From: Mesorhizobium sp. 131-2-1
GTDB taxonomy: Bacteria; Pseudomonadota; Alphaproteobacteria; Rhizobiales; Rhizobiaceae
Direction: 5' to 3'
Assembly (NCBI RefSeq): GCF_016756535.1
Contig: NZ_AP023247.1
Coordinates: 682,001 to 746,000, forward strand
DNA length: 64,000 bases
Part shown: positions 1 to 64,000 of the stretch, piece after piece
Layout of the letters: each line of letters starts with the position of its first letter
Position numbering within the stretch: the first letter of the stretch is position 1
Made by a program: the position numbers and the translations under genes
The notes under the pieces: generated by a model
What the model was told of the DNA's origin: nothing
The model's input: only the letters and a program-made list of their open reading frames with translations
Database searches by the model: none

Positions 1-153
1 CTTGATGATGCCGGCGCTCTGGAGCGCCTCGAAACGCCTGGCGCACGGCGTGGTCGACAGGCCGATCTCCTGCGCGAGCTCCGATACGGGCTTGCGCCCG
101 TCATGCTGCAGGATGTCGAGCATCTTGATCTCGAAATCGTCAAACTGAGGCAT
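1..153 (-). CDS. Lrp/AsnC-family transcriptional regulator, partial (C-terminus outside window)
   Basis: Only the first 51 codons lie in the window, reading leftward from an ATG at 153. They encode a typical AsnC-type winged helix-turn-helix: MPQFDDFEIKMLDILQ is followed by a recognition-helix region reading GLSTTPCARRFEAL. The ligand-binding RAM domain would lie beyond position 1. The gene is divergent from phenylalanine hydroxylase across a 141-base gap, an arrangement in which AsnC-type proteins often activate the aromatic amino-acid gene. That regulatory link is inferred from position only. Confidence 0.88.
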   Translation of the reverse strand, partial: MPQFDDFEIKMLDILQHDGRKPVSELAQEIGLSTTPCARRFEALQSAGIIK

Positions 154-294
154 TTTCACTCTCCAACAGCTTTTCGATAGCGTCTTTTACCTCGAATTGC
201 GCAAGCAGGCCATCATCAAAGCGGAATTGCCTCGCCGCCCCGAGCTAAGCTGCGGAAATGATTGGGCAGTCATGATTTCGCGAGGAGAACGGCC

Positions 295-1128
295 ATGACG
301 ATCAGCGTTGCAGATTACGCCCGCGACTGCGCGGCGCAGGGGCTGCGCGGAGACTATTCGGTCTGCCGTGCCGATTTCACCGTGGCGCAAGGCTACGACT
401 ACAGCGCCGATGAGCAAGCGGTGTGGCGCACGCTGTGCGACCGCCAGACCAGGCTGACGCAAAAGCTCGCGCACCGCTCCTATCTCGACGGCGTCGCGGC
501 ACTCGGCCTGCTCGACCGGATCCCGGATTTCGGCGCGATCAGCGACAAGCTGCGCAAGCTGACCGGCTGGGAGATCGTCGCCGTGCCCGGGCTCATTCCC
601 GCGGCCCCCTTCTTCGACCATCTCGCCAACCGCCGTTTCCCGGTTACCAACTGGCTCAGGACGAAGGAGGAACTCGACTACATCGTCGAGCCGGACATGT
701 TCCACGACTTCTTCGGCCATGTGCCGATTCTGACCCAGCCGGTCTTCGCCGACTTCATGCAGATGTATGGCCAGAAGGCTGAGGACCTGATCGCGCTCGG
801 CGGCGACGAGATGATCACCCGCCTTTACTGGTACACGGCCGAATATGGGCTGATCCGGGAAGCCGGCCAGCCGGTCAAGGCTTTCGGCGCCGGGCTGATG
901 TCGTCCTTCACCGAATTGCAGTTCGCCATCGAGAGCAAGGACGCCCACCACGTTGCCTTCGACCTCGAGACGGTTATGCGCACCAGCTACGAGATCGACA
1001 AGTTCCAGCGCGCCTATTTCGTGCTGCCGTCCTTCGACGTCTTGCGTGACGCCTTCGGAACCGCCGATCTCGCCGGCATCGTCGCCCGCCACAAGGGCAA
1101 GCCGGCGCTCGACCCGGCGACGGTCTAG
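295..1128 (+). CDS. phhA: Phenylalanine 4-monooxygenase
   Basis: This 277-residue protein is a monodomain bacterial phenylalanine hydroxylase, which converts L-Phe to L-Tyr using O2, tetrahydropterin and non-haem iron. The iron-binding facial triad is visible: His137 and His142 in the HDFFGHVP motif and Glu183 in WYTAEYGL. There is no N-terminal ACT regulatory domain, as usual for bacterial forms. The ATG at 295 was chosen over an upstream TTG because GAGGAG lies at 283-288 and the N-terminus then matches the family length. No pterin-recycling dehydratase (PhhB) is seen nearby. The divergent AsnC-type regulator at 1-153 is the likely controller. Confidence 0.95.
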   Translation: MTISVADYARDCAAQGLRGDYSVCRADFTVAQGYDYSADEQAVWRTLCDRQTRLTQKLAHRSYLDGVAALGLLDRIPDFGAISDKLRKLTGWEIVAVPGLIPAAPFFDHLANRRFPVTNWLRTKEELDYIVEPDMFHDFFGHVPILTQPVFADFMQMYGQKAEDLIALGGDEMITRLYWYTAEYGLIREAGQPVKAFGAGLMSSFTELQFAIESKDAHHVAFDLETVMRTSYEIDKFQRAYFVLPSFDVLRDAFGTADLAGIVARHKGKPALDPATV

Positions 1129-1137
1129 TCTACGCCC

Positions 1138-1638
1138 CTATCGCCCGTTTGGGGTGTCGGTCGCCTCGGCCTTCAGCCGCGCCAGCTGGGCGCGCTGGAG
1201 GTCGAGCGCGGCGTTGACGAAACGCGATATTGTGGCGAGCTCGGCATCGCTGAAGCTGGCGATGACCTTCTCGCCTTCCCGCGCGATGGCGCCGTAATAG
1301 CGCCCCGACAGGTCGCGCGTGGCCTCGGTCGCCTCGATCACCACTTTGCGCCTGTCCTCCAGGCTGCGCGTGCGCGTCAGCAGACCGCGCGCCTCCAGCC
1401 GGTCTATCAGCGCGGTGACGGCGGCCGGCGTCAGCCCGGTCGCCACGGCCACCGCGCCGGCCGATTGCGGGCCGCCATAAAGCAAGCCGATGCAATGACG
1501 TTCGGCCATGTTCAGCCCGAGCCTCACCCCGACCGCTTCGTCATAAGCCTGTGTGGCGTCCTGCCACTGCATGATGGCAAGGCCAATGGCCCTCGTCACG
1601 TCGTCGCGATTTCTGGTTGACGAATTTGTTTCGATCAT
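1138..1638 (-). CDS. MarR-family transcriptional regulator
   Basis: This 166-residue protein has the MarR winged-helix fold. Helices around GLTPAAVTALIDRLEARGLL form the recognition region, followed by the wing motif SLEDRRKVVIEAT (the DxR wing signature). The C-terminal helix, rich in Ala, Leu and Arg, would dimerise. The gene is divergent from a small membrane protein starting at 1733. The 94-base gap contains two direct copies of TCTAAC about 15 bases apart, which may be part of an operator. The ligand is unknown. Confidence 0.9.
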   Translation of the reverse strand: MIETNSSTRNRDDVTRAIGLAIMQWQDATQAYDEAVGVRLGLNMAERHCIGLLYGGPQSAGAVAVATGLTPAAVTALIDRLEARGLLTRTRSLEDRRKVVIEATEATRDLSGRYYGAIAREGEKVIASFSDAELATISRFVNAALDLQRAQLARLKAEATDTPNGR

Positions 1639-1732
1639 CTAACTATCAATTTGTCTAACATTAAGACGATCGCATCAATATGCGGCTGCGCCTCGCACAA
1701 GGCAAGGGCCAGTCGCCGACAAGGAGCAGAAA

Positions 1733-1900
1733 ATGAGCTTGATTCAACAGCGGACGCCCCTCTCGCACGAAGAGGAGTTCAAATACGCCAAGCTGGCGAT
1801 GGAATGGTACGGCTGGGGTTCGCCGATCGGCCTCGGCATCCTGCTGGTGGCGCTGGCCGCCGCGGCCGTGCTGGTGCGCATCGCCGTCTACGGTCTTTAG
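1733..1900 (+). CDS. Small single-pass membrane protein (55 aa), unknown function
   Basis: This short gene starts at ATG 1733 behind the ribosome binding site AAGGAG (1721-1726) and ends at TAG 1898-1900. The first 30 residues are hydrophilic with an acidic and aromatic stretch (HEEEFKYAKLAMEWYGWG). They are followed by one strongly hydrophobic segment at residues 32-53 (LGILLVALAAAAVLVRIAVY), so a single membrane helix near the C-terminus is predicted. I do not recognise a family. It is divergent from a MarR gene, which suggests it may be that regulator's target. The good ribosome binding site and coherent topology argue that it is real. Confidence 0.7.
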   Translation: MSLIQQRTPLSHEEEFKYAKLAMEWYGWGSPIGLGILLVALAAAAVLVRIAVYGL

Positions 1901-1943
1901 AGGCTTGTTCCATCCCGATGGACTCGGGATGAGGCCCTGTGTC

Positions 1944-1964
1944 TCCCGAAAACCGGTTTCGGGA
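1944..1964. repeat. REP-like near-palindrome
   Basis: A 21-base near-palindrome centred on AACCGGTT, with arms TCCCGAAA and TTTCGGGA, lies 44 bases after the small membrane protein gene. It is followed by GATCATGCTCTAG. Palindromes of this type are common between genes in rhizobia. A local role in mRNA stability or attenuation is possible, but there is no following T-run. Confidence 0.6.
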
Positions 1965-2066
1965 TCATGCTCTAGGCCAGTTCAGAATCCACCCAAAGGC
2001 GCGCCAGGGCGGCGCCGGCAGCGATCCTTGCTGCCGGTGCCGCCGGCCTTTGGTGGTCAGACGGGT

Positions 2067-2130
2067 GATGATTTCGTCACGCAGGGGATGACTGCGTCAC
2101 ACAGTGATGACTGCGTCACACCGTGATGAC
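2067..2130. repeat. Short tandem repeat, about 19-bp unit
   Basis: Two near-identical units of GATGACTGCGTCACACMGT (2087-2105, 2106-2124) are preceded by a degenerate unit (2067-2086) and followed by a partial one. The array covers the stop codon and last codons of the GMC oxidoreductase gene at 2116. Each unit contains a TGACnnnGTCA-like dyad. It could be slippage-prone DNA or a cluster of protein-binding sites. Confidence 0.6.
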
Positions 2131-3555
2131 TTTGCTGAGATGATCGCCCAGCCGGCAGGCCAGTGCGGTGATCGTCGTCGTCGGATTGCATTCGCCCGAG
2201 GTGCAGAACACGGAGGAGCCGCCGACATAGAGATTGTCCATGCCGTGCACCTTGCAGTTGGCGTCGACGACGCTCTTGCTCACATCCGTGCCCATGCGCG
2301 TGCCACCCATATGATGGTGGCCTGCCGTCTCCTCGTCCGTCGGATAGTCCTCGCCATTGCTCAGCCAGTCGGCAATGCGCACGCGACCGAGATTCTTCTC
2401 GGCCAGCGTCTTGCCGAACAGCCTGAGGCCTTCGAGAACCGTGCGGCGTTCCAGCGGCGACTTCTTCCAGTGCAGCTCGATGCGCGGCACGCCGGCGTGG
2501 TCGACATCGGTCTTCGACAGCTCGATCTGGTTCGAGGCCAGCGGCGCCTGTTCCCAGGCGACGTAGAGCTGAGCGGCGCAGCGCAGGCGCTGGCTGAGCT
2601 TGGATGACATCCATTCAGCCATGTCGGGCGCCGTGCAGGCGAGGTCGGCGATCAATCGCTTGACAGCGGGGTAGGGCGTCTCGATCAGCCTGATGCCGAA
2701 ATTCATGATCTGCAGCCGCTCCATCGCGGCCAGCGTCGGCGAGAAGAAGGCCTCGTTGACGGCGTCGACCTCGAACTCGCCATAGTCGGCCAGGATGGCG
2801 TTGCCGCCCTCGAAGGTCGGATGCTCCATCCAATAGCGGCCGAGGGCTTCCGCATTCGGCACCACGCCGCCATTCGAGCGCTGGTTCGACCACAGGAGCA
2901 GCCGCGAATTCTCCAGACCGCCGGTGCAGACGATGAAGTAATCGGCGCTGAAGGTTCCGGCGTCCTGCCCGTTCGACCACAGCCGGGCGCCGCTCACCCG
3001 CTTGCCGTCGCCGGCAAGCTCGGTGGCGTAGGTGTTGAGCACCACGGCGATGTTCTGGCTCTTGTCCAGTTCGTCGGCGAATTTCTCGCCGAAGCGCACG
3101 GCGCCGCTCTTGATCAGCTGCACCCAGCGGATGTCGTCCGAGATTGGCACATCCGGCCGGAAGTCGGGCAGTTCGAGGATGTCGTGGACTTCCGCCAGAT
3201 AGGGCTCGATATCGGCACGGCTGATCGGCCAGCCGGTGTCCGGCGCCCAGGCCTTGGCCTCGAAATCCTGGCTGTCGAGCACCCGGCACCAGCCGGCCCA
3301 GTGGTTTGAGGAGCCGCCCATGAAGCGCAGCCGCGTGATGTCGAGATCGAAATAGGGATCGCCCACCGTGGCGCCGCGGTAGAAATCCTGCGATTCGTCG
3401 CTGAATTCGCGCGATCCTGCCTCGAATACGACCACCGGAATGCCGGCGGCGCCCAGTTTTCTGGCGATCGTAGTGCCGGCCGGGCCGGAGCCGAGGATGC
3501 AGGCCTTGGCGTTGAAATTCGCCGCGCGGAAGGCTTCGTAGCTATCGAAGATCAT
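2116..3555 (-). CDS. GMC-family FAD-dependent oxidoreductase
   Basis: This 479-residue flavoprotein has an N-terminal dinucleotide-binding motif (GSGPAG, residues 22-27), a second FAD signature (GGSSNHW, 80-86) and a C-terminal GMC domain containing HHMGGTRMG. It should oxidise an alcohol or sugar-type substrate; the substrate cannot be read from sequence. It has no signal peptide. Its start codon overlaps the stop of the small gene at 3552-3707 by four bases (ATGA), so the two are translationally coupled. The pair resembles the large-subunit/Tat-small-subunit layout of membrane-bound gluconate-type dehydrogenases, but no cytochrome subunit is nearby. A sigma-54 promoter candidate lies upstream of the pair. 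Confidence 0.88.
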   Translation of the reverse strand: MIFDSYEAFRAANFNAKACILGSGPAGTTIARKLGAAGIPVVVFEAGSREFSDESQDFYRGATVGDPYFDLDITRLRFMGGSSNHWAGWCRVLDSQDFEAKAWAPDTGWPISRADIEPYLAEVHDILELPDFRPDVPISDDIRWVQLIKSGAVRFGEKFADELDKSQNIAVVLNTYATELAGDGKRVSGARLWSNGQDAGTFSADYFIVCTGGLENSRLLLWSNQRSNGGVVPNAEALGRYWMEHPTFEGGNAILADYGEFEVDAVNEAFFSPTLAAMERLQIMNFGIRLIETPYPAVKRLIADLACTAPDMAEWMSSKLSQRLRCAAQLYVAWEQAPLASNQIELSKTDVDHAGVPRIELHWKKSPLERRTVLEGLRLFGKTLAEKNLGRVRIADWLSNGEDYPTDEETAGHHHMGGTRMGTDVSKSVVDANCKVHGMDNLYVGGSSVFCTSGECNPTTTITALACRLGDHLSKVITV

Positions 3556-3707
3556 GCGAGATCGCTCCGCTTCAGGATCCAGCCATTGATCTCGACGATC
3601 TCATCCGGGTCGACGACGGGCTGGTTGCGGAAGAGCGACAGCGCCGGCAGGGCGATCAGCGCCTGCACGATGGCGCGGCGCGACATTTTCCTGATGAAGA
3701 AGCTCAT
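3552..3707 (-). CDS. Small Tat-signal-like partner of the GMC oxidoreductase (51 aa)
   Basis: This short protein begins MSFFIRKMSRRAIVQALIAL, a twin-arginine-like signal (SRRAIVQ plus a hydrophobic core). It is followed by only about 20 residues of mature sequence ending in INGWILKRSDLA. The stop overlaps the GMC start (ATGA at 3552-3555). By analogy with small Tat-bearing subunits of flavin sugar or alcohol dehydrogenases, it may carry the signal-less flavoprotein to the membrane as a hitchhiker. That role is inferred; no family is recognised. An upstream extension in frame (to 3920) lacks a ribosome binding site and would run over the promoter candidate. Confidence 0.68.
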   Translation of the reverse strand: MSFFIRKMSRRAIVQALIALPALSLFRNQPVVDPDEIVEINGWILKRSDLA

Positions 3708-3777
3708 GGGACGTCTTTCGATGGGGGGCCTCGATCCACGCACGACGTTCCCTGAACGGCACACGCCCGCCAGGAAA

Positions 3778-3794
3778 TGCCAGTTTCGTGCCAA
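3778..3794 (-). promoter_or_regulatory. Sigma-54 (RpoN) promoter candidate
   Basis: Read on the minus strand the bases are TTGGCACGAAACTGGCA. The -24 element TTGGCACG is perfect. The -12 element TGGCA differs from TTGCA at one base, and the GG-to-GC spacing is exactly as in the consensus. The predicted transcript start is about 60 bases before the small Tat gene at 3707. Confidence 0.6.
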
Positions 3795-3900
3795 GCCTAG
3801 CCGAAACCCGTCCACTACCGGGTAAACGCCGCGGTTGAATGCGAACATGGTTAGGATTTGGTTAGCCCGCCGATGAGGGCGCACTCTTCGCAGCTGGGTC

Positions 3901-4662
3901 TCAAGCGGCTTCCGAAACATCGCGATCGAGGATCGACAGGTTGCGGCCGCGATGCTTGGCCTCGTAGAGCCGCCGGTCGGCGGCGCGCATCAGCTCGGAC
4001 ACGTTGACGCCCTCGCCGCATGTGGTGCCGCCGATGGAGACGGTGAGCGGCACGGTGCGTTCGTCGACCGGGCGGAAACGGATCAGCTCGACCTCGCGGC
4101 GGATGCGCTCGGCGACGCGCTTGGCCTCCTGCGCGGTGGCGCCGACCAGGAAAGCGGCGAATTCCTCGCCACCGATACGGCCGAGCACATCGCCGCTGCG
4201 CACGCCGCGTTCGATGGCGCTGGCGATCAGGAGCAGCGCTTCGTCGCCGGTCAAATGGCCGTAGCTGTCATTGACCATCTTGAAGTGATCGGCATCGATG
4301 ATGAGCAGCGCGCCGCGATCGGATTTGCGCCGCGAGCCGTCGAGGACGGCAAAGAAGCTTTCCCGGTTGAGCATGCCGGTCATGTCGTCGCGGCTCGCCT
4401 TTTCCGACAGGCGCCGGTGCGCGGTGGCAAGCTGGGCGTGCGCCCGGGCGAGCTCGCGATGCGCGCTCTTCAGCCTGTCGGTTTGCCAAAACGTGGTTGC
4501 GCTGGCGACCCAGGCGAGGATCAGCGGGAAGACGGTGCACGTCAGCCAGATGGCGCGGCTGAGCGGGACGCCCAGTGCCGGCATGATGATCAGCGTCAAC
4601 AGAAGCGAGACGGCTACCGAGGCGCACGCGACCGCAGCCGACTTCAAAAATAGGCGATTCAT
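3901..4662 (-). CDS. Membrane-bound diguanylate cyclase (GGDEF)
   Basis: This 253-residue protein begins MNRLFLKSAA and has two hydrophobic segments at about residues 9-31 and 38-60. A short coiled-coil linker (LKSAHRELARAHAQLATAHRRL) leads to a GGDEF domain. The active-site signature is GRIGGEEFAAF (GGEEF), which is catalytically competent, with D in LLIIDADHFK for metal binding. It should make cyclic-di-GMP at the membrane. The open frame continues far upstream without a start signal and overlaps the next gene's strand, so ATG 4662 was preferred. No inhibitory RxxD site is obvious just before the signature. Confidence 0.9.
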   Translation of the reverse strand: MNRLFLKSAAVACASVAVSLLLTLIIMPALGVPLSRAIWLTCTVFPLILAWVASATTFWQTDRLKSAHRELARAHAQLATAHRRLSEKASRDDMTGMLNRESFFAVLDGSRRKSDRGALLIIDADHFKMVNDSYGHLTGDEALLLIASAIERGVRSGDVLGRIGGEEFAAFLVGATAQEAKRVAERIRREVELIRFRPVDERTVPLTVSIGGTTCGEGVNVSELMRAADRRLYEAKHRGRNLSILDRDVSEAA

Positions 4663-4774
4663 CGCTGACTCCCACAGAACCGCCTCTGTGCCAGCAAGCG
4701 CTGAAGGTGACCTTTCGGCGATGGCTAAAATTTGAAACGACCCGCCATTTTCATCGCCAGCGACGCGCATAAGT

Positions 4775-4783
4775 TGTGGATAA
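4775..4783. promoter_or_regulatory. Perfect DnaA-box 9-mer
   Basis: The bases TGTGGATAA read TTATCCACA on the other strand, the consensus DnaA box. It lies in the 162-base gap between two divergent genes. I saw only this single box here, so it is not an origin. It may be a titration or regulatory site, or chance. Confidence 0.35.
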
Positions 4784-4824
4784 ATCCCCCTGCCAGAGAT
4801 TTTGTTTCGTGCCATAAGGAGCGC

Positions 4825-5532
4825 ATGACCACGCAGCCCGACCCCGCCCGTTTCGCCCATGTCACCGACTGGGTGTTCGATCTCGACAACACGCTCTATC
4901 CGCACCATTCGAACCTGTTCGCGCAGATCGACGTGAAAATGACCGCCTATGTCGGCGAGCTCCTGACGCTGTCGCGCGAGGAGGCGCGCAAGCTGCAGAA
5001 GGAACTTTACCAGGAGTATGGAACGACGCTGAACGGGCTGATGACGCGTCACGGCATCGACCCGGACGACTTCCTCGAAAAGGTGCATGACATCGACTAT
5101 TCCTGGCTGGTGCCCGACCCGGTTCTCGGGGCCGCGATCCGCCAGTTGCCCGGCCGCAAGTTCATCTTCACCAATGGCGACCGCAGGCATGCCGAGCGCA
5201 CCGCGCGACAGCTCGGCATCCTCGACCACTTCGATGACATTTTCGACATCGTCGCGGCGGGGCTCAACCCCAAGCCGGCGCGCCAGACCTATGAGCGGTT
5301 CGCCGAGCTGCATTCCGTCACCGGCCACAATGCGGTGATGTTCGAGGATCTGGCCCGCAATCTCTCGGTGCCGAAATCGCTGGGCATGACCACGGTGCTG
5401 GTGGTGCCGCGCAATTTCGAACCGACCTTCTCGGAGATCTGGGAACGCGACCCGACCAATGAGGACGATGTCGATTTCGTCACCGACGACCTTGCCGGCT
5501 TCCTGACGGCGATCGTCGAAGTCAGGGCCTGA
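4825..5532 (+). CDS. HAD-superfamily pyrimidine 5'-nucleotidase-like hydrolase
   Basis: This 235-residue protein has HAD motif I FDLDNTLYP (Asp19 nucleophile, Asp21), motif II FTNGDRRH and the late acidic motif MFEDLARN. It matches the pyrimidine 5'-nucleotidase branch of HAD enzymes (YjjG/SDT1-like), which remove phosphate from UMP, CMP or related compounds. The ATG at 4825 has AAGGAG just upstream; an earlier in-frame ATG at 4732 lacks one. From memory, a homologue often sits beside dapD in rhizobia and Brucella; here 4.7 kb of accessory genes separate them. Confidence 0.85.
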   Translation: MTTQPDPARFAHVTDWVFDLDNTLYPHHSNLFAQIDVKMTAYVGELLTLSREEARKLQKELYQEYGTTLNGLMTRHGIDPDDFLEKVHDIDYSWLVPDPVLGAAIRQLPGRKFIFTNGDRRHAERTARQLGILDHFDDIFDIVAAGLNPKPARQTYERFAELHSVTGHNAVMFEDLARNLSVPKSLGMTTVLVVPRNFEPTFSEIWERDPTNEDDVDFVTDDLAGFLTAIVEVRA

Positions 5533-5585
5533 GGCTGTCATCGGATCGACAGCGCATGCCGCCCTAGCGGCGCGGCAAGCGCCGG

Positions 5586-6089
5586 TCAGTCGAAATCGGG
5601 GATTGTGCCGGGCGGCAGCCCCAACCGGCCATTGAGATCCTTCAGGAAGCGGCACCAGGCTGGGGGATCTGCTCCGCCCTTCCCGTTGCCATTGCCGTTG
5701 GATGAAAATCCGTTGCCGAAGCCATTGCCACAATTGGCGTTGCCGTTGAAGCTGCCGCCGTTGCCGTTGCCATTGAAGCTGCCGGCGTTGCCGTTGCCAT
5801 TGAAATTGCCGGCGTTCCCGTTGCCGTTGAAGCTGCCGGAATTGCCGTTGCCGTTGAAGTTGTCGCCGTTGCCGTTACCGCTCGAGGTATCGCTGTTGCC
5901 CAGGCCATCGGCAAATCCAACAGGGCCACGGCCAAAGGGAAAGTCGGCGATCCTGTCCGCCATCGAGGCGACAGCGACGGCGTTGGCAACGCACAGCATG
6001 ACGAGCGCGAGGCCGCTTCCCGTGAACAGCCTCGCCACGACCCGACGGTTGCCGGCCTGGACGCAAGCCGATGGTCGCGCCGCGGCCAT
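5586..6089 (-). CDS. Exported Asn/Gly-repeat (NGN) protein C
   Basis: This 167-residue protein has an N-terminal hydrophobic segment at about residues 25-44 (LFTGSGLALVMLCVANAVAV), probably a signal anchor or long signal peptide. A middle region of nearly pure repeats such as GNGNSGSFNGNGNAG follows, then a non-repeat tail with two Cys and a Pro-rich end (GLPPGTIPDFD). Its ATG shares one base with the stop of the upstream repeat gene (TGATG), so the two are translationally coupled. The repeats resemble the NxGxGNxG units of mycobacterial MPTR proteins and may stack as a beta-solenoid or aggregate at the surface. Function is unknown. Confidence 0.75.
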   Translation of the reverse strand: MAAARPSACVQAGNRRVVARLFTGSGLALVMLCVANAVAVASMADRIADFPFGRGPVGFADGLGNSDTSSGNGNGDNFNGNGNSGSFNGNGNAGNFNGNGNAGSFNGNGNGGSFNGNANCGNGFGNGFSSNGNGNGKGGADPPAWCRFLKDLNGRLGLPPGTIPDFD

Positions 6090-6541
6090 CAGCGGTTTCC
6101 CCGACCGTTGAAATTCCCGTTGAAGGCCCCGACGTTGCCGTTGCCGTTGTAGGAGCCGCCGTTGAAGTTGCCGTTCCCGGCGCCGATGTTGCCGTTGCCG
6201 TTGTACTCGCCGGTGTTGCCGTTGCCGTTGAAGGCGCCGACATTCTGATTTCCGCTCGTCGACGATGTGTTGGCGTTGCCGTTGAAGGCGCCGACATTGC
6301 CGGTGCCGCTGTTGAAGGCGCCGACGTTGCCGCTGCCGCTGTTCTTGTAACCGACATTGCCGCCCGAGAACCCGAGCGGATTCATGCTGCGGACATCCGA
6401 ACCGATGGCCCGGCCATACTGGCCGACGCTTTGCTGGACACGCGACATGCTGAAGGCCTGGGTGCCTGTCGTGCCGTCGGCTTTCGCGGCGGTCGCGCTG
6501 AGCAGGCCAAGGCATAGTGCCGATACGACGCTCGGTTTCAT
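6089..6541 (-). CDS. Exported Asn/Gly-repeat (NGN) protein B
   Basis: This 150-residue protein starts MKPSVVSALCLGLLSATAAKADG, a clear Sec signal peptide with a likely cut after AKA, behind a good ribosome binding site (AAGGAG). A non-repetitive stretch (about residues 25-60) follows, then repeats built on GNVGAFNGNGN and GNGNTGEYNGN to the end. The sequence ends GRGNR. It is coupled by a one-base overlap to protein C. No enzyme motif is present. Secretion and the low-complexity polar repeat suggest a surface or matrix role, which is inference. Confidence 0.8.
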   Translation of the reverse strand: MKPSVVSALCLGLLSATAAKADGTTGTQAFSMSRVQQSVGQYGRAIGSDVRSMNPLGFSGGNVGYKNSGSGNVGAFNSGTGNVGAFNGNANTSSTSGNQNVGAFNGNGNTGEYNGNGNIGAGNGNFNGGSYNGNGNVGAFNGNFNGRGNR

Positions 6542-6651
6542 TTGAGAACTCCTTCCGTACCCCAACTGCCTGAAAAGGACTGGGATCGCCGGCGATGTGT
6601 CGCGGCAGCCTCGCGCGGGGGGACGGGCGCGCGGCTCGGCGATCCCAGAAG

Positions 6652-6675
6652 CGCCAGCGTCTTTCGACGCTGGCG
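6652..6675. terminator. Hairpin between two NGN repeat genes
   Basis: A perfect 10-bp stem (CGCCAGCGTC / GACGCTGGCG) with a TTTC loop lies just after the stop of NGN protein A. There is no strong T-run on the minus strand, so it may attenuate transcription or protect the transcript end rather than fully terminate. Confidence 0.5.
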
Positions 6676-6684
6676 GTTTTGGTG

Positions 6685-7101
6685 CTAGTGGTTGGCATTA
6701 CCGTTGTAGTTGCCGTTACCGGCGCCCCAGTTACCGTTACCGTTGGCGTTGCCGTTGCCGAGGCCGAAGTTGGCGTTGCCGTTCACGTTGCCGTTGCCGA
6801 GGCCGAAGTTGCCGTTGCCGTTTCCGTTGCCGTTGGCGATACCGGCATTGAGGTTACCGTTATAGTTGCCGTTGAAGGCTCCCATGTTGGCGTTGCCGTT
6901 GCCGTTGCCGTTGCCGATGCCGAAATTGCCGTTGCCGTTGAAGTTGCCGTTGAAGGCGCCGGTGTTGGCATTGCCGTTCCCGTTGCCGTTGCCGACCCCG
7001 ACGTTGCCGTTGCCGTTGCCGTTGCCGCTGCCGATCGAAACAGCGGACGCCGTACCGGTCAGAGCCGACAGGACAGCGGCGGCCAAAATGATCTTCCTCA
7101 T
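6685..7101 (-). CDS. Exported Asn/Gly-repeat (NGN) protein A
   Basis: This 138-residue protein starts MRKIILAAAVLSALTGTASA, a typical Sec signal peptide, behind AAGGAGA. Nearly all of the mature protein is an Asn/Gly repeat: units such as GNGNGNANTGAFNGN and GNFGIGNGNGN alternate, with A, F, L, V, Y or I at spaced positions. That periodicity suits a stacked beta-helix or amyloid-like fold. It is the first gene of the leftward three-gene group and lies across a 291-base gap from a histidine kinase gene. The DNA itself is a minisatellite of GGCAACGGC-like units, so length variation between strains is likely. Confidence 0.8.
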   Translation of the reverse strand: MRKIILAAAVLSALTGTASAVSIGSGNGNGNGNVGVGNGNGNGNANTGAFNGNFNGNGNFGIGNGNGNGNANMGAFNGNYNGNLNAGIANGNGNGNGNFGLGNGNVNGNANFGLGNGNANGNGNWGAGNGNYNGNANH

Positions 7102-7212
7102 GACGTTCTCCTTGGTTTGCGTTGAACTTCCCGGCCGCAACAAAGATGGCCGAGACGACGCAAGAAGAATGCGCGCAGAAAAGGCGACCAGATATTCGGG
7201 CTGATCGGCATG

Positions 7213-7280
7213 GCCTGTCAGTTTTTCAGCTGATGTCCTTGTCGGGGAAAGCCGGCGGAATCGGGAAAAAACTGACAGGC
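7213..7280. promoter_or_regulatory. Perfect 14-bp inverted repeat in a divergent intergenic region
   Basis: GCCTGTCAGTTTTT (7213-7226) and its exact complement AAAAACTGACAGGC (7267-7280) flank 40 bases between the NGN genes and the kinase gene. This could be an operator for the linked LuxR-type regulator or a looping structure. Confidence 0.5.
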
Positions 7281-7392
7281 ATAAGCGCGTATGCCGGCGT
7301 ATATTGCGCGGAGAGACGGAAATTCGGGGCCTTTTCTCACAGATCCGTGAACAGCAAGTCCGCTAGACCGCGGCAAGAGAACTGAAGGGGCG

Positions 7393-8073
7393 ATGCGGGC
7401 TGATATCGACACACGCGAGAGTGACGTTTCGAAGCCCCGGCGCCTGAGGCTGGCGCGGCGCTTGATCGCCGTGCAGGAAGAACAGTGCCGGCGCCTGTCG
7501 CGCGAGCTTCACGACGATCTCGGCCAGATGCTGGCCAGTGTCGCGCTTGAACTGCACGGCATCCGCGCAGGGTCCACGGAACAGGGCGAGCGTCTCGCGC
7601 GGGCTGCCATGCTCGTCGATCAACTGAGCACCAGGGTTCACGCCGCCGCCTGGAACCTGCGGCCCGCCGACCTGGATCACCTGGGGCTTCGCGCCTCGGT
7701 CGAGGACCTCGCCGCCATGCTGTGCGCCCAGCTCGACATCCCTTGCGACATGGACCTCGAAGCCCTTTCGTGTCCACTCGCTCCCGAAGTTGCCCTGACC
7801 CTGTACCGTGTCGCGCAGGAGGCTCTCACCAACATCGGCAAGCACGCCCAGCCGCACCGCGCGGGGGTGACGGCCCATGTCGGAGACCGCCGGTTGCGCC
7901 TTACGATCGAGGACGACGGCCGCGGGTTCGATGCCAACACCACGCCCGGCTCCCGTGCCCTCGGGCTCGCGGGAATGAGAGAACGCCTCGCGCTGGTCGG
8001 AGGCGAGCTGTCGATTGAAACCGCCAGGGGCAAGGGGACCACCCTCTATGCCGATGTGCCCTTGACGGACTGA
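7393..8073 (+). CDS. Soluble histidine kinase (HisKA_3 / NarL-type partner)
   Basis: This 226-residue protein has no membrane segment and almost no sensor region. It contains the HisKA_3 dimerisation and phosphoacceptor motif RELHDDLGQ (His40), then an HATPase domain with N-box Asn147 (AQEALTNIGKHA), DDGRGF (174-179), GLAGMRERL and GKGT. It should autophosphorylate and pass phosphate to the LuxR-type regulator at 8397-9038. Signal input must come from another protein or the short N-terminus. The ATG at 7393 follows GAAGGGG. A decayed copy of its 3' end lies downstream (8238-8384). Confidence 0.88.
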   Translation: MRADIDTRESDVSKPRRLRLARRLIAVQEEQCRRLSRELHDDLGQMLASVALELHGIRAGSTEQGERLARAAMLVDQLSTRVHAAAWNLRPADLDHLGLRASVEDLAAMLCAQLDIPCDMDLEALSCPLAPEVALTLYRVAQEALTNIGKHAQPHRAGVTAHVGDRRLRLTIEDDGRGFDANTTPGSRALGLAGMRERLALVGGELSIETARGKGTTLYADVPLTD

Positions 8074-8237
8074 GGGCTTCTCCCGGGCCACGAGCCGGCA
8101 CGATCGTCCACGGCAATGTGATCCACTCCAGACATTTGTCCTCCCGCGAACGGAAAACCACGCCGCGCCTCCAGGTTCGCGACGGGCTACGTGAAGCGCG
8201 ACACATCCGAAACCATTAGCTGCGGCTTACAATCAGC

Positions 8238-8384
8238 GCGAGGGTTCGACGAGATGTACGACCCACTGCTCCCGCACAGGGTCTGCAGGGATAGACGCGC
8301 TCCTCCCGTCTGCGGGGACGAGCTGTCATTCGAACCATCAAGGGCAAGGGGACCTCTCCACGTGATGGACCTTTGACGGACTGA
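8238..8384 (+). pseudogene. Degenerate duplicate of the histidine kinase 3' end
   Basis: This stretch can be aligned with the last ~150 bases of the kinase gene. Shared stretches include GGGTTCGA, ACGAGCTGTC, GGGCAAGGGGACC and the end TTGACGGACTGA. Substitutions and small gaps break the frame. It looks like the remnant of a second kinase copy from a tandem duplication. The remaining gap bases (8074-8237) hold no gene that I can see. Confidence 0.6.
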
Positions 8385-8396
8385 TGGAGGTTAAAG

Positions 8397-9038
8397 GTGT
8401 CACGTAGACGGATATTTGTTGTCGATGACCACCCGATCGTCTTGTCGGGTATCGGGGCGATGATCGATGGTCAGAAGGATATGACAATCGTCGGACTTGC
8501 GGCGAATGCGGACGACGCCCTCGAAACCATCGGCAAGGCTGAGCCCGACGTTGCGGTCATCGATATCTCGCTCCCCGGCATCAACGGGGTCATGCTCATA
8601 GAGCGCCTCCTCGACCGGTTCCCCGACCTCAAGTGCATCGCACTGACGGCGCACGAGGATCCCGGCTGCCTGCGTCAGGTGCTCGCCGCGGGCGGCCGGG
8701 GGTTCGTGGTCAAGCGGTCAACGACCACGGACCTGCTGCAGGCCATCAGATGCGTGCTGGCCGGCGACAATTACGTCGACCCGGCGCTGGCCGCGCGAAT
8801 GCTCAGCCCGCGCAACTGCGTGCAGGGCGATGCGGGAAATTTGAGCGAGCGGGAACGGTCCGTGATCCAGCTGGTAGCCCTCGGCTACAGCAACAAGGAG
8901 ATATCCTCGCGGCTCAATCTGAGCATAAAGACCATCGAGACCTACAGAACCAGGGCAACCGACAAGCTCGAACTCCACTCCCGGGCGGCGATAGTGCGCT
9001 TCGCGCACTCGGCCGGATGGCTGGCCGAGCTGCAATAG
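8397..9038 (+). CDS. LuxR/NarL-family response regulator
   Basis: This 213-residue protein has a receiver domain with acidic pocket DD at residues 10-11, phosphoacceptor Asp56 (DVAVIDISLPG), Thr in ALTA and Lys in FVVKRS. A C-terminal LuxR-type helix-turn-helix follows (LSERERSVIQLVALGYSNKEI ... SIKTIETYR). The start is GTG 8397 behind GATGGAGG. With the preceding kinase it forms a two-component system. The divergent NGN-repeat genes are the most obvious targets, by position only. Confidence 0.9.
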   Translation: MSRRRIFVVDDHPIVLSGIGAMIDGQKDMTIVGLAANADDALETIGKAEPDVAVIDISLPGINGVMLIERLLDRFPDLKCIALTAHEDPGCLRQVLAAGGRGFVVKRSTTTDLLQAIRCVLAGDNYVDPALAARMLSPRNCVQGDAGNLSERERSVIQLVALGYSNKEISSRLNLSIKTIETYRTRATDKLELHSRAAIVRFAHSAGWLAELQ

Positions 9039-9187
9039 GAACAGCGCCTCGCACGGCGAGAAGGCGGGCAGCGGAGATCGCCCCGCCAAGCAGACATTCC
9101 CTGCGAGGCCGACGAACGCACTGCTCGGGCCTTTTGCTTGTCGCGGAATCCTGCCGCAAGGCCGTGGGGCGCTTTCCCGGAACCTGC

Positions 9188-10036
9188 CTAGAGTTTGTAG
9201 AAGCGGCTGATGATATCCCAGGCCTCGTCGGCGGTGTCGACGAAATCGATGATGTCCTGGTCGCCGGGCGTGATGGTGCCTTGCTCGGCGAGGAAATCGA
9301 GATCGATCGCGCGTTGCCAGAATGCCTTGCCGAACAGGATCACCGGCACGCGCTCCATGCGGCCGGTCTGGATCAGCGTCAGCGTCTCGAAGAATTCGTC
9401 CATCGTGCCGAACCCGCCCGGGAACACCGCGACGGCCTTGGCGCGCATGACGAAATGCATCTTGCGGATGGCGAAATAGTGGAAGTTGAAGCAGAGCTCG
9501 GGCGTCACATAGGCGTTCGGCGCCTGCTCGTGCGGCAGCACGATGTTGAGGCCGATGGACGGCGCGCCGACGTCGTCGGCGCCGCGATTTCCCGCTTCCA
9601 TGACGCCAGGCCCGCCACCGGTGACGACGACGAACTCGCGATAGTAGGAAGTCGCCGAATGCTGCGAGCAGAGACGGGCGAATTTGCGCGCCTCCTCATA
9701 GTAGCGGCTGTTCAGCTCGAGGTTCTTCTTCTGCGTCTCGTTCTTCGCCGCCCAGGCCTCGCCGCCGGGCTCCGGAATGCGGGCGCCGCCGAAAAGGATC
9801 ACGGTCGACTGGATGCCGCGTTCGGCGAGGATCATTTCCGGCTTTAGAAGCTCGAGCTGCAGCCTGACCGCGCGCAATTCGCGTCGCGTCATGAAGTCGG
9901 GATCGTTCCAGGCCAGCCGATAGGTGTCGGCGCGTGTCTGCGGCGTGTCCGGCACGCTCTTTGCCCGCTCCAGATCCTCGTCCGAATGCGGCAGCGGCGT
10001 CCATCCCGCCTTTTCCATTGGAGTCATCAAATCCAC
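9188..10036 (-). CDS. LOG-family (TIGR00730) Rossmann-fold protein, possible nucleoside 5'-monophosphate phosphoribohydrolase
   Basis: This 282-residue protein carries the lysine-decarboxylase-like/LOG signatures GGGPGVMEA and PGGFGTMDEFFE, which in plant and bacterial LOG proteins form the active site releasing the base from cytokinin or other nucleotides. It is longer than the minimal LOG form, with about 70 extra N-terminal residues, as in the proteobacterial PpnN-like branch. The start is GTG 10036, with GGAG about 11 bases before it; ATG 10027 is an alternative. It is divergent from dapD. The exact substrate is not determinable here. Confidence 0.85.
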   Translation of the reverse strand: MDLMTPMEKAGWTPLPHSDEDLERAKSVPDTPQTRADTYRLAWNDPDFMTRRELRAVRLQLELLKPEMILAERGIQSTVILFGGARIPEPGGEAWAAKNETQKKNLELNSRYYEEARKFARLCSQHSATSYYREFVVVTGGGPGVMEAGNRGADDVGAPSIGLNIVLPHEQAPNAYVTPELCFNFHYFAIRKMHFVMRAKAVAVFPGGFGTMDEFFETLTLIQTGRMERVPVILFGKAFWQRAIDLDFLAEQGTITPGDQDIIDFVDTADEAWDIISRFYKL

Positions 10037-10106
10037 CCGTCCATTTTCTCCACTTGCGCCGTCCCGTGACGCAGTCGCGATTGACCCCTATCCGACCTTC
10101 ACATAA

Positions 10107-10151
10107 GCAGGTTCCGCAAAAGTGTCCCGCGGTTTTGCGACAAGAACCTGC
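10107..10151. repeat. REP-like hairpin in dapD upstream region
   Basis: Arms GCAGGTTC-CGCAAAA and TTTTGCG-acaa-GAACCTGC enclose a short GC-rich loop. It lies between the divergent LOG gene and dapD. It is of the type dispersed between rhizobial genes and could also affect the dapD leader. Confidence 0.6.
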
Positions 10152-10270
10152 GATATGCAAAGACCGAGGCAGGCAAGTTCGCCAAGCGAACGAAGCCTGC
10201 TTTAGGGTCTGCGCGACTTTGAAACAGGTTAAGGCGCTGCCCCTTAACAGCTTGGTAACGGAGCAAATTG

Positions 10271-11125
10271 ATGTCAAAGCCCGATCTGGCGAGCCTCGAA
10301 AAGACCATCGAGAAGGCATTTGACGAGCGCGACACGATTTCGACCGCCACCCGCGGCGAGACGCGCGACGCCATCCAGGCCGCGCTCGACCTGCTCGACC
10401 GCGGCGTCGCCCGCGTCGCCGAGCGCCAGGCCGACGGCAAGTGGCACGTCAACCAGTGGCTGAAGAAGGCGGTGCTGCTTTCCTTCCGGCTGAACCCGAT
10501 GGAGATCATCAAGGGCGGCCCCGGCCAGGCGGTGTGGTGGGACAAGGTGCCGTCGAAGTTCGACGGCTGGAGCGCCGTCGATTTCGAGAAGGCCGGCTTC
10601 CGCGCCGTGCCGTCGTCGATCGTGCGCCGCTCGGCCTATGTCGCGCCGGGCGCGGTGCTGATGCCGTCCTTCGTCAATGTCGGCGCCTATGTCGACTCTG
10701 GCACCATGGTCGACACCTGGGCCTCGGTCGGCTCCTGCGCCCAGATCGGCAAGAACGTGCACCTGTCGGGCGGCGTCGGCATCGGCGGCGTGCTGGAGCC
10801 TATGCAGGCCGGTCCGACCATCATCGAGGACAATTGCTTCATCGGCGCGCGCTCGGAAGTGGTCGAGGGCTGCATCGTGCGCGAGGGCTCGGTGTTGGGC
10901 ATGGGCGTGTTCATCGGCCAGTCGACCAAGATCGTCGACCGCGCCACCGGCGAAGTCTTCTACGGCGAAGTGCCGGCCAATTCGGTTGTCGTCGCCGGCT
11001 CGATGCCGGGCAAGCCGCTGCCCAATGGCGAGCCAGGTCCGAGCCTCTACTGCGCGGTCATCGTCAAGCGCGTCGACGCCAGGACCCGCTCCAAGACCTC
11101 GATCAACGAACTGCTTCGCGATTGA
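10271..11125 (+). CDS. dapD: 2,3,4,5-tetrahydropyridine-2,6-dicarboxylate N-succinyltransferase
   Basis: This 284-residue acyltransferase catalyses the succinyl-CoA-dependent step of lysine and meso-diaminopimelate synthesis. The N-terminal helical domain (residues 1-100, with [16 protein letters not shown]) is followed by hexapeptide repeats making a left-handed beta-helix ([21 protein letters not shown], then [15 protein letters not shown]). The C-terminal cap contains [12 protein letters not shown]. The length is normal. The next pathway enzyme but one, DapE, is encoded 2.6 kb downstream on the same strand. Confidence 0.97.
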
Positions 11126-11197
11126 TCTTTTCCGGAAACGGACGCACCTTCCGCCGGCGCGACAATCCGTCGCGCTGGTTCAACACGGAGGGGCGTC

Positions 11198-11560
11198 ATG
11201 GACTGGAAGTATCTTCTGACAAGCTTCGAGGGTCGCATCAACCGCGCTAAGTTTTGGGCGGCAATCGGCGTTTTCATCGTGATCGGCATCATCGGCCTGA
11301 TCCTGGATTCGATCCTCGGCACGCGCATCACGCTTGCCAGCGGCGGGCAGATCGGCATCATCGGCATCATCATTTCCCTGGCGTCGATCTATTTCGCGTT
11401 CGCGGTTTATGCCAAGCGTTGGCATGACCGCGACAAGTCGGGCTGGTGGAGCCTGATCGTGCTGATACCGATCATCGGCGGCATCTGGATGCTGGTCGAA
11501 CTCGGAATTCTCGAAGGCACCAGAGGTGCCAATCAATATGGACCGGATCCGCTTGCCTGA
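11198..11560 (+). CDS. DUF805 membrane protein 1
   Basis: This 120-residue protein begins with the DUF805 signature (MDWKYLLTSFEGRINRAKFW). Three or four hydrophobic helices follow, with the conserved KRWHDRDKSGWW loop and the end GTRGANQYGPDP. It has an inner-membrane location and unknown function. A good ribosome binding site (GGAGG) precedes ATG 11198. Its 3' end overlaps the next DUF805 gene by 23 bases, so the two are co-transcribed and probably coupled. Confidence 0.88.
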   Translation: MDWKYLLTSFEGRINRAKFWAAIGVFIVIGIIGLILDSILGTRITLASGGQIGIIGIIISLASIYFAFAVYAKRWHDRDKSGWWSLIVLIPIIGGIWMLVELGILEGTRGANQYGPDPLA

Positions 11561-11930
11561 AAAATCCGACCTTACCTGGCTTTTCTTCAAAACCTCGGGC
11601 CGCGTCAGCCGCGCGGCCTATTTTCTCGGCGGGTTGCTGGTCGCCATCGTCCAGGCGTTTCCGCTTTACCGCTTCACGCTGGTGCCGGAAGGCTCGCCCG
11701 AGAGCAGCATGTGGTCGTTCATCTTCTTCGTCGCCTTCATCGGCTCGCTGTGGTCGAACATCGTGCTGGCGGTGAAGCGACTGCACGATCTCGACAAGCC
11801 GGGGATCGCGGCGCTGGTGCTGTTCGTGCCTGTCGTCTCGATCGTCGCCTTCCTGGTGCTTTGCCTGTTTCCTGGACAGCCCGGACCCAACCGCTATGGC
11901 AGGCGCACCAACGCGCCGGCCGATTCCTGA
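11538..11930 (+). CDS. DUF805 membrane protein 2
   Basis: This 130-residue paralogue of the preceding protein shares the same landmarks: FFKTSGRVSRAAYFLGG at the N-terminus, VKRLHDLDKPG in the middle loop and GQPGPNRYGRR at the end. It has about four hydrophobic segments. ATG 11538 was chosen, with AGAGG upstream; GTG 11526 is also possible. The tandem pair suggests a heteromeric membrane complex or simple duplication. Confidence 0.85.
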   Translation: MDRIRLPEKSDLTWLFFKTSGRVSRAAYFLGGLLVAIVQAFPLYRFTLVPEGSPESSMWSFIFFVAFIGSLWSNIVLAVKRLHDLDKPGIAALVLFVPVVSIVAFLVLCLFPGQPGPNRYGRRTNAPADS

Positions 11931-11945
11931 GCGACGATCCTCGCC

Positions 11946-12647
11946 ATGCGTTACCGCACGCTTGACCCGAAACTGATCATCGAGACCGCCGAACGGCTGG
12001 AGGAGCGCGTCGCCGAGCGGTTTCCCGATGCCGGCCTGCGCGGTGTCGCCGCCGAACTGGTGTCCCTGTCGCGCGACCTGGCCAAAGGCGCCAAGGCGCT
12101 GGAGGCGCCGCTCTGGTGGCTGCGTGGCCTCATCGCCGCCGCCGTCATTGCCGGCGCGCTGGTGTTCGTCTTCGTCGGCACCATCCTGCCGCTCGACCGG
12201 CTTTCGCGGACCAGCGACGCCGTCCAGTCGGTGCAAGGCATCGAAGCCTCGCTCAACATGATCATCCTTGCCATCGTCGGCTTCCTGGCCCTCATCCGCA
12301 CCGAGGAGCGCATCAAGCGCAAGCAGGTGTTCCGTCAGCTGCACGGCCTGCGCTCGCTGATCCACGTCATCGACATGCACCAGCTGACCAAGGATCCGGC
12401 GACGCTGTCGGCGAATTTCAAGCCGACCTCGCATTCGCCGGCCCGTATCACCAACGCCGCCGACCTCGCCCGCTACCTCGACTATTGCTCGGAAATGCTG
12501 TCGATCACCGGCAAGATCGCGGCGCTGTTCGCCCAGTCGGTCAATGACGACGTGGTCATAGACGGCGTCAACGACGTCGAGAACCTGGCCTCCAACCTGT
12601 CGCGCAAGATCTGGCAGAAGATCACCCTGATCGACGACCAGGTGTGA
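11946..12647 (+). CDS. Conserved hypothetical membrane protein (233 aa)
   Basis: The protein has an N-terminal helical region (about 55 residues, LEERVAERFPDAGLRGVAAEL), two membrane helices at about residues 58-80 and 100-118, and a C-terminal cytosolic helical region. The C-terminal region contains RQLHGLRSLIHVIDMHQLTKDP. I do not recognise a characterised family. It follows the DUF805 pair closely and its 3' end overlaps the convergent reductase gene by 26 bases. Confidence 0.75.
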   Translation: MRYRTLDPKLIIETAERLEERVAERFPDAGLRGVAAELVSLSRDLAKGAKALEAPLWWLRGLIAAAVIAGALVFVFVGTILPLDRLSRTSDAVQSVQGIEASLNMIILAIVGFLALIRTEERIKRKQVFRQLHGLRSLIHVIDMHQLTKDPATLSANFKPTSHSPARITNAADLARYLDYCSEMLSITGKIAALFAQSVNDDVVIDGVNDVENLASNLSRKIWQKITLIDDQV

Positions 12648-13656
12648 CCGCTTCCGGCGCCAGCCCCGGCGAGCCGCGCTTTTGCCGTTCGGCCTCCCGC
12701 ACCAGGGCCAGGACCCCTGCCGTCAACGGCGCGGGCACGCCCGCCTTTTCGGCGAGCGCGAGCACCGCGCCCTGCAATTCGCCGATCTCGGTCGGCCGGC
12801 CGCGCTGCAGATCGTCCCACATGGACGAGCGCGCCTCCGGGTCGATGGCCAGCATGCGGCGTGCCAGCCGGCGGAACATCCAGTCCGGCAGGCCGAGCAC
12901 TTTGGGCAGCAGCGCCGGGCGCAGGCCGGCAATGCGCGCCGGCTGGATTCCGCAGGCCTTCATCGCCGCCAGCGCCTCGCCGATCTGGCCGGCCAGGATC
13001 AGCCGCCAGCGGCGGTCGGCCAGTTCCGTCGCCAGCGGCAGGCCGGACAGCGCCACCAACGCGTTGTTGAGGTTCATCAGGAGCTTGCCCCACAGCACCG
13101 CCTTCATGTCGGCATGGGTTTCGACCGCGAGCCCTTCGACATCAAGAAGGCCGGCAAGGCCGGCCACGCCGTCCTCGACCATCACCTTGCCCTCGCTGGC
13201 GCGATGCATGCGAAACGGGGCTTCGCCGTCCGGCGACTGCACGATGTTGAACGGCACCATGCCGGCAAGGACCCGCCGCCCGGCAAGACCGGCGCGCAAT
13301 CTGTCGGCATTGCCGACGCCGTTCTGCAGGCTGACCACCACCGCTTCCGGACGGGCGTGGGCGGCAATGAGCGCGGTCATCTCTTCGGTCGCACCGCTCT
13401 TGACCGTCACCAGGACGATGTCGGCGCCGGCCAGGGCGGCGGCCGGATCGGCCGTAACGGAAAGCGCCTCGGGGGCCAGCCGGCGGTCGCGGCCGTCGAG
13501 GTCGCTGACCCGCAATCCGTCCTTGCGCAAGGTCGCTTCGACGCGCGGGCGCGCCAAAAGCACGACCTTGCGCCCGGCGAGCGCCAGGCAGCCACCAACA
13601 TAGCAGCCGATACTGCCGGCGCCGGCAATGGCGATGGTCTTTGCTTCCCTGGCCAT
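12622..13656 (-). CDS. 2-dehydropantoate 2-reductase-like (PanE/ApbA) oxidoreductase
   Basis: This 344-residue NAD(P)H-binding reductase has the glycine-rich motif AGAGSIG at residues 11-17, an NGVGN motif in the substrate region, and a C-terminal helical domain with the conserved KLLMNLNNALVAL (Lys and Asn of the PanE active site). It probably reduces ketopantoate in pantothenate synthesis or a related 2-keto acid. PanE paralogues are common in rhizobia, so the exact role is uncertain. It runs against the preceding gene with a 26-base 3' overlap. Confidence 0.82.
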   Translation of the reverse strand: MAREAKTIAIAGAGSIGCYVGGCLALAGRKVVLLARPRVEATLRKDGLRVSDLDGRDRRLAPEALSVTADPAAALAGADIVLVTVKSGATEEMTALIAAHARPEAVVVSLQNGVGNADRLRAGLAGRRVLAGMVPFNIVQSPDGEAPFRMHRASEGKVMVEDGVAGLAGLLDVEGLAVETHADMKAVLWGKLLMNLNNALVALSGLPLATELADRRWRLILAGQIGEALAAMKACGIQPARIAGLRPALLPKVLGLPDWMFRRLARRMLAIDPEARSSMWDDLQRGRPTEIGELQGAVLALAEKAGVPAPLTAGVLALVREAERQKRGSPGLAPEAVTPGRRSG

Positions 13657-13772
13657 GCGATAGTCTCACATTGGCCTGCAACTATACGACATGAAAACCA
13701 TAATGTCGGCGCCATGGCCGGCCATCACGTCTGGCCGTGACAGGCCTTCCGCTTTCGACTATCGCTTTGCCC

Positions 13773-14978
13773 ATGAAATTGCCGACAGACCCCGCCGCAA
13801 ACCTCGCCGCCCTGATCCGCTGCCCCTCGGTGACGCCCGCCGAGGGCGGCGCGCTCGCCGCGCTGGAGACGATGCTAAAGGCGCTCGGCTTCTCGACCGA
13901 GCGCCCGGTGTTCTCGGAAGACGGCACGCCCGACATCGAAAACCTCTACGCGCGACGCTCGGGCAACGGCCCGCATCTGATGTTTGCCGGCCATACCGAC
14001 GTGGTGCCGGTTGGCGACGAGGCGGCCTGGACGCATCCGCCCTTTGCCGCCGAGATCGCCAATGGCGAAATGTATGGCCGCGGCGCCGTCGACATGAAGG
14101 GCGGCATCGCCTGCTTCATCGCGGCGGTGGCGCGCCACGTCGAGAAGGCGGGCGGTCCGAAGGGTTCCGTCTCGCTGCTGATCACCGGCGACGAGGAGGG
14201 GCCGGCGATCAACGGTACGGTGAAGCTGCTCGAATGGGCGGCGGCCAAGGGTGAGAAATGGGATGCCGCTATCGTCGGCGAGCCGACCAACCCGGACGCG
14301 CTCGGCGACATGATCAAGATCGGCCGACGCGGCTCGATCTCCGGCAGCGTCACGGTCAACGGCCGCCAGGGCCACGCCGCCTATCCGCAGCTTGCCGACA
14401 ATCCGGTGCGCGGGCTGGTGAGCCTTGTCGACGCCTTGCTCCACCCGGTGTTCGACAAGGGAACGAAGGATTTCCAGCCGACCAATCTGGAGGTGACCTC
14501 AATCGACGTCGGCAATCCGGCCACCAACGTCATTCCGGCCAAGGCGACAGCCACCTTCAACATCCGCTTCAACGACACGTGGACGGCCGAGACCATCCAG
14601 GCCGAGATCCACAACCGTCTCGACCAGGCGGCCGGCCGCAAGAAATACCGGCCGGGCAAGAAGACCCCGGTTGACTACGAGCTTGTCTGGCGCGACCGGC
14701 CGAGCCACGTCTTCCTCACCCGCGACGAGCGCCTGATCGAGACGCTGAGCAGTTCGGTCAAGTCGACGATCGGCAGGAAGCCGGCGCTCTCCACCTCGGG
14801 CGGCACGTCGGACGCACGCTTCATCAAGGACTATTGCCCGGTGGTCGAGTTCGGACTGGTCGGTCAGACCATGCATATGGTCGATGAACGCGTCGCGCTT
14901 GCCGACCTCGAGACGCTGACCGGGATCTATCAGCGCTTCATCGAAGACTGGTTCGGGCAGGACCATGCTCTCGGCTGA
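13773..14978 (+). CDS. dapE: Succinyl-diaminopimelate desuccinylase
   Basis: This 401-residue M20-family dimetal hydrolase removes succinate from N-succinyl-LL-diaminopimelate in lysine and peptidoglycan precursor synthesis. The metal and catalytic residues are visible: His74 and Asp76 (GHTDVVP), Asp107 ([10 protein letters not shown]), Glu141/Glu142 (TGDEEGP) and the late His in [10 protein letters not shown] dimerisation domain occupies the middle. ATG 13773 gives the family N-terminus ([18 protein letters not shown]); an upstream GTG at 13737 would add 12 residues. It overlaps the following membrane gene by 14 bases. Confidence 0.96.
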
Positions 14979-15570
14979 CGAAACCTTCGCATCGTTGGCC
15001 GGCGCCTGGCGGCTGATGCTCGGCAAGGTCGACGGGCTGCGCCTGCTCGACCTGTCGGCGGACGGCTTCTGGAATTCCTTCTTCGCCATTGTCGTGGCAG
15101 CACCGGCACTGATCGTCGGCTGGGTCGGTATCGCCAACGAGATCGGCGACCCGAACGCCTTCGCCGGGCGCTTCAGCATGCTTCTGCGGCTGGCGACCGT
15201 CGATATCGGCTCCTGGGTGCTGCCGCTGGTCGGCCTGGCGCTGGTTGCGCCGCGCGTCGGCATCGGCGGCCGTTTCGTCCACTATGTCGTCGCCAGCAAC
15301 TGGGCGTCGGCGATCATCGCCTGGCTGATGCTGCCGTCGGCGCTGATCCGGCTTTTCCTGCCGTCGACCGACGAGGTCCCCGGGCTGGTGTCGCTGCTCC
15401 TGTTCGCGGTTTCGATGATACTGACCTGGCGCATGACCAATGCCGTGATCGGCAGGGGCGCCGCCGTCGGCAGCGCGGTCTTCGCCGGCATGTTCGTGGC
15501 GTCTCTGGCCGTGCTGTTCGGCCTGCAGGCGCTGCTCGGCATCTCCATACCGACCGGCGTCGAGAGCTAG
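14965..15570 (+). CDS. Hypothetical polytopic membrane protein coupled to dapE
   Basis: This 201-residue protein has about five hydrophobic segments, starting after a 30-residue polar N-terminus ([20 protein letters not shown]). The start overlaps the dapE 3' end by 14 bases, so it is translated from the same message. Its 3' end overlaps convergent truA by four bases. I do not recognise a characterised family or any catalytic motif. Linkage to cell-wall precursor synthesis is positional only. Confidence 0.75.
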
Positions 15571-16322
15571 AAGCCTTCCGGATAATCGACGCCGATGAGG
15601 AAAAGCCCGTCGGGCGGAGCCACCTGGCCGCAGGCGGCGCGGTCCTGCGCGTCGAGCGCCGCCTTGAGATCGGCGGCGGTCCATGAGCCGTCGCCGACGC
15701 GTCTCAGCGAGCCGACCATCGAGCGCACCTGGTTGTGCAGGAACGAGCGCGCCGAGGTGTGCACCTCGATCAGGTCGCCCGAGCGGCTGACGTCCAGCCG
15801 GTCGAGCGTGCGGACCGGGCTTTCGGCCTGGCACTGGGTCGAGCGGAAAGTGGTGAAATCATGCCGGCCGAGCAGCACCTTCGCCGCCTCGTGCATGGCG
15901 GCGGCATCGAGCCGTTTTGGCACCCACCAGACCTTGCCCTTCTCCAGCGCCGCCGGCGCGCGGCGGTTGAGGATGCGGTAGAGGTAGTGGCGGCCGGTGG
16001 CGGAGAAGCGGGCGTCGAAATCGTCGGCGACGATCGCCGCCGCGAGGATGGCGATGCGGGCGCCCGCCGCCTGCAGATGGGCGTTGACCGCATCGCGCAC
16101 CTTGTCGCCCGGCCAGGCCCTGGCCAGATCGACATGCGCCACCTGGGCGGTCGCATGCACGCCGGCGTCGGTGCGGCCTGCGGCGCGGAGCCTGAGCGCC
16201 TCGCCGCAGAATTTCTCGATCGCCTGCTCGATCGCCTGCTGCACCGAAGGCTGATCCGCCTGGTGCTGCCAGCCGGCGAACTGGCTGCCGTCATATTCGA
16301 TGTCGAGGCGAAAACGCGGCAT
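15567..16322 (-). CDS. truA: tRNA pseudouridine(38-40) synthase TruA
   Basis: This 251-residue protein begins [19 protein letters not shown] and has the catalytic Asp52 in [11 protein letters not shown], followed by the conserved [14 protein letters not shown] and [12 protein letters not shown] motifs. It modifies positions 38-40 of the tRNA anticodon arm. The open frame extends upstream but without a suitable start, and ATG 16322 gives the normal family length. It belongs to a leftward group with fmt and def that all act on tRNA or translation initiation. Confidence 0.96.
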
Positions 16323-16344
16323 GCTCGATGTCGTTCGCGCTCGC

Positions 16345-16851
16345 CTAGGCGGCGAGCGCGGTGAAGGCCGAAGCGTAGACCAGCTTGCCTGCCTCGGGCG
16401 CATCGCCCCAGGCCAGCGCCTGCAGCGCCTCGCCCTGATATTCGCTTTCGAATTTTTCGGCGCGCGCATGGCTATAGCCGAAACGGCCGTAATAGGCCGG
16501 GTCGCCGAGCACCACGGCCAGCGTCTCGCCGGCGTCCCTGAGACGGAGATGCGCCTCACGGATCAGCGCGCCGCCAATGCCGGTGCCATGGAAGGACGGC
16601 TCGACCGCCAGCGGCGCGAGCGCCACGGCTGCAAAGCTCTTTGCGCCCTTCTGGACGAAAAGCCTGGAGAACAGGATATGGCCGACCACCTGGCCGTCCT
16701 CTTCCGCCACCAGCTCGACGACGGCATCGCCGCCGGTGACCAGCGCGTCGACCAGCCCGGCCTCCGCCTGCTGGCCGAAAGCGTGCTCCTCGACAAGACG
16801 GATCGCCTCGCGATCCCGCGGCGTCGCCGCGCGTATCGACATCATGCTCAT
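16345..16851 (-). CDS. GNAT-family N-acetyltransferase
   Basis: This 168-residue acetyltransferase has a GNAT core: the acetyl-CoA motif [20 protein letters not shown] (Q/RxxGxG/A variant HGTGIGG) and the YhbS-like motif [17 protein letters not shown]. Its ATG at 16851 overlaps the fmt stop by four bases, so it is the last gene of the def-fmt unit or is coupled to fmt. The substrate is unknown. Confidence 0.85.
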
Positions 16852-17783
16852 GAGAGTTTCGTTCCTTTTTCGATCTTGGCCCCGCGCAGGAACTCCTGCG
16901 CGGCGGCGGGCCTTCCGCCCGCCCGTTGAACTTCGACCAGCCTGATCGCGCCCGCCCCACAGGCGACCGTCAGCCGATCATCGAGAATTCCTCCCGACTC
17001 GCCGACGCCATCAGAAAGCGTCGAGCGAAGCAGTTTCAGCCGCTCCATGCGGCCGCCAATTTCGACCTCGCACCACGCGCCCGGAAAGGGCGAAAGGCCG
17101 CGAATGTGATTGTGGACTTCGCCGGCAGGCCGCGTCCAGTCTACGCGTGTCTCCGATTTATCGATCTTTCGGGCGTAGGTCACCCCCACCGTCGCCTGTT
17201 GGGCAAATGTCAGACAATTTATCCCCAACTGCGCGAGCGCTTGCACCATCAGCGAAGCGCCTATCGCCATCAGGCGGTCATGCAGTTCGCCGGCGGTCAT
17301 ATCGGGTTCGATGGCGCATTTTTCAAGCAATGCCACCGGGCCGGTGTCCAAACCTTCTTCCATGCGCATCACCATCATGCCGGTTTCGGCGTCGCCGGCC
17401 ATGATGGCGCGCTGGATGGGAGCGGCACCGCGCCAGCGCGGCAAAAGCGAGGCATGGCCGTTGAGGCAGCCGAGGCGGGTTGCTTCCAATATGGCCTTCG
17501 GCAGCAGCAGTCCGTAAGCCACGACCACCGCCACATCGGCCCGCAAATCGGCGAAGGCCCGCTGCTCGGCCTCGCTCTTCAGCGACGTCGGAGACCGCAC
17601 CTCGACGCCCAGCCGCTCCGCCTCGCGCTGCACCGGCGATGGCGTCAGTTCCAGCCCGCGCCGGCCGGCGGCGCGCGGCGGCTGCGTGTAGACGGCGACG
17701 ATTTCGTGACCCGCCTCGGCAATCGCGCGCAGGGTCGGCACGGAGAACTCCGGCGTGCCCATGAAGATGATGCGCAGGGGCAT
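16848..17783 (-). CDS. fmt: Methionyl-tRNA formyltransferase
   Basis: This 311-residue enzyme formylates initiator Met-tRNA using 10-formyl-tetrahydrofolate. The active-site triad is visible as Asn108 and His110 in [15 protein letters not shown] and Asp146 in EEGLDTGP. The C-terminal tRNA-binding domain follows (GLSPFPGAW onward). The start ATG 17783 lies five bases from the def stop, so the two genes form the usual def-fmt operon. Confidence 0.97.
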
Positions 17784-17788
17784 GACCC

Positions 17789-18319
17789 CTAGCCCACCAG
17801 CTTGCCCGGCGCCTTGTCCTTGGCGAGCTTCTTGAACTTCTTGACCACCATGTCGCGCTTCAGCTTCGAGATGTGGTCGATGAACAGCACGCCGTTGAGA
17901 TGATCGATCTCGTGCTGCAGGCAGGTCGCCATCAACCCCTCGGCCTGCATCTCCTGCAGCTTGCCGTCGCGGTCGAGATATTTCACGCGCACCGCCGCGG
18001 GTCGCTCGACCTCGGCGTAATAATCCGGGATCGACAGGCAACCTTCCTCATAGACGGAGCGATGATCGGAGCTTTCGAGGATTTCCGGGTTGATGAAGAC
18101 ATGCGGCGCCGGCGTCTCGTCTTCCTTGGCGAGGTCGATGACCAGCATGCGCAGCGGCTCGCCGATCTGGATCGCCGCGAGGCCGATGCCTGGCGCGTCA
18201 TACATGGTGTCCAGCATGTCGCCGGCCAGCTTGCGCAAGGGCGCGTCGACGCGCTCGACCGGTTTGGACACCTGGCGCAGGACGGGATCGGGCAGAATGA
18301 TGAGCGGCTTGATCGACAT
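17789..18319 (-). CDS. def: Peptide deformylase
   Basis: This 176-residue metalloprotease removes the formyl group from nascent proteins. Its three signatures are [10 protein letters not shown] (residues 44-53), EEGCLS (Cys94 metal ligand) and QHEIDH (His136, Glu137, His140). It is first in the leftward def-fmt-GNAT group and divergent from rmuC across about 100 bases. Confidence 0.97.
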
Positions 18320-18422
18320 GGCGTCTCACCTAAGACGTCACAGGAAAAGCGTCAACCGGGGCGATCGAGGGCCGTTCACGTTTTGATCTGTGCCGGCAGG
18401 CCGAATCATCTATGCTGCCGGC

Positions 18423-19673
18423 ATGAACGACCTGAGCACCATCCTTTCGGAACCTGTCGCCCGGCTCGGCGCCAGCACGATCACGCTTGGCCATGTGCTG
18501 GCCTTCGGCGCCATTCTGTTCCTCGGCCTGTTCCTGGCGCTGGTCATGGCACTGTGGCGGTCGGCCAGGGCGCGCACCATCGCCGCCGCCGAGGCCGCCG
18601 ACCACGCCCGCGACGCCGAGGCGCGGATGGCCGGCATCCTGCAAAGCCAGGCCGAGATGCAGGGCCGCATGGGCGCCATCGCCGAGGTGTTCGGGGCAAG
18701 GCAGGCGGAACTGACGCAATCGATCGGCCAGCGTCTCGACGCCATGACCGGCCGAATCGGCCAGACCATGACCGAGCAGACCAAATCGACGCATGAGAGC
18801 CTGGCCAAGCTGCAGGAGCGGCTGGCAGTCATCGACACGGCGCAAGGCAACATCCAGTCGCTGGCCGGCCAGGTGGTGCAGTTGCAGGCGATCCTGTCCA
18901 ACAAGCAGACGCGCGGCGCCTTCGGCCAGTCGCGCATGGAGGCGATCGTCGCCGACGGACTGCCGCACGGCGCCTATGAATTCCAGGCGACCTTGTCGAA
19001 TGGCAGCCGGCCGGACTGCCTGGTAAGGATGCCGAACGGTTCGCCATCGCTGGCCATCGACGCCAAGTTCCCGCTGGAGGCCTGGAACGCCATCCGCGCC
19101 GCCGACGGCGCCGACCTTCAGAAGGTCGCCGCGCAAGCCTTCCGCCGCGACATCGAAATCCATGTTCGCGATATCGCCGACAAATACCTGATCCAGGGCG
19201 AGACGCAGGACACCGCCTTCATGTTCGTGCCGTCGGAATCGGTGTTCGCCGAGATCCACGAGAATTTCGAGGCGGTGGTGCAGAAGGCGCACCGTGCCCG
19301 TGTCATCATCGTCTCGCCGTCACTGCTGATGCTGTCGATCCAGGTCATCCAGGCAATCCTCAAGGATGCCCGCATGCGCGAGCAGGCGCATCTGATCCAG
19401 GGCGAGGTGATCCGGCTGATGGAGGATGTCGCGCGCGTCGACGAGCGGGTGCGCCGGCTGCAGACGCATTTTACCCAGTCGGCCAAGGACATCGATGACA
19501 TCCTGGTATCGACAACGAAAGTGACCAAGCGCGGCCAGAAGATCGAGGCGCTGGAGTTCGGCGAAGCGGAAGCCGAGGCGCGCGGCAACGCCATCAAGGT
19601 CGAGGCGGGCGCGAGGGTCGCGGACTCGAAGACGGGGCAGCTCAGGTTGCGCGTGGTCGAGGACGGCGACTGA
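18423..19673 (+). CDS. rmuC: DNA recombination protein RmuC
   Basis: This 416-residue protein has one N-terminal membrane helix (LAFGAILFLGLFLALVMALW), then a long coiled coil. The RmuC nuclease-like domain follows, with RGAFGQSRMEAIV, AIDAKFPLEAW and QDTAFMFVPSESVFAEI. RmuC limits inversions at short repeats in E. coli; that role is relevant to this repeat-rich genome but not demonstrated here. The start at 18423 is the first ATG after the divergent promoter region. Confidence 0.93.
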   Translation: MNDLSTILSEPVARLGASTITLGHVLAFGAILFLGLFLALVMALWRSARARTIAAAEAADHARDAEARMAGILQSQAEMQGRMGAIAEVFGARQAELTQSIGQRLDAMTGRIGQTMTEQTKSTHESLAKLQERLAVIDTAQGNIQSLAGQVVQLQAILSNKQTRGAFGQSRMEAIVADGLPHGAYEFQATLSNGSRPDCLVRMPNGSPSLAIDAKFPLEAWNAIRAADGADLQKVAAQAFRRDIEIHVRDIADKYLIQGETQDTAFMFVPSESVFAEIHENFEAVVQKAHRARVIIVSPSLLMLSIQVIQAILKDARMREQAHLIQGEVIRLMEDVARVDERVRRLQTHFTQSAKDIDDILVSTTKVTKRGQKIEALEFGEAEAEARGNAIKVEAGARVADSKTGQLRLRVVEDGD

Positions 19674-19681
19674 GGCGGGCC

Positions 19682-20086
19682 CTACTGCTCCTCGATGGTC
19701 GTCTTGCCCTCGAATTCCGGCAACCAGTGCAATGCGGAGCGGTGCCAAACCTGCTTTCTCGGAACCAGTTGCTCGCGCTGGCGCGACGTGCCGACCCTGA
19801 TGCCGTAGACCTTCGGCTCGTCGCCCACCGATGTGGCATAGAGATGGGAGCCGCAATCTCCCCAAAAGCCCTGGGCGCGCTTGGCGCCAGAGGATCCGGT
19901 CTTGATATAGACCTTCGGTGTGCCGCTGATGATCTTGTAGTTGCTTTCCGGTGCCGGAACCGTCACGCGGAAGGCCGTGCCGGTGAGTCGCTGGCAGTCC
20001 GTGCAATGGCAGATCGCGGTCTTTTCCGGATCGACTTCCGCCTCATAGGTGATGGCGCCGCAATGGCACCCGCCGTCGATCTTCAT
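19682..20086 (-). CDS. GFA (glutathione-dependent formaldehyde-activating-like) family protein
   Basis: This 134-residue zinc-binding protein has the Mss4-like fold: GGCHCGAITYEA at the N-terminus, CHCTDCQRLTG in the middle and FWGDCGSHLYA near residue 80, giving the usual Cys ligands. Most family members are not proven formaldehyde enzymes, so only the fold is secure. The start ATG 20086 has AGGAGG upstream. Confidence 0.88.
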   Translation of the reverse strand: MKIDGGCHCGAITYEAEVDPEKTAICHCTDCQRLTGTAFRVTVPAPESNYKIISGTPKVYIKTGSSGAKRAQGFWGDCGSHLYATSVGDEPKVYGIRVGTSRQREQLVPRKQVWHRSALHWLPEFEGKTTIEEQ

Positions 20087-20121
20087 CAGCCTTCCTCCTC
20101 AAGAATTCATCCTTGCCAAAC

Positions 20122-21081
20122 CTAGTTCCCTTCCGACGCCTCGGCCATGGCCTTGCGGCGCCGCTCCCATGTGCCAGTGGCCTGCGGCTTGACGAACAGC
20201 CGCGCGATTTCCGGCATCTCCTGCTTCAGCCGCGCCTCCAGCCGCTCGACGCAGGCCTCGATCTCGGGCGCCGTCAGATGGTCCTCGAATTCGATGCTCA
20301 AGCCGGCGACGATCTCCTCGGGGCCGATGTGGACGCTCAAAATGCCGTTCGCCCGCTGCACCGCCGGATCCTCCTGGGCGATCGCCAGCACCTTCTTCTG
20401 CACTTCGGGCGCTGCCGGCTCACCGAGCAACAGGCCCTTGCTTTCGCGCGCCAGGAAGACCGCGGTCGAGCCGAGGATCAGCGCGATGCCGATCGAGGCG
20501 GCGCCGTCGAGCTCCGGCATGGCGAAAATCTCCGCCGCCAATATGCCGGCAAAGGCGACGATCAGGCCGAGCAGCGCCGCGCTGTCCTCGAACAGCACCG
20601 TATAGACGCTCGGATCCTTGCTGAGCCGTACCGCCTCGAACCAGCCCAGCCGGCCCTTCTCGCGGCGGAATTCCTTGAGCGCGACGTGCCAGGAACTGCC
20701 TTCGAAGAGGAAGGAAAGGCCGAGCACGACATAGTTCACCATGGCATTGGGCACCGGCTCCGGCGCCATGATGTGCACCACGCCCTCATAGAACGACACG
20801 CCGGCGCCAAGCGCGAAGACCAGCAGGGCGACGATGAAGCTCCAGAAATAGAGCTCGCGGCCATGGCCGAGCGGATGGCTGCGGTCGGCGGGACGGGCAG
20901 CGCGATGCATGCCGTAGAGCAGCAGGCCGCCATTGCCGGTGTCGACCAGCGAATGCACGCCTTCCGACAGCATCGCCGAACTGCCGGTGAAGGCCGCGGC
21001 GGCGAATTTGGTCAGCGCGATCGCCAGATTGCCGGCGAGCGCCGCGTAGATGACCTTCTTCGATCCGCCATGCCCAGCCAT
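20122..21081 (-). CDS. Cation diffusion facilitator (CDF) transporter
   Basis: This 319-residue protein has about six membrane segments. The CDF metal-site residues appear in SEGVHSLVDTGNG (an HxxxD-type site) and FEDSAALLGL, and there is a C-terminal cytosolic domain (VHIGPEEIVAGLSIEF). The LLLYGMHRAARPADRSHPLGHGRELYFW loop is typical of the Zn/Mn/Fe efflux group. The metal is not deducible with confidence. Confidence 0.88.
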   Translation of the reverse strand: MAGHGGSKKVIYAALAGNLAIALTKFAAAAFTGSSAMLSEGVHSLVDTGNGGLLLYGMHRAARPADRSHPLGHGRELYFWSFIVALLVFALGAGVSFYEGVVHIMAPEPVPNAMVNYVVLGLSFLFEGSSWHVALKEFRREKGRLGWFEAVRLSKDPSVYTVLFEDSAALLGLIVAFAGILAAEIFAMPELDGAASIGIALILGSTAVFLARESKGLLLGEPAAPEVQKKVLAIAQEDPAVQRANGILSVHIGPEEIVAGLSIEFEDHLTAPEIEACVERLEARLKQEMPEIARLFVKPQATGTWERRRKAMAEASEGN

Positions 21082-21153
21082 GCCCCGCCGTCCCGGTTGG
21101 ATGCCCCGAGCTTAATGCATGTCGCCCAAAAGAGCGCGCATCAAGACAAAGAC

Positions 21154-21197
21154 TTAAAGCGCGTCGCCTGATTCCGTTTCGTCGCGACACGCTTTAA
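21154..21197. repeat. REP-like inverted repeat
   Basis: TTAAAGCGCGTCGC (21154-21167) and GCGACACGCTTTAA (21184-21197) match at 13 of 14 bases and enclose 16 bases. It lies in the gap between the divergent CDF gene and a small basic protein gene and resembles dispersed rhizobial palindromes. Confidence 0.6.
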
Positions 21198-21341
21198 TTT
21201 CCGGGCGGCCAAGCTCCACAGGCGATTCACCGGTGAAAAGCGGTTGACAGGGCCCGAACGCAGCGAGCGCCCGCTAATGCCCTCTTGCAGTCGGGCCTTT
21301 CTCTTGTTTCACTTCGGTGCCCACAATCGGAGGAGCGAATC

Positions 21342-21467
21342 ATGGCTAAAGGTGCGATGAAGGCGGGCAAGGAAGCCCGCAAGCCGAAGAAGGACGCGAA
21401 GAAGCCCGCCGCGGCCCCGGCCCTCAAGGCGCCGCCGGTCAAGGCGATGAGGCTCAAGGAAAAGTAG
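21342..21467 (+). CDS. Small Lys/Ala-rich basic protein (41 aa)
   Basis: ATG 21342 follows GGAGGAG and opens a 41-residue frame, MAKGAMKAGKEARKPKKDAK and on, rich in Lys, Ala and Pro and strongly basic. It resembles the tails of histone-H1-like or nucleoid-associated proteins, but I recognise no family. A longer in-frame start at 21285 lacks a ribosome binding site. The strong Shine-Dalgarno sequence supports it as a real gene. Confidence 0.6.
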   Translation: MAKGAMKAGKEARKPKKDAKKPAAAPALKAPPVKAMRLKEK

Positions 21468-21568
21468 GCCTCGGCTGATCCGTCTCGGCGCGGATTTTTC
21501 AACCGGCGGCATGACCCATGCTGCCGGTGTTTTGTTGATTGGGGCCCAGGACTGCCTATATCGGCATG

Positions 21569-21616
21569 GCGAGGACGACCTCGCTTCTCCCAAAACCCAG
21601 CCGGGACGACCCGTGC
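21569..21616 (+). promoter_or_regulatory. Guanidine-II (mini-ykkC) riboswitch
   Basis: Two small hairpins, each capped by the tetraloop ACGA, stand in tandem: GCGAGG-ACGA-CCTCGC (21569-21584) and CGGG-ACGA-CCCG (21602-21613, extendable with a bulge). A 17-base linker separates them. Two ACGR-loop hairpins are the defining structure of the guanidine-II riboswitch. It lies about 80 bases upstream of a small multidrug resistance-family exporter gene, the classic target. A -10-like TATATC lies just before it. Confidence 0.85.
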
Positions 21617-21694
21617 TTCCAGTGCTGCTCCGTGCGCCGGTTTTGCAAGACCGCTGCGCGCCTTGGGCGGCATGCAGCAAATGGAGCGTTCCCG

Positions 21695-22009
21695 ATGTCG
21701 TGGATCTATCTGTTTTTCGCCGGCCTGTTCGAAATCGGCTGGGCGATCGGCCTCAAATACACCGACGGCTTCTCGAAACTGGTGCCGACGGTCCTGACCA
21801 TCGCCTCGATGATCGTCAGCCTTGGCCTGCTCGGCCTGGCCCTGAAGACGCTTCCGGTCGGCACCGCCTATGCGGTGTGGACCGGCATCGGCACGGTCGG
21901 CACCGCGCTGCTCGGCATCTGGCTGCTGGGCGAGCCGGCGACTGCTGTCCGGCTCGGCTGCATCGCGCTGATCGTCTGCGGCATCGTCGGGTTGAAGCTG
22001 GTGGCCTGA
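21695..22009 (+). CDS. gdx: SMR-family guanidinium exporter (SugE/Gdx)
   Basis: This 104-residue, four-helix small multidrug resistance protein has the essential Glu13 in [15 protein letters not shown], a sequence characteristic of the Gdx/SugE branch rather than EmrE. It would export guanidinium in exchange for protons as an antiparallel dimer. The guanidine-II riboswitch upstream strongly supports this substrate. ATG 21695 follows GGAG and gives the family N-terminus [13 protein letters not shown]. Confidence 0.93.
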
Positions 22010-22083
22010 CGTTGCGCCGCGAGACAAACGCGTTCGGGGCCGCCGCTGGCGACCCTGAACCTTTTTTTCGAACGAAACCGCTG

Positions 22084-22518
22084 CTAGCGGGCCGAGAAGC
22101 CCGGAGGCGTCCTGCCGACACGCGCCTTGCGCGCGGCATAGCGCGCATCGCGCTTGGCCTTGCGTTCGGCCTCGTCGGCAAGCAAACGAGAAATGCGCTC
22201 GTTCTCTTCGGCGTCCCGGATCTTGGCCTCAGCCGCGGCCGCCTCTTCGGCGGCAATGCGGGCGGCTTCGGCAGCCGCTTCGCGTTCGGCCTTCTCAGCC
22301 GCCTCGCGCGCCAGCTTTTCCTGCTTCAGCTTGGCCTTTTCGGCCTCGCGGATCGCACGCGCCTCGAGGATCGCCTTGCGTTCGGCCTGTCGTGCCAGCA
22401 CTGCAGGATCATCCGCCGCCGGCTTTGACTTGAAGCGCTCCAGAAGCGCCCTCTTTGCCTCGTTCGCGGCATTGCGCCGCTCGAAAATGTCTTTTTCCCT
22501 GTAGATAGCCAAGTCCAC
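22084..22518 (-). CDS. DUF6481-type Ala/Glu/Arg-rich coiled-coil protein
   Basis: This 144-residue, highly charged protein starts MDLAIYREKDIFERRNAANEAKRALLERFKSKP. A long continuous alpha-helical, heptad-like stretch (EAEKAKLKQEKLAREAAEKAE) runs to a basic tail (GRTPPGFSAR). The N-terminus fits the DUF6481 family of rhizobial cytosolic proteins. The function is unknown. Confidence 0.75.
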   Translation of the reverse strand: MDLAIYREKDIFERRNAANEAKRALLERFKSKPAADDPAVLARQAERKAILEARAIREAEKAKLKQEKLAREAAEKAEREAAAEAARIAAEEAAAAEAKIRDAEENERISRLLADEAERKAKRDARYAARKARVGRTPPGFSAR

Positions 22519-22748
22519 TTCCCTGAAGTCAATTCGCGACGCTTACATACGCGTGAAAACCGATAGTTCAAGCGCCAAAACGGTATGCCAGCCATGAAAT
22601 TCTGAGCTGTTGCAACTGGGAGACGTCACAATCCCGCGCGAAAACCGACATGCAGTGTTCACAGTCCGGGCCTCTGGTGGCACGGCGGGCGGGTCGCTAT
22701 CTCCAGCGCGACAACAAACATCGAAACAAGACACCAGGATGGCATGGC

Positions 22749-23804
22749 ATGGAACTCGGTCTCTACACTTTCGCGGACGTCAGCCCGGAACCGGGGCCAG
22801 GCGCGATCGGCCCGCATGAGCGGCTGCGCAACCTGATCGAGGAGATCGAGCTGGCCGACCAGGTCGGCCTGGACGTGTTCGGACTGGGCGAGCACCACCG
22901 CCCCGATTACGCCGCCTCGGCGCCGGTGGTGGCGCTGGCAGCGGCGGCCGAGCGCACCAGGCGCATCAAGCTGACCAGCGCGGTGACCGTGCTCTCCTCC
23001 GATGACCCGGTGCGCGTTTTCCAGCAGTTCGCGACGCTCGACCTCCTGTCCGGCGGCCGCGCCGAAATCATGGCCGGACGCGGGTCCTTCATCGAATCCT
23101 TCCCGCTGTTCGGCTACAACCTCGAAGACTATGACGAGCTGTTCGCCGAGAAGCTCGACCTGCTGCTCGCCATCCGCGACGACATCAAGGTGACATGGTC
23201 GGGCAAGCTGCGCGCGCCGATCAATGGCCGCGGCGTCTATCCGCGCCCGTACCAGGAGAAGCTGCCGGTCTGGATCGCCATTGGTGGCACGCCGCAGTCC
23301 GCCGCCCGCGCGGGCGCGCTCGGCCTGCCGCTGGCGCTCGCCATCATCGGCGGCGAGCCGGCGCGCTTCGCGCCGCTGTTCGAGATCTACCGCGAGGCCG
23401 CGAGACGGGCCGGCAACGATCCGGCGAGCCTCGCCACCAGCCTCAACGTGCACGGCTTCATCGCCGAGACGACCGAGCAGGCGGCGGACGACTTCTACGC
23501 GCCGCAAGCCGAGGTGATGAACCGCATCGGCCGCGAGCGCGGCTGGGGTCCGACCTCGCGGGCGCATTTCGACCAGTCGCGCGGGCCGAACGGGGCGTTG
23601 TTCGTCGGCAGCCCGGAGCAGGTGGCGGAGAAGATCGTCGCCCAGCACCGGATCTTCAACAATGACCGCTTCCTGCTGCAGATGGCGATCGGCACCATGC
23701 CACACGCCAAGATCATGAAGGCGATCGAGCTCTACGGCACCAGGGTGGCGCCGATCGTCCGCAAGGAGACCGCGAAGGCCGCGCCCGCCGAACCTGTTGC
23801 CTGA
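22749..23804 (+). CDS. LLM-class flavin-dependent oxidoreductase
   Basis: This 351-residue TIM-barrel protein belongs to the bacterial luciferase-like monooxygenase family. Landmarks are the N-terminal [36 protein letters not shown] and the FMN-region motif [22 protein letters not shown]. It probably uses reduced FMN; the substrate is unknown. The start at 22749 matches family N-termini; upstream in-frame codons lack a ribosome binding site. Confidence 0.9.
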
Positions 23805-23927
23805 TCGGGGCGGCCCGCGTGACCTGATCCCATCCGGGCCAAGGGTCATTGCCGGCTAACGGAACCTTGCAGCCACGAGGACGTTTTCGCGGGGAAGCCG
23901 CGTGTCGCGGTGTGCCCGAGGGAAGCG

Positions 23928-25100
23928 ATGAAGGCCGAACCGACCGCTTCGGGTGGCGCCGGTGCCGCAGGGAGCCCGGACCCGCGCGAGGCCGCGCGCG
24001 CGGATACGCATCTGATGCGATCCCTGCTCATCGGCATCTTCATCCTGATGACCGTCTACGCGCTCTATTTCGGCCGCGCCTTCTTCATGCCGGTGATCCT
24101 CGCCTTCCTGCTGGCGCTGACGCTAACGCCGATCGTGCGCTTCCTGCGCCAGCGTGGCGTGCCCGATGCGCTGTCGGCAACGCTGCTGGTGCTCATGTCG
24201 GTGATTTTCGTCGCCGGCGCCGGCTACCTGCTCAGCGGCCCGGTCATCGACCTCATCAACAACGCCCCCTCGATCGGCCTGCAGCTGACCGAGCGCATGG
24301 CACAGCTCAGGCAGCCGTTCGAGAAGATCATGCAGATCTCGCACCAGCTGGAAGGGCTGACCGAGACCTCGCAGGAGCCCGACGTGCAGAAGGTCGTGCT
24401 GGCGCAGTCCGGCATCTTGTCTTCCGCCGCCGGCAACGTCTTGTCGGCAGGCACCGGCATCACCATCGTCTTCGTACTGTCGCTGTTCCTGCTCGCCTCG
24501 GGCACGATGTTCTACGAGAAGATCATCCAGTCCTTCACCAGCCTCAGCGAGAAGAAGCGGGCCTTGCGCGTCGTCTACGACGTCGAGCGCGAGATCTCGC
24601 ACTATCTGCTCACCGTCGCCGTCATCAATGCCGGCCTCGGCACCGTGATCGGCCTTGGCCTGTGGGGGCTCGGCATGCCCAATCCGCTGGTCTGGGGGGC
24701 GGCCGCGGCCCTGCTCAACTTCCTGCCCTATGTAGGGGCGCTGATGACGATCCTGCTGGTCACGGTGATCGCGCTGATCAGCTTCGACTCGTTCTCCTTT
24801 GCGCTGCTGGCGCCCGCCTTCGTGCTGCTGTGCGACATCGTCGAAGGCCAGTTCGTGACGCCGATGGTGGTCGGCCGGCGGCTGGAGATCAACGCGGTGG
24901 CGATCTTCATCGCCATCGCCTTCTGGTCGTGGCTGTGGGGCTTCGTCGGCGCGTTGATGGCGGTGCCGCTGCTGGTCGTCATCAAAGTGTTCTGCGACCA
25001 TTTCGACGGGCTGAGCCATGTCGGCAATTTCCTGGCTGCACAGCACAGCGTCGTGGTCGAGGAGGATACGGCCGGCGAGAACGGCAAGGCCGGCGCATAG
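23928..25100 (+). CDS. AI-2E family permease-like transporter
   Basis: This 390-residue inner-membrane protein has about seven or eight membrane helices, a large soluble loop between helices 3 and 4 ([22 protein letters not shown]), and the conserved [22 protein letters not shown] and [17 protein letters not shown] motifs. The family includes TqsA-like exporters and Na+/H+ antiporters, so the name does not prove autoinducer transport. ATG 23928 follows GAGGGAA. A rhizobial palindrome with a T-run follows the stop. Confidence 0.9.
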
Positions 25101-25145
25101 AGCGGTTCGCCGTTTCATGGAAACGGCAAGACCGCTCTATCTTTT
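25099..25145 (+). terminator. Palindrome and T-run after the AI-2E gene
   Basis: AGAGCGGT-tc-GCCGTTTC and GAAACGGC-aag-ACCGCTCT style arms form a near-perfect 18-bp stem (25099-25138), followed by ATCTTTTT. It belongs to a dispersed rhizobial repeat type and could also work as a Rho-independent terminator. Confidence 0.7.
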
Positions 25146-25281
25146 TGCTTTGCCGCAATTCCGGTACGGAAAACCGTACACACTTTTCCTGGAATTGCTG
25201 TCCGCGACAATTGTTTGCCGCTTCCCTTTGTCGGTCCGGACGGAGTGCCTATATCGAACCGGTCAAGCCGGACCTCCTTTC

Positions 25282-26109
25282 ATGACCGACGCCTCCTTCG
25301 ACCTCGACGCCTATTTCGCCCGTATCGGCTATCGCGGTCCGACCGAGGTGTCGCTGGCGACGCTGCAGGCGCTGCACCGGCAGCATCCGCAAGCGATCCC
25401 GTTCGAGAACCTCGATCCGTTCCTCGGCCATCCGGTCAAGCTCGATCCCGCTTCGCTGCAGGACAAGGTGTTCGCGCGCGGCCGCGGCGGCTATTGCTAC
25501 GAGCACAATCTGATCTTCATGCATGCGCTGACGGCGCTCGGCTTCGCGGTGAGCGGCCTTGCCGCGCGCGTCCTGTGGGGCCAGCCCGACGACGCCATCA
25601 CCGCGCGCAGCCACATGCTGCTGCGCGTCGAGCTCGACGGCCGCACCCATCTGGCCGATGTCGGCTTCGGCGGGCTGACGCTGACGGCGCCGCTGCTGCT
25701 CGAAGCCGGGCTGGAGCAGCAAACCCCGCATGAAACCTTCCGCCTCGTCGAGACGGACGATCATTTTCGCCTGCAGGCGGAGATCGGTGGCGCCTGGCGC
25801 AGTGTCTACCGCTTCGACATGCAGCGGGCCTACGAGGTCGACTATGCGGTCAGCAGCCACTTCCTGTCGACGCATCCGAGCTCGCATTTCCTGTCCTCGG
25901 TGATCGCGGCACGCGCTCTGCCCGACCGGCGCTACGCGCTGCGCAACAACCGGCTGTCGACACATCATCTCGGCGGCCGCACCGAGCAGCGGGAGATCGT
26001 AACGGCAGCGGAACTCGCCGACGTGCTGGAAAAGCAGATCGACATCGTCATCCCGGACCGGCCGGCCTTCGAGGCCAGGCTGCGGGACAAGAACATCGTG
26101 GAGAGCTGA
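25282..26109 (+). CDS. nat: Arylamine N-acetyltransferase
   Basis: This 275-residue enzyme transfers acetyl from CoA to arylamines or hydrazines. The catalytic triad is visible: Cys72 (RGGYCYEHN), His111 (ARSHMLL) and Asp126 (LADVGFGG). The length is normal for bacterial NATs. The gene is followed after three bases by an LLM oxidoreductase gene, so both are probably one operon, perhaps for aromatic amine or xenobiotic metabolism (inference). Confidence 0.95.
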
Positions 26110-26112
26110 GGC

Positions 26113-27111
<999 letters not shown>

Positions 27112-27192
27112 GGCGGCTCGGCACTTTGCCGCTTTTGCAAGGCGCCGGCCTTTGCTAAGGGCGGATACCCTTTCCGACCGCGAGCCCCGCCT

Positions 27193-27987
27193 GTGACAAA
27201 TGACCTCGACGCGCGAACGCGCTTTGCCATGGACCTAGCGAGGCGCGCCGGCGAGCTCGGCCTAAGATATTTCCGCGACCTCGAAAACTTGACCATCGAG
27301 AGCAAGGGCCATCAGGACCTGGTCTCGGACGGCGACCGCGAGGTCGAGCTGTTCATCCGCGCGGCCATTGCCGACGCCTATCCGCGCGACGGCATCGTCG
27401 GCGAGGAACATGCGCCGGTTGCCGGAACGACAGGCCATGTCTGGGTGATCGACCCGATCGACGGCACCGCCAATTTCGTGCGCGGCATTCCGGCCTGGTG
27501 CGTCGTGGTCGCCTGCGCCCGCGATGGCGAGACGGTGGTCGGCGTGATCCACGAGCCCTCGACCGGCGAGACCTTCCACGGCCATCGCGGCGGCGGCGCC
27601 TTCGTCAATGGCCGGCCGATCAAGGCGAGCGATGCTGCGAGCCTCACGGAAGGATCGGTGGGAACCGGGCTGTCCAACCGGGCCAATACCGAGCATGTCG
27701 CCGTGCTCGTCCGGCAGATCATGGCGGAGGGTGGTGTCTTCTACCGCAACGCGTCCGGCGCGCTGATGCTCGCCTATGCCGCGTCCGGCCGGCTGCTCGG
27801 CTATATCGAGGAGCACATGAACGCCTGGGATTGTCTGGCCGGCATGCTGCTTGTCGAGGAAGCCGGAGGCACGGTGCTGAAGCCGGATCCGAAAACCGTC
27901 ATCAGCCAAGGAACGCTGGTGATCGCCGGCGGAAAGGCGATCTTCCCGAAGCTGCGAGCGCTCTCCCAGGAGGCGTTCGGGCGCTGA
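27193..27987 (+). CDS. Inositol monophosphatase-family phosphatase
   Basis: This 264-residue protein has the metal-binding signatures IVGEEH (Glu of motif 1), WVIDPIDGTANFVRG (motif A) and NAWDCLAGMLLVEEAGG (motif B). It could be myo-inositol-1-phosphatase, histidinol-phosphate phosphatase (HisN) or fructose-1,6-bisphosphatase-like; sequence alone does not decide. The start is GTG 27193. dnaK follows in the same direction behind its own promoter. Confidence 0.9.
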   Translation: MTNDLDARTRFAMDLARRAGELGLRYFRDLENLTIESKGHQDLVSDGDREVELFIRAAIADAYPRDGIVGEEHAPVAGTTGHVWVIDPIDGTANFVRGIPAWCVVVACARDGETVVGVIHEPSTGETFHGHRGGGAFVNGRPIKASDAASLTEGSVGTGLSNRANTEHVAVLVRQIMAEGGVFYRNASGALMLAYAASGRLLGYIEEHMNAWDCLAGMLLVEEAGGTVLKPDPKTVISQGTLVIAGGKAIFPKLRALSQEAFGR

Positions 27988-28124
27988 TTAAGGCGGCTGC
28001 GACGTTTTTGCCAGCGGCGGATTGTGCAAATCAGGCAATGCCGGGCGGCAAATCGGCTGCGATATGCGTGATTTAGGCATTTTCCCGGTAGCGAGACGGG
28101 ATCGTGGACGCCTTAAGCAGAATG

Positions 28125-28154
28125 CTTGCGCCCCGTGCAGCCTGTTCTTATATA
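28125..28154 (+). promoter_or_regulatory. Heat-shock (RpoH) promoter candidate for dnaK
   Basis: CTTGCG (28125-28130) and CTTATATA (28147-28154) are separated by 16 bases. This fits the alphaproteobacterial sigma-32 pattern (CTTG at -35 and an AT-rich -10), 121 bases before the dnaK start. Confidence 0.5.
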
Positions 28155-28275
28155 CGCGCCAAGCCGTTCGGTGCCGGAAAGCCGGTTGCCGGAACGGGAT
28201 TTCTTGTGAACAGGGGCTTTCGTTGGAACGCCTGATCAGGGTCCTGAGAGCCTGCTTAGCGGAGAGAATAGAACA

Positions 28276-30192
<1,917 letters not shown>

Positions 30193-30217
30193 GCCGTCTG
30201 ACGGCAGATAAAGCGAA

Positions 30218-30245
30218 AAGCCCGGCGCAAAGCCGGGCTTTTTTG
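30218..30245 (+). terminator. Rho-independent terminator after dnaK
   Basis: AGCCCGGC and GCCGGGCT form an 8-9-bp stem around GCAAA, followed immediately by TTTTTT. It lies 26 bases after the dnaK stop. Confidence 0.9.
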
Positions 30246-30383
30246 CAACCCTCAATGAAAAAGTGCGGGTAATGCGGCGCCGGCACTGGCATCCGGCCGC
30301 CATCGCACCTAAATCGGAGCGACGTGCCGGCAAACGACGCAAACAGTGCATCAAGACGTTGAGCATCCGGACTGCGGGAAAAA

Positions 30384-31514
30384 ATGAAAGCTGATTTCTA
30401 CGAGACGCTGGGCGTGCAAAAGGGCGCCGACGAGAAGGAGCTCAAGAGCGCTTTCCGCAAGCTCGCCATGCAGTTCCATCCCGACCGCAACCCCGGCGAT
30501 CATGCCTGCGAGCACAAGTTCAAGGAAATCAACGAAGCTTACGAGACGCTGAAGGACCCGCAGAAGCGCGCGGCCTATGACCGTTTCGGCCACGCCGCCT
30601 TCGAGCATGGCGGCATGAATGGCGGCGCGCAGGGCTTCGGCGCCGGCGGCTTCGCCGACATCTTCGAGGATATTTTCGGCGACATGATGGGCGGGCGCCA
30701 GCGCCGCTCGTCGGGCGGCCGCGAGCGTGGCGCGGACCTGCGCTACAATATGGAGATTTCGCTGGAAGAGGCGTTTTCCGGCAAGACCGCGCAGATCCGC
30801 GTGCCGGCCTCGATCTCCTGCTCCGAATGTTCGGGCAGCGGCGCCAAGCCCGGCACCCAGCCGGCCACCTGCTCGATGTGCAACGGCCACGGCAAGGTGC
30901 GCGCCACGCAAGGCTTCTTCTCGATCGAGCGCACCTGCCCGCAGTGCCAGGGCCGCGGCCAGACGATCAAGGACCCCTGCCCGAAATGCGCCGGCCAGGG
31001 CCGCGTCACCGAGGAGCGTTCGCTGTCGGTCAACATCCCGGCCGGCATAGAGGACGGCACCCGCATCCGGCTGGCCAATGAGGGCGAGGCCGGGCTGCGC
31101 GGCGGCCCGTCGGGCGACCTCTACATTTTCCTTGCGGTCAAGCCGCATGAATTCTTCCAGCGCGACGGCGCCGATCTCTACTGCAAGGTGCCGATCTCGA
31201 TGACGACAGCCGCCCTCGGCGGCTCGTTCGAGGTGACGACGCTGGACGGCACGCAGACCAAGGTGAAGGTGCCGGAAGGCACGCAGAACGGGCGGCAGTT
31301 CCGGTTGAAGGGCAAGGGCATGCCGGTGCTGCGCCAGCCCAATGTCGGCGACCTCTATATCCAGACCGCGGTCGAGACGCCGCAGAACCTGTCGCGCCGC
31401 CAGCGCGAACTGCTGGAAGAGTTCGAGCAGTTGTCCTCGCAGGACAATTCGCCTCAATCGAGCGGCTTCTTCGCCCGCATGAAGGACTTTTTCGAATCCT
31501 TCGGCGATCGCTAG
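30384..31514 (+). CDS. dnaJ: Co-chaperone DnaJ (Hsp40)
   Basis: This 376-residue class A J-protein has a J domain with the HPD motif (FHPDRNPGD, residues 31-40), a Gly/Phe-rich linker, and a zinc domain with four CxxCxGxG-type repeats ([32 protein letters not shown]). C-terminal substrate domains follow. It stimulates DnaK ATPase. The start follows a GGGAAAA-type weak ribosome binding site. Confidence 0.98.
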
Positions 31515-31630
31515 GCAACGAGTTGCGAAACGCTTCCCGAGCGTCATCAACACCTTATGCCAGATTGATGCCTTGCCTTGTCCCACCTAGCTGCTAAGTA
31601 GCGGGTCGGGGAGCGTTGAGGAGAGCTCGA

Positions 31631-32233
31631 ATGGCACGTGGTCCCGGATTGCGCAAGTCGCTGGCCGAGAAGTTCGACGACGAGCTGAAGTTCTTCAAGG
31701 GCTGGATCGACAAGCCGAAGACGGTTGGCTCGATCGTGCCGACCAGCTCCATCACCGCCCGCAAGATGGCCTCGATCGTCAACCCGAAATCTGGCCTGCC
31801 GGTGCTCGAGGTCGGCCCCGGTACCGGCGTCATCACCCGCGCCATCCTGGCGCTTGGCGTGAAGCCGGAAAATCTCTACGCGGTCGAATATTCAACGGAC
31901 TTCGTGCGCCACCTGCGCCAGCTCTATCCGGGCGTCAACGTCATCGAGGGCGACGCCTTCAACCTCAACGCCACGCTCGGCGACAAGCGTGACATGGTGT
32001 TCGATTCGGTCGTCTCCGGCGTGCCGCTGCTCAACTTCCCGGTCGCCCAGCGCATCGCCTATATCGAAAGCCTGCTCGACCGCATCCCGGCCGGCCGGCC
32101 GATCGTGCAGCTGACCTATGGTCCGCTGTCGCCGATTCCGCCCGGCCGCGGCGACTATACGGTCAAGCATTTCGACTTCATCATCCGCAACATTCCGCCG
32201 ACGCAGCTGTGGATCTACCGAAGGGAGGGATAA
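31631..32233 (+). CDS. pmtA: Phosphatidylethanolamine N-methyltransferase (rhizobial PmtA)
   Basis: This 200-residue SAM-dependent methyltransferase begins MARGPGLRKSLAEKFDDELKFF and has the SAM-binding EVGPGTGVITRAIL, then EGDAFNL and the PmtA-type VSGVPLLNFP and YGPLSPIP motifs. It makes phosphatidylcholine from PE by three methylations, a membrane lipid needed for many rhizobia-host interactions. The TAA stop at 32231-32233 lies at the left edge of a long perfect inverted repeat. Confidence 0.9.
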   Translation: MARGPGLRKSLAEKFDDELKFFKGWIDKPKTVGSIVPTSSITARKMASIVNPKSGLPVLEVGPGTGVITRAILALGVKPENLYAVEYSTDFVRHLRQLYPGVNVIEGDAFNLNATLGDKRDMVFDSVVSGVPLLNFPVAQRIAYIESLLDRIPAGRPIVQLTYGPLSPIPPGRGDYTVKHFDFIIRNIPPTQLWIYRREG

Positions 32234-32303
32234 GGGAGTAGGCAGTAGGGAATAGTCCGGAACCGCTCATCTCCTACTGCCTATTCCCTACTGCCTACTC
32301 CCT
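32233..32303. repeat. Perfect 23-bp inverted repeat of CTACTGCC/CTATTCC-like heptamers
   Basis: The arm 32233-32255 is an exact reverse complement of 32281-32303, with a 25-base loop. The arms consist of heptamer-like units (GGGAGTA, GGCAGTA, GGGAATA), and part of the loop repeats the right-arm motif (CTCCTACTGC). It follows the pmtA stop and could end its transcript, but no T-run longer than three follows. It looks like a mobile or amplifiable palindromic repeat. Confidence 0.8.
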
Positions 32304-32313
32304 TTGCGAAGCA

Positions 32314-32910
32314 ATGTCCTTGATCCCGAAAATCCTCGTCTTCGCCGGCTCGATCCGGTCGGGCGCCTTCAGCGGCAGGACCGCGGACGTGGCACAGAAG
32401 GAGCTTGCCATGCAGGGCGCCGAGGTGACCCGCATCTCGCTCGGCGACTATCCGCTGCCGATCATGGACGAGGACCTGGAGAAGGAAAAAGGCATTCCCG
32501 AGAATGCCATGCGGCTCGGGCGGCTGATCGCCAGCCATGACGGGTTGTTGATCGCGACGCCGGAATATAACGGCTCGCTACCACCTCTGCTCAAGAACAG
32601 CATCGACTGGGTGAGCCGGATACGCCGCGACGGCGGCCGCTCGTTCAGGCCGTTTCCCGGCAAGCCCGCCGGCCTCTGCTCCTCCTCAGACGGCAAGTTC
32701 GCCGGCATCCGCTGCATCAATCATCTGCGCGCCGTACTGGTGCGCTGCCAGGTCGAGGTGGTCACGCCGGAGTGCTCGGTCTCGGGCGCCAGCGACGCCT
32801 TCGACGTGAATGGACATTTCCGCGACGAACGACTACGCCAATCGATGGAGCGCCTATGCCGCACACTGATCGAAACCTCGCGCATGCTGTCCGGCCGGAT
32901 CGAAGCATGA
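32314..32910 (+). CDS. NADPH-dependent FMN reductase family protein
   Basis: This 198-residue flavodoxin-like protein has the FMN phosphate loop [11 protein letters not shown] at residues 12-22 and the isoalloxazine-binding motif [22 protein letters not shown]. It reduces FMN, quinones or azo compounds with NADPH. Its TGA overlaps the pyrF ATG (ATGA at 32907-32910), so the two are coupled. Confidence 0.92.
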
Positions 32911-33614
32911 TCCCGGAGCATGCCGACACGATGCGCGACAGGCTGATCGTCGGCCTCGACGTGCCGACGCTGAAAGAGGCCGAGAAGGCGGTGCGCGAGC
33001 TCGACGGCACCGTGTCCTTCTACAAGATCGGCTATCAGCTGGCCTTCGCCGGCGGCCTCGACTTCGCCCGCGAGCTTGCCAGCGGCGGCACCAGGATCTT
33101 CCTCGACATGAAGCTGCTCGACATCGACAACACGGTGGCCAAGGGCGTCGAGAACATCGTCAGGATGGGCATGTCGATGCTGACAATCCACTCCTACCCC
33201 AAGGCGATGCGGGCCGCTGTCGAGGCGGCCCGGGGCAGCGATCTCTGCCTGCTCGCGGTCAGCGTGCTGACCTCCATGGACGAGCAGGACATGATCGACG
33301 CCGGTTACGAATATGACCCGCATACGCTGGTGCTGAGGCGCTCCGAACAGGCGCTGCATGCCGGGATGGGCGGTGTCGTCTGCTCCGCCGAGGAGGCGGA
33401 AGCCGTGCGCCGGATCGTCGGACCGAACATGGCCGTGGTCACGCCGGGAATACGCCCCAAGGGCAGCGACCATGGCGACCAGAAGCGGGTGGTGACGCCG
33501 GCACAGGCGATCCGCAACGGCTCCAGCCATCTGGTCGTTGGCCGCCCGATCGTCGGCGCCGCCGACAGGCGCGCTGCCGCCGAGGCCATCCTGGCCGAAA
33601 TGCGGTCCGCATAA
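32907..33614 (+). CDS. pyrF: Orotidine 5'-phosphate decarboxylase
   Basis: This 235-residue TIM barrel makes UMP from OMP. It contains the [10 protein letters not shown] active-site motif (Asp67, Lys69, Asp72, Asp74), [10 protein letters not shown] and the phosphate-binding [17 protein letters not shown] near the C-terminus. ATG 32907 overlaps the preceding stop; a second in-frame ATG at 32931 is a possible alternative start. Confidence 0.96.
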
Positions 33615-33636
33615 GTCCCAAACTCGGAGAAACAAT

Positions 33637-33924
33637 ATGGCAAAGGGATACTGGGTCGCCCGCGTCGATGTGCGCGACGCCGAGGGCTACAAAGACTATG
33701 TCGCCGCCGCGAAGCCGGCCTTCGAGCGGTTCGGCGCGAAATTCCTGGCGCGTGGCGGCGAGCACGAGAAGGCCGAGGGGCCGGGCCGCGCGCGCAACGT
33801 CATCATCGAGTTCCCGTCACTTGCCGCGGCGCATGATTGCTACCATTCGCCGGAATATCAGCGTGCGGTGGCCATCCGCCAGAAGGTGGCCGACGGCGAG
33901 ATCGTGCTGGTCGAGGGCGTTTAG
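33637..33924 (+). CDS. DUF1330 family protein
   Basis: This 95-residue ferredoxin-fold protein contains the typical DUF1330 sequence MAKGYWVARVDVRDAEGYKDY, FLARGG and VIIEFPSLAAAHDCYHSPEYQ. It follows pyrF by 22 bases with a GGAGAAAC ribosome binding site and probably belongs to the same operon. Its biochemical role is unknown. Confidence 0.92.
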   Translation: MAKGYWVARVDVRDAEGYKDYVAAAKPAFERFGAKFLARGGEHEKAEGPGRARNVIIEFPSLAAAHDCYHSPEYQRAVAIRQKVADGEIVLVEGV

Positions 33925-33949
33925 ACCCCCCGATTCCCGCTCTTCGGGA

Positions 33950-35008
33950 TCATGGCTGAAGCCGGTTCGCCGCCGTCTCGGCCATCGCATCGGCGAGGCC
34001 GAGGCCCCATTGCGCGCGGCAATAGGCGCGGAAGTCAAAGCAGGGCAGGCCGGGGCAGACCTCGAACTCGATGAGATGGACGGTGTCGTCGGCCTCGACC
34101 CTGAGATCGACGGAGAAGACGTCGCGCAAGCCGAGCCCGGCCATCAGCCGCCCGGCGATCCGGCGGATCGTCGCATCGGCGGCCGGCTGGCTCGCGGCGA
34201 CGGGCTCGAGCACCGGCTCGGCATAGGTTCCGGCGGCCTTCGCGGCCCCGCCGGTATCGCCATAGAGCGCCAGGCTGTCGGCCATGGTCTGGAAATCGCC
34301 GCCTGAGTCGACAAAGGCGATGCCGAGCGCCTCGACGCCGGTGTCCGGCCTCAGGCCGAGGAAGCTGGCGCGCACGTTGCGGCCGCCGACATAGGGCTGG
34401 ACGACGACGTCGTCACGATAGTGGGCGAAGACGCGCCGGCTAAGCTCCAGCGCATGGCCGAGATCAGCCACGCGCGAATCCGGCCAGATGCCGATCTTGG
34501 CGCCGAGGCGGTTCGGCTTGACGAACCAGCCGGCGCGCGAGGCCGGCGGCTCGACCAGCCATTCCCCGTTCCGCGCCAGACCGGCCTGCGGCGCCGGCAG
34601 ACCGAGCGCGCCGAGCACGGCGCCGGAGCGGAACTTGTCCTGGCAGAGCGCGAACAAGGAATCGTCGGCGCCGATCGTTTTCAGCCCATTGAGCCGTGCC
34701 AGGGCGGGCGCCGCACCGCCACGAAAATAGGCGATGCCGTCGGTCAGGGTCCAGACCAGCGTTGTGGCTGGATCCGCGCCGGCCAGGGTGCTCGCGGCAT
34801 CATCCAGCTCGACAGGCGCGAAGGCGAGGCCGCGCGCTTCGCAGGCGGCGGCCAGCACGCCGAATTCCGCCGCAAGGTCGGTCGACTGCGCCAGGTAGGA
34901 CGATATTTCGGTGGCGCGCTCGGCCGGGTAGCCGTCAGAAACCAGCCGGTCGAAACAGGCTTTTTCCGGTTCGTGGACGAGGATCAGCGTCGGCTGGTTG
35001 CGCGGCAT
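33950..35008 (-). CDS. ATP-grasp protein, D-alanine-D-alanine ligase-like
   Basis: This 352-residue protein has an N-terminal Rossmann-like domain and central ATP-grasp elements (GWFVKPNRLGAKIGI, VVVQPYVGGRNVRASFLG). The metal-binding end VFSVDLRVEADDTVHLIEFEVCPGLPCFDFRAYC corresponds to the ExNxxPG loop, with Cys in place of the usual Thr or Ser. It should form an amide or peptide-like bond with ATP. The substrates are unknown, and it is not the main Ddl, which usually lies in the mur cluster. The neighbours give no clear pathway. Confidence 0.78.
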   Translation of the reverse strand: MPRNQPTLILVHEPEKACFDRLVSDGYPAERATEISSYLAQSTDLAAEFGVLAAACEARGLAFAPVELDDAASTLAGADPATTLVWTLTDGIAYFRGGAAPALARLNGLKTIGADDSLFALCQDKFRSGAVLGALGLPAPQAGLARNGEWLVEPPASRAGWFVKPNRLGAKIGIWPDSRVADLGHALELSRRVFAHYRDDVVVQPYVGGRNVRASFLGLRPDTGVEALGIAFVDSGGDFQTMADSLALYGDTGGAAKAAGTYAEPVLEPVAASQPAADATIRRIAGRLMAGLGLRDVFSVDLRVEADDTVHLIEFEVCPGLPCFDFRAYCRAQWGLGLADAMAETAANRLQP

Positions 35009-35145
35009 CGATTGGAAAGGCTCCCGGCGGTCAGGCCGCTACCATCGCATGACTGACGCAATCGGCTTTCGCGAAACCGACCGAGGCAGGCGGTTGCGTG
35101 ACAGAACTGGATCGAGCCCGAAAGCGAACCGGTGACCCGGCCGTC

Positions 35146-36027
35146 TCAGGCAATCAGCACACGCGGCTCGAAACGGCCGCTGACCGGAATATCGAGCAGG
35201 AAGGTCATGCCGGCCTGCGGGTCGAGCTTGCGCTGCTTGTCGTCCTTGCCCTTCCACGCCGAGGTCACCGCCAGCCTGTCAGCCTTCGCGCCGACAAAGG
35301 CGGGGCAGGAGGGCTGCGTCACCGGCATCGGGATTTCGCGCAGCAGCGTACCGTCGGGAGCATAGGCCTTGACCGCGCTGCCGCCCCAGACGGCGTTCCA
35401 CAGCACGCCGTCGCGGTCGACGACGGAGCCGTCGACATAGCCCTTGGACGAACGGTGATCGACGAACACTTTTTGTTCGCCGGTCGGCAGGCCGGTTAAC
35501 GGATCGCAGGCGACGCGCATCAGCAGGCCGGTCGAAGTGTCGGTGTAGTAGGCGATCTTTCCGTCCTCGGAAAAGCAGATCGAGTTCGACACGGTGATGT
35601 CCGAGAACAGCCGGCGCAATTCACCCTTGTAGAACCAGTAGATCGAGCCGGCGCCCTTCCCCTCGTCCTTGCCCATCGTGCCGACCCAGAAGGCGCCGCA
35701 GGGGTGGACGCGCGAATCGTTGGAGCGCGTCAGCGGGTTGTCGGCCTCGATCGCGGTGTGCAGCGTCAGCTTGCCGCTCGCGACGTCGCGGACGTGAAGG
35801 CCGGTCTCGGTGGCGATCAGCTGGCGGGCGTCATCGATGACGGCGAGCGCGCTGGCCATCAGGCCGAGATCATGGACCTTCAGCGTGCCGGGGCCAACGC
35901 CCTGCTCCAAAAGCAGGCCGTTGACGATGTCGAACCAGAACAGGGCATCGCTGCCGGGGTCGTAGCTCGGCCCTTCGCCAAGTTGGCAGATACGGTCCGA
36001 GAAAACCGAAACGCCGTTATCCATCAT
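35146..36027 (-). CDS. SMP-30/gluconolactonase-family lactonase
   Basis: This 293-residue six-bladed propeller hydrolase has the metal-site landmarks LGEGPSYDPGSDALFWFDI (Glu), NDSRVHPCGAFWVGTMG, YYTDTSTG and DGSVVDRDGVLWNAVWGG. It would open a sugar lactone, most likely galactono-lactone given the operon. The ATG at 36025-36027 overlaps the stop of the aldolase gene, so it is the last gene of the coupled four-gene unit. Confidence 0.9.
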   Translation of the reverse strand: MMDNGVSVFSDRICQLGEGPSYDPGSDALFWFDIVNGLLLEQGVGPGTLKVHDLGLMASALAVIDDARQLIATETGLHVRDVASGKLTLHTAIEADNPLTRSNDSRVHPCGAFWVGTMGKDEGKGAGSIYWFYKGELRRLFSDITVSNSICFSEDGKIAYYTDTSTGLLMRVACDPLTGLPTGEQKVFVDHRSSKGYVDGSVVDRDGVLWNAVWGGSAVKAYAPDGTLLREIPMPVTQPSCPAFVGAKADRLAVTSAWKGKDDKQRKLDPQAGMTFLLDIPVSGRFEPRVLIA

Positions 36028-36662
36028 GCCTCTCCCCCGAATGCAGCATCCCAGGCTATCGCCGCGGCGCGGGCGCGGGCCGCGACCTCCTCGACGCTCA
36101 TGCCCGGCTTGAACAGGCTGGAGCCGAGGCCGAAGACACTGACGCCGGCCGATTTGTAGCCGGCAAAATCTTTCTCGGACACACCGCCGACAGCGCCGAT
36201 GAGGACATCGGCGGGCAGCACCGCGCGCACGGCCGCAATGCCGCCGGCACCAAGCACGCTTGCAGGGAAGAATTTCAACGCCGAGGCGCCGAGCCTTATC
36301 GCCAGGAACGCCTCTGTCGGTGTGAACACGCCAGGCATCGTCACCATGTTGTGGGTCATGGCGCGGTCCATGACCGCGGCATCGATGTTGGGGCTGACCA
36401 GCAGCCGGCCGCCGGCCTCGTGCAGGGCATCGACATCGGCCGCCGTCAGCACGGTGCCGGCGCCGACGAGCGCCTTCGGCAATGCCTCGACAAGGCTGGC
36501 GATGGAGACGAAGGGGTCGGGCGAATTGAGCGGCACCTCGATCGCCTCGATGCCGGCGTCGAAGACAGCCTGGCCGATCGCCACCGCCTCGCCGGGTTTC
36601 AGCCCGCGCAGGATGGCGACGAGGCCGCGCTTGAGTTTCGGAAACGGTGCGGTCTGGGTCAC
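36024..36662 (-). CDS. dgoA: 2-dehydro-3-deoxy-6-phosphogalactonate aldolase
   Basis: This 212-residue class I KDPG/KDPGal aldolase has the catalytic Glu42 (IEVPLNSP) and Schiff-base Lys130 (ALKFFPAS). The VPLNSP sequence and the neighbouring DgoK favour the galactonate-pathway enzyme over Eda. It splits KDPGal to pyruvate and glyceraldehyde-3-phosphate. Both ends overlap neighbouring genes by four bases. Confidence 0.93.
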   Translation of the reverse strand: MTQTAPFPKLKRGLVAILRGLKPGEAVAIGQAVFDAGIEAIEVPLNSPDPFVSIASLVEALPKALVGAGTVLTAADVDALHEAGGRLLVSPNIDAAVMDRAMTHNMVTMPGVFTPTEAFLAIRLGASALKFFPASVLGAGGIAAVRAVLPADVLIGAVGGVSEKDFAGYKSAGVSVFGLGSSLFKPGMSVEEVAARARAAAIAWDAAFGGEA

Positions 36663-37594
36663 GCGGCGGCTCCAATCATGCCGTTCTCGCGTGCCGCCTC
36701 GACGAGGCCGGCACGCACTGCTTCATCGGCGTCAACGGTTCTGAAGGCAAGGCCGGCAACACCCAGCGCGGCGGCATAGAGCGCGGCCAACGCGCCGGAG
36801 GCGACCAGCGCGACGGGTGCCGCGCTGGCGCCATAGCGGCGTTGCGCCGAGGCGATCTCGCCGCCGATCAGCAGTCCGGACAGGCAGGCCGCCGCATCGT
36901 TCGACTGCAGGTCCTGCAGCAGGCCGGCGGCACGGATGGCAAACAGTTTCGAGGTGACGTCGCCACCCTCGCCAAGCGCCCGTTCGCACCATTGGCGGAA
37001 GAAGGGGTTGTCCGCCGCCACCGCTGCCGGATGCTCGCCCAGCGAATGGCGCAGGATCGAATGCGCGGCCATGACCGAAAACAGCTCTCCCGTCGGCCAT
37101 GTGCCGAAACCGGCAACGGCGCCATCCTCGACCGCCACCCATTTCGAATGCGTGCCGGGCATGCAGACGAGATGGCGCCCCTTGGCCGGCAAGCCGGCGC
37201 CGGCAAGCTGAGTCTCCTCGCCGCGCATCACGTCAGGCGCATCGGCCAGGCGCTGCGCAAGGCCCGGCACGATGCGGATGTCGCGGCTTTGGCCGGGAAC
37301 CCGGGCGGCGCCGGCGAGGATGGCGCCGATCGGCGACGGCACGGTGACATAGGGTGCCTCCAGCCAACCCTGGCGGGAACCTGCCATGCCGCAGATGATG
37401 ACCGGCAGCGTCTCAGGCGCGCCGAGGGCGGCGAGATGGCCTTCGAGGATGGTGGAAAAGCCCTTCTGCTGCGCGGTGATCAGCCCGTCGTCGCCGCGCC
37501 GCTCGGAAAGGACCTTGCCCGTCCGGTCGATGAGCCAAACCCGCATGCGGGTCGTGCCCCAGTCGACCGCCGCGACCGCCGGGACCGCGCTCAC
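36659..37594 (-). CDS. dgoK: 2-dehydro-3-deoxygalactonokinase
   Basis: This 311-residue sugar kinase has an N-terminal phosphate-binding motif (VAAVDWGTTRMRVWLID) and DgoK landmarks ICGMAGSRQGWLEAPYV, CMPGTHSKWVAVEDG and FGTWPTGELFSVM. It phosphorylates 2-keto-3-deoxygalactonate. The start is GTG 37594, overlapping the SDR stop by four bases. Confidence 0.93.
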   Translation of the reverse strand: MSAVPAVAAVDWGTTRMRVWLIDRTGKVLSERRGDDGLITAQQKGFSTILEGHLAALGAPETLPVIICGMAGSRQGWLEAPYVTVPSPIGAILAGAARVPGQSRDIRIVPGLAQRLADAPDVMRGEETQLAGAGLPAKGRHLVCMPGTHSKWVAVEDGAVAGFGTWPTGELFSVMAAHSILRHSLGEHPAAVAADNPFFRQWCERALGEGGDVTSKLFAIRAAGLLQDLQSNDAAACLSGLLIGGEIASAQRRYGASAAPVALVASGALAALYAAALGVAGLAFRTVDADEAVRAGLVEAARENGMIGAAA

Positions 37595-38358
37595 AGGAAG
37601 CCCCCGTCGACGATCAGCATCTGCGCGGTCAGCATGCGCGAGGCATCCGAGGCCAGGAACAGCACCGTGCCGACGATATCCTCGGGCTGCATGACGTCCT
37701 TGATGCACTGCTTGGCGACATGGGCGGCGAGCCCCTGTTCGGTGACCCAGAGCTCCTTCTGGCGTTCGGTGATGACCCAGCCCGGCGCAATCGCGTTGAC
37801 GCGGATGCGGTCGGCGCCGAGCTTGCCGGCGAGACCCTTGGTGAGGCCGAGAATGCCGGCCTTGGCGGCGGTGTAGGCCGGCATGTCGGGGTGGTTGATG
37901 AGATAGGAGGTCGAGGTGAAATTGATGATCGAGCCGCCACCGGCCCGCTTCATGCCCGGCGCCACGGCCTGCGCGGTGAAGAAATGCGGACGCAGGTTGA
38001 CGGCGAGGTTGTTGTCCCAGAACTCGACCGTGACGTCCTCGACGGCGTGGCGGTCGTCCAGCGCGGCATTGTTGACCAGCACGGTGACGTCGCCATGCGC
38101 TTCGGCGGCCCGGGCGGCGGAAGCGCGTAGCGCCTCGATGTCGCGCAGGTCCGTCTTCAGGTAGAGCGGGCGCCGGCCAAGCTCCGTCTCGATGCGATCA
38201 GCAAGGGCCAGGCTCGGACGGTCGGCGATGTCGATGAAGGCGACCTTCGCCCCTTGCCGCATAAAGCCCTCGGTCAGCGCCGCGCCGATGCCGGAACCGC
38301 CGCCGGTGATCAGCACCGAAGCGCCTTCAAGATCGGCAAACCGCGCCGATGGCATCAT
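37591..38358 (-). CDS. SDR-family sugar dehydrogenase (probable galactose 1-dehydrogenase)
   Basis: This 255-residue classical short-chain dehydrogenase has TGGGSGIG (residues 18-25), NNAALDD, the Tyr-Lys pair in YTAAKAG and the C-terminal GGFL. As the first gene of an overlapping operon with dgoK, dgoA and a lactonase, it most likely oxidises D-galactose (or a related sugar) to the lactone, as GalD does in Sinorhizobium. That assignment is by context. GGGAGAAAC precedes the double ATG at 38358/38355. No dgoD (galactonate dehydratase) or transporter is in the unit. Confidence 0.85.
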   Translation of the reverse strand: MMPSARFADLEGASVLITGGGSGIGAALTEGFMRQGAKVAFIDIADRPSLALADRIETELGRRPLYLKTDLRDIEALRASAARAAEAHGDVTVLVNNAALDDRHAVEDVTVEFWDNNLAVNLRPHFFTAQAVAPGMKRAGGGSIINFTSTSYLINHPDMPAYTAAKAGILGLTKGLAGKLGADRIRVNAIAPGWVITERQKELWVTEQGLAAHVAKQCIKDVMQPEDIVGTVLFLASDASRMLTAQMLIVDGGFL

Positions 38359-38512
38359 GTTGTTTCTCCCTGACCGAGCCGGCGCGCATCCTAGCCATGG
38401 AGGTCCGAGGGGCAAGGGCGAAAAGCAGATTTTCGGCGCTTATGTCTGACAAAAACGAGGGTCTTGCCCTGACTGGGCCAGGGCGAACTCCATTGCGGCG
38501 GGGAAATAGCGG

Positions 38513-39862
38513 TCAGATCGCCTTGGCGTGGAGGGCGCCGCGATAGGAATCGCGCAGATAGCCGAGCGTGGCGTCGGCATCGACCGGCTTGCCGAACAGA
38601 TAGCCCTGGCCGCCGGCGCAGCCGAACTGGACCAGGCGGTCGGCCTGCGCCTCCTCCTCGATGCCTTCGGCCACGACATCCATGCCGAGCCCCTCGCACA
38701 TGGCGAGGATGGCGCGGATGATGTGCTCGGACGGGCGGTCGTCGAGGATCGAGGAGACGAAGGCACGGTCGATTTTGAGCTTGTCGAAATGGAATTCGCG
38801 CAGGCGCCCGAGCGAGGACTGGCCGGTGCCGAAATCGTCGAGCGAGACGCGGATGCCGACGCGGCGCAGATCCGCGACGATCTTCTCGGCCGAAGCCGGA
38901 TCGTTCATCAGGCCGGTCTCGGTGATCTCGATCTCCAGCCGGCGCGGATCGAAGCCGGTGCGGTCGAGGATCGCCAGTATGTGCAGGCCGGTGTTCTGGT
39001 CGACGAGCTGCGACGGCGACAGGTTGAAGGACAGGAACAAGTCCTTCGGCCAGCTGCGCGCTGCCTCGGCGGCCTTGCGCAGCACCAGCTGCGACAGCGG
39101 ACCGATGATGCCGCGTTCCTCGGCGATCGGGATGAACACATTTGGCGGCACGGAACCGAGGTCGCGGTCGGTCCAGCGCGCCAGTGTCTCGAAGCCGATG
39201 GTGCGGCGGGTGTTCAAGTCGACGATAGGCTGGAAGTGCGGCTCCACCTCGCCGGCCGAGACGGCGCGGCGCAGCGCCTGCTCGATGCGGGTGACGCGCT
39301 TGGCCGCCTCTTCCATCTCGCGCGTGTAGACGACGACGCGGCCGCGGCCGGAACGCTTGGCGTGGTAGAGCGCGGTCTCGGCCTTGTTGAGCAGGATGTC
39401 GGTGGTCTCGTCGCCGGAGTAGAACAGCGAGCAGCCGACCGAGGCCGACAGCCTGGCGGTGCGTTCGCCGACGTCATAGGGCGCCGACAAGATCTCGATT
39501 AGCATGCGCGCCTTTTCGGAGGCTGCTTCCTCGCTGAACACCATCGGATAGAGGAAGGCAAACTCGTCGGCGCCGATGCGGCAAACGGTGGAATAGCCGT
39601 CCATCGAGGCGCGCAGCCGCATCGCCACCTGGATCAGGATGTCGTCGCCGGCCTTGTGGCCGAACAGGTCGTTGATCGGCTTGAAGCCGTCGAGGTCGAG
39701 GATGCCGACGGTGAAGGGCGCCGGGTCCTCGGAACGGTCGCTGATCAGGCGGTCGACCTTGTCGAAGAAGCGGCGGTGATTGCCAAGCCCGGTCAGCGGA
39801 TCGGTGAAGGCCAGATCCGTGTTTTCCCTGCCTGCCTGCCCGGTGGCAAACGTCGTTTGCAT
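38513..39862 (-). CDS. GGDEF/EAL dual-domain cyclic-di-GMP protein
   Basis: This 449-residue cytosolic protein has no sensor or membrane segment. The GGDEF domain has a degenerate signature, RIGADEFAFL (GADEF), so cyclase activity is doubtful. The EAL domain keeps most catalytic residues: SFNLSPSQL, EITETGLM, LDDFGTGQSSL, LKIDRAFV, AEGIEEEAQ and QGYLFGKP. The nominal EAL motif reads ETL. It is therefore probably a phosphodiesterase with a regulatory GGDEF domain. Confidence 0.92.
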   Translation of the reverse strand: MQTTFATGQAGRENTDLAFTDPLTGLGNHRRFFDKVDRLISDRSEDPAPFTVGILDLDGFKPINDLFGHKAGDDILIQVAMRLRASMDGYSTVCRIGADEFAFLYPMVFSEEAASEKARMLIEILSAPYDVGERTARLSASVGCSLFYSGDETTDILLNKAETALYHAKRSGRGRVVVYTREMEEAAKRVTRIEQALRRAVSAGEVEPHFQPIVDLNTRRTIGFETLARWTDRDLGSVPPNVFIPIAEERGIIGPLSQLVLRKAAEAARSWPKDLFLSFNLSPSQLVDQNTGLHILAILDRTGFDPRRLEIEITETGLMNDPASAEKIVADLRRVGIRVSLDDFGTGQSSLGRLREFHFDKLKIDRAFVSSILDDRPSEHIIRAILAMCEGLGMDVVAEGIEEEAQADRLVQFGCAGGQGYLFGKPVDADATLGYLRDSYRGALHAKAI

Positions 39863-39963
39863 CGGTGTCCCTGTTGCGCGTCGGTATTTGCGGGGAGACT
39901 GGCAGGAAACCCTTTAGGAAACGTATCGAGAAATCGATTTTCTGTATGCCGGAAGTGGCCTGC

Positions 39964-41778
39964 TCAGCCGCCCTGGCGGACGCGGTAGATTTCGATCGGA
40001 GCGCCGCGGGTTTCCGCCACCGGCTCCAGCCATTCCGGCACGCCGCCGTCCATCAGGCCGGCAAGAAGGCCCTTCGGCGCCGTTTCGGCGAGAAGCTGGC
40101 TTTCGCTGCTGCCGCGGCAGACGGCCACCAGGCCGACGTGGTGGCTTTCGACGATCTTTCGCGCAGCCTCGGGCGACCCCAGGAAAGCATCGAGCGCCAG
40201 CAGGTTCCCGGCGATGTTGCGATGGTAAGGCCCGGCGAACGCACGGTGCCCGGAATAGGCCAGTATCGGCGAGCCCAGATTGGAGATCGCCAGCACCGTG
40301 GTGCCGGGCAGCCGGGCGAGCGATGCAAAGGAAGCCTTGCTCTCGCAATTCGTGTCGGCGACATCGTCGATGGCCTTGCCGGTCCCGAAGGCCGACGACA
40401 TCGCTGTGGCGGTGCCGGCCCAGAGCGCATTCACCGACAGCAGCCAGGCCGCGGCCATGCGAAGCGAGGTGCTTCGCGAAGGACTGACCTCAACCCGCTC
40501 GCGCCATCTGGCGATCCAGGCCGAAAGCGGGATCACGGCAAGGGCAACCGAGAATGTCGAGCCTCGCACCTGCCAGGCGCTGACGATGAAGGCCACGACG
40601 AGCAGCACGCCGACAAGGCTGTCCTGCCGGCGCCAGCCGCCTTGGCGCCAGCGGAGGGCCAGGAGCACGATAGCCATCAGCGGTGTTGCATAGCGAGCGG
40701 CCACCCGGGCGGGGTCGTAGGCGAGAAGCACGAAGAGCGACTGAGCTTCGTCGACGTGGTCGAGCCACAATTGCTTGAGGCGTGGATCGAGATTGGCGTA
40801 GGGGCCTGCCAGGCACTGCGGAAACACCACCAGGATGACCGCGGCGAGTGCCGCGGCGAGCAGGCCGACCGATACGATACGCCGAAGACGCGTGCGGCCG
40901 GCGGCGTCCACCGAGGCGATCACCGCAAGACCGGCCCCGGCAAGCGCGGCGACCGCGAATTGCACGATCGAGAAGGCGTCGCATTGCGCCTGGCCCCAGG
41001 CTGATGCCGGAATGGTGGTGATGAAGACGAGAGCCGAAACACCGGCAAAGCCAAGGCCGAAATCCCTGGCGATCCGGCTTTCGCCGCTTCTGTCGACGAC
41101 AAACAGCAGCGCGACGACGGCGCCGATGGTCGCGACATAGGGGGCGGTTTCCATGCCGACCGCAAGCGTCAGGGCGGCGCACAGGCCGGAGAACAATGCC
41201 GCCGACCGGCGCATCGGTGCCTCGAGCAGCAGGCTGAGGCTTGCCACGGTCAGCGTGAGCTGGACATTGTGATGATCGATGGCGCCCGGTGAAAAAATGC
41301 CGATGAAATAAAGCGCCGCCGCGCCAACGACCACCGCGGGCAATACCGCCCGCTCGCCGCCGAAGCTGCGCGCGGCCCGGGTGAGATAGAATACGGCGGC
41401 GCCGAAGAGCAGCATCGGCCACGCCACCAGCGCGACATTCTCGGCAGCGGCCATGCTGCCCGTCAGCGCGGAGGCCGCGAGGATGATGGCGGCGAGCGGC
41501 GCGTCGACCAGCCGCGACCAATGCATGACGAAGCCGCCTTCCAGCCCCATCCTGTACTGATGCAGGTCGAACCAGCCCTGGCCGGCGAGCAGGTCACGGA
41601 CCTCGACCAGGCGCAGCATGCTGTCATTGTCGCCGCCATTGTTGGTCAATTCCGGGAACCCGGCATGGGCGTTGACCAGGAGCGCCACCAGCGTGGCGAG
41701 CAGCGCCGCCAGAAGGTCCATTCGCCAGGAGGCTCGGGCGGGTTTCCCGGACGGAATCGCGGCATGGGCGGCGGTCAT
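39964..41778 (-). CDS. Polytopic GT-C-type membrane glycosyltransferase, STT3-like
   Basis: This 604-residue protein has about 11-13 membrane segments and a C-terminal soluble domain. Between helices 1 and 2 it carries GGDNDSMLRLVEVRDLLAGQ (Asp50, Asp52), reminiscent of the first-loop acidic motif of STT3/PglB/AglB oligosaccharyltransferases. A later GAIDHHNVQLTL (Asp168-His-His) resembles the archaeal AglB DHH motif. No WWDxG motif is seen. It lies in one leftward unit after gtrB-like and gtrA-like genes, the position of the acceptor-specific transferase in Gtr modules. It would transfer a lipid-linked sugar in the periplasm; the acceptor is unknown. Confidence 0.72.
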   Translation of the reverse strand: MTAAHAAIPSGKPARASWRMDLLAALLATLVALLVNAHAGFPELTNNGGDNDSMLRLVEVRDLLAGQGWFDLHQYRMGLEGGFVMHWSRLVDAPLAAIILAASALTGSMAAAENVALVAWPMLLFGAAVFYLTRAARSFGGERAVLPAVVVGAAALYFIGIFSPGAIDHHNVQLTLTVASLSLLLEAPMRRSAALFSGLCAALTLAVGMETAPYVATIGAVVALLFVVDRSGESRIARDFGLGFAGVSALVFITTIPASAWGQAQCDAFSIVQFAVAALAGAGLAVIASVDAAGRTRLRRIVSVGLLAAALAAVILVVFPQCLAGPYANLDPRLKQLWLDHVDEAQSLFVLLAYDPARVAARYATPLMAIVLLALRWRQGGWRRQDSLVGVLLVVAFIVSAWQVRGSTFSVALAVIPLSAWIARWRERVEVSPSRSTSLRMAAAWLLSVNALWAGTATAMSSAFGTGKAIDDVADTNCESKASFASLARLPGTTVLAISNLGSPILAYSGHRAFAGPYHRNIAGNLLALDAFLGSPEAARKIVESHHVGLVAVCRGSSESQLLAETAPKGLLAGLMDGGVPEWLEPVAETRGAPIEIYRVRQGG

Positions 41779-41858
41779 GGATCGGCTTTCGGGCGGTTGG
41801 TCGGCGCCGCAGGCTAGCGCCGCTCGCTTCACAAAGCGTAAAGCCCGATGCAAATGCG

Positions 41859-42257
41859 CTAGCCGCGTGCCGGAAACACCCAGGCCGACGAGACGATATA
41901 GCTCAGCGCGCTTGCCGCGGCCGTGGTCAGCGCCGACATGGCGACGGGCGACAGGCCGAAACGCGTCACCGCGACATGCGAGACAAGGCCGGAAAAGGCA
42001 GCGCATCCGAGCTGCAGCGTGAGGTAGCGCGGCAGCGCTGTGGCGTGGTCGTGCTCCGCACCGAAGGTCCAGCCGCGTTGCGCGGAGTAGGCGACGACGA
42101 AGGCGATCGCATAGGCAACGGCACTGCCGACGAAGGGCGAGAGGCCGAGCGAAACCAGCAGCCACGAAAGCACGAACAGCAGCAGGGCGGCGCCGACACC
42201 AACCACCAGGAAGCGGAACAGGCGCGTCTGGATAAGGCCCGGCAACGCGTCGATCAT
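41859..42257 (-). CDS. gtrA: GtrA-family membrane protein (probable lipid-linked sugar flippase)
   Basis: This 132-residue protein has four hydrophobic helices and the GtrA landmarks RFLVVGVGAALL, VAYAIAFVVAYSAQRGWTF and SYIVSSAWVFPA. GtrA proteins are thought to flip polyprenyl-phosphate sugars. Its start overlaps the GT2 gene stop by four bases. Confidence 0.88.
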   Translation of the reverse strand: MIDALPGLIQTRLFRFLVVGVGAALLLFVLSWLLVSLGLSPFVGSAVAYAIAFVVAYSAQRGWTFGAEHDHATALPRYLTLQLGCAAFSGLVSHVAVTRFGLSPVAMSALTTAAASALSYIVSSAWVFPARG

Positions 42258-43489
42258 CGGTTTTCGTCCGCCGGCAGATCACTGGACTGGCCAGCTCTCA
42301 GCCGCTTGACCGGAATTTCCAGGACGCCGAGCAGGAATGCCGAGAAGAAGGCCTGGAACGAAATCACGATCAGGCTGAGGCCGAGAACGACGATGCGCGG
42401 AATTTCGGAATCGTCCAGCGGGCCGAAGCCGAGATTGGCCCAGCGCAGCACGGCATAGGCGCAAAACGAGAAGCCGCCGGCAAAGCAGATGCCCGCATTG
42501 GCGGCGAGGCGGTCGGTGCTGATGGTCCTCGTCAGCCAGTCGGACCCGCGGCTGCGCGGCAGGATGCCGGTGACCTCGGCGTAGTAGCGCGAAATGACGC
42601 CGAAGGTGATGAGCTGCACACCGGTGACGATCATGAAGCAGGCGGCGACGAAGGTGTTCAGGTCGAGCGACAGATTGTTGATCACCCTGAGCGGCCCGAA
42701 CACCAAAAGGGCCGCAAACAGCGTGCCGAGGCCGCCGAGCACCATGCCGGGGATGAAGAACATCCAGCGCGGATTGTAGACCAGCAGGAATTTGAGATGC
42801 CGCCAGCCGTCGCGCCAGGTCCTGAGATGCGGCGGCCGGCTGCGGCCGTCCGGCTTGAGCGTGGTCGGCACTTCCTCGATGCGCAGGCCGGCAAGCGCGC
42901 CGCGCACAACCATCTCGCTGGCGAACTCCATTCCGGTGGTCTGCAGATCGAGCTTCCTGATGCTCTCGGCGTTGAAGCCGCGCAGGCCGCAATGGAAGTC
43001 GCCGGTCCCGATGCGGAAGAACAGGCGGCCGATGAAGCTCAGCACCGGATTGCCAAGGTAGCGGTGCAGCGGCGGCATGGCGCCGGTTTCGATGCCGCCC
43101 CGGAAGCGATTGCCCATGACCAGGTCGGCGCCGTCGCGCAGGCGGGCCACGAACGCGTCCAGCGCGCTGAAATCATAGCTGTCGTCGGCGTCGCCCATGA
43201 TGATGAAGCGGCCCCTGGCGGCGGCAATGCCGCCGAGAAGGGCGGCGCCATAGCCTTTCTGCGGCACCGCCACGACGCGGGCGCCGATGGCCGTCGCAAT
43301 GTCCTGGGAACCGTCGGTACTGCCATTGTCGGCGATCAGCACCTCGCCAGCGATCCCGGCCTTGTCCAGGAAAGCTTTTGCCTTGCCGATGCAGACAGCC
43401 AGTGTCTCGGCCTCATTGAGGCATGGCATCAGGATGGTGAGCTCGAGCTGCTTGGTCTGGGTGGCTCGGATGGCGGTGACGGCGTTCAT
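42254..43489 (-). CDS. GT2 polyprenyl-phosphate glycosyltransferase (GtrB/DPMS-like)
   Basis: This 411-residue protein has an N-terminal GT-A domain: ILMPCLNEAETL, NGSTDGSQD and the metal motif GDADDSYDF (Asp100, Asp102). About four C-terminal membrane helices follow. It should charge undecaprenyl phosphate with one sugar on the cytosolic face. It is coupled to the GtrA gene and upstream of the STT3-like transferase, forming a three-step lipid-linked glycosylation module. Confidence 0.92.
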   Translation of the reverse strand: MNAVTAIRATQTKQLELTILMPCLNEAETLAVCIGKAKAFLDKAGIAGEVLIADNGSTDGSQDIATAIGARVVAVPQKGYGAALLGGIAAARGRFIIMGDADDSYDFSALDAFVARLRDGADLVMGNRFRGGIETGAMPPLHRYLGNPVLSFIGRLFFRIGTGDFHCGLRGFNAESIRKLDLQTTGMEFASEMVVRGALAGLRIEEVPTTLKPDGRSRPPHLRTWRDGWRHLKFLLVYNPRWMFFIPGMVLGGLGTLFAALLVFGPLRVINNLSLDLNTFVAACFMIVTGVQLITFGVISRYYAEVTGILPRSRGSDWLTRTISTDRLAANAGICFAGGFSFCAYAVLRWANLGFGPLDDSEIPRIVVLGLSLIVISFQAFFSAFLLGVLEIPVKRLRAGQSSDLPADENR

Positions 43490-43709
43490 GGTCGTTTTCC
43501 ATCGAGGCCCGTCCGGCGCGTGGCGAGACGGGCATCATTCAAGCCCACCCTTGCACGGCAAGGCTTAAGAAAACGATGACGCGGGTTCTCACCTTGTCTG
43601 CAATCGCGCGGCCGGGTTGGCGCCTTGCTGATGCGATCTTCAAAATGTCGCGATTGGCAGAGCCCGCCGATTTCCCTATATCGGCGACAGAACCCGCCGG
43701 AGACATCCC

Positions 43710-44651
43710 ATGCCCCTCAAGATCGCCGTCCAGATGGACCATGTCTCCACCGTGTCGATCGCCGGCGACACCTCGTTCGCGCTGTCGCTGGAGGCGCAGC
43801 GGCGCGGCCACAAGCTCTACCACTACACGCCCGACCGGCTGTCGCTGCGCGACGGCAAGGTGTTCGCGCGCGTCGAGGAGATGCAGGTACGTGACGAGAA
43901 GGGCAGTCACTACACGCTGGGCGAGAAGGTGCGCACCGACCTGTCGGAGATGGACGTCATCCTGCTGCGGCAGGACCCGCCCTTCGACATGAACTACATC
44001 ACCACCACGCATATCCTCGAGCGCATCCACCCCAAGACGCTGGTGGTCAACGACCCGGCCTGGGTGCGCAACAGCCCGGAAAAGATCTTCGTCACCGAAT
44101 TCCCCGACCTGATGCCGGAAACGCTGATCACCAAGGATCCGCAGGAGGTGGCGGCGTTCCGCAAGGAGTTCGGCGACATCATCGTCAAGCCGCTCTACGG
44201 CAATGGCGGCGCCGGCATCTTCCATCTACACGAGGCCGACCGCAACCTCGCCTCGCTGCTCGAAATGTTCGGCCAGATGTTCCGCGAGCCCTATATCGTG
44301 CAGCGCTACCTGAAGGACGTGCGCAAGGGCGACAAGCGCATCATCCTGATCGACGGTGAGCCGGTGGGCGCCATCAACCGCGTGCCGGCGGAGCACGATT
44401 CCCGCTCCAACATGCATGTCGGCGGCCGCGCCGAAAAGACCGAGTTGACGACACGCGAGCGCGATATCTGCGCCCGCATCGGGCCGTCGCTAAAGGAGCG
44501 CGGCTTCATCCTCGTCGGCATCGACGTCATCGGCGACTACATGACCGAAATCAACGTCACCTCGCCGACCGGCGTGCGCGAGGTTCAGCGCTTCGGCGGC
44601 GCCGACATCGCCAGCCTGTTCTGGGACTGCGTCGAGGACAAGAGGCGGTAG
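43710..44651 (+). CDS. gshB: Glutathione synthetase
   Basis: This 313-residue ATP-grasp enzyme joins gamma-glutamylcysteine and glycine. Landmarks are the N-terminal [51 protein letters not shown] and the end [16 protein letters not shown]. It is divergent from the Gtr-like module; AGACATCCC precedes ATG 43710. Confidence 0.97.
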
Positions 44652-44714
44652 CACGCTGCATGTGGACGCAACCGCGCCTGGGTTCCGTGGAACTGCGCCC
44701 CGCCGATCCCTAGT

Positions 44715-46220
44715 CTAGACCACGAAGAAGTCGTCCGCAGTGAGCCAGGTGCCCGGGTCGACGGCGGCGAACTGGACGGCCGCCGCCCCGCCCGCCCCGT
44801 CCGCATCGAACAGCAGGGCGCCGGTCGTGTTGTCATAAATGATGTGGTCGCTGTCATCGATGGCCTTGCTGCCGAGCGTGAAGACAGCAGCGAAAAGCGG
44901 GCCGGCCGACAGCCCGACGAATACGGAGCTGTCCAGCCGGAACACATCATCAAGCGCACTGAAGCCGACGATACGGTCGTAGTTGGCCGGTCCAACTGCG
45001 TCGAACACGAAGGCATCCCGGCCCGCGTCGCCGGCCAGCAGGTCGCGGCCGGCGCCGCCATTGAGGATGTCGTCGCCAGTGCCGCCGCGTAGGTCGTCGG
45101 AGCCGGCGCCACCGTCGAGAAAATCGTCGCCCGTATCGCCGCGAATGCCGTCGGTGCCCGCACCGCCGCTTATCTCGTCATCGCCGGCGTCGCCCTTCAG
45201 CCAGTCTGTGCCCGCGCCGCCGATGATGGTGTCGGCGCCAGCGCCTCCGAACAGCTGGTCGTGGCCGGCGCCGCCGTCGAGCGTATCGTTGAACGGGGTG
45301 CCGCTGATGCGGTCGCCACCGCCCAGCGCGGCGACGAGCACGGCATGATCGTGGCTTCCATAGCTCACTACGTTCGTGGCGTCGCTCAGCGCGACGGATT
45401 CGGCCGGTGGCGTGACCGTGATCGTGATCGTCGCCACATTGCTGTTGCCCTGGCCGTCCGTGGCGTAGACCGCAAAGCTGTCGGTGCCGACGAAGCCGGC
45501 CTCGGGCGTGTAGTCAAACAGATTGTCGCTCAGAAAGTCGGCATGATAGTGCAGGCTGGAGCCGTAGTGACCTTGGTGAAACGGGTAGTAGTTGCCGTCG
45601 AAACTCGTGCTCTGCTCGAGGGTGCCGTGGTCCGGCCCGTCCACGATAACAAAGCTCAAGAGATCGTAGTCGGCATCCGCGGCGCTGAACATGATGTCGT
45701 CGAGAAATTGCCCTTGCGAAACCGACAAATCCAGATCGGCGGCGGTGGGCGTATGATTGACGAAGCTGTCGGGCTGAAGCGCGCCGCCTTCCAGGATGAT
45801 CTGATGCTGGCCGTACTGGGTGTTTTCGCCGCCGAAATATTCGTTGGCGCCAATCCATGTCACCGTGATGGTGTCGGGGCTGTCGGCGTTGACCGAGACA
45901 AGCTGGGCCGACATGAAGGCGGCCTGGTCGGACAAGGTGCGGATAAGATTGCCTTCGTTGTCGAAGACCTGTGTCTCCACCGACGTCCAGGTCTCGGTCC
46001 TGCCCTCGTGGGTGAAGCTGGTGATGGTGAAGAAGCCGTCGAAGACATCGACCGAAGCCAGGTCTATCCCACCGAACGGGAAATCCGGCTTTGCCCCTAT
46101 CGGTCCGATCACGTGGCCGTCGGTTTCGGCAATGCTGAAAAGGACCGCGTCAGGGCTCGGATTGGGATTGTCGGCTTCTTCCCATACGGTGAGCTCACTG
46201 CCATTGCTTAGGGTCGGCAT
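44715..46220 (-). CDS. RTX calcium-binding protein, probable type I secretion substrate
   Basis: This 501-residue protein has no N-terminal signal peptide. The N-terminal 150 residues are beta-rich. A cadherin/Big-like domain follows (AADADYDLLSFVIVDGPDHGTL ... TPEAGFVGTDSFAVYATDGQGNS). Then about nine GGxGxDxLxG nonapeptides occupy roughly residues 310-400 (GGAGHDQLF, GGAGADTII, GDAGDDEIS and others). The C-terminus ends in the hydrophobic DDFFVV, as in many type I exported proteins. No ABC exporter, membrane-fusion protein or outer-membrane gene is nearby. Confidence 0.9.
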   Translation of the reverse strand: MPTLSNGSELTVWEEADNPNPSPDAVLFSIAETDGHVIGPIGAKPDFPFGGIDLASVDVFDGFFTITSFTHEGRTETWTSVETQVFDNEGNLIRTLSDQAAFMSAQLVSVNADSPDTITVTWIGANEYFGGENTQYGQHQIILEGGALQPDSFVNHTPTAADLDLSVSQGQFLDDIMFSAADADYDLLSFVIVDGPDHGTLEQSTSFDGNYYPFHQGHYGSSLHYHADFLSDNLFDYTPEAGFVGTDSFAVYATDGQGNSNVATITITVTPPAESVALSDATNVVSYGSHDHAVLVAALGGGDRISGTPFNDTLDGGAGHDQLFGGAGADTIIGGAGTDWLKGDAGDDEISGGAGTDGIRGDTGDDFLDGGAGSDDLRGGTGDDILNGGAGRDLLAGDAGRDAFVFDAVGPANYDRIVGFSALDDVFRLDSSVFVGLSAGPLFAAVFTLGSKAIDDSDHIIYDNTTGALLFDADGAGGAAAVQFAAVDPGTWLTADDFFVV

Positions 46221-46543
46221 CCTGTCTTCCTCGCCTTCGCGCCTGGACGTGCTCCGGATGTCCCCCGATCACAACGATAGCATCGTAGGCGCGTCGGATC
46301 GGTGACAAACCCAAGCGCGCTTCGCCTTTTTCCAATGTGGTTAATTATGTGTTTCGAGCGGGAGTTCGTTGCTCAGTCGGCTTTCAACGTTCGATGACAT
46401 CCCTCAGAGGCGATCGCTTTGGTGGCGATCTGTTCCCGTAATGTTCTTGCCTAAGTCTGAAATCTGTGGTTGTCTTGCGTTGACGTCGCGCGGCGCCCGA
46501 TCATAAGGGCCGAGCGAGCCGGCATCCGGGGGCTTGAGAAAAG
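46221..46543. other. Intergenic region between RTX and comM genes
   Basis: This 323-base divergent gap has no gene that I can see. It is more AT-rich than its surroundings in the middle (GGTTAATTATGTG) and contains one promoter candidate for comM near its right end. Confidence 0.6.
46480..46507 (+). promoter_or_regulatory. Promoter candidate for comM
   Basis: TTGACG (46480-46485) and CATAAG (46502-46507) are 16 bases apart, close to the housekeeping sigma consensus, 37 bases before the comM ATG. Confidence 0.4.
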
Positions 46544-48076
46544 ATGGTGGCGCGGGTTCGCACGGTCGCTTTCCAGGGCATCGAGGCCGTGCCGGTCGAT
46601 GTCCAGGTGATGATCGCGCCGGGCAAGGTCGGCATGCAGATCGTCGGTCTGCCTGACAAGGCGGTGGCGGAAAGCCGCGAGCGGGTGCAGGCGGCCCTGC
46701 ATGCCTCCGGCCTGTCGATGCCGTCGAAGAAGGTCACGGTCAATCTGGCGCCGGCTGACCTGCCCAAGGAAGGCAGCCACTACGACCTGCCGATCGCGCT
46801 CGGCCTGATGGCCGCGCTCGGCGCCATTCCGGGCGACATGCTGGCCGGCTATGTCGTGCTCGGCGAATTGTCGCTCGACGGCATGATCGCGGCGGTGGCC
46901 GGCGCGCTGCCGGCGGCGATCGGCGCCAATGCCGAGAACAAGGGCTTGATCTGCCCGTTCGGCTGCGGGCCGGAAGCGGCCTGGGCCGGCAAGGACTTCG
47001 ACATCCTGGCGCCGCGCAGCCTGATCGCGATCGCCAACCACTTCCGCGGCACCCAGGTGCTGTCGCGGCCCGAGGCCGGCATCCAGCTCGCGGCGCGCGA
47101 CCTGCCCGACCTTGCCGACATCAAGGGCCAGGAAACCGCCAAGCGGGCGCTGGAGGTGGCGGCCGCCGGCGGCCACAATTTGCTGATGGTCGGGCCTCCA
47201 GGTTCTGGAAAGTCGATGCTGGCGCAGCGGCTGCCGTCGATCCTGCCGCCGCTGGCGCCGAAGGAACTGCTCGAAGTCTCGATGATCGCCTCGGTGGCAG
47301 GCGAGCTCGGCGAAGGCAAGCTCACCGACAGGCGCCCGTTCCGCGCCCCGCATCATTCGGCCTCGATGGCGGCGATGGTAGGCGGCGGCTTGCGGGCGCG
47401 GCCGGGCGAAGTCTCGCTTGCCCATCATGGCGTGCTCTTCCTCGACGAATTGCCGGAATTCACGCCGCAGACGCTCGATGCGCTGCGCCAGCCGCTGGAG
47501 ACCGGCGACTGTATGATCGCGCGCGCCAACCACCGTGTCACCTATCCGGCACGCATCCAGCTGGTGGCGGCGATGAATCCGTGCCGGTGCGGCATGTCGG
47601 GCGAGCCCGGCTATCGCTGCCTGCGCGGCGAGCGTTGCCGCACCGACTACCAGGCCCGCATATCCGGCCCGCTGCTCGACCGCATCGACCTCAGGATCGA
47701 GGTGCCGGCGGTCTCGGCCAGCGACCTGATCAGGCCCGACAAGGCCGAGTCCAGTGTCGCAGTGGCGCAGCGCGTGGCGCGCGCCCGCACGATCCAGCGC
47801 GAGCGGCTCGAACGCCTGGGCGCCGCCAGCGCCACCACCAACGCGCATTGCTCGCCTTCGATCATCGAGGAAATCGCGAGACCCGACAGCGCAGGGCTGA
47901 CACTGCTCAAGGACGCCAGCGAGAAGCTAGGCTTCTCGGCGCGCGCCTATCACCGGGTGCTCAAGGTGGCGCGCACGCTCGCCGACCTCGACGCCAGCGA
48001 GACGGTCGGGCGGATCCATCTGGCCGAGGCGATTTCCTACCGTATGAGCGCGGAGCGGATGGCGCAGGCGGCTTAG
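46544..48076 (+). CDS. comM: YifB/ComM-family Mg-chelatase-like AAA+ ATPase
   Basis: This 510-residue protein has an N-terminal Lon-protease-like domain, a Mg-chelatase ATPase with Walker A GPPGSGKS (residues 217-224) and Walker B FLDEL, and a C-terminal Mg-chelatase lid with the Cys-rich loop CRCGMSGEPGYRCLRGERC. ComM is a hexameric helicase aiding branch migration during natural transformation. comM is a known integration site for genomic islands in several proteobacteria, and here a decayed second fragment lies just downstream. Confidence 0.95.
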   Translation: MVARVRTVAFQGIEAVPVDVQVMIAPGKVGMQIVGLPDKAVAESRERVQAALHASGLSMPSKKVTVNLAPADLPKEGSHYDLPIALGLMAALGAIPGDMLAGYVVLGELSLDGMIAAVAGALPAAIGANAENKGLICPFGCGPEAAWAGKDFDILAPRSLIAIANHFRGTQVLSRPEAGIQLAARDLPDLADIKGQETAKRALEVAAAGGHNLLMVGPPGSGKSMLAQRLPSILPPLAPKELLEVSMIASVAGELGEGKLTDRRPFRAPHHSASMAAMVGGGLRARPGEVSLAHHGVLFLDELPEFTPQTLDALRQPLETGDCMIARANHRVTYPARIQLVAAMNPCRCGMSGEPGYRCLRGERCRTDYQARISGPLLDRIDLRIEVPAVSASDLIRPDKAESSVAVAQRVARARTIQRERLERLGAASATTNAHCSPSIIEEIARPDSAGLTLLKDASEKLGFSARAYHRVLKVARTLADLDASETVGRIHLAEAISYRMSAERMAQAA

Positions 48077-48132
48077 GACGTCCCCTAAAGGTGATGGGAC
48101 GCTGGCGCGCGCCCTGGCTCTCGCCCTCATAT

Positions 48133-48402
48133 CGGCGCCAATGCCCCGGGGGAAAGGGCTGATCTGCCCGTTCGGCTACTGGCCGGAGGCGGCCCGGGCA
48201 GGCAAAGATTTCGACATACTGGCGCGCTGCGCAGCCTGATTGCCATCGCCAATCATTTTCGCGGCACGCAGGTACCGTCGCAACCCGAGCCCGGCATCCA
48301 TGTTTCGGCGCGCGACCTGCCCGACCTCTGCGAAATCAAGGGCCAAGAAAGCGCCAAACGGGCGCTAGTGGCCGCGGCCGGCGGCCACAATTTGCTCATG
48401 CT
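48133..48402 (+). pseudogene. Degenerate, frameshifted fragment of comM
   Basis: These bases align almost without gaps to 46921-47190 of the intact comM gene (residues about 127-216) at roughly 80% identity by eye. Shared runs include GATCTGCCCGTTCGGCT, GCGCGCGACCTGCCCGACCT and GGCGGCCACAATTTGCT. A two-base insertion after CTGGCGC destroys the frame. The match ends just before the Walker A codons, where unrelated DNA leading to the DGQHR gene begins. It is probably a relic of a second comM allele brought in or left by insertion or recombination. Confidence 0.85.
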
Positions 48403-48502
48403 GTGTACGAAAGACCCCCGCTTGCTTGCGTGGTTCAAGCGTCAGTAGCGCTGAAAAGACCGATGAACCGTTGTCGCAGGGCCTAAGAATCAATAAAAAA
48501 CA

Positions 48503-48550
48503 CCCATGGGACATTATTCTGTTGACAGATAACGCCCCATGGGCTTACTT
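48503..48550 (+). promoter_or_regulatory. Promoter with twin CCCATGGG operators
   Basis: TTGACA (48522-48527) is followed after 17 bases by TTACTT, a plausible -10. The palindrome CCCATGGG occurs at 48503-48510 and 48536-48543. The copies are 33 bases apart (about three helical turns) and bracket the -35 element, which suggests a repressor site for the DGQHR gene at 48624. Confidence 0.45.
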
Positions 48551-48623
48551 CCAGGCATCCCTGGGGCCCGCGATGTCTGTGGTAGGCCCGCGAACCCCGG
48601 GGCTAACCCTGAAAGGTAATACA

Positions 48624-50141
48624 ATGTATCCTAAAGCTGGCGATTTGCCGACCCCCCTCACCATGGACACGCTCGACGCCCTTGTTGACGCGGGCGACGT
48701 CAACGAAACACCATTCAACGTCTTCATCGGCCATAATCTGGGCCACCGCGTCTTCACGATGTCGGTCCCCTTCCGGAAGTTCTATGACATCTCCGATGTC
48801 GCCAACGATCGCGAGGCCGGACCCGTTGCCCAGCGCCCGCTGGACGCCAACCATGCTAAGAAACTGGCAGTTTACATGGTCAAAGGCCTTGTCTCTGCTG
48901 CCAAGATGAGACGCTTGGTTCTCGGCAAGGAAGTTCCCGACGACTTCGATGCAATCTTGCGGCAGTTGGGCGATCAGCCCTACTTCTCCTTGCAGCCTCT
49001 GGTTTGCAACGTGCGAAACGTCCCGCCCGGCGCAAATGGACCTAATGGGATTAGGGGGATGCGGCTGGAAACGGTGGCCGGTGAGACCGCTGCGTTCAAG
49101 GTCTTTCTGTCGGAGCGTCACATCCTGTGGGTCGTCGATGGGCAGCACCGCCGTCATGCTGCTGATATGGGGCTGTCCTTCCTTGAGACGGTTCGCCAGA
49201 CTGGGCGCTATCCTGGCAAAGGTGCTGTTCTCTTCATCGACAAGGGCCGGCAGGTAACCGAGGGAGAAATGGTCGTTTGGAATGAAGCCTGGGAAGCCGC
49301 ACGTTCCTACGCGACCTTGACCGTCGAGGTTCATCTTGGGCTGACGGTCGAGCAAGAGCGACAGTTGTTCCACGACCTCAATCGGCTGGGGAAGAAAGTC
49401 GATGCCTCCCTGGCCCTGCAGTTCGATAGCTCAAATCCGATCACCCACTTCATCAAGAGATCGTTGGTGGGCGACCTGGGTATTCATGTCTCCGACATTG
49501 AGGCAAAGGACTGGTCCGAGGACACGGGAGCCTTGGTGCTGAAGGATGTCGTGGCAATCAACGCCATCGCGTTCCTGAACAAGGGGAACATTGCTGGGGC
49601 CACCCCGGCGGTGGTTGAACCGCGCGAACCGACGATCCTCGATCTCTGGAGCCGGATCGTCGAAATCCCCGAGTTCGGCGCTGAGCGGGCGAAGGAGAAG
49701 ACCACTGCGGCGCAGCCCGTTGTCCTCAAAGCGCTCGCGAAGATCGCCTACGACCTGAACTTCAGCAATCGGAAGCCGATAGACGCCGACGTCCTCTGGA
49801 CCCGCTTCCTTGAAGCGCTGCCCGAGATGGACTTCTCGCACGACAACGCGATGTGGCGGTACTTCGCCATGACCGACACGGAAAGGGAGGAGGCCGGGCT
49901 GGCTACCCTGGCTGATTTTCTGCCTGATGATAGGGGCATCATTGCCAATCGCGACATTGGTGGCTTCCAGGGCGGTCTGATGCGCTTCGGAGCCAAACAC
50001 AACGACATCTTCCCGATCCTGTCGGACATGATCCGTTGGAAGGTGGGCTTGCCGTCCCGTCGCGATGGGCAGCAGGCCAGCGACCCCTTGGCTGGCTTCG
50101 AGCTGGAGATTCCCGAAACTATGGCACAGTTCAAGAACTGA
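48624..50141 (+). CDS. DGQHR-domain (DndB-like) protein
   Basis: This 505-residue protein contains ILWVVDGQHRRHA (DGQHR motif, residues 172-176) and the family segment RQLFHDLNRLGKKVDASLAL. The DGQHR family includes DndB and DpdB, linked to DNA phosphorothioation and 7-deazaguanine DNA modification, and is distantly ParB/Srx-like. No dnd, dpd, ssp or restriction partners are in this window, so it is a solitary member. ATG 48624 has GAAAGG upstream; an earlier in-frame TTG has none. Base composition and codon use look less GC-biased than the neighbours, and it sits beside a comM relic, so recent acquisition is likely. Confidence 0.8.
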   Translation: MYPKAGDLPTPLTMDTLDALVDAGDVNETPFNVFIGHNLGHRVFTMSVPFRKFYDISDVANDREAGPVAQRPLDANHAKKLAVYMVKGLVSAAKMRRLVLGKEVPDDFDAILRQLGDQPYFSLQPLVCNVRNVPPGANGPNGIRGMRLETVAGETAAFKVFLSERHILWVVDGQHRRHAADMGLSFLETVRQTGRYPGKGAVLFIDKGRQVTEGEMVVWNEAWEAARSYATLTVEVHLGLTVEQERQLFHDLNRLGKKVDASLALQFDSSNPITHFIKRSLVGDLGIHVSDIEAKDWSEDTGALVLKDVVAINAIAFLNKGNIAGATPAVVEPREPTILDLWSRIVEIPEFGAERAKEKTTAAQPVVLKALAKIAYDLNFSNRKPIDADVLWTRFLEALPEMDFSHDNAMWRYFAMTDTEREEAGLATLADFLPDDRGIIANRDIGGFQGGLMRFGAKHNDIFPILSDMIRWKVGLPSRRDGQQASDPLAGFELEIPETMAQFKN

Positions 50142-50253
50142 CTGTCTCTCTGAGAGACGTTCGGAACGCGAGGGGGGCGTCCCCTTCGCGCTTCATTAAA
50201 TCAAGTCGACAGGAAGGTGCTCAGGGCGCTCCCCTCAAGGGGGAGGGGAACGC

Positions 50254-52419
50254 TCAACCCTTCGCCTTCAGCTCCAGCCGCCGCTGATGCAGCACCGGCT
50301 CGGTGTAGCCGTTGGGCTGGTTTGTCCCCTTGAACACCAGGTCGCAGGCGGCCTGGAAGGCGATCGAATTGTCGAAGTCGGCGGCCATCGGCCGGTAGAG
50401 CGGGTCGCCGACATTCTGCAGGTCGACGATCGCCGCCATGCGCTGCAGCGAATCCCTGACCTGGATTTCCGAGCACACCTTGTGGCGCAGCCAGTTGGCG
50501 ATGTGCTGCGAGGAGATGCGCAGCGTGGCGCGGTCCTCCATCAGGCCGACATCGTTGATATCCGGCACTTTCGAGCAGCCGACGCCCTGGTCGATCCATC
50601 GCACAACGTAGCCGAGGATGCCTTGCGAATTGTTGTCGAGTTCGCGCTGGATCTCGTCGGGCGTCCAGTTCGGCCGCACCGCCACCGGTACCGAGAGGAT
50701 GTCGTCGAGCCTGGCCTTCGGCCGGCTCTTCAGCGCCGCCTGCACGGCATGCACGTCGACCTTGTGGTAATGCGTGGCGTGCAGCGTCGCCGCCGTCGGC
50801 GACGGCACCCAGGCGGTGTTGGCGCCGGCTTTCGGGTGGGCGATCTTCTGTTCCAGCATCGCCGCCATCAGGTCCGGCATCGCCCACATGCCCTTGCCGA
50901 TCTGGGCATGGCCGGCGAGACCGCAATCGAGCCCGGTGTCGACATTCCAGGCCTCGTAGGCGGAGATCCAGGCGGCCTGTTTCATGTCGCCCTTGCGGAT
51001 CATCGGGCCGGCTTCCATCGAGGTGTGGATCTCGTCGCCAGTGCGGTCGAGGAAGCCGGTGTTGATGAACACGACGCGCTCGCGTGCCGAACGGATCGCC
51101 TCCTTGAGGTTGACGGTGGTGCGCCGCTCCTCGTCCATGATGCCCATCTTGATGGTGTTTTTCGCCATGCCGAGCAGGGCTTCGACGCGATCGAAGATCT
51201 CGACGGCGAAGGCGACCTCTTCCGGCCCGTGCATCTTTGGCTTCACCACATACATCGAGCCGGCGCGGGAGTTGGCGCGGCGACCGTTCGGGCCGACATC
51301 GTGCAGCGCGACCAGCGCCGTCAGCGCGGCATCCATGATGCCTTCCGGCACCTCGTTGCCGTCGCGGTCGAGGATGGCCGGATTGGTCATCAGGTGGCCG
51401 ACATTGCGCACCAGCATCAGCGAGCGGCCGGGAAGCGTCGCGGCACCGCCGCCGGGCGCGGTGTAGGCGCGATCCGGGTTGAGCTTGCGGACAAAACTCT
51501 TGCCGCCCTTGCTGATCTCCTCGGCGAGGTCGCCCTTCATCAGGCCGAGCCAGTTGCGGTAGACGACGACCTTGTCTTCGGCGTCGACTGCGGCGACCGA
51601 ATCCTCGCAGTCCTGGATGGTGGTCAGCGCCGATTCCAGGATGACGTCGGCGATCCCCGCCGGATCGGTGCGGCCGATCTGGTTGGCGCGGTCGATTGAT
51701 ATCTCGATATGCAGGCCGTTCCTGACCAGCAGCACGGCTTGCGGGTTGGCGGCATCGCCCCGATAGCCGACGAATTGTTTGGGATCGGCTAACGTCGTGA
51801 CACCGGCGCCCTCGCCCAGCCGCAGCATGCCGTTGACAAACGACAGCCCGTTGACCCCTGCCCATTTGCCTGACGTCAGCGGCACCGACTGGTCGAGGAA
51901 ATCCTTGGCCCAGGCGATAACCTTGGCGCCGCGCGCCGGATTAAAACCCTTGCCCTTTTCGGCGCCGCCCGTCTCGGGGATGGCGTCGGTGCCGTAGAGC
52001 GCGTCGTAGAGCGAGCCCCAGCGCGCGTTGGCGGCGTTGAGCGCATAGCGCGCATTCATCACCGGCACGACCAGCTGCGGGCCGGCGACGACGGCGATTT
52101 CAGGATCGACATTGTCGGTCGAGACGCTGAAGGCGGGCCCTTCCGGCACCAGATAGCCGATCTCCTTCAGGAAGGTCTTGTAGCCTTCCATGTCGATCGG
52201 CGCACCGTTGGCGCGGTACCAGGCATCGAGCTTTTCCTGCATGGCATCGCGCTTGGCGAGCAGCGCGCGGTTCTTCGGCGCGAGGTCATGGACGATGGCC
52301 GAAAAGCCGTTCCAGAATTTTGCCGGATCGATGCCGGTGCCCGGCGAAGCCTCGTTCGCCACGAAATCATGGAGCTGCCGGGCAATGCGCAACCCGGCGA
52401 TCTCGATGCGGTCGGTCAT
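50254..52419 (-). CDS. glcB: Malate synthase G
   Basis: This 721-residue single-chain malate synthase condenses glyoxylate with acetyl-CoA. Landmarks are [44 protein letters not shown] and [21 protein letters not shown]. The length fits isoform G. The start at 52419 ([19 protein letters not shown]) has GGAG upstream; an upstream in-frame start would run into the repeat-bearing gap. Isocitrate lyase is not in the window. Confidence 0.97.
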
Positions 52420-52694
52420 CAGCACGTCTCCAGATGGATGGCCGGGGAGGTCGGCCGTGTTTGCTGGCTCGGGGCCTTTGGCATGTTGAGGTTGCAGGGT
52501 CAATTCGGCTTAGGGTGAAGGTGGAGCATTTTGGCCTCCTTCGAAGACCCATCCGTACCGGGTGTTCTTCATTCGTCTGTTTGCGCAGGCCAATTCTGAA
52601 CCGTTGCACTCTACGTCCAATGTCACGGCATGGATCCTAGGGTCTCCGCGACGTCGCTTCGCTCCTGCTCCGCCCTAGGATGACGAAGGCGCAA
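52420..52694. other. Intergenic region upstream of glcB
   Basis: No gene is visible. It contains a palindromic stretch around 52631-52682 (ATCCTAGGG ... CCCTAGGAT, enclosing a CGACGTCGCTTCGCTCC-like spacer), an intergenic element type common in rhizobia. It leads into a larger inverted repeat at 52695. Confidence 0.6.
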
Positions 52695-52814
52695 GATTCA
52701 GGTCAGGCCGAGCCGAAAATGGTGGCGTCCGAGAACCGGAGCGGAGCGTACTTAAAGTACGTGAGCACCGGAAGCGCAGGACGCCGCCATTTGCAGGCCG
52801 GCCTCACCTGAATC
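52695..52814. repeat. 120-bp imperfect inverted repeat abutting the hydantoinase gene
   Basis: Left arm landmarks GATTCAGGT, AGGCCG, AAAATGG, GGCGTCC and CGTACTT recur in inverse order in the right arm (AAGTACG, GGACGCC, CCATTT, CGGCCT, ACCTGAATC), giving arms of about 60 bases with a diverged centre. The right arm ends within the stop codon of the hydantoinase gene. Confidence 0.75.
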
Positions 52815-54835
52815 TACACCGCAATCCGCGGCCTTCCCGACGCCACCGCCACCACATGCGCCTCGATGAACATGCGCTGGCTTTCGACCGTCGAGACCTT
52901 GAGCTCGGTGGCGACGTCGATCTCGGCATTGTCGGTGCCGGCATCCTTCGCGCGCTCGGCGACGATCGCCCGCACATCGGCCTCGGCCGCGGCGAGCGCC
53001 GCCGCCTCGTCGGTGAAGTCGCGCACGGTCTGGCCCGAGGCGAGGCGGAACAGCCCCTCCTTCGGCTGGCTGACGCGCGCTTCGGCCGAGACGCGGACCT
53101 GGCCGACGACGGCGCCGAGCGCATTGGCGACGTCGGTGTCGTCCGGCACGACGCAGCCATTGCCGACCAGCCGCGGCAGGCCGGCATAGTGCAGCGGCGC
53201 CGAGGCGCCAAGGCCGATGACAGGCCGGTCGAGCGCGACGCTGAGGCGGGCAATGCCGGGATGGGCATCGACGGCGCGCTGCACCAGCGCATGCGCGACC
53301 GCGGCGGCGCCATCCAGCCCGTCCTCGGTGAAGGCGGTTTCGAGGATGTACTCGGCCGACCAGCGCGTCAGCGTCACCAGCACGCGCTCGGCGAGCGCTT
53401 CCGGCGTCGCGGCGATGGGCTGGCCGCGGCCGTCGCGCCTGCGGGCAAACAGCTCGGCGCCAAGGCGGGCGGTGTCGGCATGCCAATTGGCCTGCTTGCC
53501 GAGCACATGGGCGGCATCCGACGGCGTGAAGCCGGCAATATGCACCAGGCCGCGCGCCACCAGCCGGTTGAGCGTGGCGTTCTGGGCGTTCGAGGTGAGC
53601 AGCCTGTCGAGGGCGAGCGGCGTCGCGCCGATCGCCTCGTAGAGTTTTGCCTCCGGCGCCGTCAGGCCGGCGGCGAGTCTGTCGGGCACGCCGGTGCGCA
53701 CGGCGAAGCGGCCATCCATGCGGCCGGGGTTCGGCGCGCGCAGTTGCCGCTCCAGCTCCGATGTCACGGCCTCGCCATGCGCCATGCCGGCCAGCGCCAG
53801 CGGCACCAGGCGGCGGGGGCCGAGCAGGATCTTCGGGTTGAGCGCGCCGTCCTCGAGCGCCACTTCGGAATCGCCGCCGAGGCCGAAGGTGCGCATCGCC
53901 ACCGCCTCGACCATGGTGCGGAAGCCGCCGACGGTCGCGCCTTCCGGATCGAGCCGCGGACGGCCGCTGTCCAGCACGGCGACGTCGGTGGTGGTGCCAC
54001 CGATATCCGAGACCACGGCGTCGTCGAGGCCGGTCATGTGGCGGGCGCCGACAAGGCTGGCGGCCGGGCCGGACAGGATGGTCTCGATCGGCCGCTGACG
54101 GGCAAAGGCGGCCGATACCAGCGCGCCGTCGCCGCGCACCACCATCAAAGGTGCTGCAATGCCGCGTGCTTCCAAAAACCCTTCGGTCGCTGCCACCAGC
54201 CGGTCGATCATCGAGATCAGCCTGGCGTTGAGCAGCGTGGTCAGCGCCCGGCGCGGGCCGCCGAGCTTGGCCGACAATTCGTGGCTGGCGGTGACCGGCA
54301 GGCCGGTGATGTCGCGAATGAGGTTCCGGGCGGCGAGCTCATGCGCCGGGTTGCGGGTGGCAAAATAGGCGCAGACGGCAAAGCCCGACACCGAGCCGCC
54401 GAGTTCCGGCAACGCCGCCTCGAGGCCGGAGAGATCGAGTTTGGCCGCGTTGCCGTGCACGTCATGGCCGCCGGGGCAGAACACCACCGGGTCGGTGCCT
54501 AAAGCCGTCTTCAACCCGTCGCGGGCAAGGTCGGCCTCGGAAAAGCCGATCATGATCAGCGCCACGCGCCCGCCCTGGCCCTCGACCAGCGCGTTGGTGG
54601 CCAATGTCGTCGACATCGACACCAGCTTGATCGCGGCTGGGTCGGTGCCGGATTTTTCAAGCACGGCGTCGACCGCGCCGGAAATGCCGACGGCGAGATC
54701 ATGGCGCGTCGTCAGCGCCTTGGCCTTGGCCAGCACCTTGCCTTTCGGGCCACCTTCCTCCGCCCACAGCACGGCGTCGGTGTAGGTGCCGCCGGTGTCG
54801 ATGCCGAGGAAGAGCGGGGCTGGCTTGGCGGTCAT
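52814..54835 (-). CDS. Hydantoinase/oxoprolinase family protein, HyuA-like subunit
   Basis: This 673-residue protein has the N-terminal acetate/sugar-kinase-like ATP site FLGIDTGGTYTDAV and the later DIGGTTTDVAVLDSG and GLGGDSEVALEDG motifs. HyuA-type proteins open hydantoin or 5-oxoproline rings using ATP, normally with a HyuB partner. No hyuB gene is adjacent, so either the partner is elsewhere or this is a stand-alone paralogue. The start ATG 54835 has GGAAAGG-like bases on its own strand. Confidence 0.88.
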   Translation of the reverse strand: MTAKPAPLFLGIDTGGTYTDAVLWAEEGGPKGKVLAKAKALTTRHDLAVGISGAVDAVLEKSGTDPAAIKLVSMSTTLATNALVEGQGGRVALIMIGFSEADLARDGLKTALGTDPVVFCPGGHDVHGNAAKLDLSGLEAALPELGGSVSGFAVCAYFATRNPAHELAARNLIRDITGLPVTASHELSAKLGGPRRALTTLLNARLISMIDRLVAATEGFLEARGIAAPLMVVRGDGALVSAAFARQRPIETILSGPAASLVGARHMTGLDDAVVSDIGGTTTDVAVLDSGRPRLDPEGATVGGFRTMVEAVAMRTFGLGGDSEVALEDGALNPKILLGPRRLVPLALAGMAHGEAVTSELERQLRAPNPGRMDGRFAVRTGVPDRLAAGLTAPEAKLYEAIGATPLALDRLLTSNAQNATLNRLVARGLVHIAGFTPSDAAHVLGKQANWHADTARLGAELFARRRDGRGQPIAATPEALAERVLVTLTRWSAEYILETAFTEDGLDGAAAVAHALVQRAVDAHPGIARLSVALDRPVIGLGASAPLHYAGLPRLVGNGCVVPDDTDVANALGAVVGQVRVSAEARVSQPKEGLFRLASGQTVRDFTDEAAALAAAEADVRAIVAERAKDAGTDNAEIDVATELKVSTVESQRMFIEAHVVAVASGRPRIAV

Positions 54836-54926
54836 GGAAAGGTCCAGGCAGGTTTTCTCGCCCCGCCCTTAGCTGATACGGGCTGAAGGATAAAGGCGGG
54901 AGGGATGGGCCAGGGGTGGAGAGCTT

Positions 54927-54974
54927 GATCTCCCCCCTCGTGGGGGAGATGGCCGGCAGGCCAGAGGGGGGCGC
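54927..54974. repeat. Family A repeat, copy A1
   Basis: It has core TCTCCCCCCTCGTGGGGGAG, then GATGGCCGGCAGGCCAGAGGGGGG and CGC. It is a hairpin-forming GC-rich element 41 bases beyond the DUF559 stop. Copy A2 (55429-55478) is its near-exact inverse on the other side of that gene, differing at about two positions. Confidence 0.85.
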
Positions 54975-55015
54975 TGTCCCGCCAGCCTACCGCAACTACA
55001 GCCCCTCCCAACGGT

Positions 55016-55390
55016 TCACTCAAGAGGCTCCGCGAGCCCAGCCGCAATCACAATATGCTGGCAGACATTGTCGATGTCGCGAATGATGTCGTCGTTCCAA
55101 AAGCGCAGAACGGTCCAGCCGTCCTGTTCCAGACGCGCTGTCCTTGCCTTATCGCTGATGACAGCATCGGGTTCCGTATGCTGGGAGCCGTCGACCTCGA
55201 CGACGATACTTTTCTCCGAGCAAGCGAAGTCGACAATGTAGCCGGCGATCGGAAACTGCCGCCGAAAGCCAAGCCCCATCAACCGGTGCGCGCGAAGTTC
55301 GTTCCAGAGCTTCAATTCGGCTGATGTCATGACCTTGCGCATCGATCTGGCATTTGCGCGATGTTTTGGAGGCAATGGCGTATGGGGCAT
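55016..55390 (-). CDS. DUF559 (Vsr-like) endonuclease-domain protein
   Basis: This 124-residue protein has a very-short-patch-repair-like PD-(D/E)XK core: the RxxMTxAExxLWxxLR start (MRKVMTSAELKLWNELRAHR), GLGFRRQFPIAGYIVDFAC (Asp54), SIVVEVDGSQH (Glu65, Asp67, His71) and VLRFWNDDI. It is probably a small nuclease; the target is unknown. The gene is enclosed by two inverted copies of one repeat only 41 and 38 bases away, making a compact ~550-bp cassette. Confidence 0.9.
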   Translation of the reverse strand: MPHTPLPPKHRANARSMRKVMTSAELKLWNELRAHRLMGLGFRRQFPIAGYIVDFACSEKSIVVEVDGSQHTEPDAVISDKARTARLEQDGWTVLRFWNDDIIRDIDNVCQHIVIAAGLAEPLE

Positions 55391-55428
55391 TGTCTATGCT
55401 CGTTGGCTATTGAGGTTGGTGCTCTACG

Positions 55429-55478
55429 GCGCCCCCCTCTGTCCTGCCGGACATCTCCCCCACGAGGGGGGAGATTGG
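55429..55478. repeat. Family A repeat, copy A2 (inverted)
   Basis: This is the inverse complement of A1: GCGCCCCCCTCTGTCCTGCC, then GGACATCTCCCCCACGAGGG and GGAGATTGG. It stands 38 bases before the DUF559 start codon and nine bases from the CDGSH gene stop. Confidence 0.85.
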
Positions 55479-55486
55479 CTACTCGC

Positions 55487-56113
55487 CTACCCCACAAATC
55501 CCACCCGCTTATGCGAATTGTCGCAGAACGGCTTGTTGGCCGAATGGCCGCAGCGGCAGAGGAAGGTGCGCGTGGTGCGGTCGATGGTGTGGCCGGTGCC
55601 GGTGACGATCTCGGCATTGCCTTCGAGCTTGAGCGAGCCGTTGACGGTCGGCGTTATCTTCAGCGGCCCGTCGCGGGCTTCCAGCGCCGGCGCGTCCTTC
55701 AGCGGCGGCTCGCCGGTGGCGGTGAAACCGGCCTTGATGTGGCTGTTGTCGCAGAACGGCTTATTCTGCGACAGACCGCAGCGGCAGAGCGTGGCACGAT
55801 AGAAGGTTTCGTCGCCGAGCACGATCTCGGCATGCACCGCCAGCGGGCCGTTTTCGCGCACACGTACCGTGTTGACCACCGGCGGCTTTTCCTGCGGCCC
55901 GCCATCCTTGCGGTGATAGGTGATGGCGCCCGACGGGCAGTTCTCCGCCAGCGCCACCACCTTCTCGACGCTGGCCGCCTCGGGGTGGATCCACTCGCCC
56001 TTGGCGTTGGGCACGAAGACATGCGGGTTGCCCAGCACGCAGTTGCGCGAATGGATGCAGCGCTTGCCGGAAAAGGAGACGTCGATCTTCTCGCCTTCGA
56101 CCGTGCCTGCCAT
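55487..56113 (-). CDS. Iron-sulfur protein: Fer4_19-type domain plus two CDGSH domains
   Basis: This 208-residue protein has three modules. The N-terminal YjdI-like 4Fe-4S mono-cluster domain has CIHSRNCVLGNPHVF and ENCPSGAITY. Two CDGSH zinc-finger-type [2Fe-2S] motifs follow, CRCGLSQNKPFCDNSH and CRCGHSANKPFCDNSH. Such proteins are electron-transfer or redox-sensing factors. The start ATG 56113 was preferred because the upstream frame reads into low-complexity repeat DNA. Confidence 0.9.
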   Translation of the reverse strand: MAGTVEGEKIDVSFSGKRCIHSRNCVLGNPHVFVPNAKGEWIHPEAASVEKVVALAENCPSGAITYHRKDGGPQEKPPVVNTVRVRENGPLAVHAEIVLGDETFYRATLCRCGLSQNKPFCDNSHIKAGFTATGEPPLKDAPALEARDGPLKITPTVNGSLKLEGNAEIVTGTGHTIDRTTRTFLCRCGHSANKPFCDNSHKRVGFVG

Positions 56114-56176
56114 GGGTGGGGTCTCCTGTGGTTGGAGACAGGCTAGGGCCGGGGTGCGACGGGCGTCAAGCTGCAA

Positions 56177-56367
56177 GCTCCCCCTTCCCCCCTTGTGGGG
56201 GAAGGGGGATCGGCGCGCAGCGCCGAGACGGATGAGGGGTGCTGGAAGAAACGCAGCGTCGAAAATTGAAGGATTTTAAGCGCTTAGCGTCCAGCGCCGC
56301 GATCCTTCCAGCACCCCTCATCCGACCTCGCTTCGCGAGGCCACCTTCTCCCACAAGGGGAGAAGGA
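56177..56367. repeat. Family B repeat pair B1/B2 (head-to-head)
   Basis: B1 (56177-56243) reads CCCCTTCCCCCCTTGTGGGG, then a GCGCGCAGCGC stem, then GACGGATGAGGGGTGCT. B2 (56310-56367) is an inverted copy starting AGCACCCCTCATCCG and ending CCACAAGGGGAGAAGG. A 66-base spacer separates them. The pair occupies the whole gap between the CDGSH and Cys-rich genes. Confidence 0.85.
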
Positions 56368-56377
56368 AGGGCGCCGC

Positions 56378-56749
56378 CTACTCCACCAGATCGATTTCCT
56401 CGGTCTGGCCGCCGCTGCAGGTGTAGCAGCAGTCCTCGCATTTTTCCTTGTTGCCGGGGCCGACGCCCCAATAGGTCTCCTCGTCGCCGTCGACCCAGGC
56501 GCCGTAGCAGATCGATTCGCCCTCGTTGCAGGAGATCGGCAGTTCCTTGGTCTCGCCGTCGTCGAGGTAAAAATCCTTGCCATTGCCCGGCCAGACATAG
56601 TCGCGGTCCTGACTGTAGAGCTCGAGCCGCATGGCGTTGGGATGGCTGTTCTTGATCTCGAAGGTGACATCGCCGGCATGCGCCGCGGGCGCGGCCAGCG
56701 AGGCGATGAAGAAGGCCGCGGCGATGCGGCGGGCGGTGAAGAAAGTCAT
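56378..56749 (-). CDS. Small secreted Cys-rich protein, paralogue 1
   Basis: This 123-residue protein starts with a signal peptide (MTFFTARRIAAAFFIASLAA, cut after AHA). The mature part is a small beta-rich domain with NSHPNAMRLELYSQDR, then CNEGESICYGAWVDGD and a C-terminal CEDCCYTC cluster, giving about six Cys that probably form disulfides in the periplasm. It shares this pattern with the protein at 57078-57425, so the two are tandem duplicates. The family and function are not recognised. Confidence 0.78.
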   Translation of the reverse strand: MTFFTARRIAAAFFIASLAAPAAHAGDVTFEIKNSHPNAMRLELYSQDRDYVWPGNGKDFYLDDGETKELPISCNEGESICYGAWVDGDEETYWGVGPGNKEKCEDCCYTCSGGQTEEIDLVE

Positions 56750-56878
56750 GCTGGTCCCCCGAAAGAATCGGCCCCCACGGCCGACAGGTCGAACATCGCA
56801 TGCGAGGCTGGAGCGAGGAAGGATTGATTGGCGTGTTGTCCCCGCGACGTTGGCGATTGGCGAAGGCCGAGATGACAG

Positions 56879-57062
56879 CCAATCTCCCCCCTTGTGGGGG
56901 AGATGTCCGGCAGGACAGAGGGGGGCGCGAAGGAACGCCAGCATCTCGCTTAAGTCGCTCGGAATCCGCAAAGCAGGTGATCGCATCGACTGACTGAAAT
57001 GCCGGCGGGACAGCGCCCCCCTCTGGCCTGCCGGCCATCTCCCCACAAGGGGGGAGATCGGC
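56879..57062. repeat. Family A repeat pair A3/A4 (head-to-head)
   Basis: A3 (56879-56928) reads CCAATCTCCCCCCTTGTGGG onward to GGGGGGCGC. A4 (57012-57062) is its inverse. An 83-base spacer lies between them. The pair sits in the 328-base gap between the two Cys-rich paralogue genes; the rest of the gap shows no gene. Confidence 0.85.
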
Positions 57063-57077
57063 AGCTTCGGCGCCGCC

Positions 57078-57425
57078 CTACTCCGCCAGGTCGATCGTCT
57101 CGGTGGAGTGCTCCACGCAGATGAAGCAGCAATTGTCGCAAGGCTGGTCGTTGTCCGGGCCGACGCCGGCGGTGACGCTGTCGTCGCCATTGACCCAGGC
57201 GCCCCAGCAGATGTTCTCGCCCGGATTGCACGAGATCGGCACCGATTTGCGCGCGCCCGGGCGGATGAGGAAGACCTTGTCGTCGCCCGGCCAGACCGTC
57301 TCGCGGTCGCGGCTGAACAGTTCCACCGCGACGCCTTGCGATCGCTGGTTCTTGACGAAGACCGACATCTCGGCGGCCTGGGCGGGACCGGCGAGGAGAA
57401 GGGCGGCGAGGGCGAGGCGAATCAT
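57078..57425 (-). CDS. Small secreted Cys-rich protein, paralogue 2
   Basis: This 115-residue protein has signal peptide MIRLALAALLLAGPAQA and a mature domain with VKNQRSQGVAVELFSRDRETVWPG, CNPGENICWGAWVNGD, GVGPDNDQPCDNCCFIC and the end TIDLAE. The spacing of the six Cys and the GAWV-GD and GVGP motifs match paralogue 1. It is probably periplasmic. Function is unknown. Confidence 0.8.
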   Translation of the reverse strand: MIRLALAALLLAGPAQAAEMSVFVKNQRSQGVAVELFSRDRETVWPGDDKVFLIRPGARKSVPISCNPGENICWGAWVNGDDSVTAGVGPDNDQPCDNCCFICVEHSTETIDLAE

Positions 57426-57520
57426 GGCGGTGGGTTCCCGGAGGTGGGGAAGTAGAGCATGGGCGCCGGAGCGGCGCGACCTCCCCTTCTCCCCTTGAGG
57501 GCAGGACAATCGTGTATGGC

Positions 57521-57680
57521 GCTCCCCCTCTCCGTCTCGGCTTCGCCGAGCCACCTCTCCCCCACTTTGTGGGGGCGAGGAACCCAAGCTTTTCAAGGCC
57601 GCGACCTCGGCGCTTGGCTTTCCTCGCCCCCGTGAAACGGGGGAGAGGTGGCCGCGTAGCGGCCGGAGAGGGGGCTGGCG
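57521..57680. repeat. Family C repeat pair (head-to-head)
   Basis: The left copy (about 57521-57583) has CCCCCTCTCCGTCTCGGC, CCACCTCTCCCCC and GGGGGCGAGGAA. The right copy (about 57618-57680) is its inverse, with CCTCGCCCCCGTGAAACGGG, GAGAGGTGGCCGC and CCGGAGAGGGGG. A 34-base spacer separates them. The gap (57426-57725) has no gene. Confidence 0.8.
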
Positions 57681-57725
57681 CCACCATAGGCGACTGCCCT
57701 GCCGCAAGGGCGGAGATTGCGGAGC

Positions 57726-58238
57726 CTACCTGTCGACCACAACATGCGGCGCCAATCGCTCGATCTCGGCGATGATCTCCTGGCCGCTCATGTCGAGCGA
57801 GTTGATCTCCATGTGCACGGTATTCCCGCCGAAGGGCAGGATCTGGTTCAGCGCGTTGGCCGGCGCGCGTCTGATCTGGTCGGGCGGTTCCTCGTTGAGT
57901 TCGAAACTGACCATTCCCGAGCCCTTGCCGAGGGAAGAGAGGCGCACGCTTTGCACCCTGCTCCAGGGCACCAGCGCATCGCCGAGGCGAGCATCGCGGA
58001 AGCCGCGCTGATCGAGGGTGACCTTGACCGATGTATCGAAGGCGCCGCGCACGAAGAAGCCGCCGAGCCCGAGGAAGCCTAGCGCAAGCAGCGCCACCAA
58101 AAACACCCGCCCGCCATCGGCGCCGTTGACCAGCCCCTTCAGCATGTAGAAGCCGAAGATCGCCGCCATGAGGAACGATCCGGCGGCGGAACTGGACCTG
58201 TTGCTGGCACTGTTGCGGAGTTCTACGGGCGCGGACAT
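57726..58238 (-). CDS. Hypothetical membrane protein with C-terminal PH-like domain, paralogue 1
   Basis: This 170-residue protein has a short polar N-terminus, two membrane helices (about residues 20-62) and a C-terminal beta-rich part: VKVTLDQRGFRDARLGDALVPWSRVQSVRL, LSSLGKGSGMVSFEL and ending LAPHVVVDR. This resembles bacterial PH-like domains of inner-membrane proteins. The protein at 58485-58994 is a clear paralogue. Confidence 0.78.
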   Translation of the reverse strand: MSAPVELRNSASNRSSSAAGSFLMAAIFGFYMLKGLVNGADGGRVFLVALLALGFLGLGGFFVRGAFDTSVKVTLDQRGFRDARLGDALVPWSRVQSVRLSSLGKGSGMVSFELNEEPPDQIRRAPANALNQILPFGGNTVHMEINSLDMSGQEIIAEIERLAPHVVVDR

Positions 58239-58290
58239 GGGGCCTCCGAGGTGGGAGTGTAGAGCATCGGCGGGCGGAGCGGGAGCGGTT

Positions 58291-58482
58291 CTCCCCTTCT
58301 CCCCCTGTGGGAGAAGGTGGATCGGCGCGTAGCGCCGAGACGGATGAGGGGTGCTCCATCTTGGCGACAACGCTTCGTTCACAAAGGGCGGCTAGCGACA
58401 CGATCTCCAGCGCCTCATTTCTTCCAACACCCCTCATCCGTCGCCTTCGGCGACACCTTCTCCCACAGGGGGAGAAGGGGGA
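58291..58482. repeat. Family B repeat pair B3/B4 (head-to-head)
   Basis: B3 (58291-58355) begins CTCCCCTTCTCCCCCTGTGG and ends GACGGATGAGGGGTGCT. B4 (58427-58482) is the inverse copy, starting AACACCCCTCATCCG. The spacer is 71 bases. The pair fills the gap between the two PH-like paralogue genes. Confidence 0.85.
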
Positions 58483-58484
58483 GC

Positions 58485-58994
58485 CTACCTGTTCACCACC
58501 ACATGCGGCGCGAACTTCCTGATCGCGTCGATCATGTCCTGGCCTGGTACGTCGAGCGAGGAGACCTCCATGTGCACGATGGTCTTGCCGAAGGGCAGGA
58601 TCAGGTTCACCACATTGGCGGGCGCGTATTTGATGGCGTCGGGCGGCTCCTCGGTGAGCTCGAAATTGAGCATGGCCGAGCCCTTGCCGGAGGTGAGGCG
58701 CACGCTCCTCACCTTCGTCCACGGCACCAGCACGTCGCCGGCGCGAGCATCGCGGAAACCTCGGCTGTCCAGGACAACCTTGACCGAAGTGTCGAAGGCG
58801 CCGCGCGCGAGGAAGAAGCCGAGCGCCAGGCAGCCCGCCGCCAGCAGCGCGATGACCAGAACATGCCCGCCATCGGTGCCCGACGCGATGCCCTGCAGCG
58901 CGCCGAAGGCGAAGATCGCGCCGATCAGCAACGGCCCGAGCGCCGGGAAGATTTTTCCGGTGGCGCTGTTGTGGAGTTCGAGCGGCGCGGCCAT
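58485..58994 (-). CDS. Hypothetical membrane protein with C-terminal PH-like domain, paralogue 2
   Basis: This 169-residue protein has two membrane helices and the same C-terminal pattern as its paralogue: VKVVLDSRGFRDARAGDVLVPWTKVRSVRL, KGSAMLNFEL, HMEVSSLDVPGQDMIDAI and ending FAPHVVVNR. It ends two bases from repeat B4. It lies ten bases after the next gene upstream, so the two may be one operon. Confidence 0.78.
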   Translation of the reverse strand: MAAPLELHNSATGKIFPALGPLLIGAIFAFGALQGIASGTDGGHVLVIALLAAGCLALGFFLARGAFDTSVKVVLDSRGFRDARAGDVLVPWTKVRSVRLTSGKGSAMLNFELTEEPPDAIKYAPANVVNLILPFGKTIVHMEVSSLDVPGQDMIDAIRKFAPHVVVNR

Positions 58995-59004
58995 CTTTTC
59001 GCGC

Positions 59005-59517
59005 TCATCGGGATGATTTCAAAAGCGTCCAGATCCAGCCGATGAAGGTCAGGACCAGGAACGGATAGCCGGCGGCGGGCAAGGGCGAGGAGGTCGGCAG
59101 CAGCGGCGCGCCCCAGAGGATCATGAAGGCCGAGACGGTGAACAGCAAAGCGGCGACGAGCCCGGTGAGCCGCATCCAGAGCGCGAAGGTGCTTGGCGCG
59201 CTGACCATGACGAGGCCCGCCGCCCAGAGCGCAATGCCGCCGGCATAGGACGGCACGCTGGCCTGCAGCCCAGCCGCATTGCCGGCCAGAAGCAGGCTCT
59301 CGCCGGCGAGGAAGGTGAGGAAGCCGGCAGCGACGAGGTCATTGCCGAGCCGCTGGTATTTCATCGTCAGCAGCGCCGCCGCCACGACGACGGCCACGCC
59401 GTCGATGGTCCACAGCGTTTCGCGCAGCGCATCGCTCGCCACGAAAGTGCCCGCCATCCCCAAGGCGCCGCCGATGGCGAGGCCGATTGCGGCGACGGTG
59501 TCCAGAGTGGAGCGCAT
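59005..59517 (-). CDS. Hypothetical polytopic membrane protein (170 aa)
   Basis: The protein has about five hydrophobic helices, starting MRSTLDTVAAIGLAIGGALGMAG and ending FIGWIWTLLKSSR. No family motif is recognised. It lies ten bases upstream of the second PH-like gene and is probably co-transcribed with it. Confidence 0.75.
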   Translation of the reverse strand: MRSTLDTVAAIGLAIGGALGMAGTFVASDALRETLWTIDGVAVVVAAALLTMKYQRLGNDLVAAGFLTFLAGESLLLAGNAAGLQASVPSYAGGIALWAAGLVMVSAPSTFALWMRLTGLVAALLFTVSAFMILWGAPLLPTSSPLPAAGYPFLVLTFIGWIWTLLKSSR

Positions 59518-60009
59518 GTGATGTCTCCCCAAGCCGCCTAAGGATACTGCAGGGCAGGGGGTTCTGAAAGGGTGGATGACCGGCGCCGGGACCCAGCGGC
59601 GCTGTCGCGGAGTTCGACGAGGATTCGGGAAGTTTCCGACTACTCGGCGGCAAGGGACGGCGGCGAGGCGATCGCATCCCCGTCATCCACATATGTGACA
59701 CACAAGATGTTGGGGTCACAAAAGCTACGCAAACGAATCCTTGACGGCGCAAAACGAGTCGCCTTTTATAGGCCATGCGCCCCTGCTGAGCGCGCGACCG
59801 AAGAGTTTCGAGGCCGGTCTTTTTTCCCGGATTTTGTGCGTTTTCCCACATTTCTGCCTTGTTCACGAGGCCGGCGGAAACGTTGGGTTCGTTGGGGCCT
59901 GGGTGGCGAAAAGGGAGAGTTGTCGGACTGGGAAAAATACTCTGTTAACACTATAAGTAGTGTTTGCTGCCATCTCGAATTTGCGGTTAATGTGGCGGCA
60001 CAAAAACGA
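59518..60009. other. AT-richer intergenic region, no gene
   Basis: I see no supported gene. Base composition is lower in GC than the rest. It contains one perfect 7-bp inverted repeat, AACACTA-TAAG-TAGTGTT (59947-59964), which may be an operator, and a TATAAG that could serve as a -10. The region precedes a tRNA-like gene. Confidence 0.5.
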
Positions 60010-60036
60010 ATCACCCCGCCTTTTGGGCGGGGTGAT
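60010..60036. repeat. 11-bp perfect hairpin before the tRNA-like gene
   Basis: ATCACCCCGCC and GGCGGGGTGAT pair perfectly around TTTTG. The hairpin ends two bases before the tRNA-like acceptor stem and may mark a processing or attenuation structure. Confidence 0.65.
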
Positions 60037-60038
60037 AT

Positions 60039-60110
60039 GACCGGGAGGCAGAATGGTTATGCGGCTCCCCTGCAAGGTTGCATAAGTCGGTTCGATTCCG
60101 ACCCCGGTCT
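60039..60110 (+). tRNA. tRNA-Cys-like gene with defective anticodon arm
   Basis: The 72 bases fold with a perfect acceptor stem (GACCGGG/CCCGGTC), a D arm GCA-GAATGGTTA-TGC typical of tRNA-Cys, a perfect T arm (GTCGG-TTCGATT-CCGAC) and U73. The anticodon arm does not fold normally. The loop region CCTGCAAG contains GCA (Cys), but the stem GCTCC/GGTTGC has a U-UU internal bulge, and no single register gives both U33 and five pairs. No CCA is encoded. It may be a pseudogene, an attachment-site remnant or an unusual tRNA. Confidence 0.55.
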
Positions 60111-60121
60111 CACTGCACTCT

Positions 60122-60150
60122 GGACGGCCCATTGGGCCGTCCTTTTCTTT
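60122..60150 (+). terminator. Rho-independent terminator after the tRNA-like gene
   Basis: GGACGGCCC-ATT-GGGCCGTCC forms a perfect 9-bp stem followed by TTTTCTTT. It suggests that the tRNA-like region is, or was, a real transcription unit. Confidence 0.85.
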
Positions 60151-60271
60151 ATTAGCGCCAAAGTTCCTGCAAAGCGAATCTCTTGTCGCAAGAGTCGCAT
60201 AACACGATTCGACGCGCAACAATTTTAATGCAATTATAAACGTATTAAATTGCTAATGTGTCTTAAGCGTT

Positions 60272-60502
60272 ATGTCTGAAAAACGGGGTCGAAAACGGAA
60301 TGAGGCGGACACCGCTGCGTTTCGTGTTTCCGTACCAAAGAAGCTTCACGACTACCTACAACTCCTGGCACGCAATTCGTTCATTGGCGCTAACGTCGGT
60401 GAAGTCGCTGCATACATGATAACGCAGCAATCGCTTTTGATGATGCGGGAGAAGTTTCATGAACTCGATGTTCCTACGGATGGAAGCGCCCCCCATCCGT
60501 AG
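60272..60502 (+). CDS. Small ribbon-helix-helix-like protein (76 aa)
   Basis: This basic N-terminus (MSEKRGRKRNEADTAAFRVS) is followed by VPKKLHDYLQLLARNSFIGANVGEVAAYMI, which fits a beta-strand plus two-helix RHH pattern like that of antitoxin or small phage-type regulators. The ribosome binding site is weak. The local DNA is less GC-rich than its surroundings and the gene follows the tRNA-like element, so a small acquired fragment is possible. No toxin partner is seen. Confidence 0.6.
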   Translation: MSEKRGRKRNEADTAAFRVSVPKKLHDYLQLLARNSFIGANVGEVAAYMITQQSLLMMREKFHELDVPTDGSAPHP

Positions 60503-60665
60503 CCATGGAGAGACCGTGCGCGAGGATCGATAGCAGCCTCCAGCACCCATCCCACCGCGCAATTCGTGCGCCGAGATGACGGAAACCCGCTGCCCTCTGG
60601 CAACTGCACTGCTTTCGAAGACGACTATGAGCCGGGTAGATGCGTCCGGCCGGAGGCCGGACCGC

Positions 60666-62471
<1,806 letters not shown>

Positions 62472-62518
62472 GCGGCGCGCTTTAGCAGGGGCAGGGGTGA
62501 GGGGCAAGCTCAGCTCTT

Positions 62519-62657
62519 CTCCTTCTCCCCCTGTGGGAGAAGGTGTCGCCGAAGGCGACGGATGAGGGGTGCTCCAGAAAACACCAACCTCTCACTCCGC
62601 TGGAACACCCCTCATCCGTCTCGGCGCTGCGCGCCGATCCACCTTCTCCCACAAGGG
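62519..62657. repeat. Family B repeat pair B5/B6, B6 interrupted by an IS
   Basis: B5 (62519-62573) reads CTCCTTCTCCCCCTGTGGGA onward to GACGGATGAGGGGTGCT. B6 starts at 62603 as the inverted copy (AACACCCCTCATCCG) and is broken at 62657 by the insertion sequence; it resumes at 63808-63828 (CCACAAGGGGAGAAGGGG). Apart from the insertion it has the same head-to-head layout as B1/B2 and B3/B4, with a 29-base spacer. Confidence 0.85.
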
Positions 62658-63807
62658 GCCTGTTGCGTAGTTATCGGGGAGAGGCTTGCGGAGCGATTTC
62701 GCCGTTGGCTTTCGCTTTGCTTCTGGGATTGGGCTTCTGGTTGGGGGTTTAAGGGTGGTGGTCCGGCCCTTTGGCCGGTCGCTAGGCGCACCTATCCCGT
62801 GATGGCGGCCCATCGGCGCATGTTGAAGGCGATCGCTGCCATCGTCACCTGACCAGCAGCCTTGGCCAGTCCGACATAACGGATCGTGGTCAGCCTCATG
62901 CGGTTTTTGAGCGTGGCGAAGGTGGTCTCCACCGCCGCTCGCCGTCTGGCGATCAGACGATTGTAATGCTTGAGCCGCGCCGGCAGCGCATGATGCTTGT
63001 TGGGGCGGCGCGCAATGCGCACCTTCTTGCCCTCAGCCTTGAGCCGGGCACGGCGGGCATGGGTGTCATAGGCGGCATCCGCCCACACCGTCTTCTCGTC
63101 GCCGCAGATCAAGCGATCGGCCGGCACTGTGTCGTTGACGTTGGCCGGTGTAGTGATCACCGTGCGGATCAGGCCCGATCCCTCATCCACCCCGACATGA
63201 GCCTTGTAGCCGAAGGTGAGGCCGCCCTTGCCCTTGCGTGCGGTTATGCGAGCGTCTGCGTCCTTCGACACCCGCTCCGGCGTCGGCGGCGCCGAGACGG
63301 CATCGATCAGCGTGGCATCCAGCATCGTGCCACGCTTCAGGATCACACCGGCTTTCTCCAGCTGTCGGTCCAGTTCGCCAAACAGCTTCTCCATCAACCC
63401 TTCGCCGACAAGCAGATTGCGAAAGCGTGACAGCACCGTGTGATCGGGGATGCTCTCCTCAAGACCAAGCCCGACAAAGCGGCGGAACGACAACCGGTCG
63501 CCCAGCGCTTCCTCCAGTTCGCGATCCGACAGCCCATAGAGCGATTGCAGCAGCAGCGCCTTGAACAGCACCAGCGGCGGCCAGGCCGCGCGTCCCGGCC
63601 CGCCATCGCGCAGCGCGACAAGCAGCTTCTCGAAGCGGTACCACTTCACCAGACCAGACAGCCGATCGAGTGGCGAAGAGCCACCTGGAAGCTTGCTGCC
63701 AAGAAACGCCTCCGCCAAGCTCAACTGACCTGTCTGCTTCACCGCCATTGCGACTCTCCACGGCTTCCGCCCTCAGAGAATCACAACCAGCCAATTACGC
63801 AACAGGC
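62658..63807. mobile_element. IS5-family (IS903-group-like) insertion sequence
   Basis: The 1150-bp element has terminal inverted repeats GCCTGTTGCGTA (62658-62669) and TACGCAACAGGC (63796-63807). It is flanked by a 9-bp direct repeat CCACAAGGG (62649-62657 and 63808-63816), the target duplication size of the IS903 group. It carries one transposase gene. It is inserted in repeat B6. Confidence 0.88.
62792..63748 (-). CDS. IS5-family DDE transposase
   Basis: This 318-residue transposase has an N-terminal DUF772-type helical domain (WPPLVLFKALLLQSLYGLSDRELEEAL) and a DDE catalytic core: Asp in GTMLDATLIDA, Asp in VWADAAYDTHARR and Glu in AAVETTFATLKNRMRL. The frame is intact, so the element may be active. 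Confidence 0.93.
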   Translation of the reverse strand: MAVKQTGQLSLAEAFLGSKLPGGSSPLDRLSGLVKWYRFEKLLVALRDGGPGRAAWPPLVLFKALLLQSLYGLSDRELEEALGDRLSFRRFVGLGLEESIPDHTVLSRFRNLLVGEGLMEKLFGELDRQLEKAGVILKRGTMLDATLIDAVSAPPTPERVSKDADARITARKGKGGLTFGYKAHVGVDEGSGLIRTVITTPANVNDTVPADRLICGDEKTVWADAAYDTHARRARLKAEGKKVRIARRPNKHHALPARLKHYNRLIARRRAAVETTFATLKNRMRLTTIRYVGLAKAAGQVTMAAIAFNMRRWAAITG

Positions 63808-63937
63808 CCACAAGGGGAGAAGGGGAGGCTCACAACCTGCCCTGCGCCTAAATAAGCCGCGCCTTAAGTATTAATCCACCAGTTTGGGGCATGATCCGCC
63901 GCTGCCTGGGCAGGCAAGGTTTTGGGGGACCTCGACA

Positions 63938-64000
63938 ATGTTCGGATACGCAAGAGATTTCGTGCACTCGCGGCGCGGCTCGATGATGCCGGTGTTCGTC
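63938..64000 (+). CDS. Probable Tad pilus assembly (TadE/TadG-like) protein, partial
   Basis: Only the first 21 codons are in the window: MFGYARDFVHSRRGSMMPVF. A basic RRG just before a hydrophobic start is typical of TadG/TadE-type pseudopilin-like proteins in rhizobia. The call rests on this short N-terminus only; the rest lies beyond 64000. Confidence 0.45.
   Translation, partial: MFGYARDFVHSRRGSMMPVFV

What the first reader, a model, noticed from the sequence alone, without database searches (positions are those of the whole stretch)
54927..55478. DUF559 endonuclease gene enclosed by a near-identical inverted repeat pair: possible mobile cassette
The 124-codon Vsr-like endonuclease gene lies between A1 and A2, which are inverse copies of one ~46-bp hairpin element, only 41 and 38 bases from the ends of the gene. 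The whole unit is about 550 bp and looks like a miniature transposable or repeat-borne cassette. The same repeat recurs as a stand-alone head-to-head pair at 56879-57062. The inferred model is that the nuclease spreads or maintains these repeats, in the way RAYT proteins relate to REP elements but with a different enzyme class.
Basis: partly seen in the sequence, partly recalled or inferred. Interest (0 to 1): 0.75.

Follow-up and report, generated by a model that had tools for sequence, protein, structure and literature searches.

The report
Nuclease gene paired with hairpin repeats
A small DNA-cutting enzyme gene (DUF559) sits between mirror-image copies of a dispersed hairpin repeat, and the same pairing recurs in many bacteria, including E. 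coli ycjD beside the unexplained BoxC/PIT repeats, which suggests a second, unrecognised kind of repeat-plus-enzyme system.

Summary
In detail: the 124-codon DUF559 gene (55016-55390, minus) lies between inverted arms 54928-54977 and 55426-55475. The pairing is general. In the same genus, 21 of 41 scored DUF559 genes are bracketed at score >=30, against 2 of 1600 random windows, and DUF559 subfamilies carry their own repeat families. In named genomes it holds in Alphaproteobacteria (26 of 50, neighbouring genes 0 of 388) and in non-alpha or unassigned records (12 of 27, 1 of 166). A frequent arm type is the BoxC/PIT/TMECO intrastrand-triplex repeat, whose origin is unexplained. Over 398 Pseudomonadota genomes this repeat co-occurs with DUF559 (odds ratio 36) but not with RAYT transposases (0.9). 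E. coli's ycjD is a DUF559 gene with a catalogued TMECO about 170 bp downstream. Best reading: DUF559 is the cognate nuclease of these repeats, a RAYT analogue from another enzyme superfamily. Cutting and mobilisation are inferred, not shown. Against a freely jumping cassette: several units share sites between species, no target duplication was seen, most short stand-alone pairs of the window's own family have the opposite polarity, and some genomes have the repeats without the gene.

The parts
55016..55390 (-). DUF559 (PF04480) nuclease gene, 124 aa
   Evidence: 45% identical to E. coli YcjD over 114 residues
54928..54977 (+). Arm A1: GC hairpin, small second hairpin and G-rich tail pointing at the gene
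   Evidence: I2; second hairpin covaries in 160 of 165 arms
55426..55475 (-). Arm A2, inverted copy of A1, tail pointing at the gene
   Evidence: I2, 94% complementary
56834..57075 (.). Stand-alone pair of the same (class-4) family, arms 56882-56928 and 57013-57054, tails inward; the 242-bp stretch is absent at the orthologous site of relative G391
56183..56366 (.). Stand-alone pair of the class-6 family; at this spot 5' of the CDGSH gene 16 of 30 fetched orthologous loci carry a DUF559 gene (two of them in pieces)
   Evidence: (I5, I6)

Best explanation
The window holds one member of a widespread repeat-plus-nuclease system. The repeat arm is a short GC-rich hairpin followed by a G-rich tail; in many other bacteria this is the BoxC/PIT intrastrand-triplex motif. 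Arms occur in inverted pairs scattered between genes, and a few pairs enclose or adjoin a DUF559 gene whose product is the matching nuclease. Shown here: adjacency, matching of protein subfamily to repeat family, covariation in the class-4 inner hairpin, phylum-wide co-occurrence, and presence/absence of gene-less pairs between relatives. Inferred: the protein recognises the folded arm (hairpin or triplex, probably exposed as single strand during replication) and nicks or cuts it; copying or repair from that break lets arm-bounded DNA appear at new sites or be remodelled, so gene-less pairs are non-autonomous dependants. It works like RAYT/REPIN with an unrelated enzyme.
For: Bracketing 21 of 41 versus 2 of 1600 in the genus, 26 of 50 versus 0 of 388 and 12 of 27 versus 1 of 166 neighbouring genes in named genomes. 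Protein identity and arm similarity correlate, r 0.62, permutation maximum 0.16 of 2000, over 1747 pairs without homologous outer flanks. PIT repeat and DUF559 co-occur in 398 genomes, odds ratio 36, and within 17 families 70 observed against 48.5 expected; RAYT does not, odds ratio 0.89. YcjD of E. coli K-12 is DUF559 and adjoins TMECO number 9. Inner hairpin pair covaries, 160 of 165. RAYT (PF01797) has 0 matches in this genome. Presence/absence of pairs between relatives. L208 keeps both class-6 arms without the gene.
Against: No cutting or movement was observed. No clean target-site duplication, and insertion was not told from loss. Most short class-4 pairs have tails outward, opposite to the unit (46 against 14). 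Several units are at conserved sites. Repeats occur without DUF559: 20 of 100 PIT genomes, G053 with 36 class-4 arms. DUF559 without the PIT pattern: 30 of 110, which other arm types may explain. ycjD has no arm on its 5' side. A DUF559 protein of Caulobacter, VsrA, has been proposed as a mismatch-repair enzyme (PMC12907096, passages).
Confidence: 0.6

Rival explanations
1. Structure-resolving housekeeping: DUF559 nicks hairpins or triplexes to clear them from replication forks. The repeats spread by another route, and the gene sits beside arms because it is regulated by them or came with them.
For: TMECO blocks polymerase in vitro and its loci are unstable (PMC4666352, passages). Fused palindromes in two E. 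coli strains look like arm-to-arm deletions. Many units are at conserved sites.
Against: Does not by itself explain why each subfamily is bracketed by its own repeat family or why gene-bearing and gene-less pairs share arms at one spot.
Confidence: 0.2
2. Homing-type element: the nuclease cuts a site and the arm-bounded unit is copied in by recombination with an allele that holds it, so it spreads between strains at fixed sites rather than within a genome.
For: The profile matches a Vsr-fold intron endonuclease, 3r3p, E 4.5e-4, and a PADLOC homing-endonuclease model at 5.2e-5. Units recur at the same sites across species.
Against: Gene-less pairs are dispersed at many unrelated sites, which homing does not explain.
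Confidence: 0.1
3. Very-short-patch mismatch repair, as proposed for Caulobacter VsrA; the repeats are irrelevant.
For: VsrA is a DUF559 protein with effects that depend on a cytosine methyltransferase (PMC12907096, passages).
Against: Does not predict the bracketing or the co-occurrence. E. coli already has Vsr with Dcm (recalled). I did not test linkage of DUF559 to methyltransferases.
Confidence: 0.07
4. Chance or shared preference for intergenic space.
For: Both the repeats and DUF559 lie between genes, and the window is locally rich in repeats.
Against: Neighbouring genes of the same loci score 0 of 388 and 1 of 166; the coupling is specific, and RAYT shows none.
Confidence: 0.03

Closest known systems
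RAYT / REPIN systems (REP-associated tyrosine transposases; E. coli yafM)
   Same: A single gene flanked by inverted palindromes that also occur in many dispersed copies and pairs; enzyme and repeat families match (PMC2817692, passages; PMC3116915, abstract)
   Different: The enzyme is a Y1 HUH transposase with GTAG-tagged repeats; here it is DUF559, a putative PD-(D/E)XK nuclease (PMC1189080, passages), and the arms have a G-rich tail
BoxC / PIT / TMECO intrastrand-triplex repeats
   Same: Hairpin plus tail sequence of many DUF559 arms outside the window's own family
   Different: Described as repeats without any linked enzyme (PMC4666352, passages and sections 12 and 18); the window's own A arms have an extra small hairpin and do not match the PIT pattern (0 in G000)
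GTAG and CGTC REP superfamilies; untagged REP-like repeats
   Same: Short palindromes, often paired; the CGTC class was said to lack a transposase (PMC3733652, abstract and passages)
   Different: DUF559 arms read carry neither tag
Vsr-fold homing endonuclease (3r3p) and Vsr
   Same: Distant sequence relatives of the nuclease (YcjD profile detects Vsr, PMC1189080 passage)
   Different: Those act at an intron target site or at T:G mismatches (recalled); bracketing by dispersed hairpins is not part of their description as I recall it
RIME elements of rhizobia
   Same: Paired palindromes of about 100 bp in rhizobial intergenic DNA (recalled)
   Different: Not compared here; the two papers naming RIME were seen only in a search listing

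Membership tests
RAYT/REPIN | Enzyme is a Y1 HUH tyrosine transposase (PF01797) | tested here: not met
   Window protein is PF04480, no PF01797 match; 0 PF01797 matches in the genome, 7 of 61 congeners
RAYT/REPIN | Gene flanked by two inverted palindromes | tested here: met
RAYT/REPIN | Palindromes also dispersed in many copies | tested here: met
   for the window's family; not counted for every other family
RAYT/REPIN | GTAG-type unpaired tag | tested here: not met
   Arms read by eye end in a G-rich tail instead
RAYT/REPIN | Enzyme and repeat families match | tested here: met
RAYT/REPIN | Excision or transposition intermediates | not testable with these tools
   Needs population sequencing or biochemistry
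BoxC/PIT/TMECO repeat | Consensus CCCTCNCCC-loop-GGGNGAGGG-NNN-GGGNGAGGG | tested here: inconclusive
   Seen in arms of many other DUF559 genes but not in the window's genome with the pattern used (0 matches)
BoxC/PIT/TMECO repeat | Forms an intrastrand triplex | not testable with these tools
   Published for an E. coli copy in vitro (PMC4666352, abstract)
CGTC REP | CGTC tag | tested here: not met
   Arms read against the description in PMC3733652
DUF559 (PF04480) | Match above the curated cut-off | tested here: met
   128.3 bits against 20.6
Vsr mismatch-repair endonuclease | FXH in place of the (D/E)XK half-motif | tested here: not met
   DUF559 alignment A1 has an invariant E-x-D at that stretch, read by eye; Vsr motif from PMC1189080 passage
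Classical IS or MITE | Target-site duplication | tested here: inconclusive
   None visible at the window site or at three E. coli sites, but flanks have drifted

The most novel reading that the evidence does not exclude
DUF559 nucleases, including E. coli YcjD, are the cognate enzymes of the BoxC/PIT/TMECO intrastrand-triplex repeats and of related hairpin repeats across bacteria: a second, RAYT-independent class of REPIN-like system whose PD-(D/E)XK nuclease recognises a hairpin or triplex and drives the gain, loss and spread of these elements.
Probability: 0.55. Interest if true: 0.9.

Novelty: categorically new. Interest (0 to 1): 0.85.

Why it matters
Two unexplained things would be joined: a domain of unknown function matched in 145 of 398 sampled Pseudomonadota genomes (110 strongly; [quoted passage not shown] It would be an independent invention of the RAYT/REPIN arrangement by an unrelated nuclease. 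It is directly testable in E. coli K-12 with one small gene. It would also give Mesorhizobium, rich in such repeats but mostly without RAYT (7 of 61 genomes), a candidate enzyme.

Tried and rejected
RAYT as the mobiliser: 0 PF01797 matches in this genome and 7 of 61 congeners, and no association with PIT across 398 genomes. Freely jumping 550-bp cassette: not supported. CGTC REP membership: rejected by reading the arms. Ordinary terminators as the cause of the hairpins: hairpins on both sides in 10 of 388 and 4 of 166 neighbouring genes against 26 of 50 and 18 of 27 DUF559 genes. Clean empty site for ycjD in E. coli: not found, since the two strains read without it have an RND efflux operon there (described as eefRABCD in PMC12817139, passages). 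A repeat-depth profile was set aside because orthologous sites inflate it.

Rows dropped before counts: one DUF559 gene too near a locus edge (41 of 42 scored); one clipped locus (28 of 29); one locus too near its end (79 of 80), and in that set L170 scored only through a run of N, so its 40 of 79 at score >=30 should read 39 of 78; three of 80 loci left out (L170 and two of the non-alpha set with short or N flanks); 35 weak PF04480 matches (E 8.8e-4 to 4.9e-8) not counted as DUF559. The subfamily label was read from profile end positions in a capped match list, so weak or truncated copies are missed. Pair counts pool loci that partly overlap and were not made non-redundant. The control panel of the PF04480 search does not ring for E. 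coli although MG1655 YcjD matches at 1.4e-49; I do not know why.

Full report
What is in the window. The DUF559 ORF 55016-55390 (minus, 124 aa; PF04480 1.4e-37) lies between inverted arms 54928-54977 and 55426-55475 (94% complementary). Each arm is a perfect GC hairpin, a second small hairpin and a G-rich tail that points at the gene. In 165 class-4 arms of distinct context the inner pair of the second hairpin changes in step (T-A 90, G-C 35, C-G 35; 160 of 165 Watson-Crick, 41% expected if independent), which suggests selection for the fold. The arm motif (up to 2 mismatches) occurs 49+47 times in this 7.1-Mb genome and never with the pattern reversed.

The pairing is not special to this locus. 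One search finds five DUF559 genes in the genome; all five have hairpin arms within about 100 bp, of three repeat families, two of them bracketed on both sides. I fetched 40 regions of about 20 kb around DUF559 genes from the window's genome and 13 others of the genus, chosen from complete or nearly complete genomes in the list. Scoring the two 350-bp flanks against each other, 21 of 41 scored genes reach 30 against 2 of 1600 random windows in the same regions, and 24 of 41 against 11 of 1600 reach 25. Many of the others have an arm on the 5' side only.

Enzyme and repeat go together. Sixty-five non-redundant units of the genus fall into six protein clusters, and clusters have characteristic arms, cluster 3 being mixed; no hairpin was detected near 2 of the 65. 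Over 1747 pairs of units without homologous outer flanks, protein identity and arm similarity correlate at r 0.62, against a maximum of 0.16 in 2000 label permutations; the nearest arm neighbour is in the same protein cluster in 52 of 59 cases, about 32% expected. Among 61 genomes, those with a listed class-4 match have more class-4 arms (median 105, minimum 29, n 43) than the rest (median 25, n 18; p 2e-6; relatedness not corrected, labels read from a capped list). Against this, G053 has no DUF559 match but 36 arms, and G008, G034 and G037 have many arms without a listed class-4 match.

Breadth. Of 28 scored loci from other alphaproteobacterial genomes 9 reach 30 against 1 of 560 control windows, and 14 against 15 of 560 reach 25. 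A scan of named genomes kept the best 80 of 550 confirmed loci, so it is not a random sample. With neighbouring genes of the same loci as controls, 26 of 50 alphaproteobacterial DUF559 genes reach 30 against 0 of 388, and 12 of 27 others against 1 of 166. Records reaching 30 outside Alphaproteobacteria include Xanthomonas, Luteimonas, Rhodanobacter, Gallionella, Thiobacillus and Gastranaerophilales; a Chloroflexi and a Nitrospirales record score lower, and Legionella and Neisseria loci show no bracket. Many of these arms read CCCTCTCCC-loop-GGGAGAGGG-nn-GGGTGAGGG with the tail towards the gene.

That arm is a known orphan. It is the G/C-rich intrastrand-triplex motif called BoxC, PIT or TMECO (PMC4666352: abstract, sections 12 and 18 and passages). 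Its describers report it in more than 260 genomes, found no link to mobile elements or to functions of flanking genes, and leave the origin open. An Enterobacter genome paper notes 100 copies and suggests termination (PMC2869309, passages). Searches for DUF559 (15 papers listed), REP with Vsr, ycjD (8 papers listed) and combined terms (15 of 48 listed) show no title or passage that links the two; I read passages of only a few, and the library lacks most subscription papers and preprints.

Co-occurrence. In 398 Pseudomonadota genomes the PIT pattern is found in 100 (0 in the reversed control of the listed genomes) and a strong DUF559 match in 110 (E below 1e-10). Both 80, PIT only 20, DUF559 only 30, neither 268: odds ratio 36, p 2e-39; stratified over 17 families 70 observed against 48.5 expected. 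Of 47 genomes with 10 or more copies 39 have a strong DUF559 match. The same table for RAYT is 51, 49, 161, 137, odds ratio 0.89. The pattern covers one arm type only, so DUF559 genomes with other arms, like the window's, count as PIT-negative.

E. coli. YcjD (b1289) matches PF04480 at 1.4e-49 and is 45% identical to the window protein. TMECO number 9 of the published table (1,351,239-1,351,204) lies about 170 bp beyond the 3' end of ycjD (1,351,407-1,351,760), and a second, degenerate arm overlaps the end of ycjD; in strain ET201 that arm is better kept. I saw no PIT arm on the 5' side, so this is adjacency, not a bracket. The ycjD-fabI stretch used as query is covered to at least 80% in 3318 of 5426 genomes.

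Presence and absence. The window's 242-bp stand-alone pair is missing at the orthologous site of relative G391. Around the CDGSH gene, of 30 orthologous loci fetched out of 103 genomes with a match, 5 carry a DUF559 unit where the window does and 16 carry one on the other side, two of those in pieces; others carry gene-less pairs of several families at the same spots; L208 keeps both class-6 arms and the inner flank without the gene. In E. coli the queries spanning TMECO pairs are covered to at least 80% in 3521 (hrpB-mrcB), 2752 (fepB-entC) and 3511 (lldD-trmL) of 5426 genomes; the first and third counts include partly deleted copies. Read examples show sites without the pair and with matching flanks, and fused single palindromes in two strains. 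None shows a clear target duplication, and I could not tell insertion from loss.

Polarity caveat. Among 79 close class-4 pairs, 19 are gene-unit sized with tails inward, 14 are short with tails inward (like 56882-57054) and 46 are short with tails outward (loci partly overlapping). So for the window's own family a stand-alone pair is usually not simply the unit minus its gene. Four of the five published E. coli pairs have tails inward (read from the table).

Mechanism. The protein profile matches a solved endonuclease-like protein (3hrl, 5.8e-36) and, weakly, a mobile-intron endonuclease (3r3p, 4.5e-4). From this and the anatomy I infer a structure-selective nuclease that recognises its own arm as hairpin or triplex. 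Recognition, cutting and copying are inference; association, matching, covariation and polymorphism are shown.

Noticed in passing
window 1900-1991, 10106-10202, 25089-25204: Other short dispersed elements with GC palindromes (some with CCGAAAACCGCTTCACACTTTTCGG-like cores in relatives) that are present in the window and absent in one or more relatives.
   Followed up: no
L227:4227-4458 (G389), absent at the window's orthologous site: A 232-bp insertion with CGTCATTCTAGGG / CCCTAGAATCCA ends that resembles the CGTC REP class, which PMC3733652 says lacks a dedicated transposase.
   Followed up: no
window 56379-56752 and 57081-57425: Two neighbouring paralogous small genes (about 68% identical DNA) with the stand-alone class-4 pair between them.
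   Followed up: no
L008:1471-1809 and 2556-2894; L016:386-724 and 1471-1809: Two class-6 DUF559 genes in tandem about 1.1 kb apart, each with its own arms.
   Followed up: partly
L223:5477-6272 (G390): A 796-bp insertion absent from the window and relatives; content not identified.
   Followed up: no
L262:3765-3801 (E. coli MG1655, just 5' of ycjD): A strong hairpin of another sequence (CACCTCATTCTGACAA...TTGTCAGAATGAGGTG) immediately upstream of ycjD.
   Followed up: no
window 57515-57585: A further arm-like hairpin of the type that brackets the DUF559 gene of L060.
   Followed up: no
L263 and L264 (E. coli A20, AVS0713): Strains read without ycjD have an RND efflux operon between sapF and fabI; PMC12817139 describes this as eefRABCD replaced by ycjD.
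   Followed up: partly
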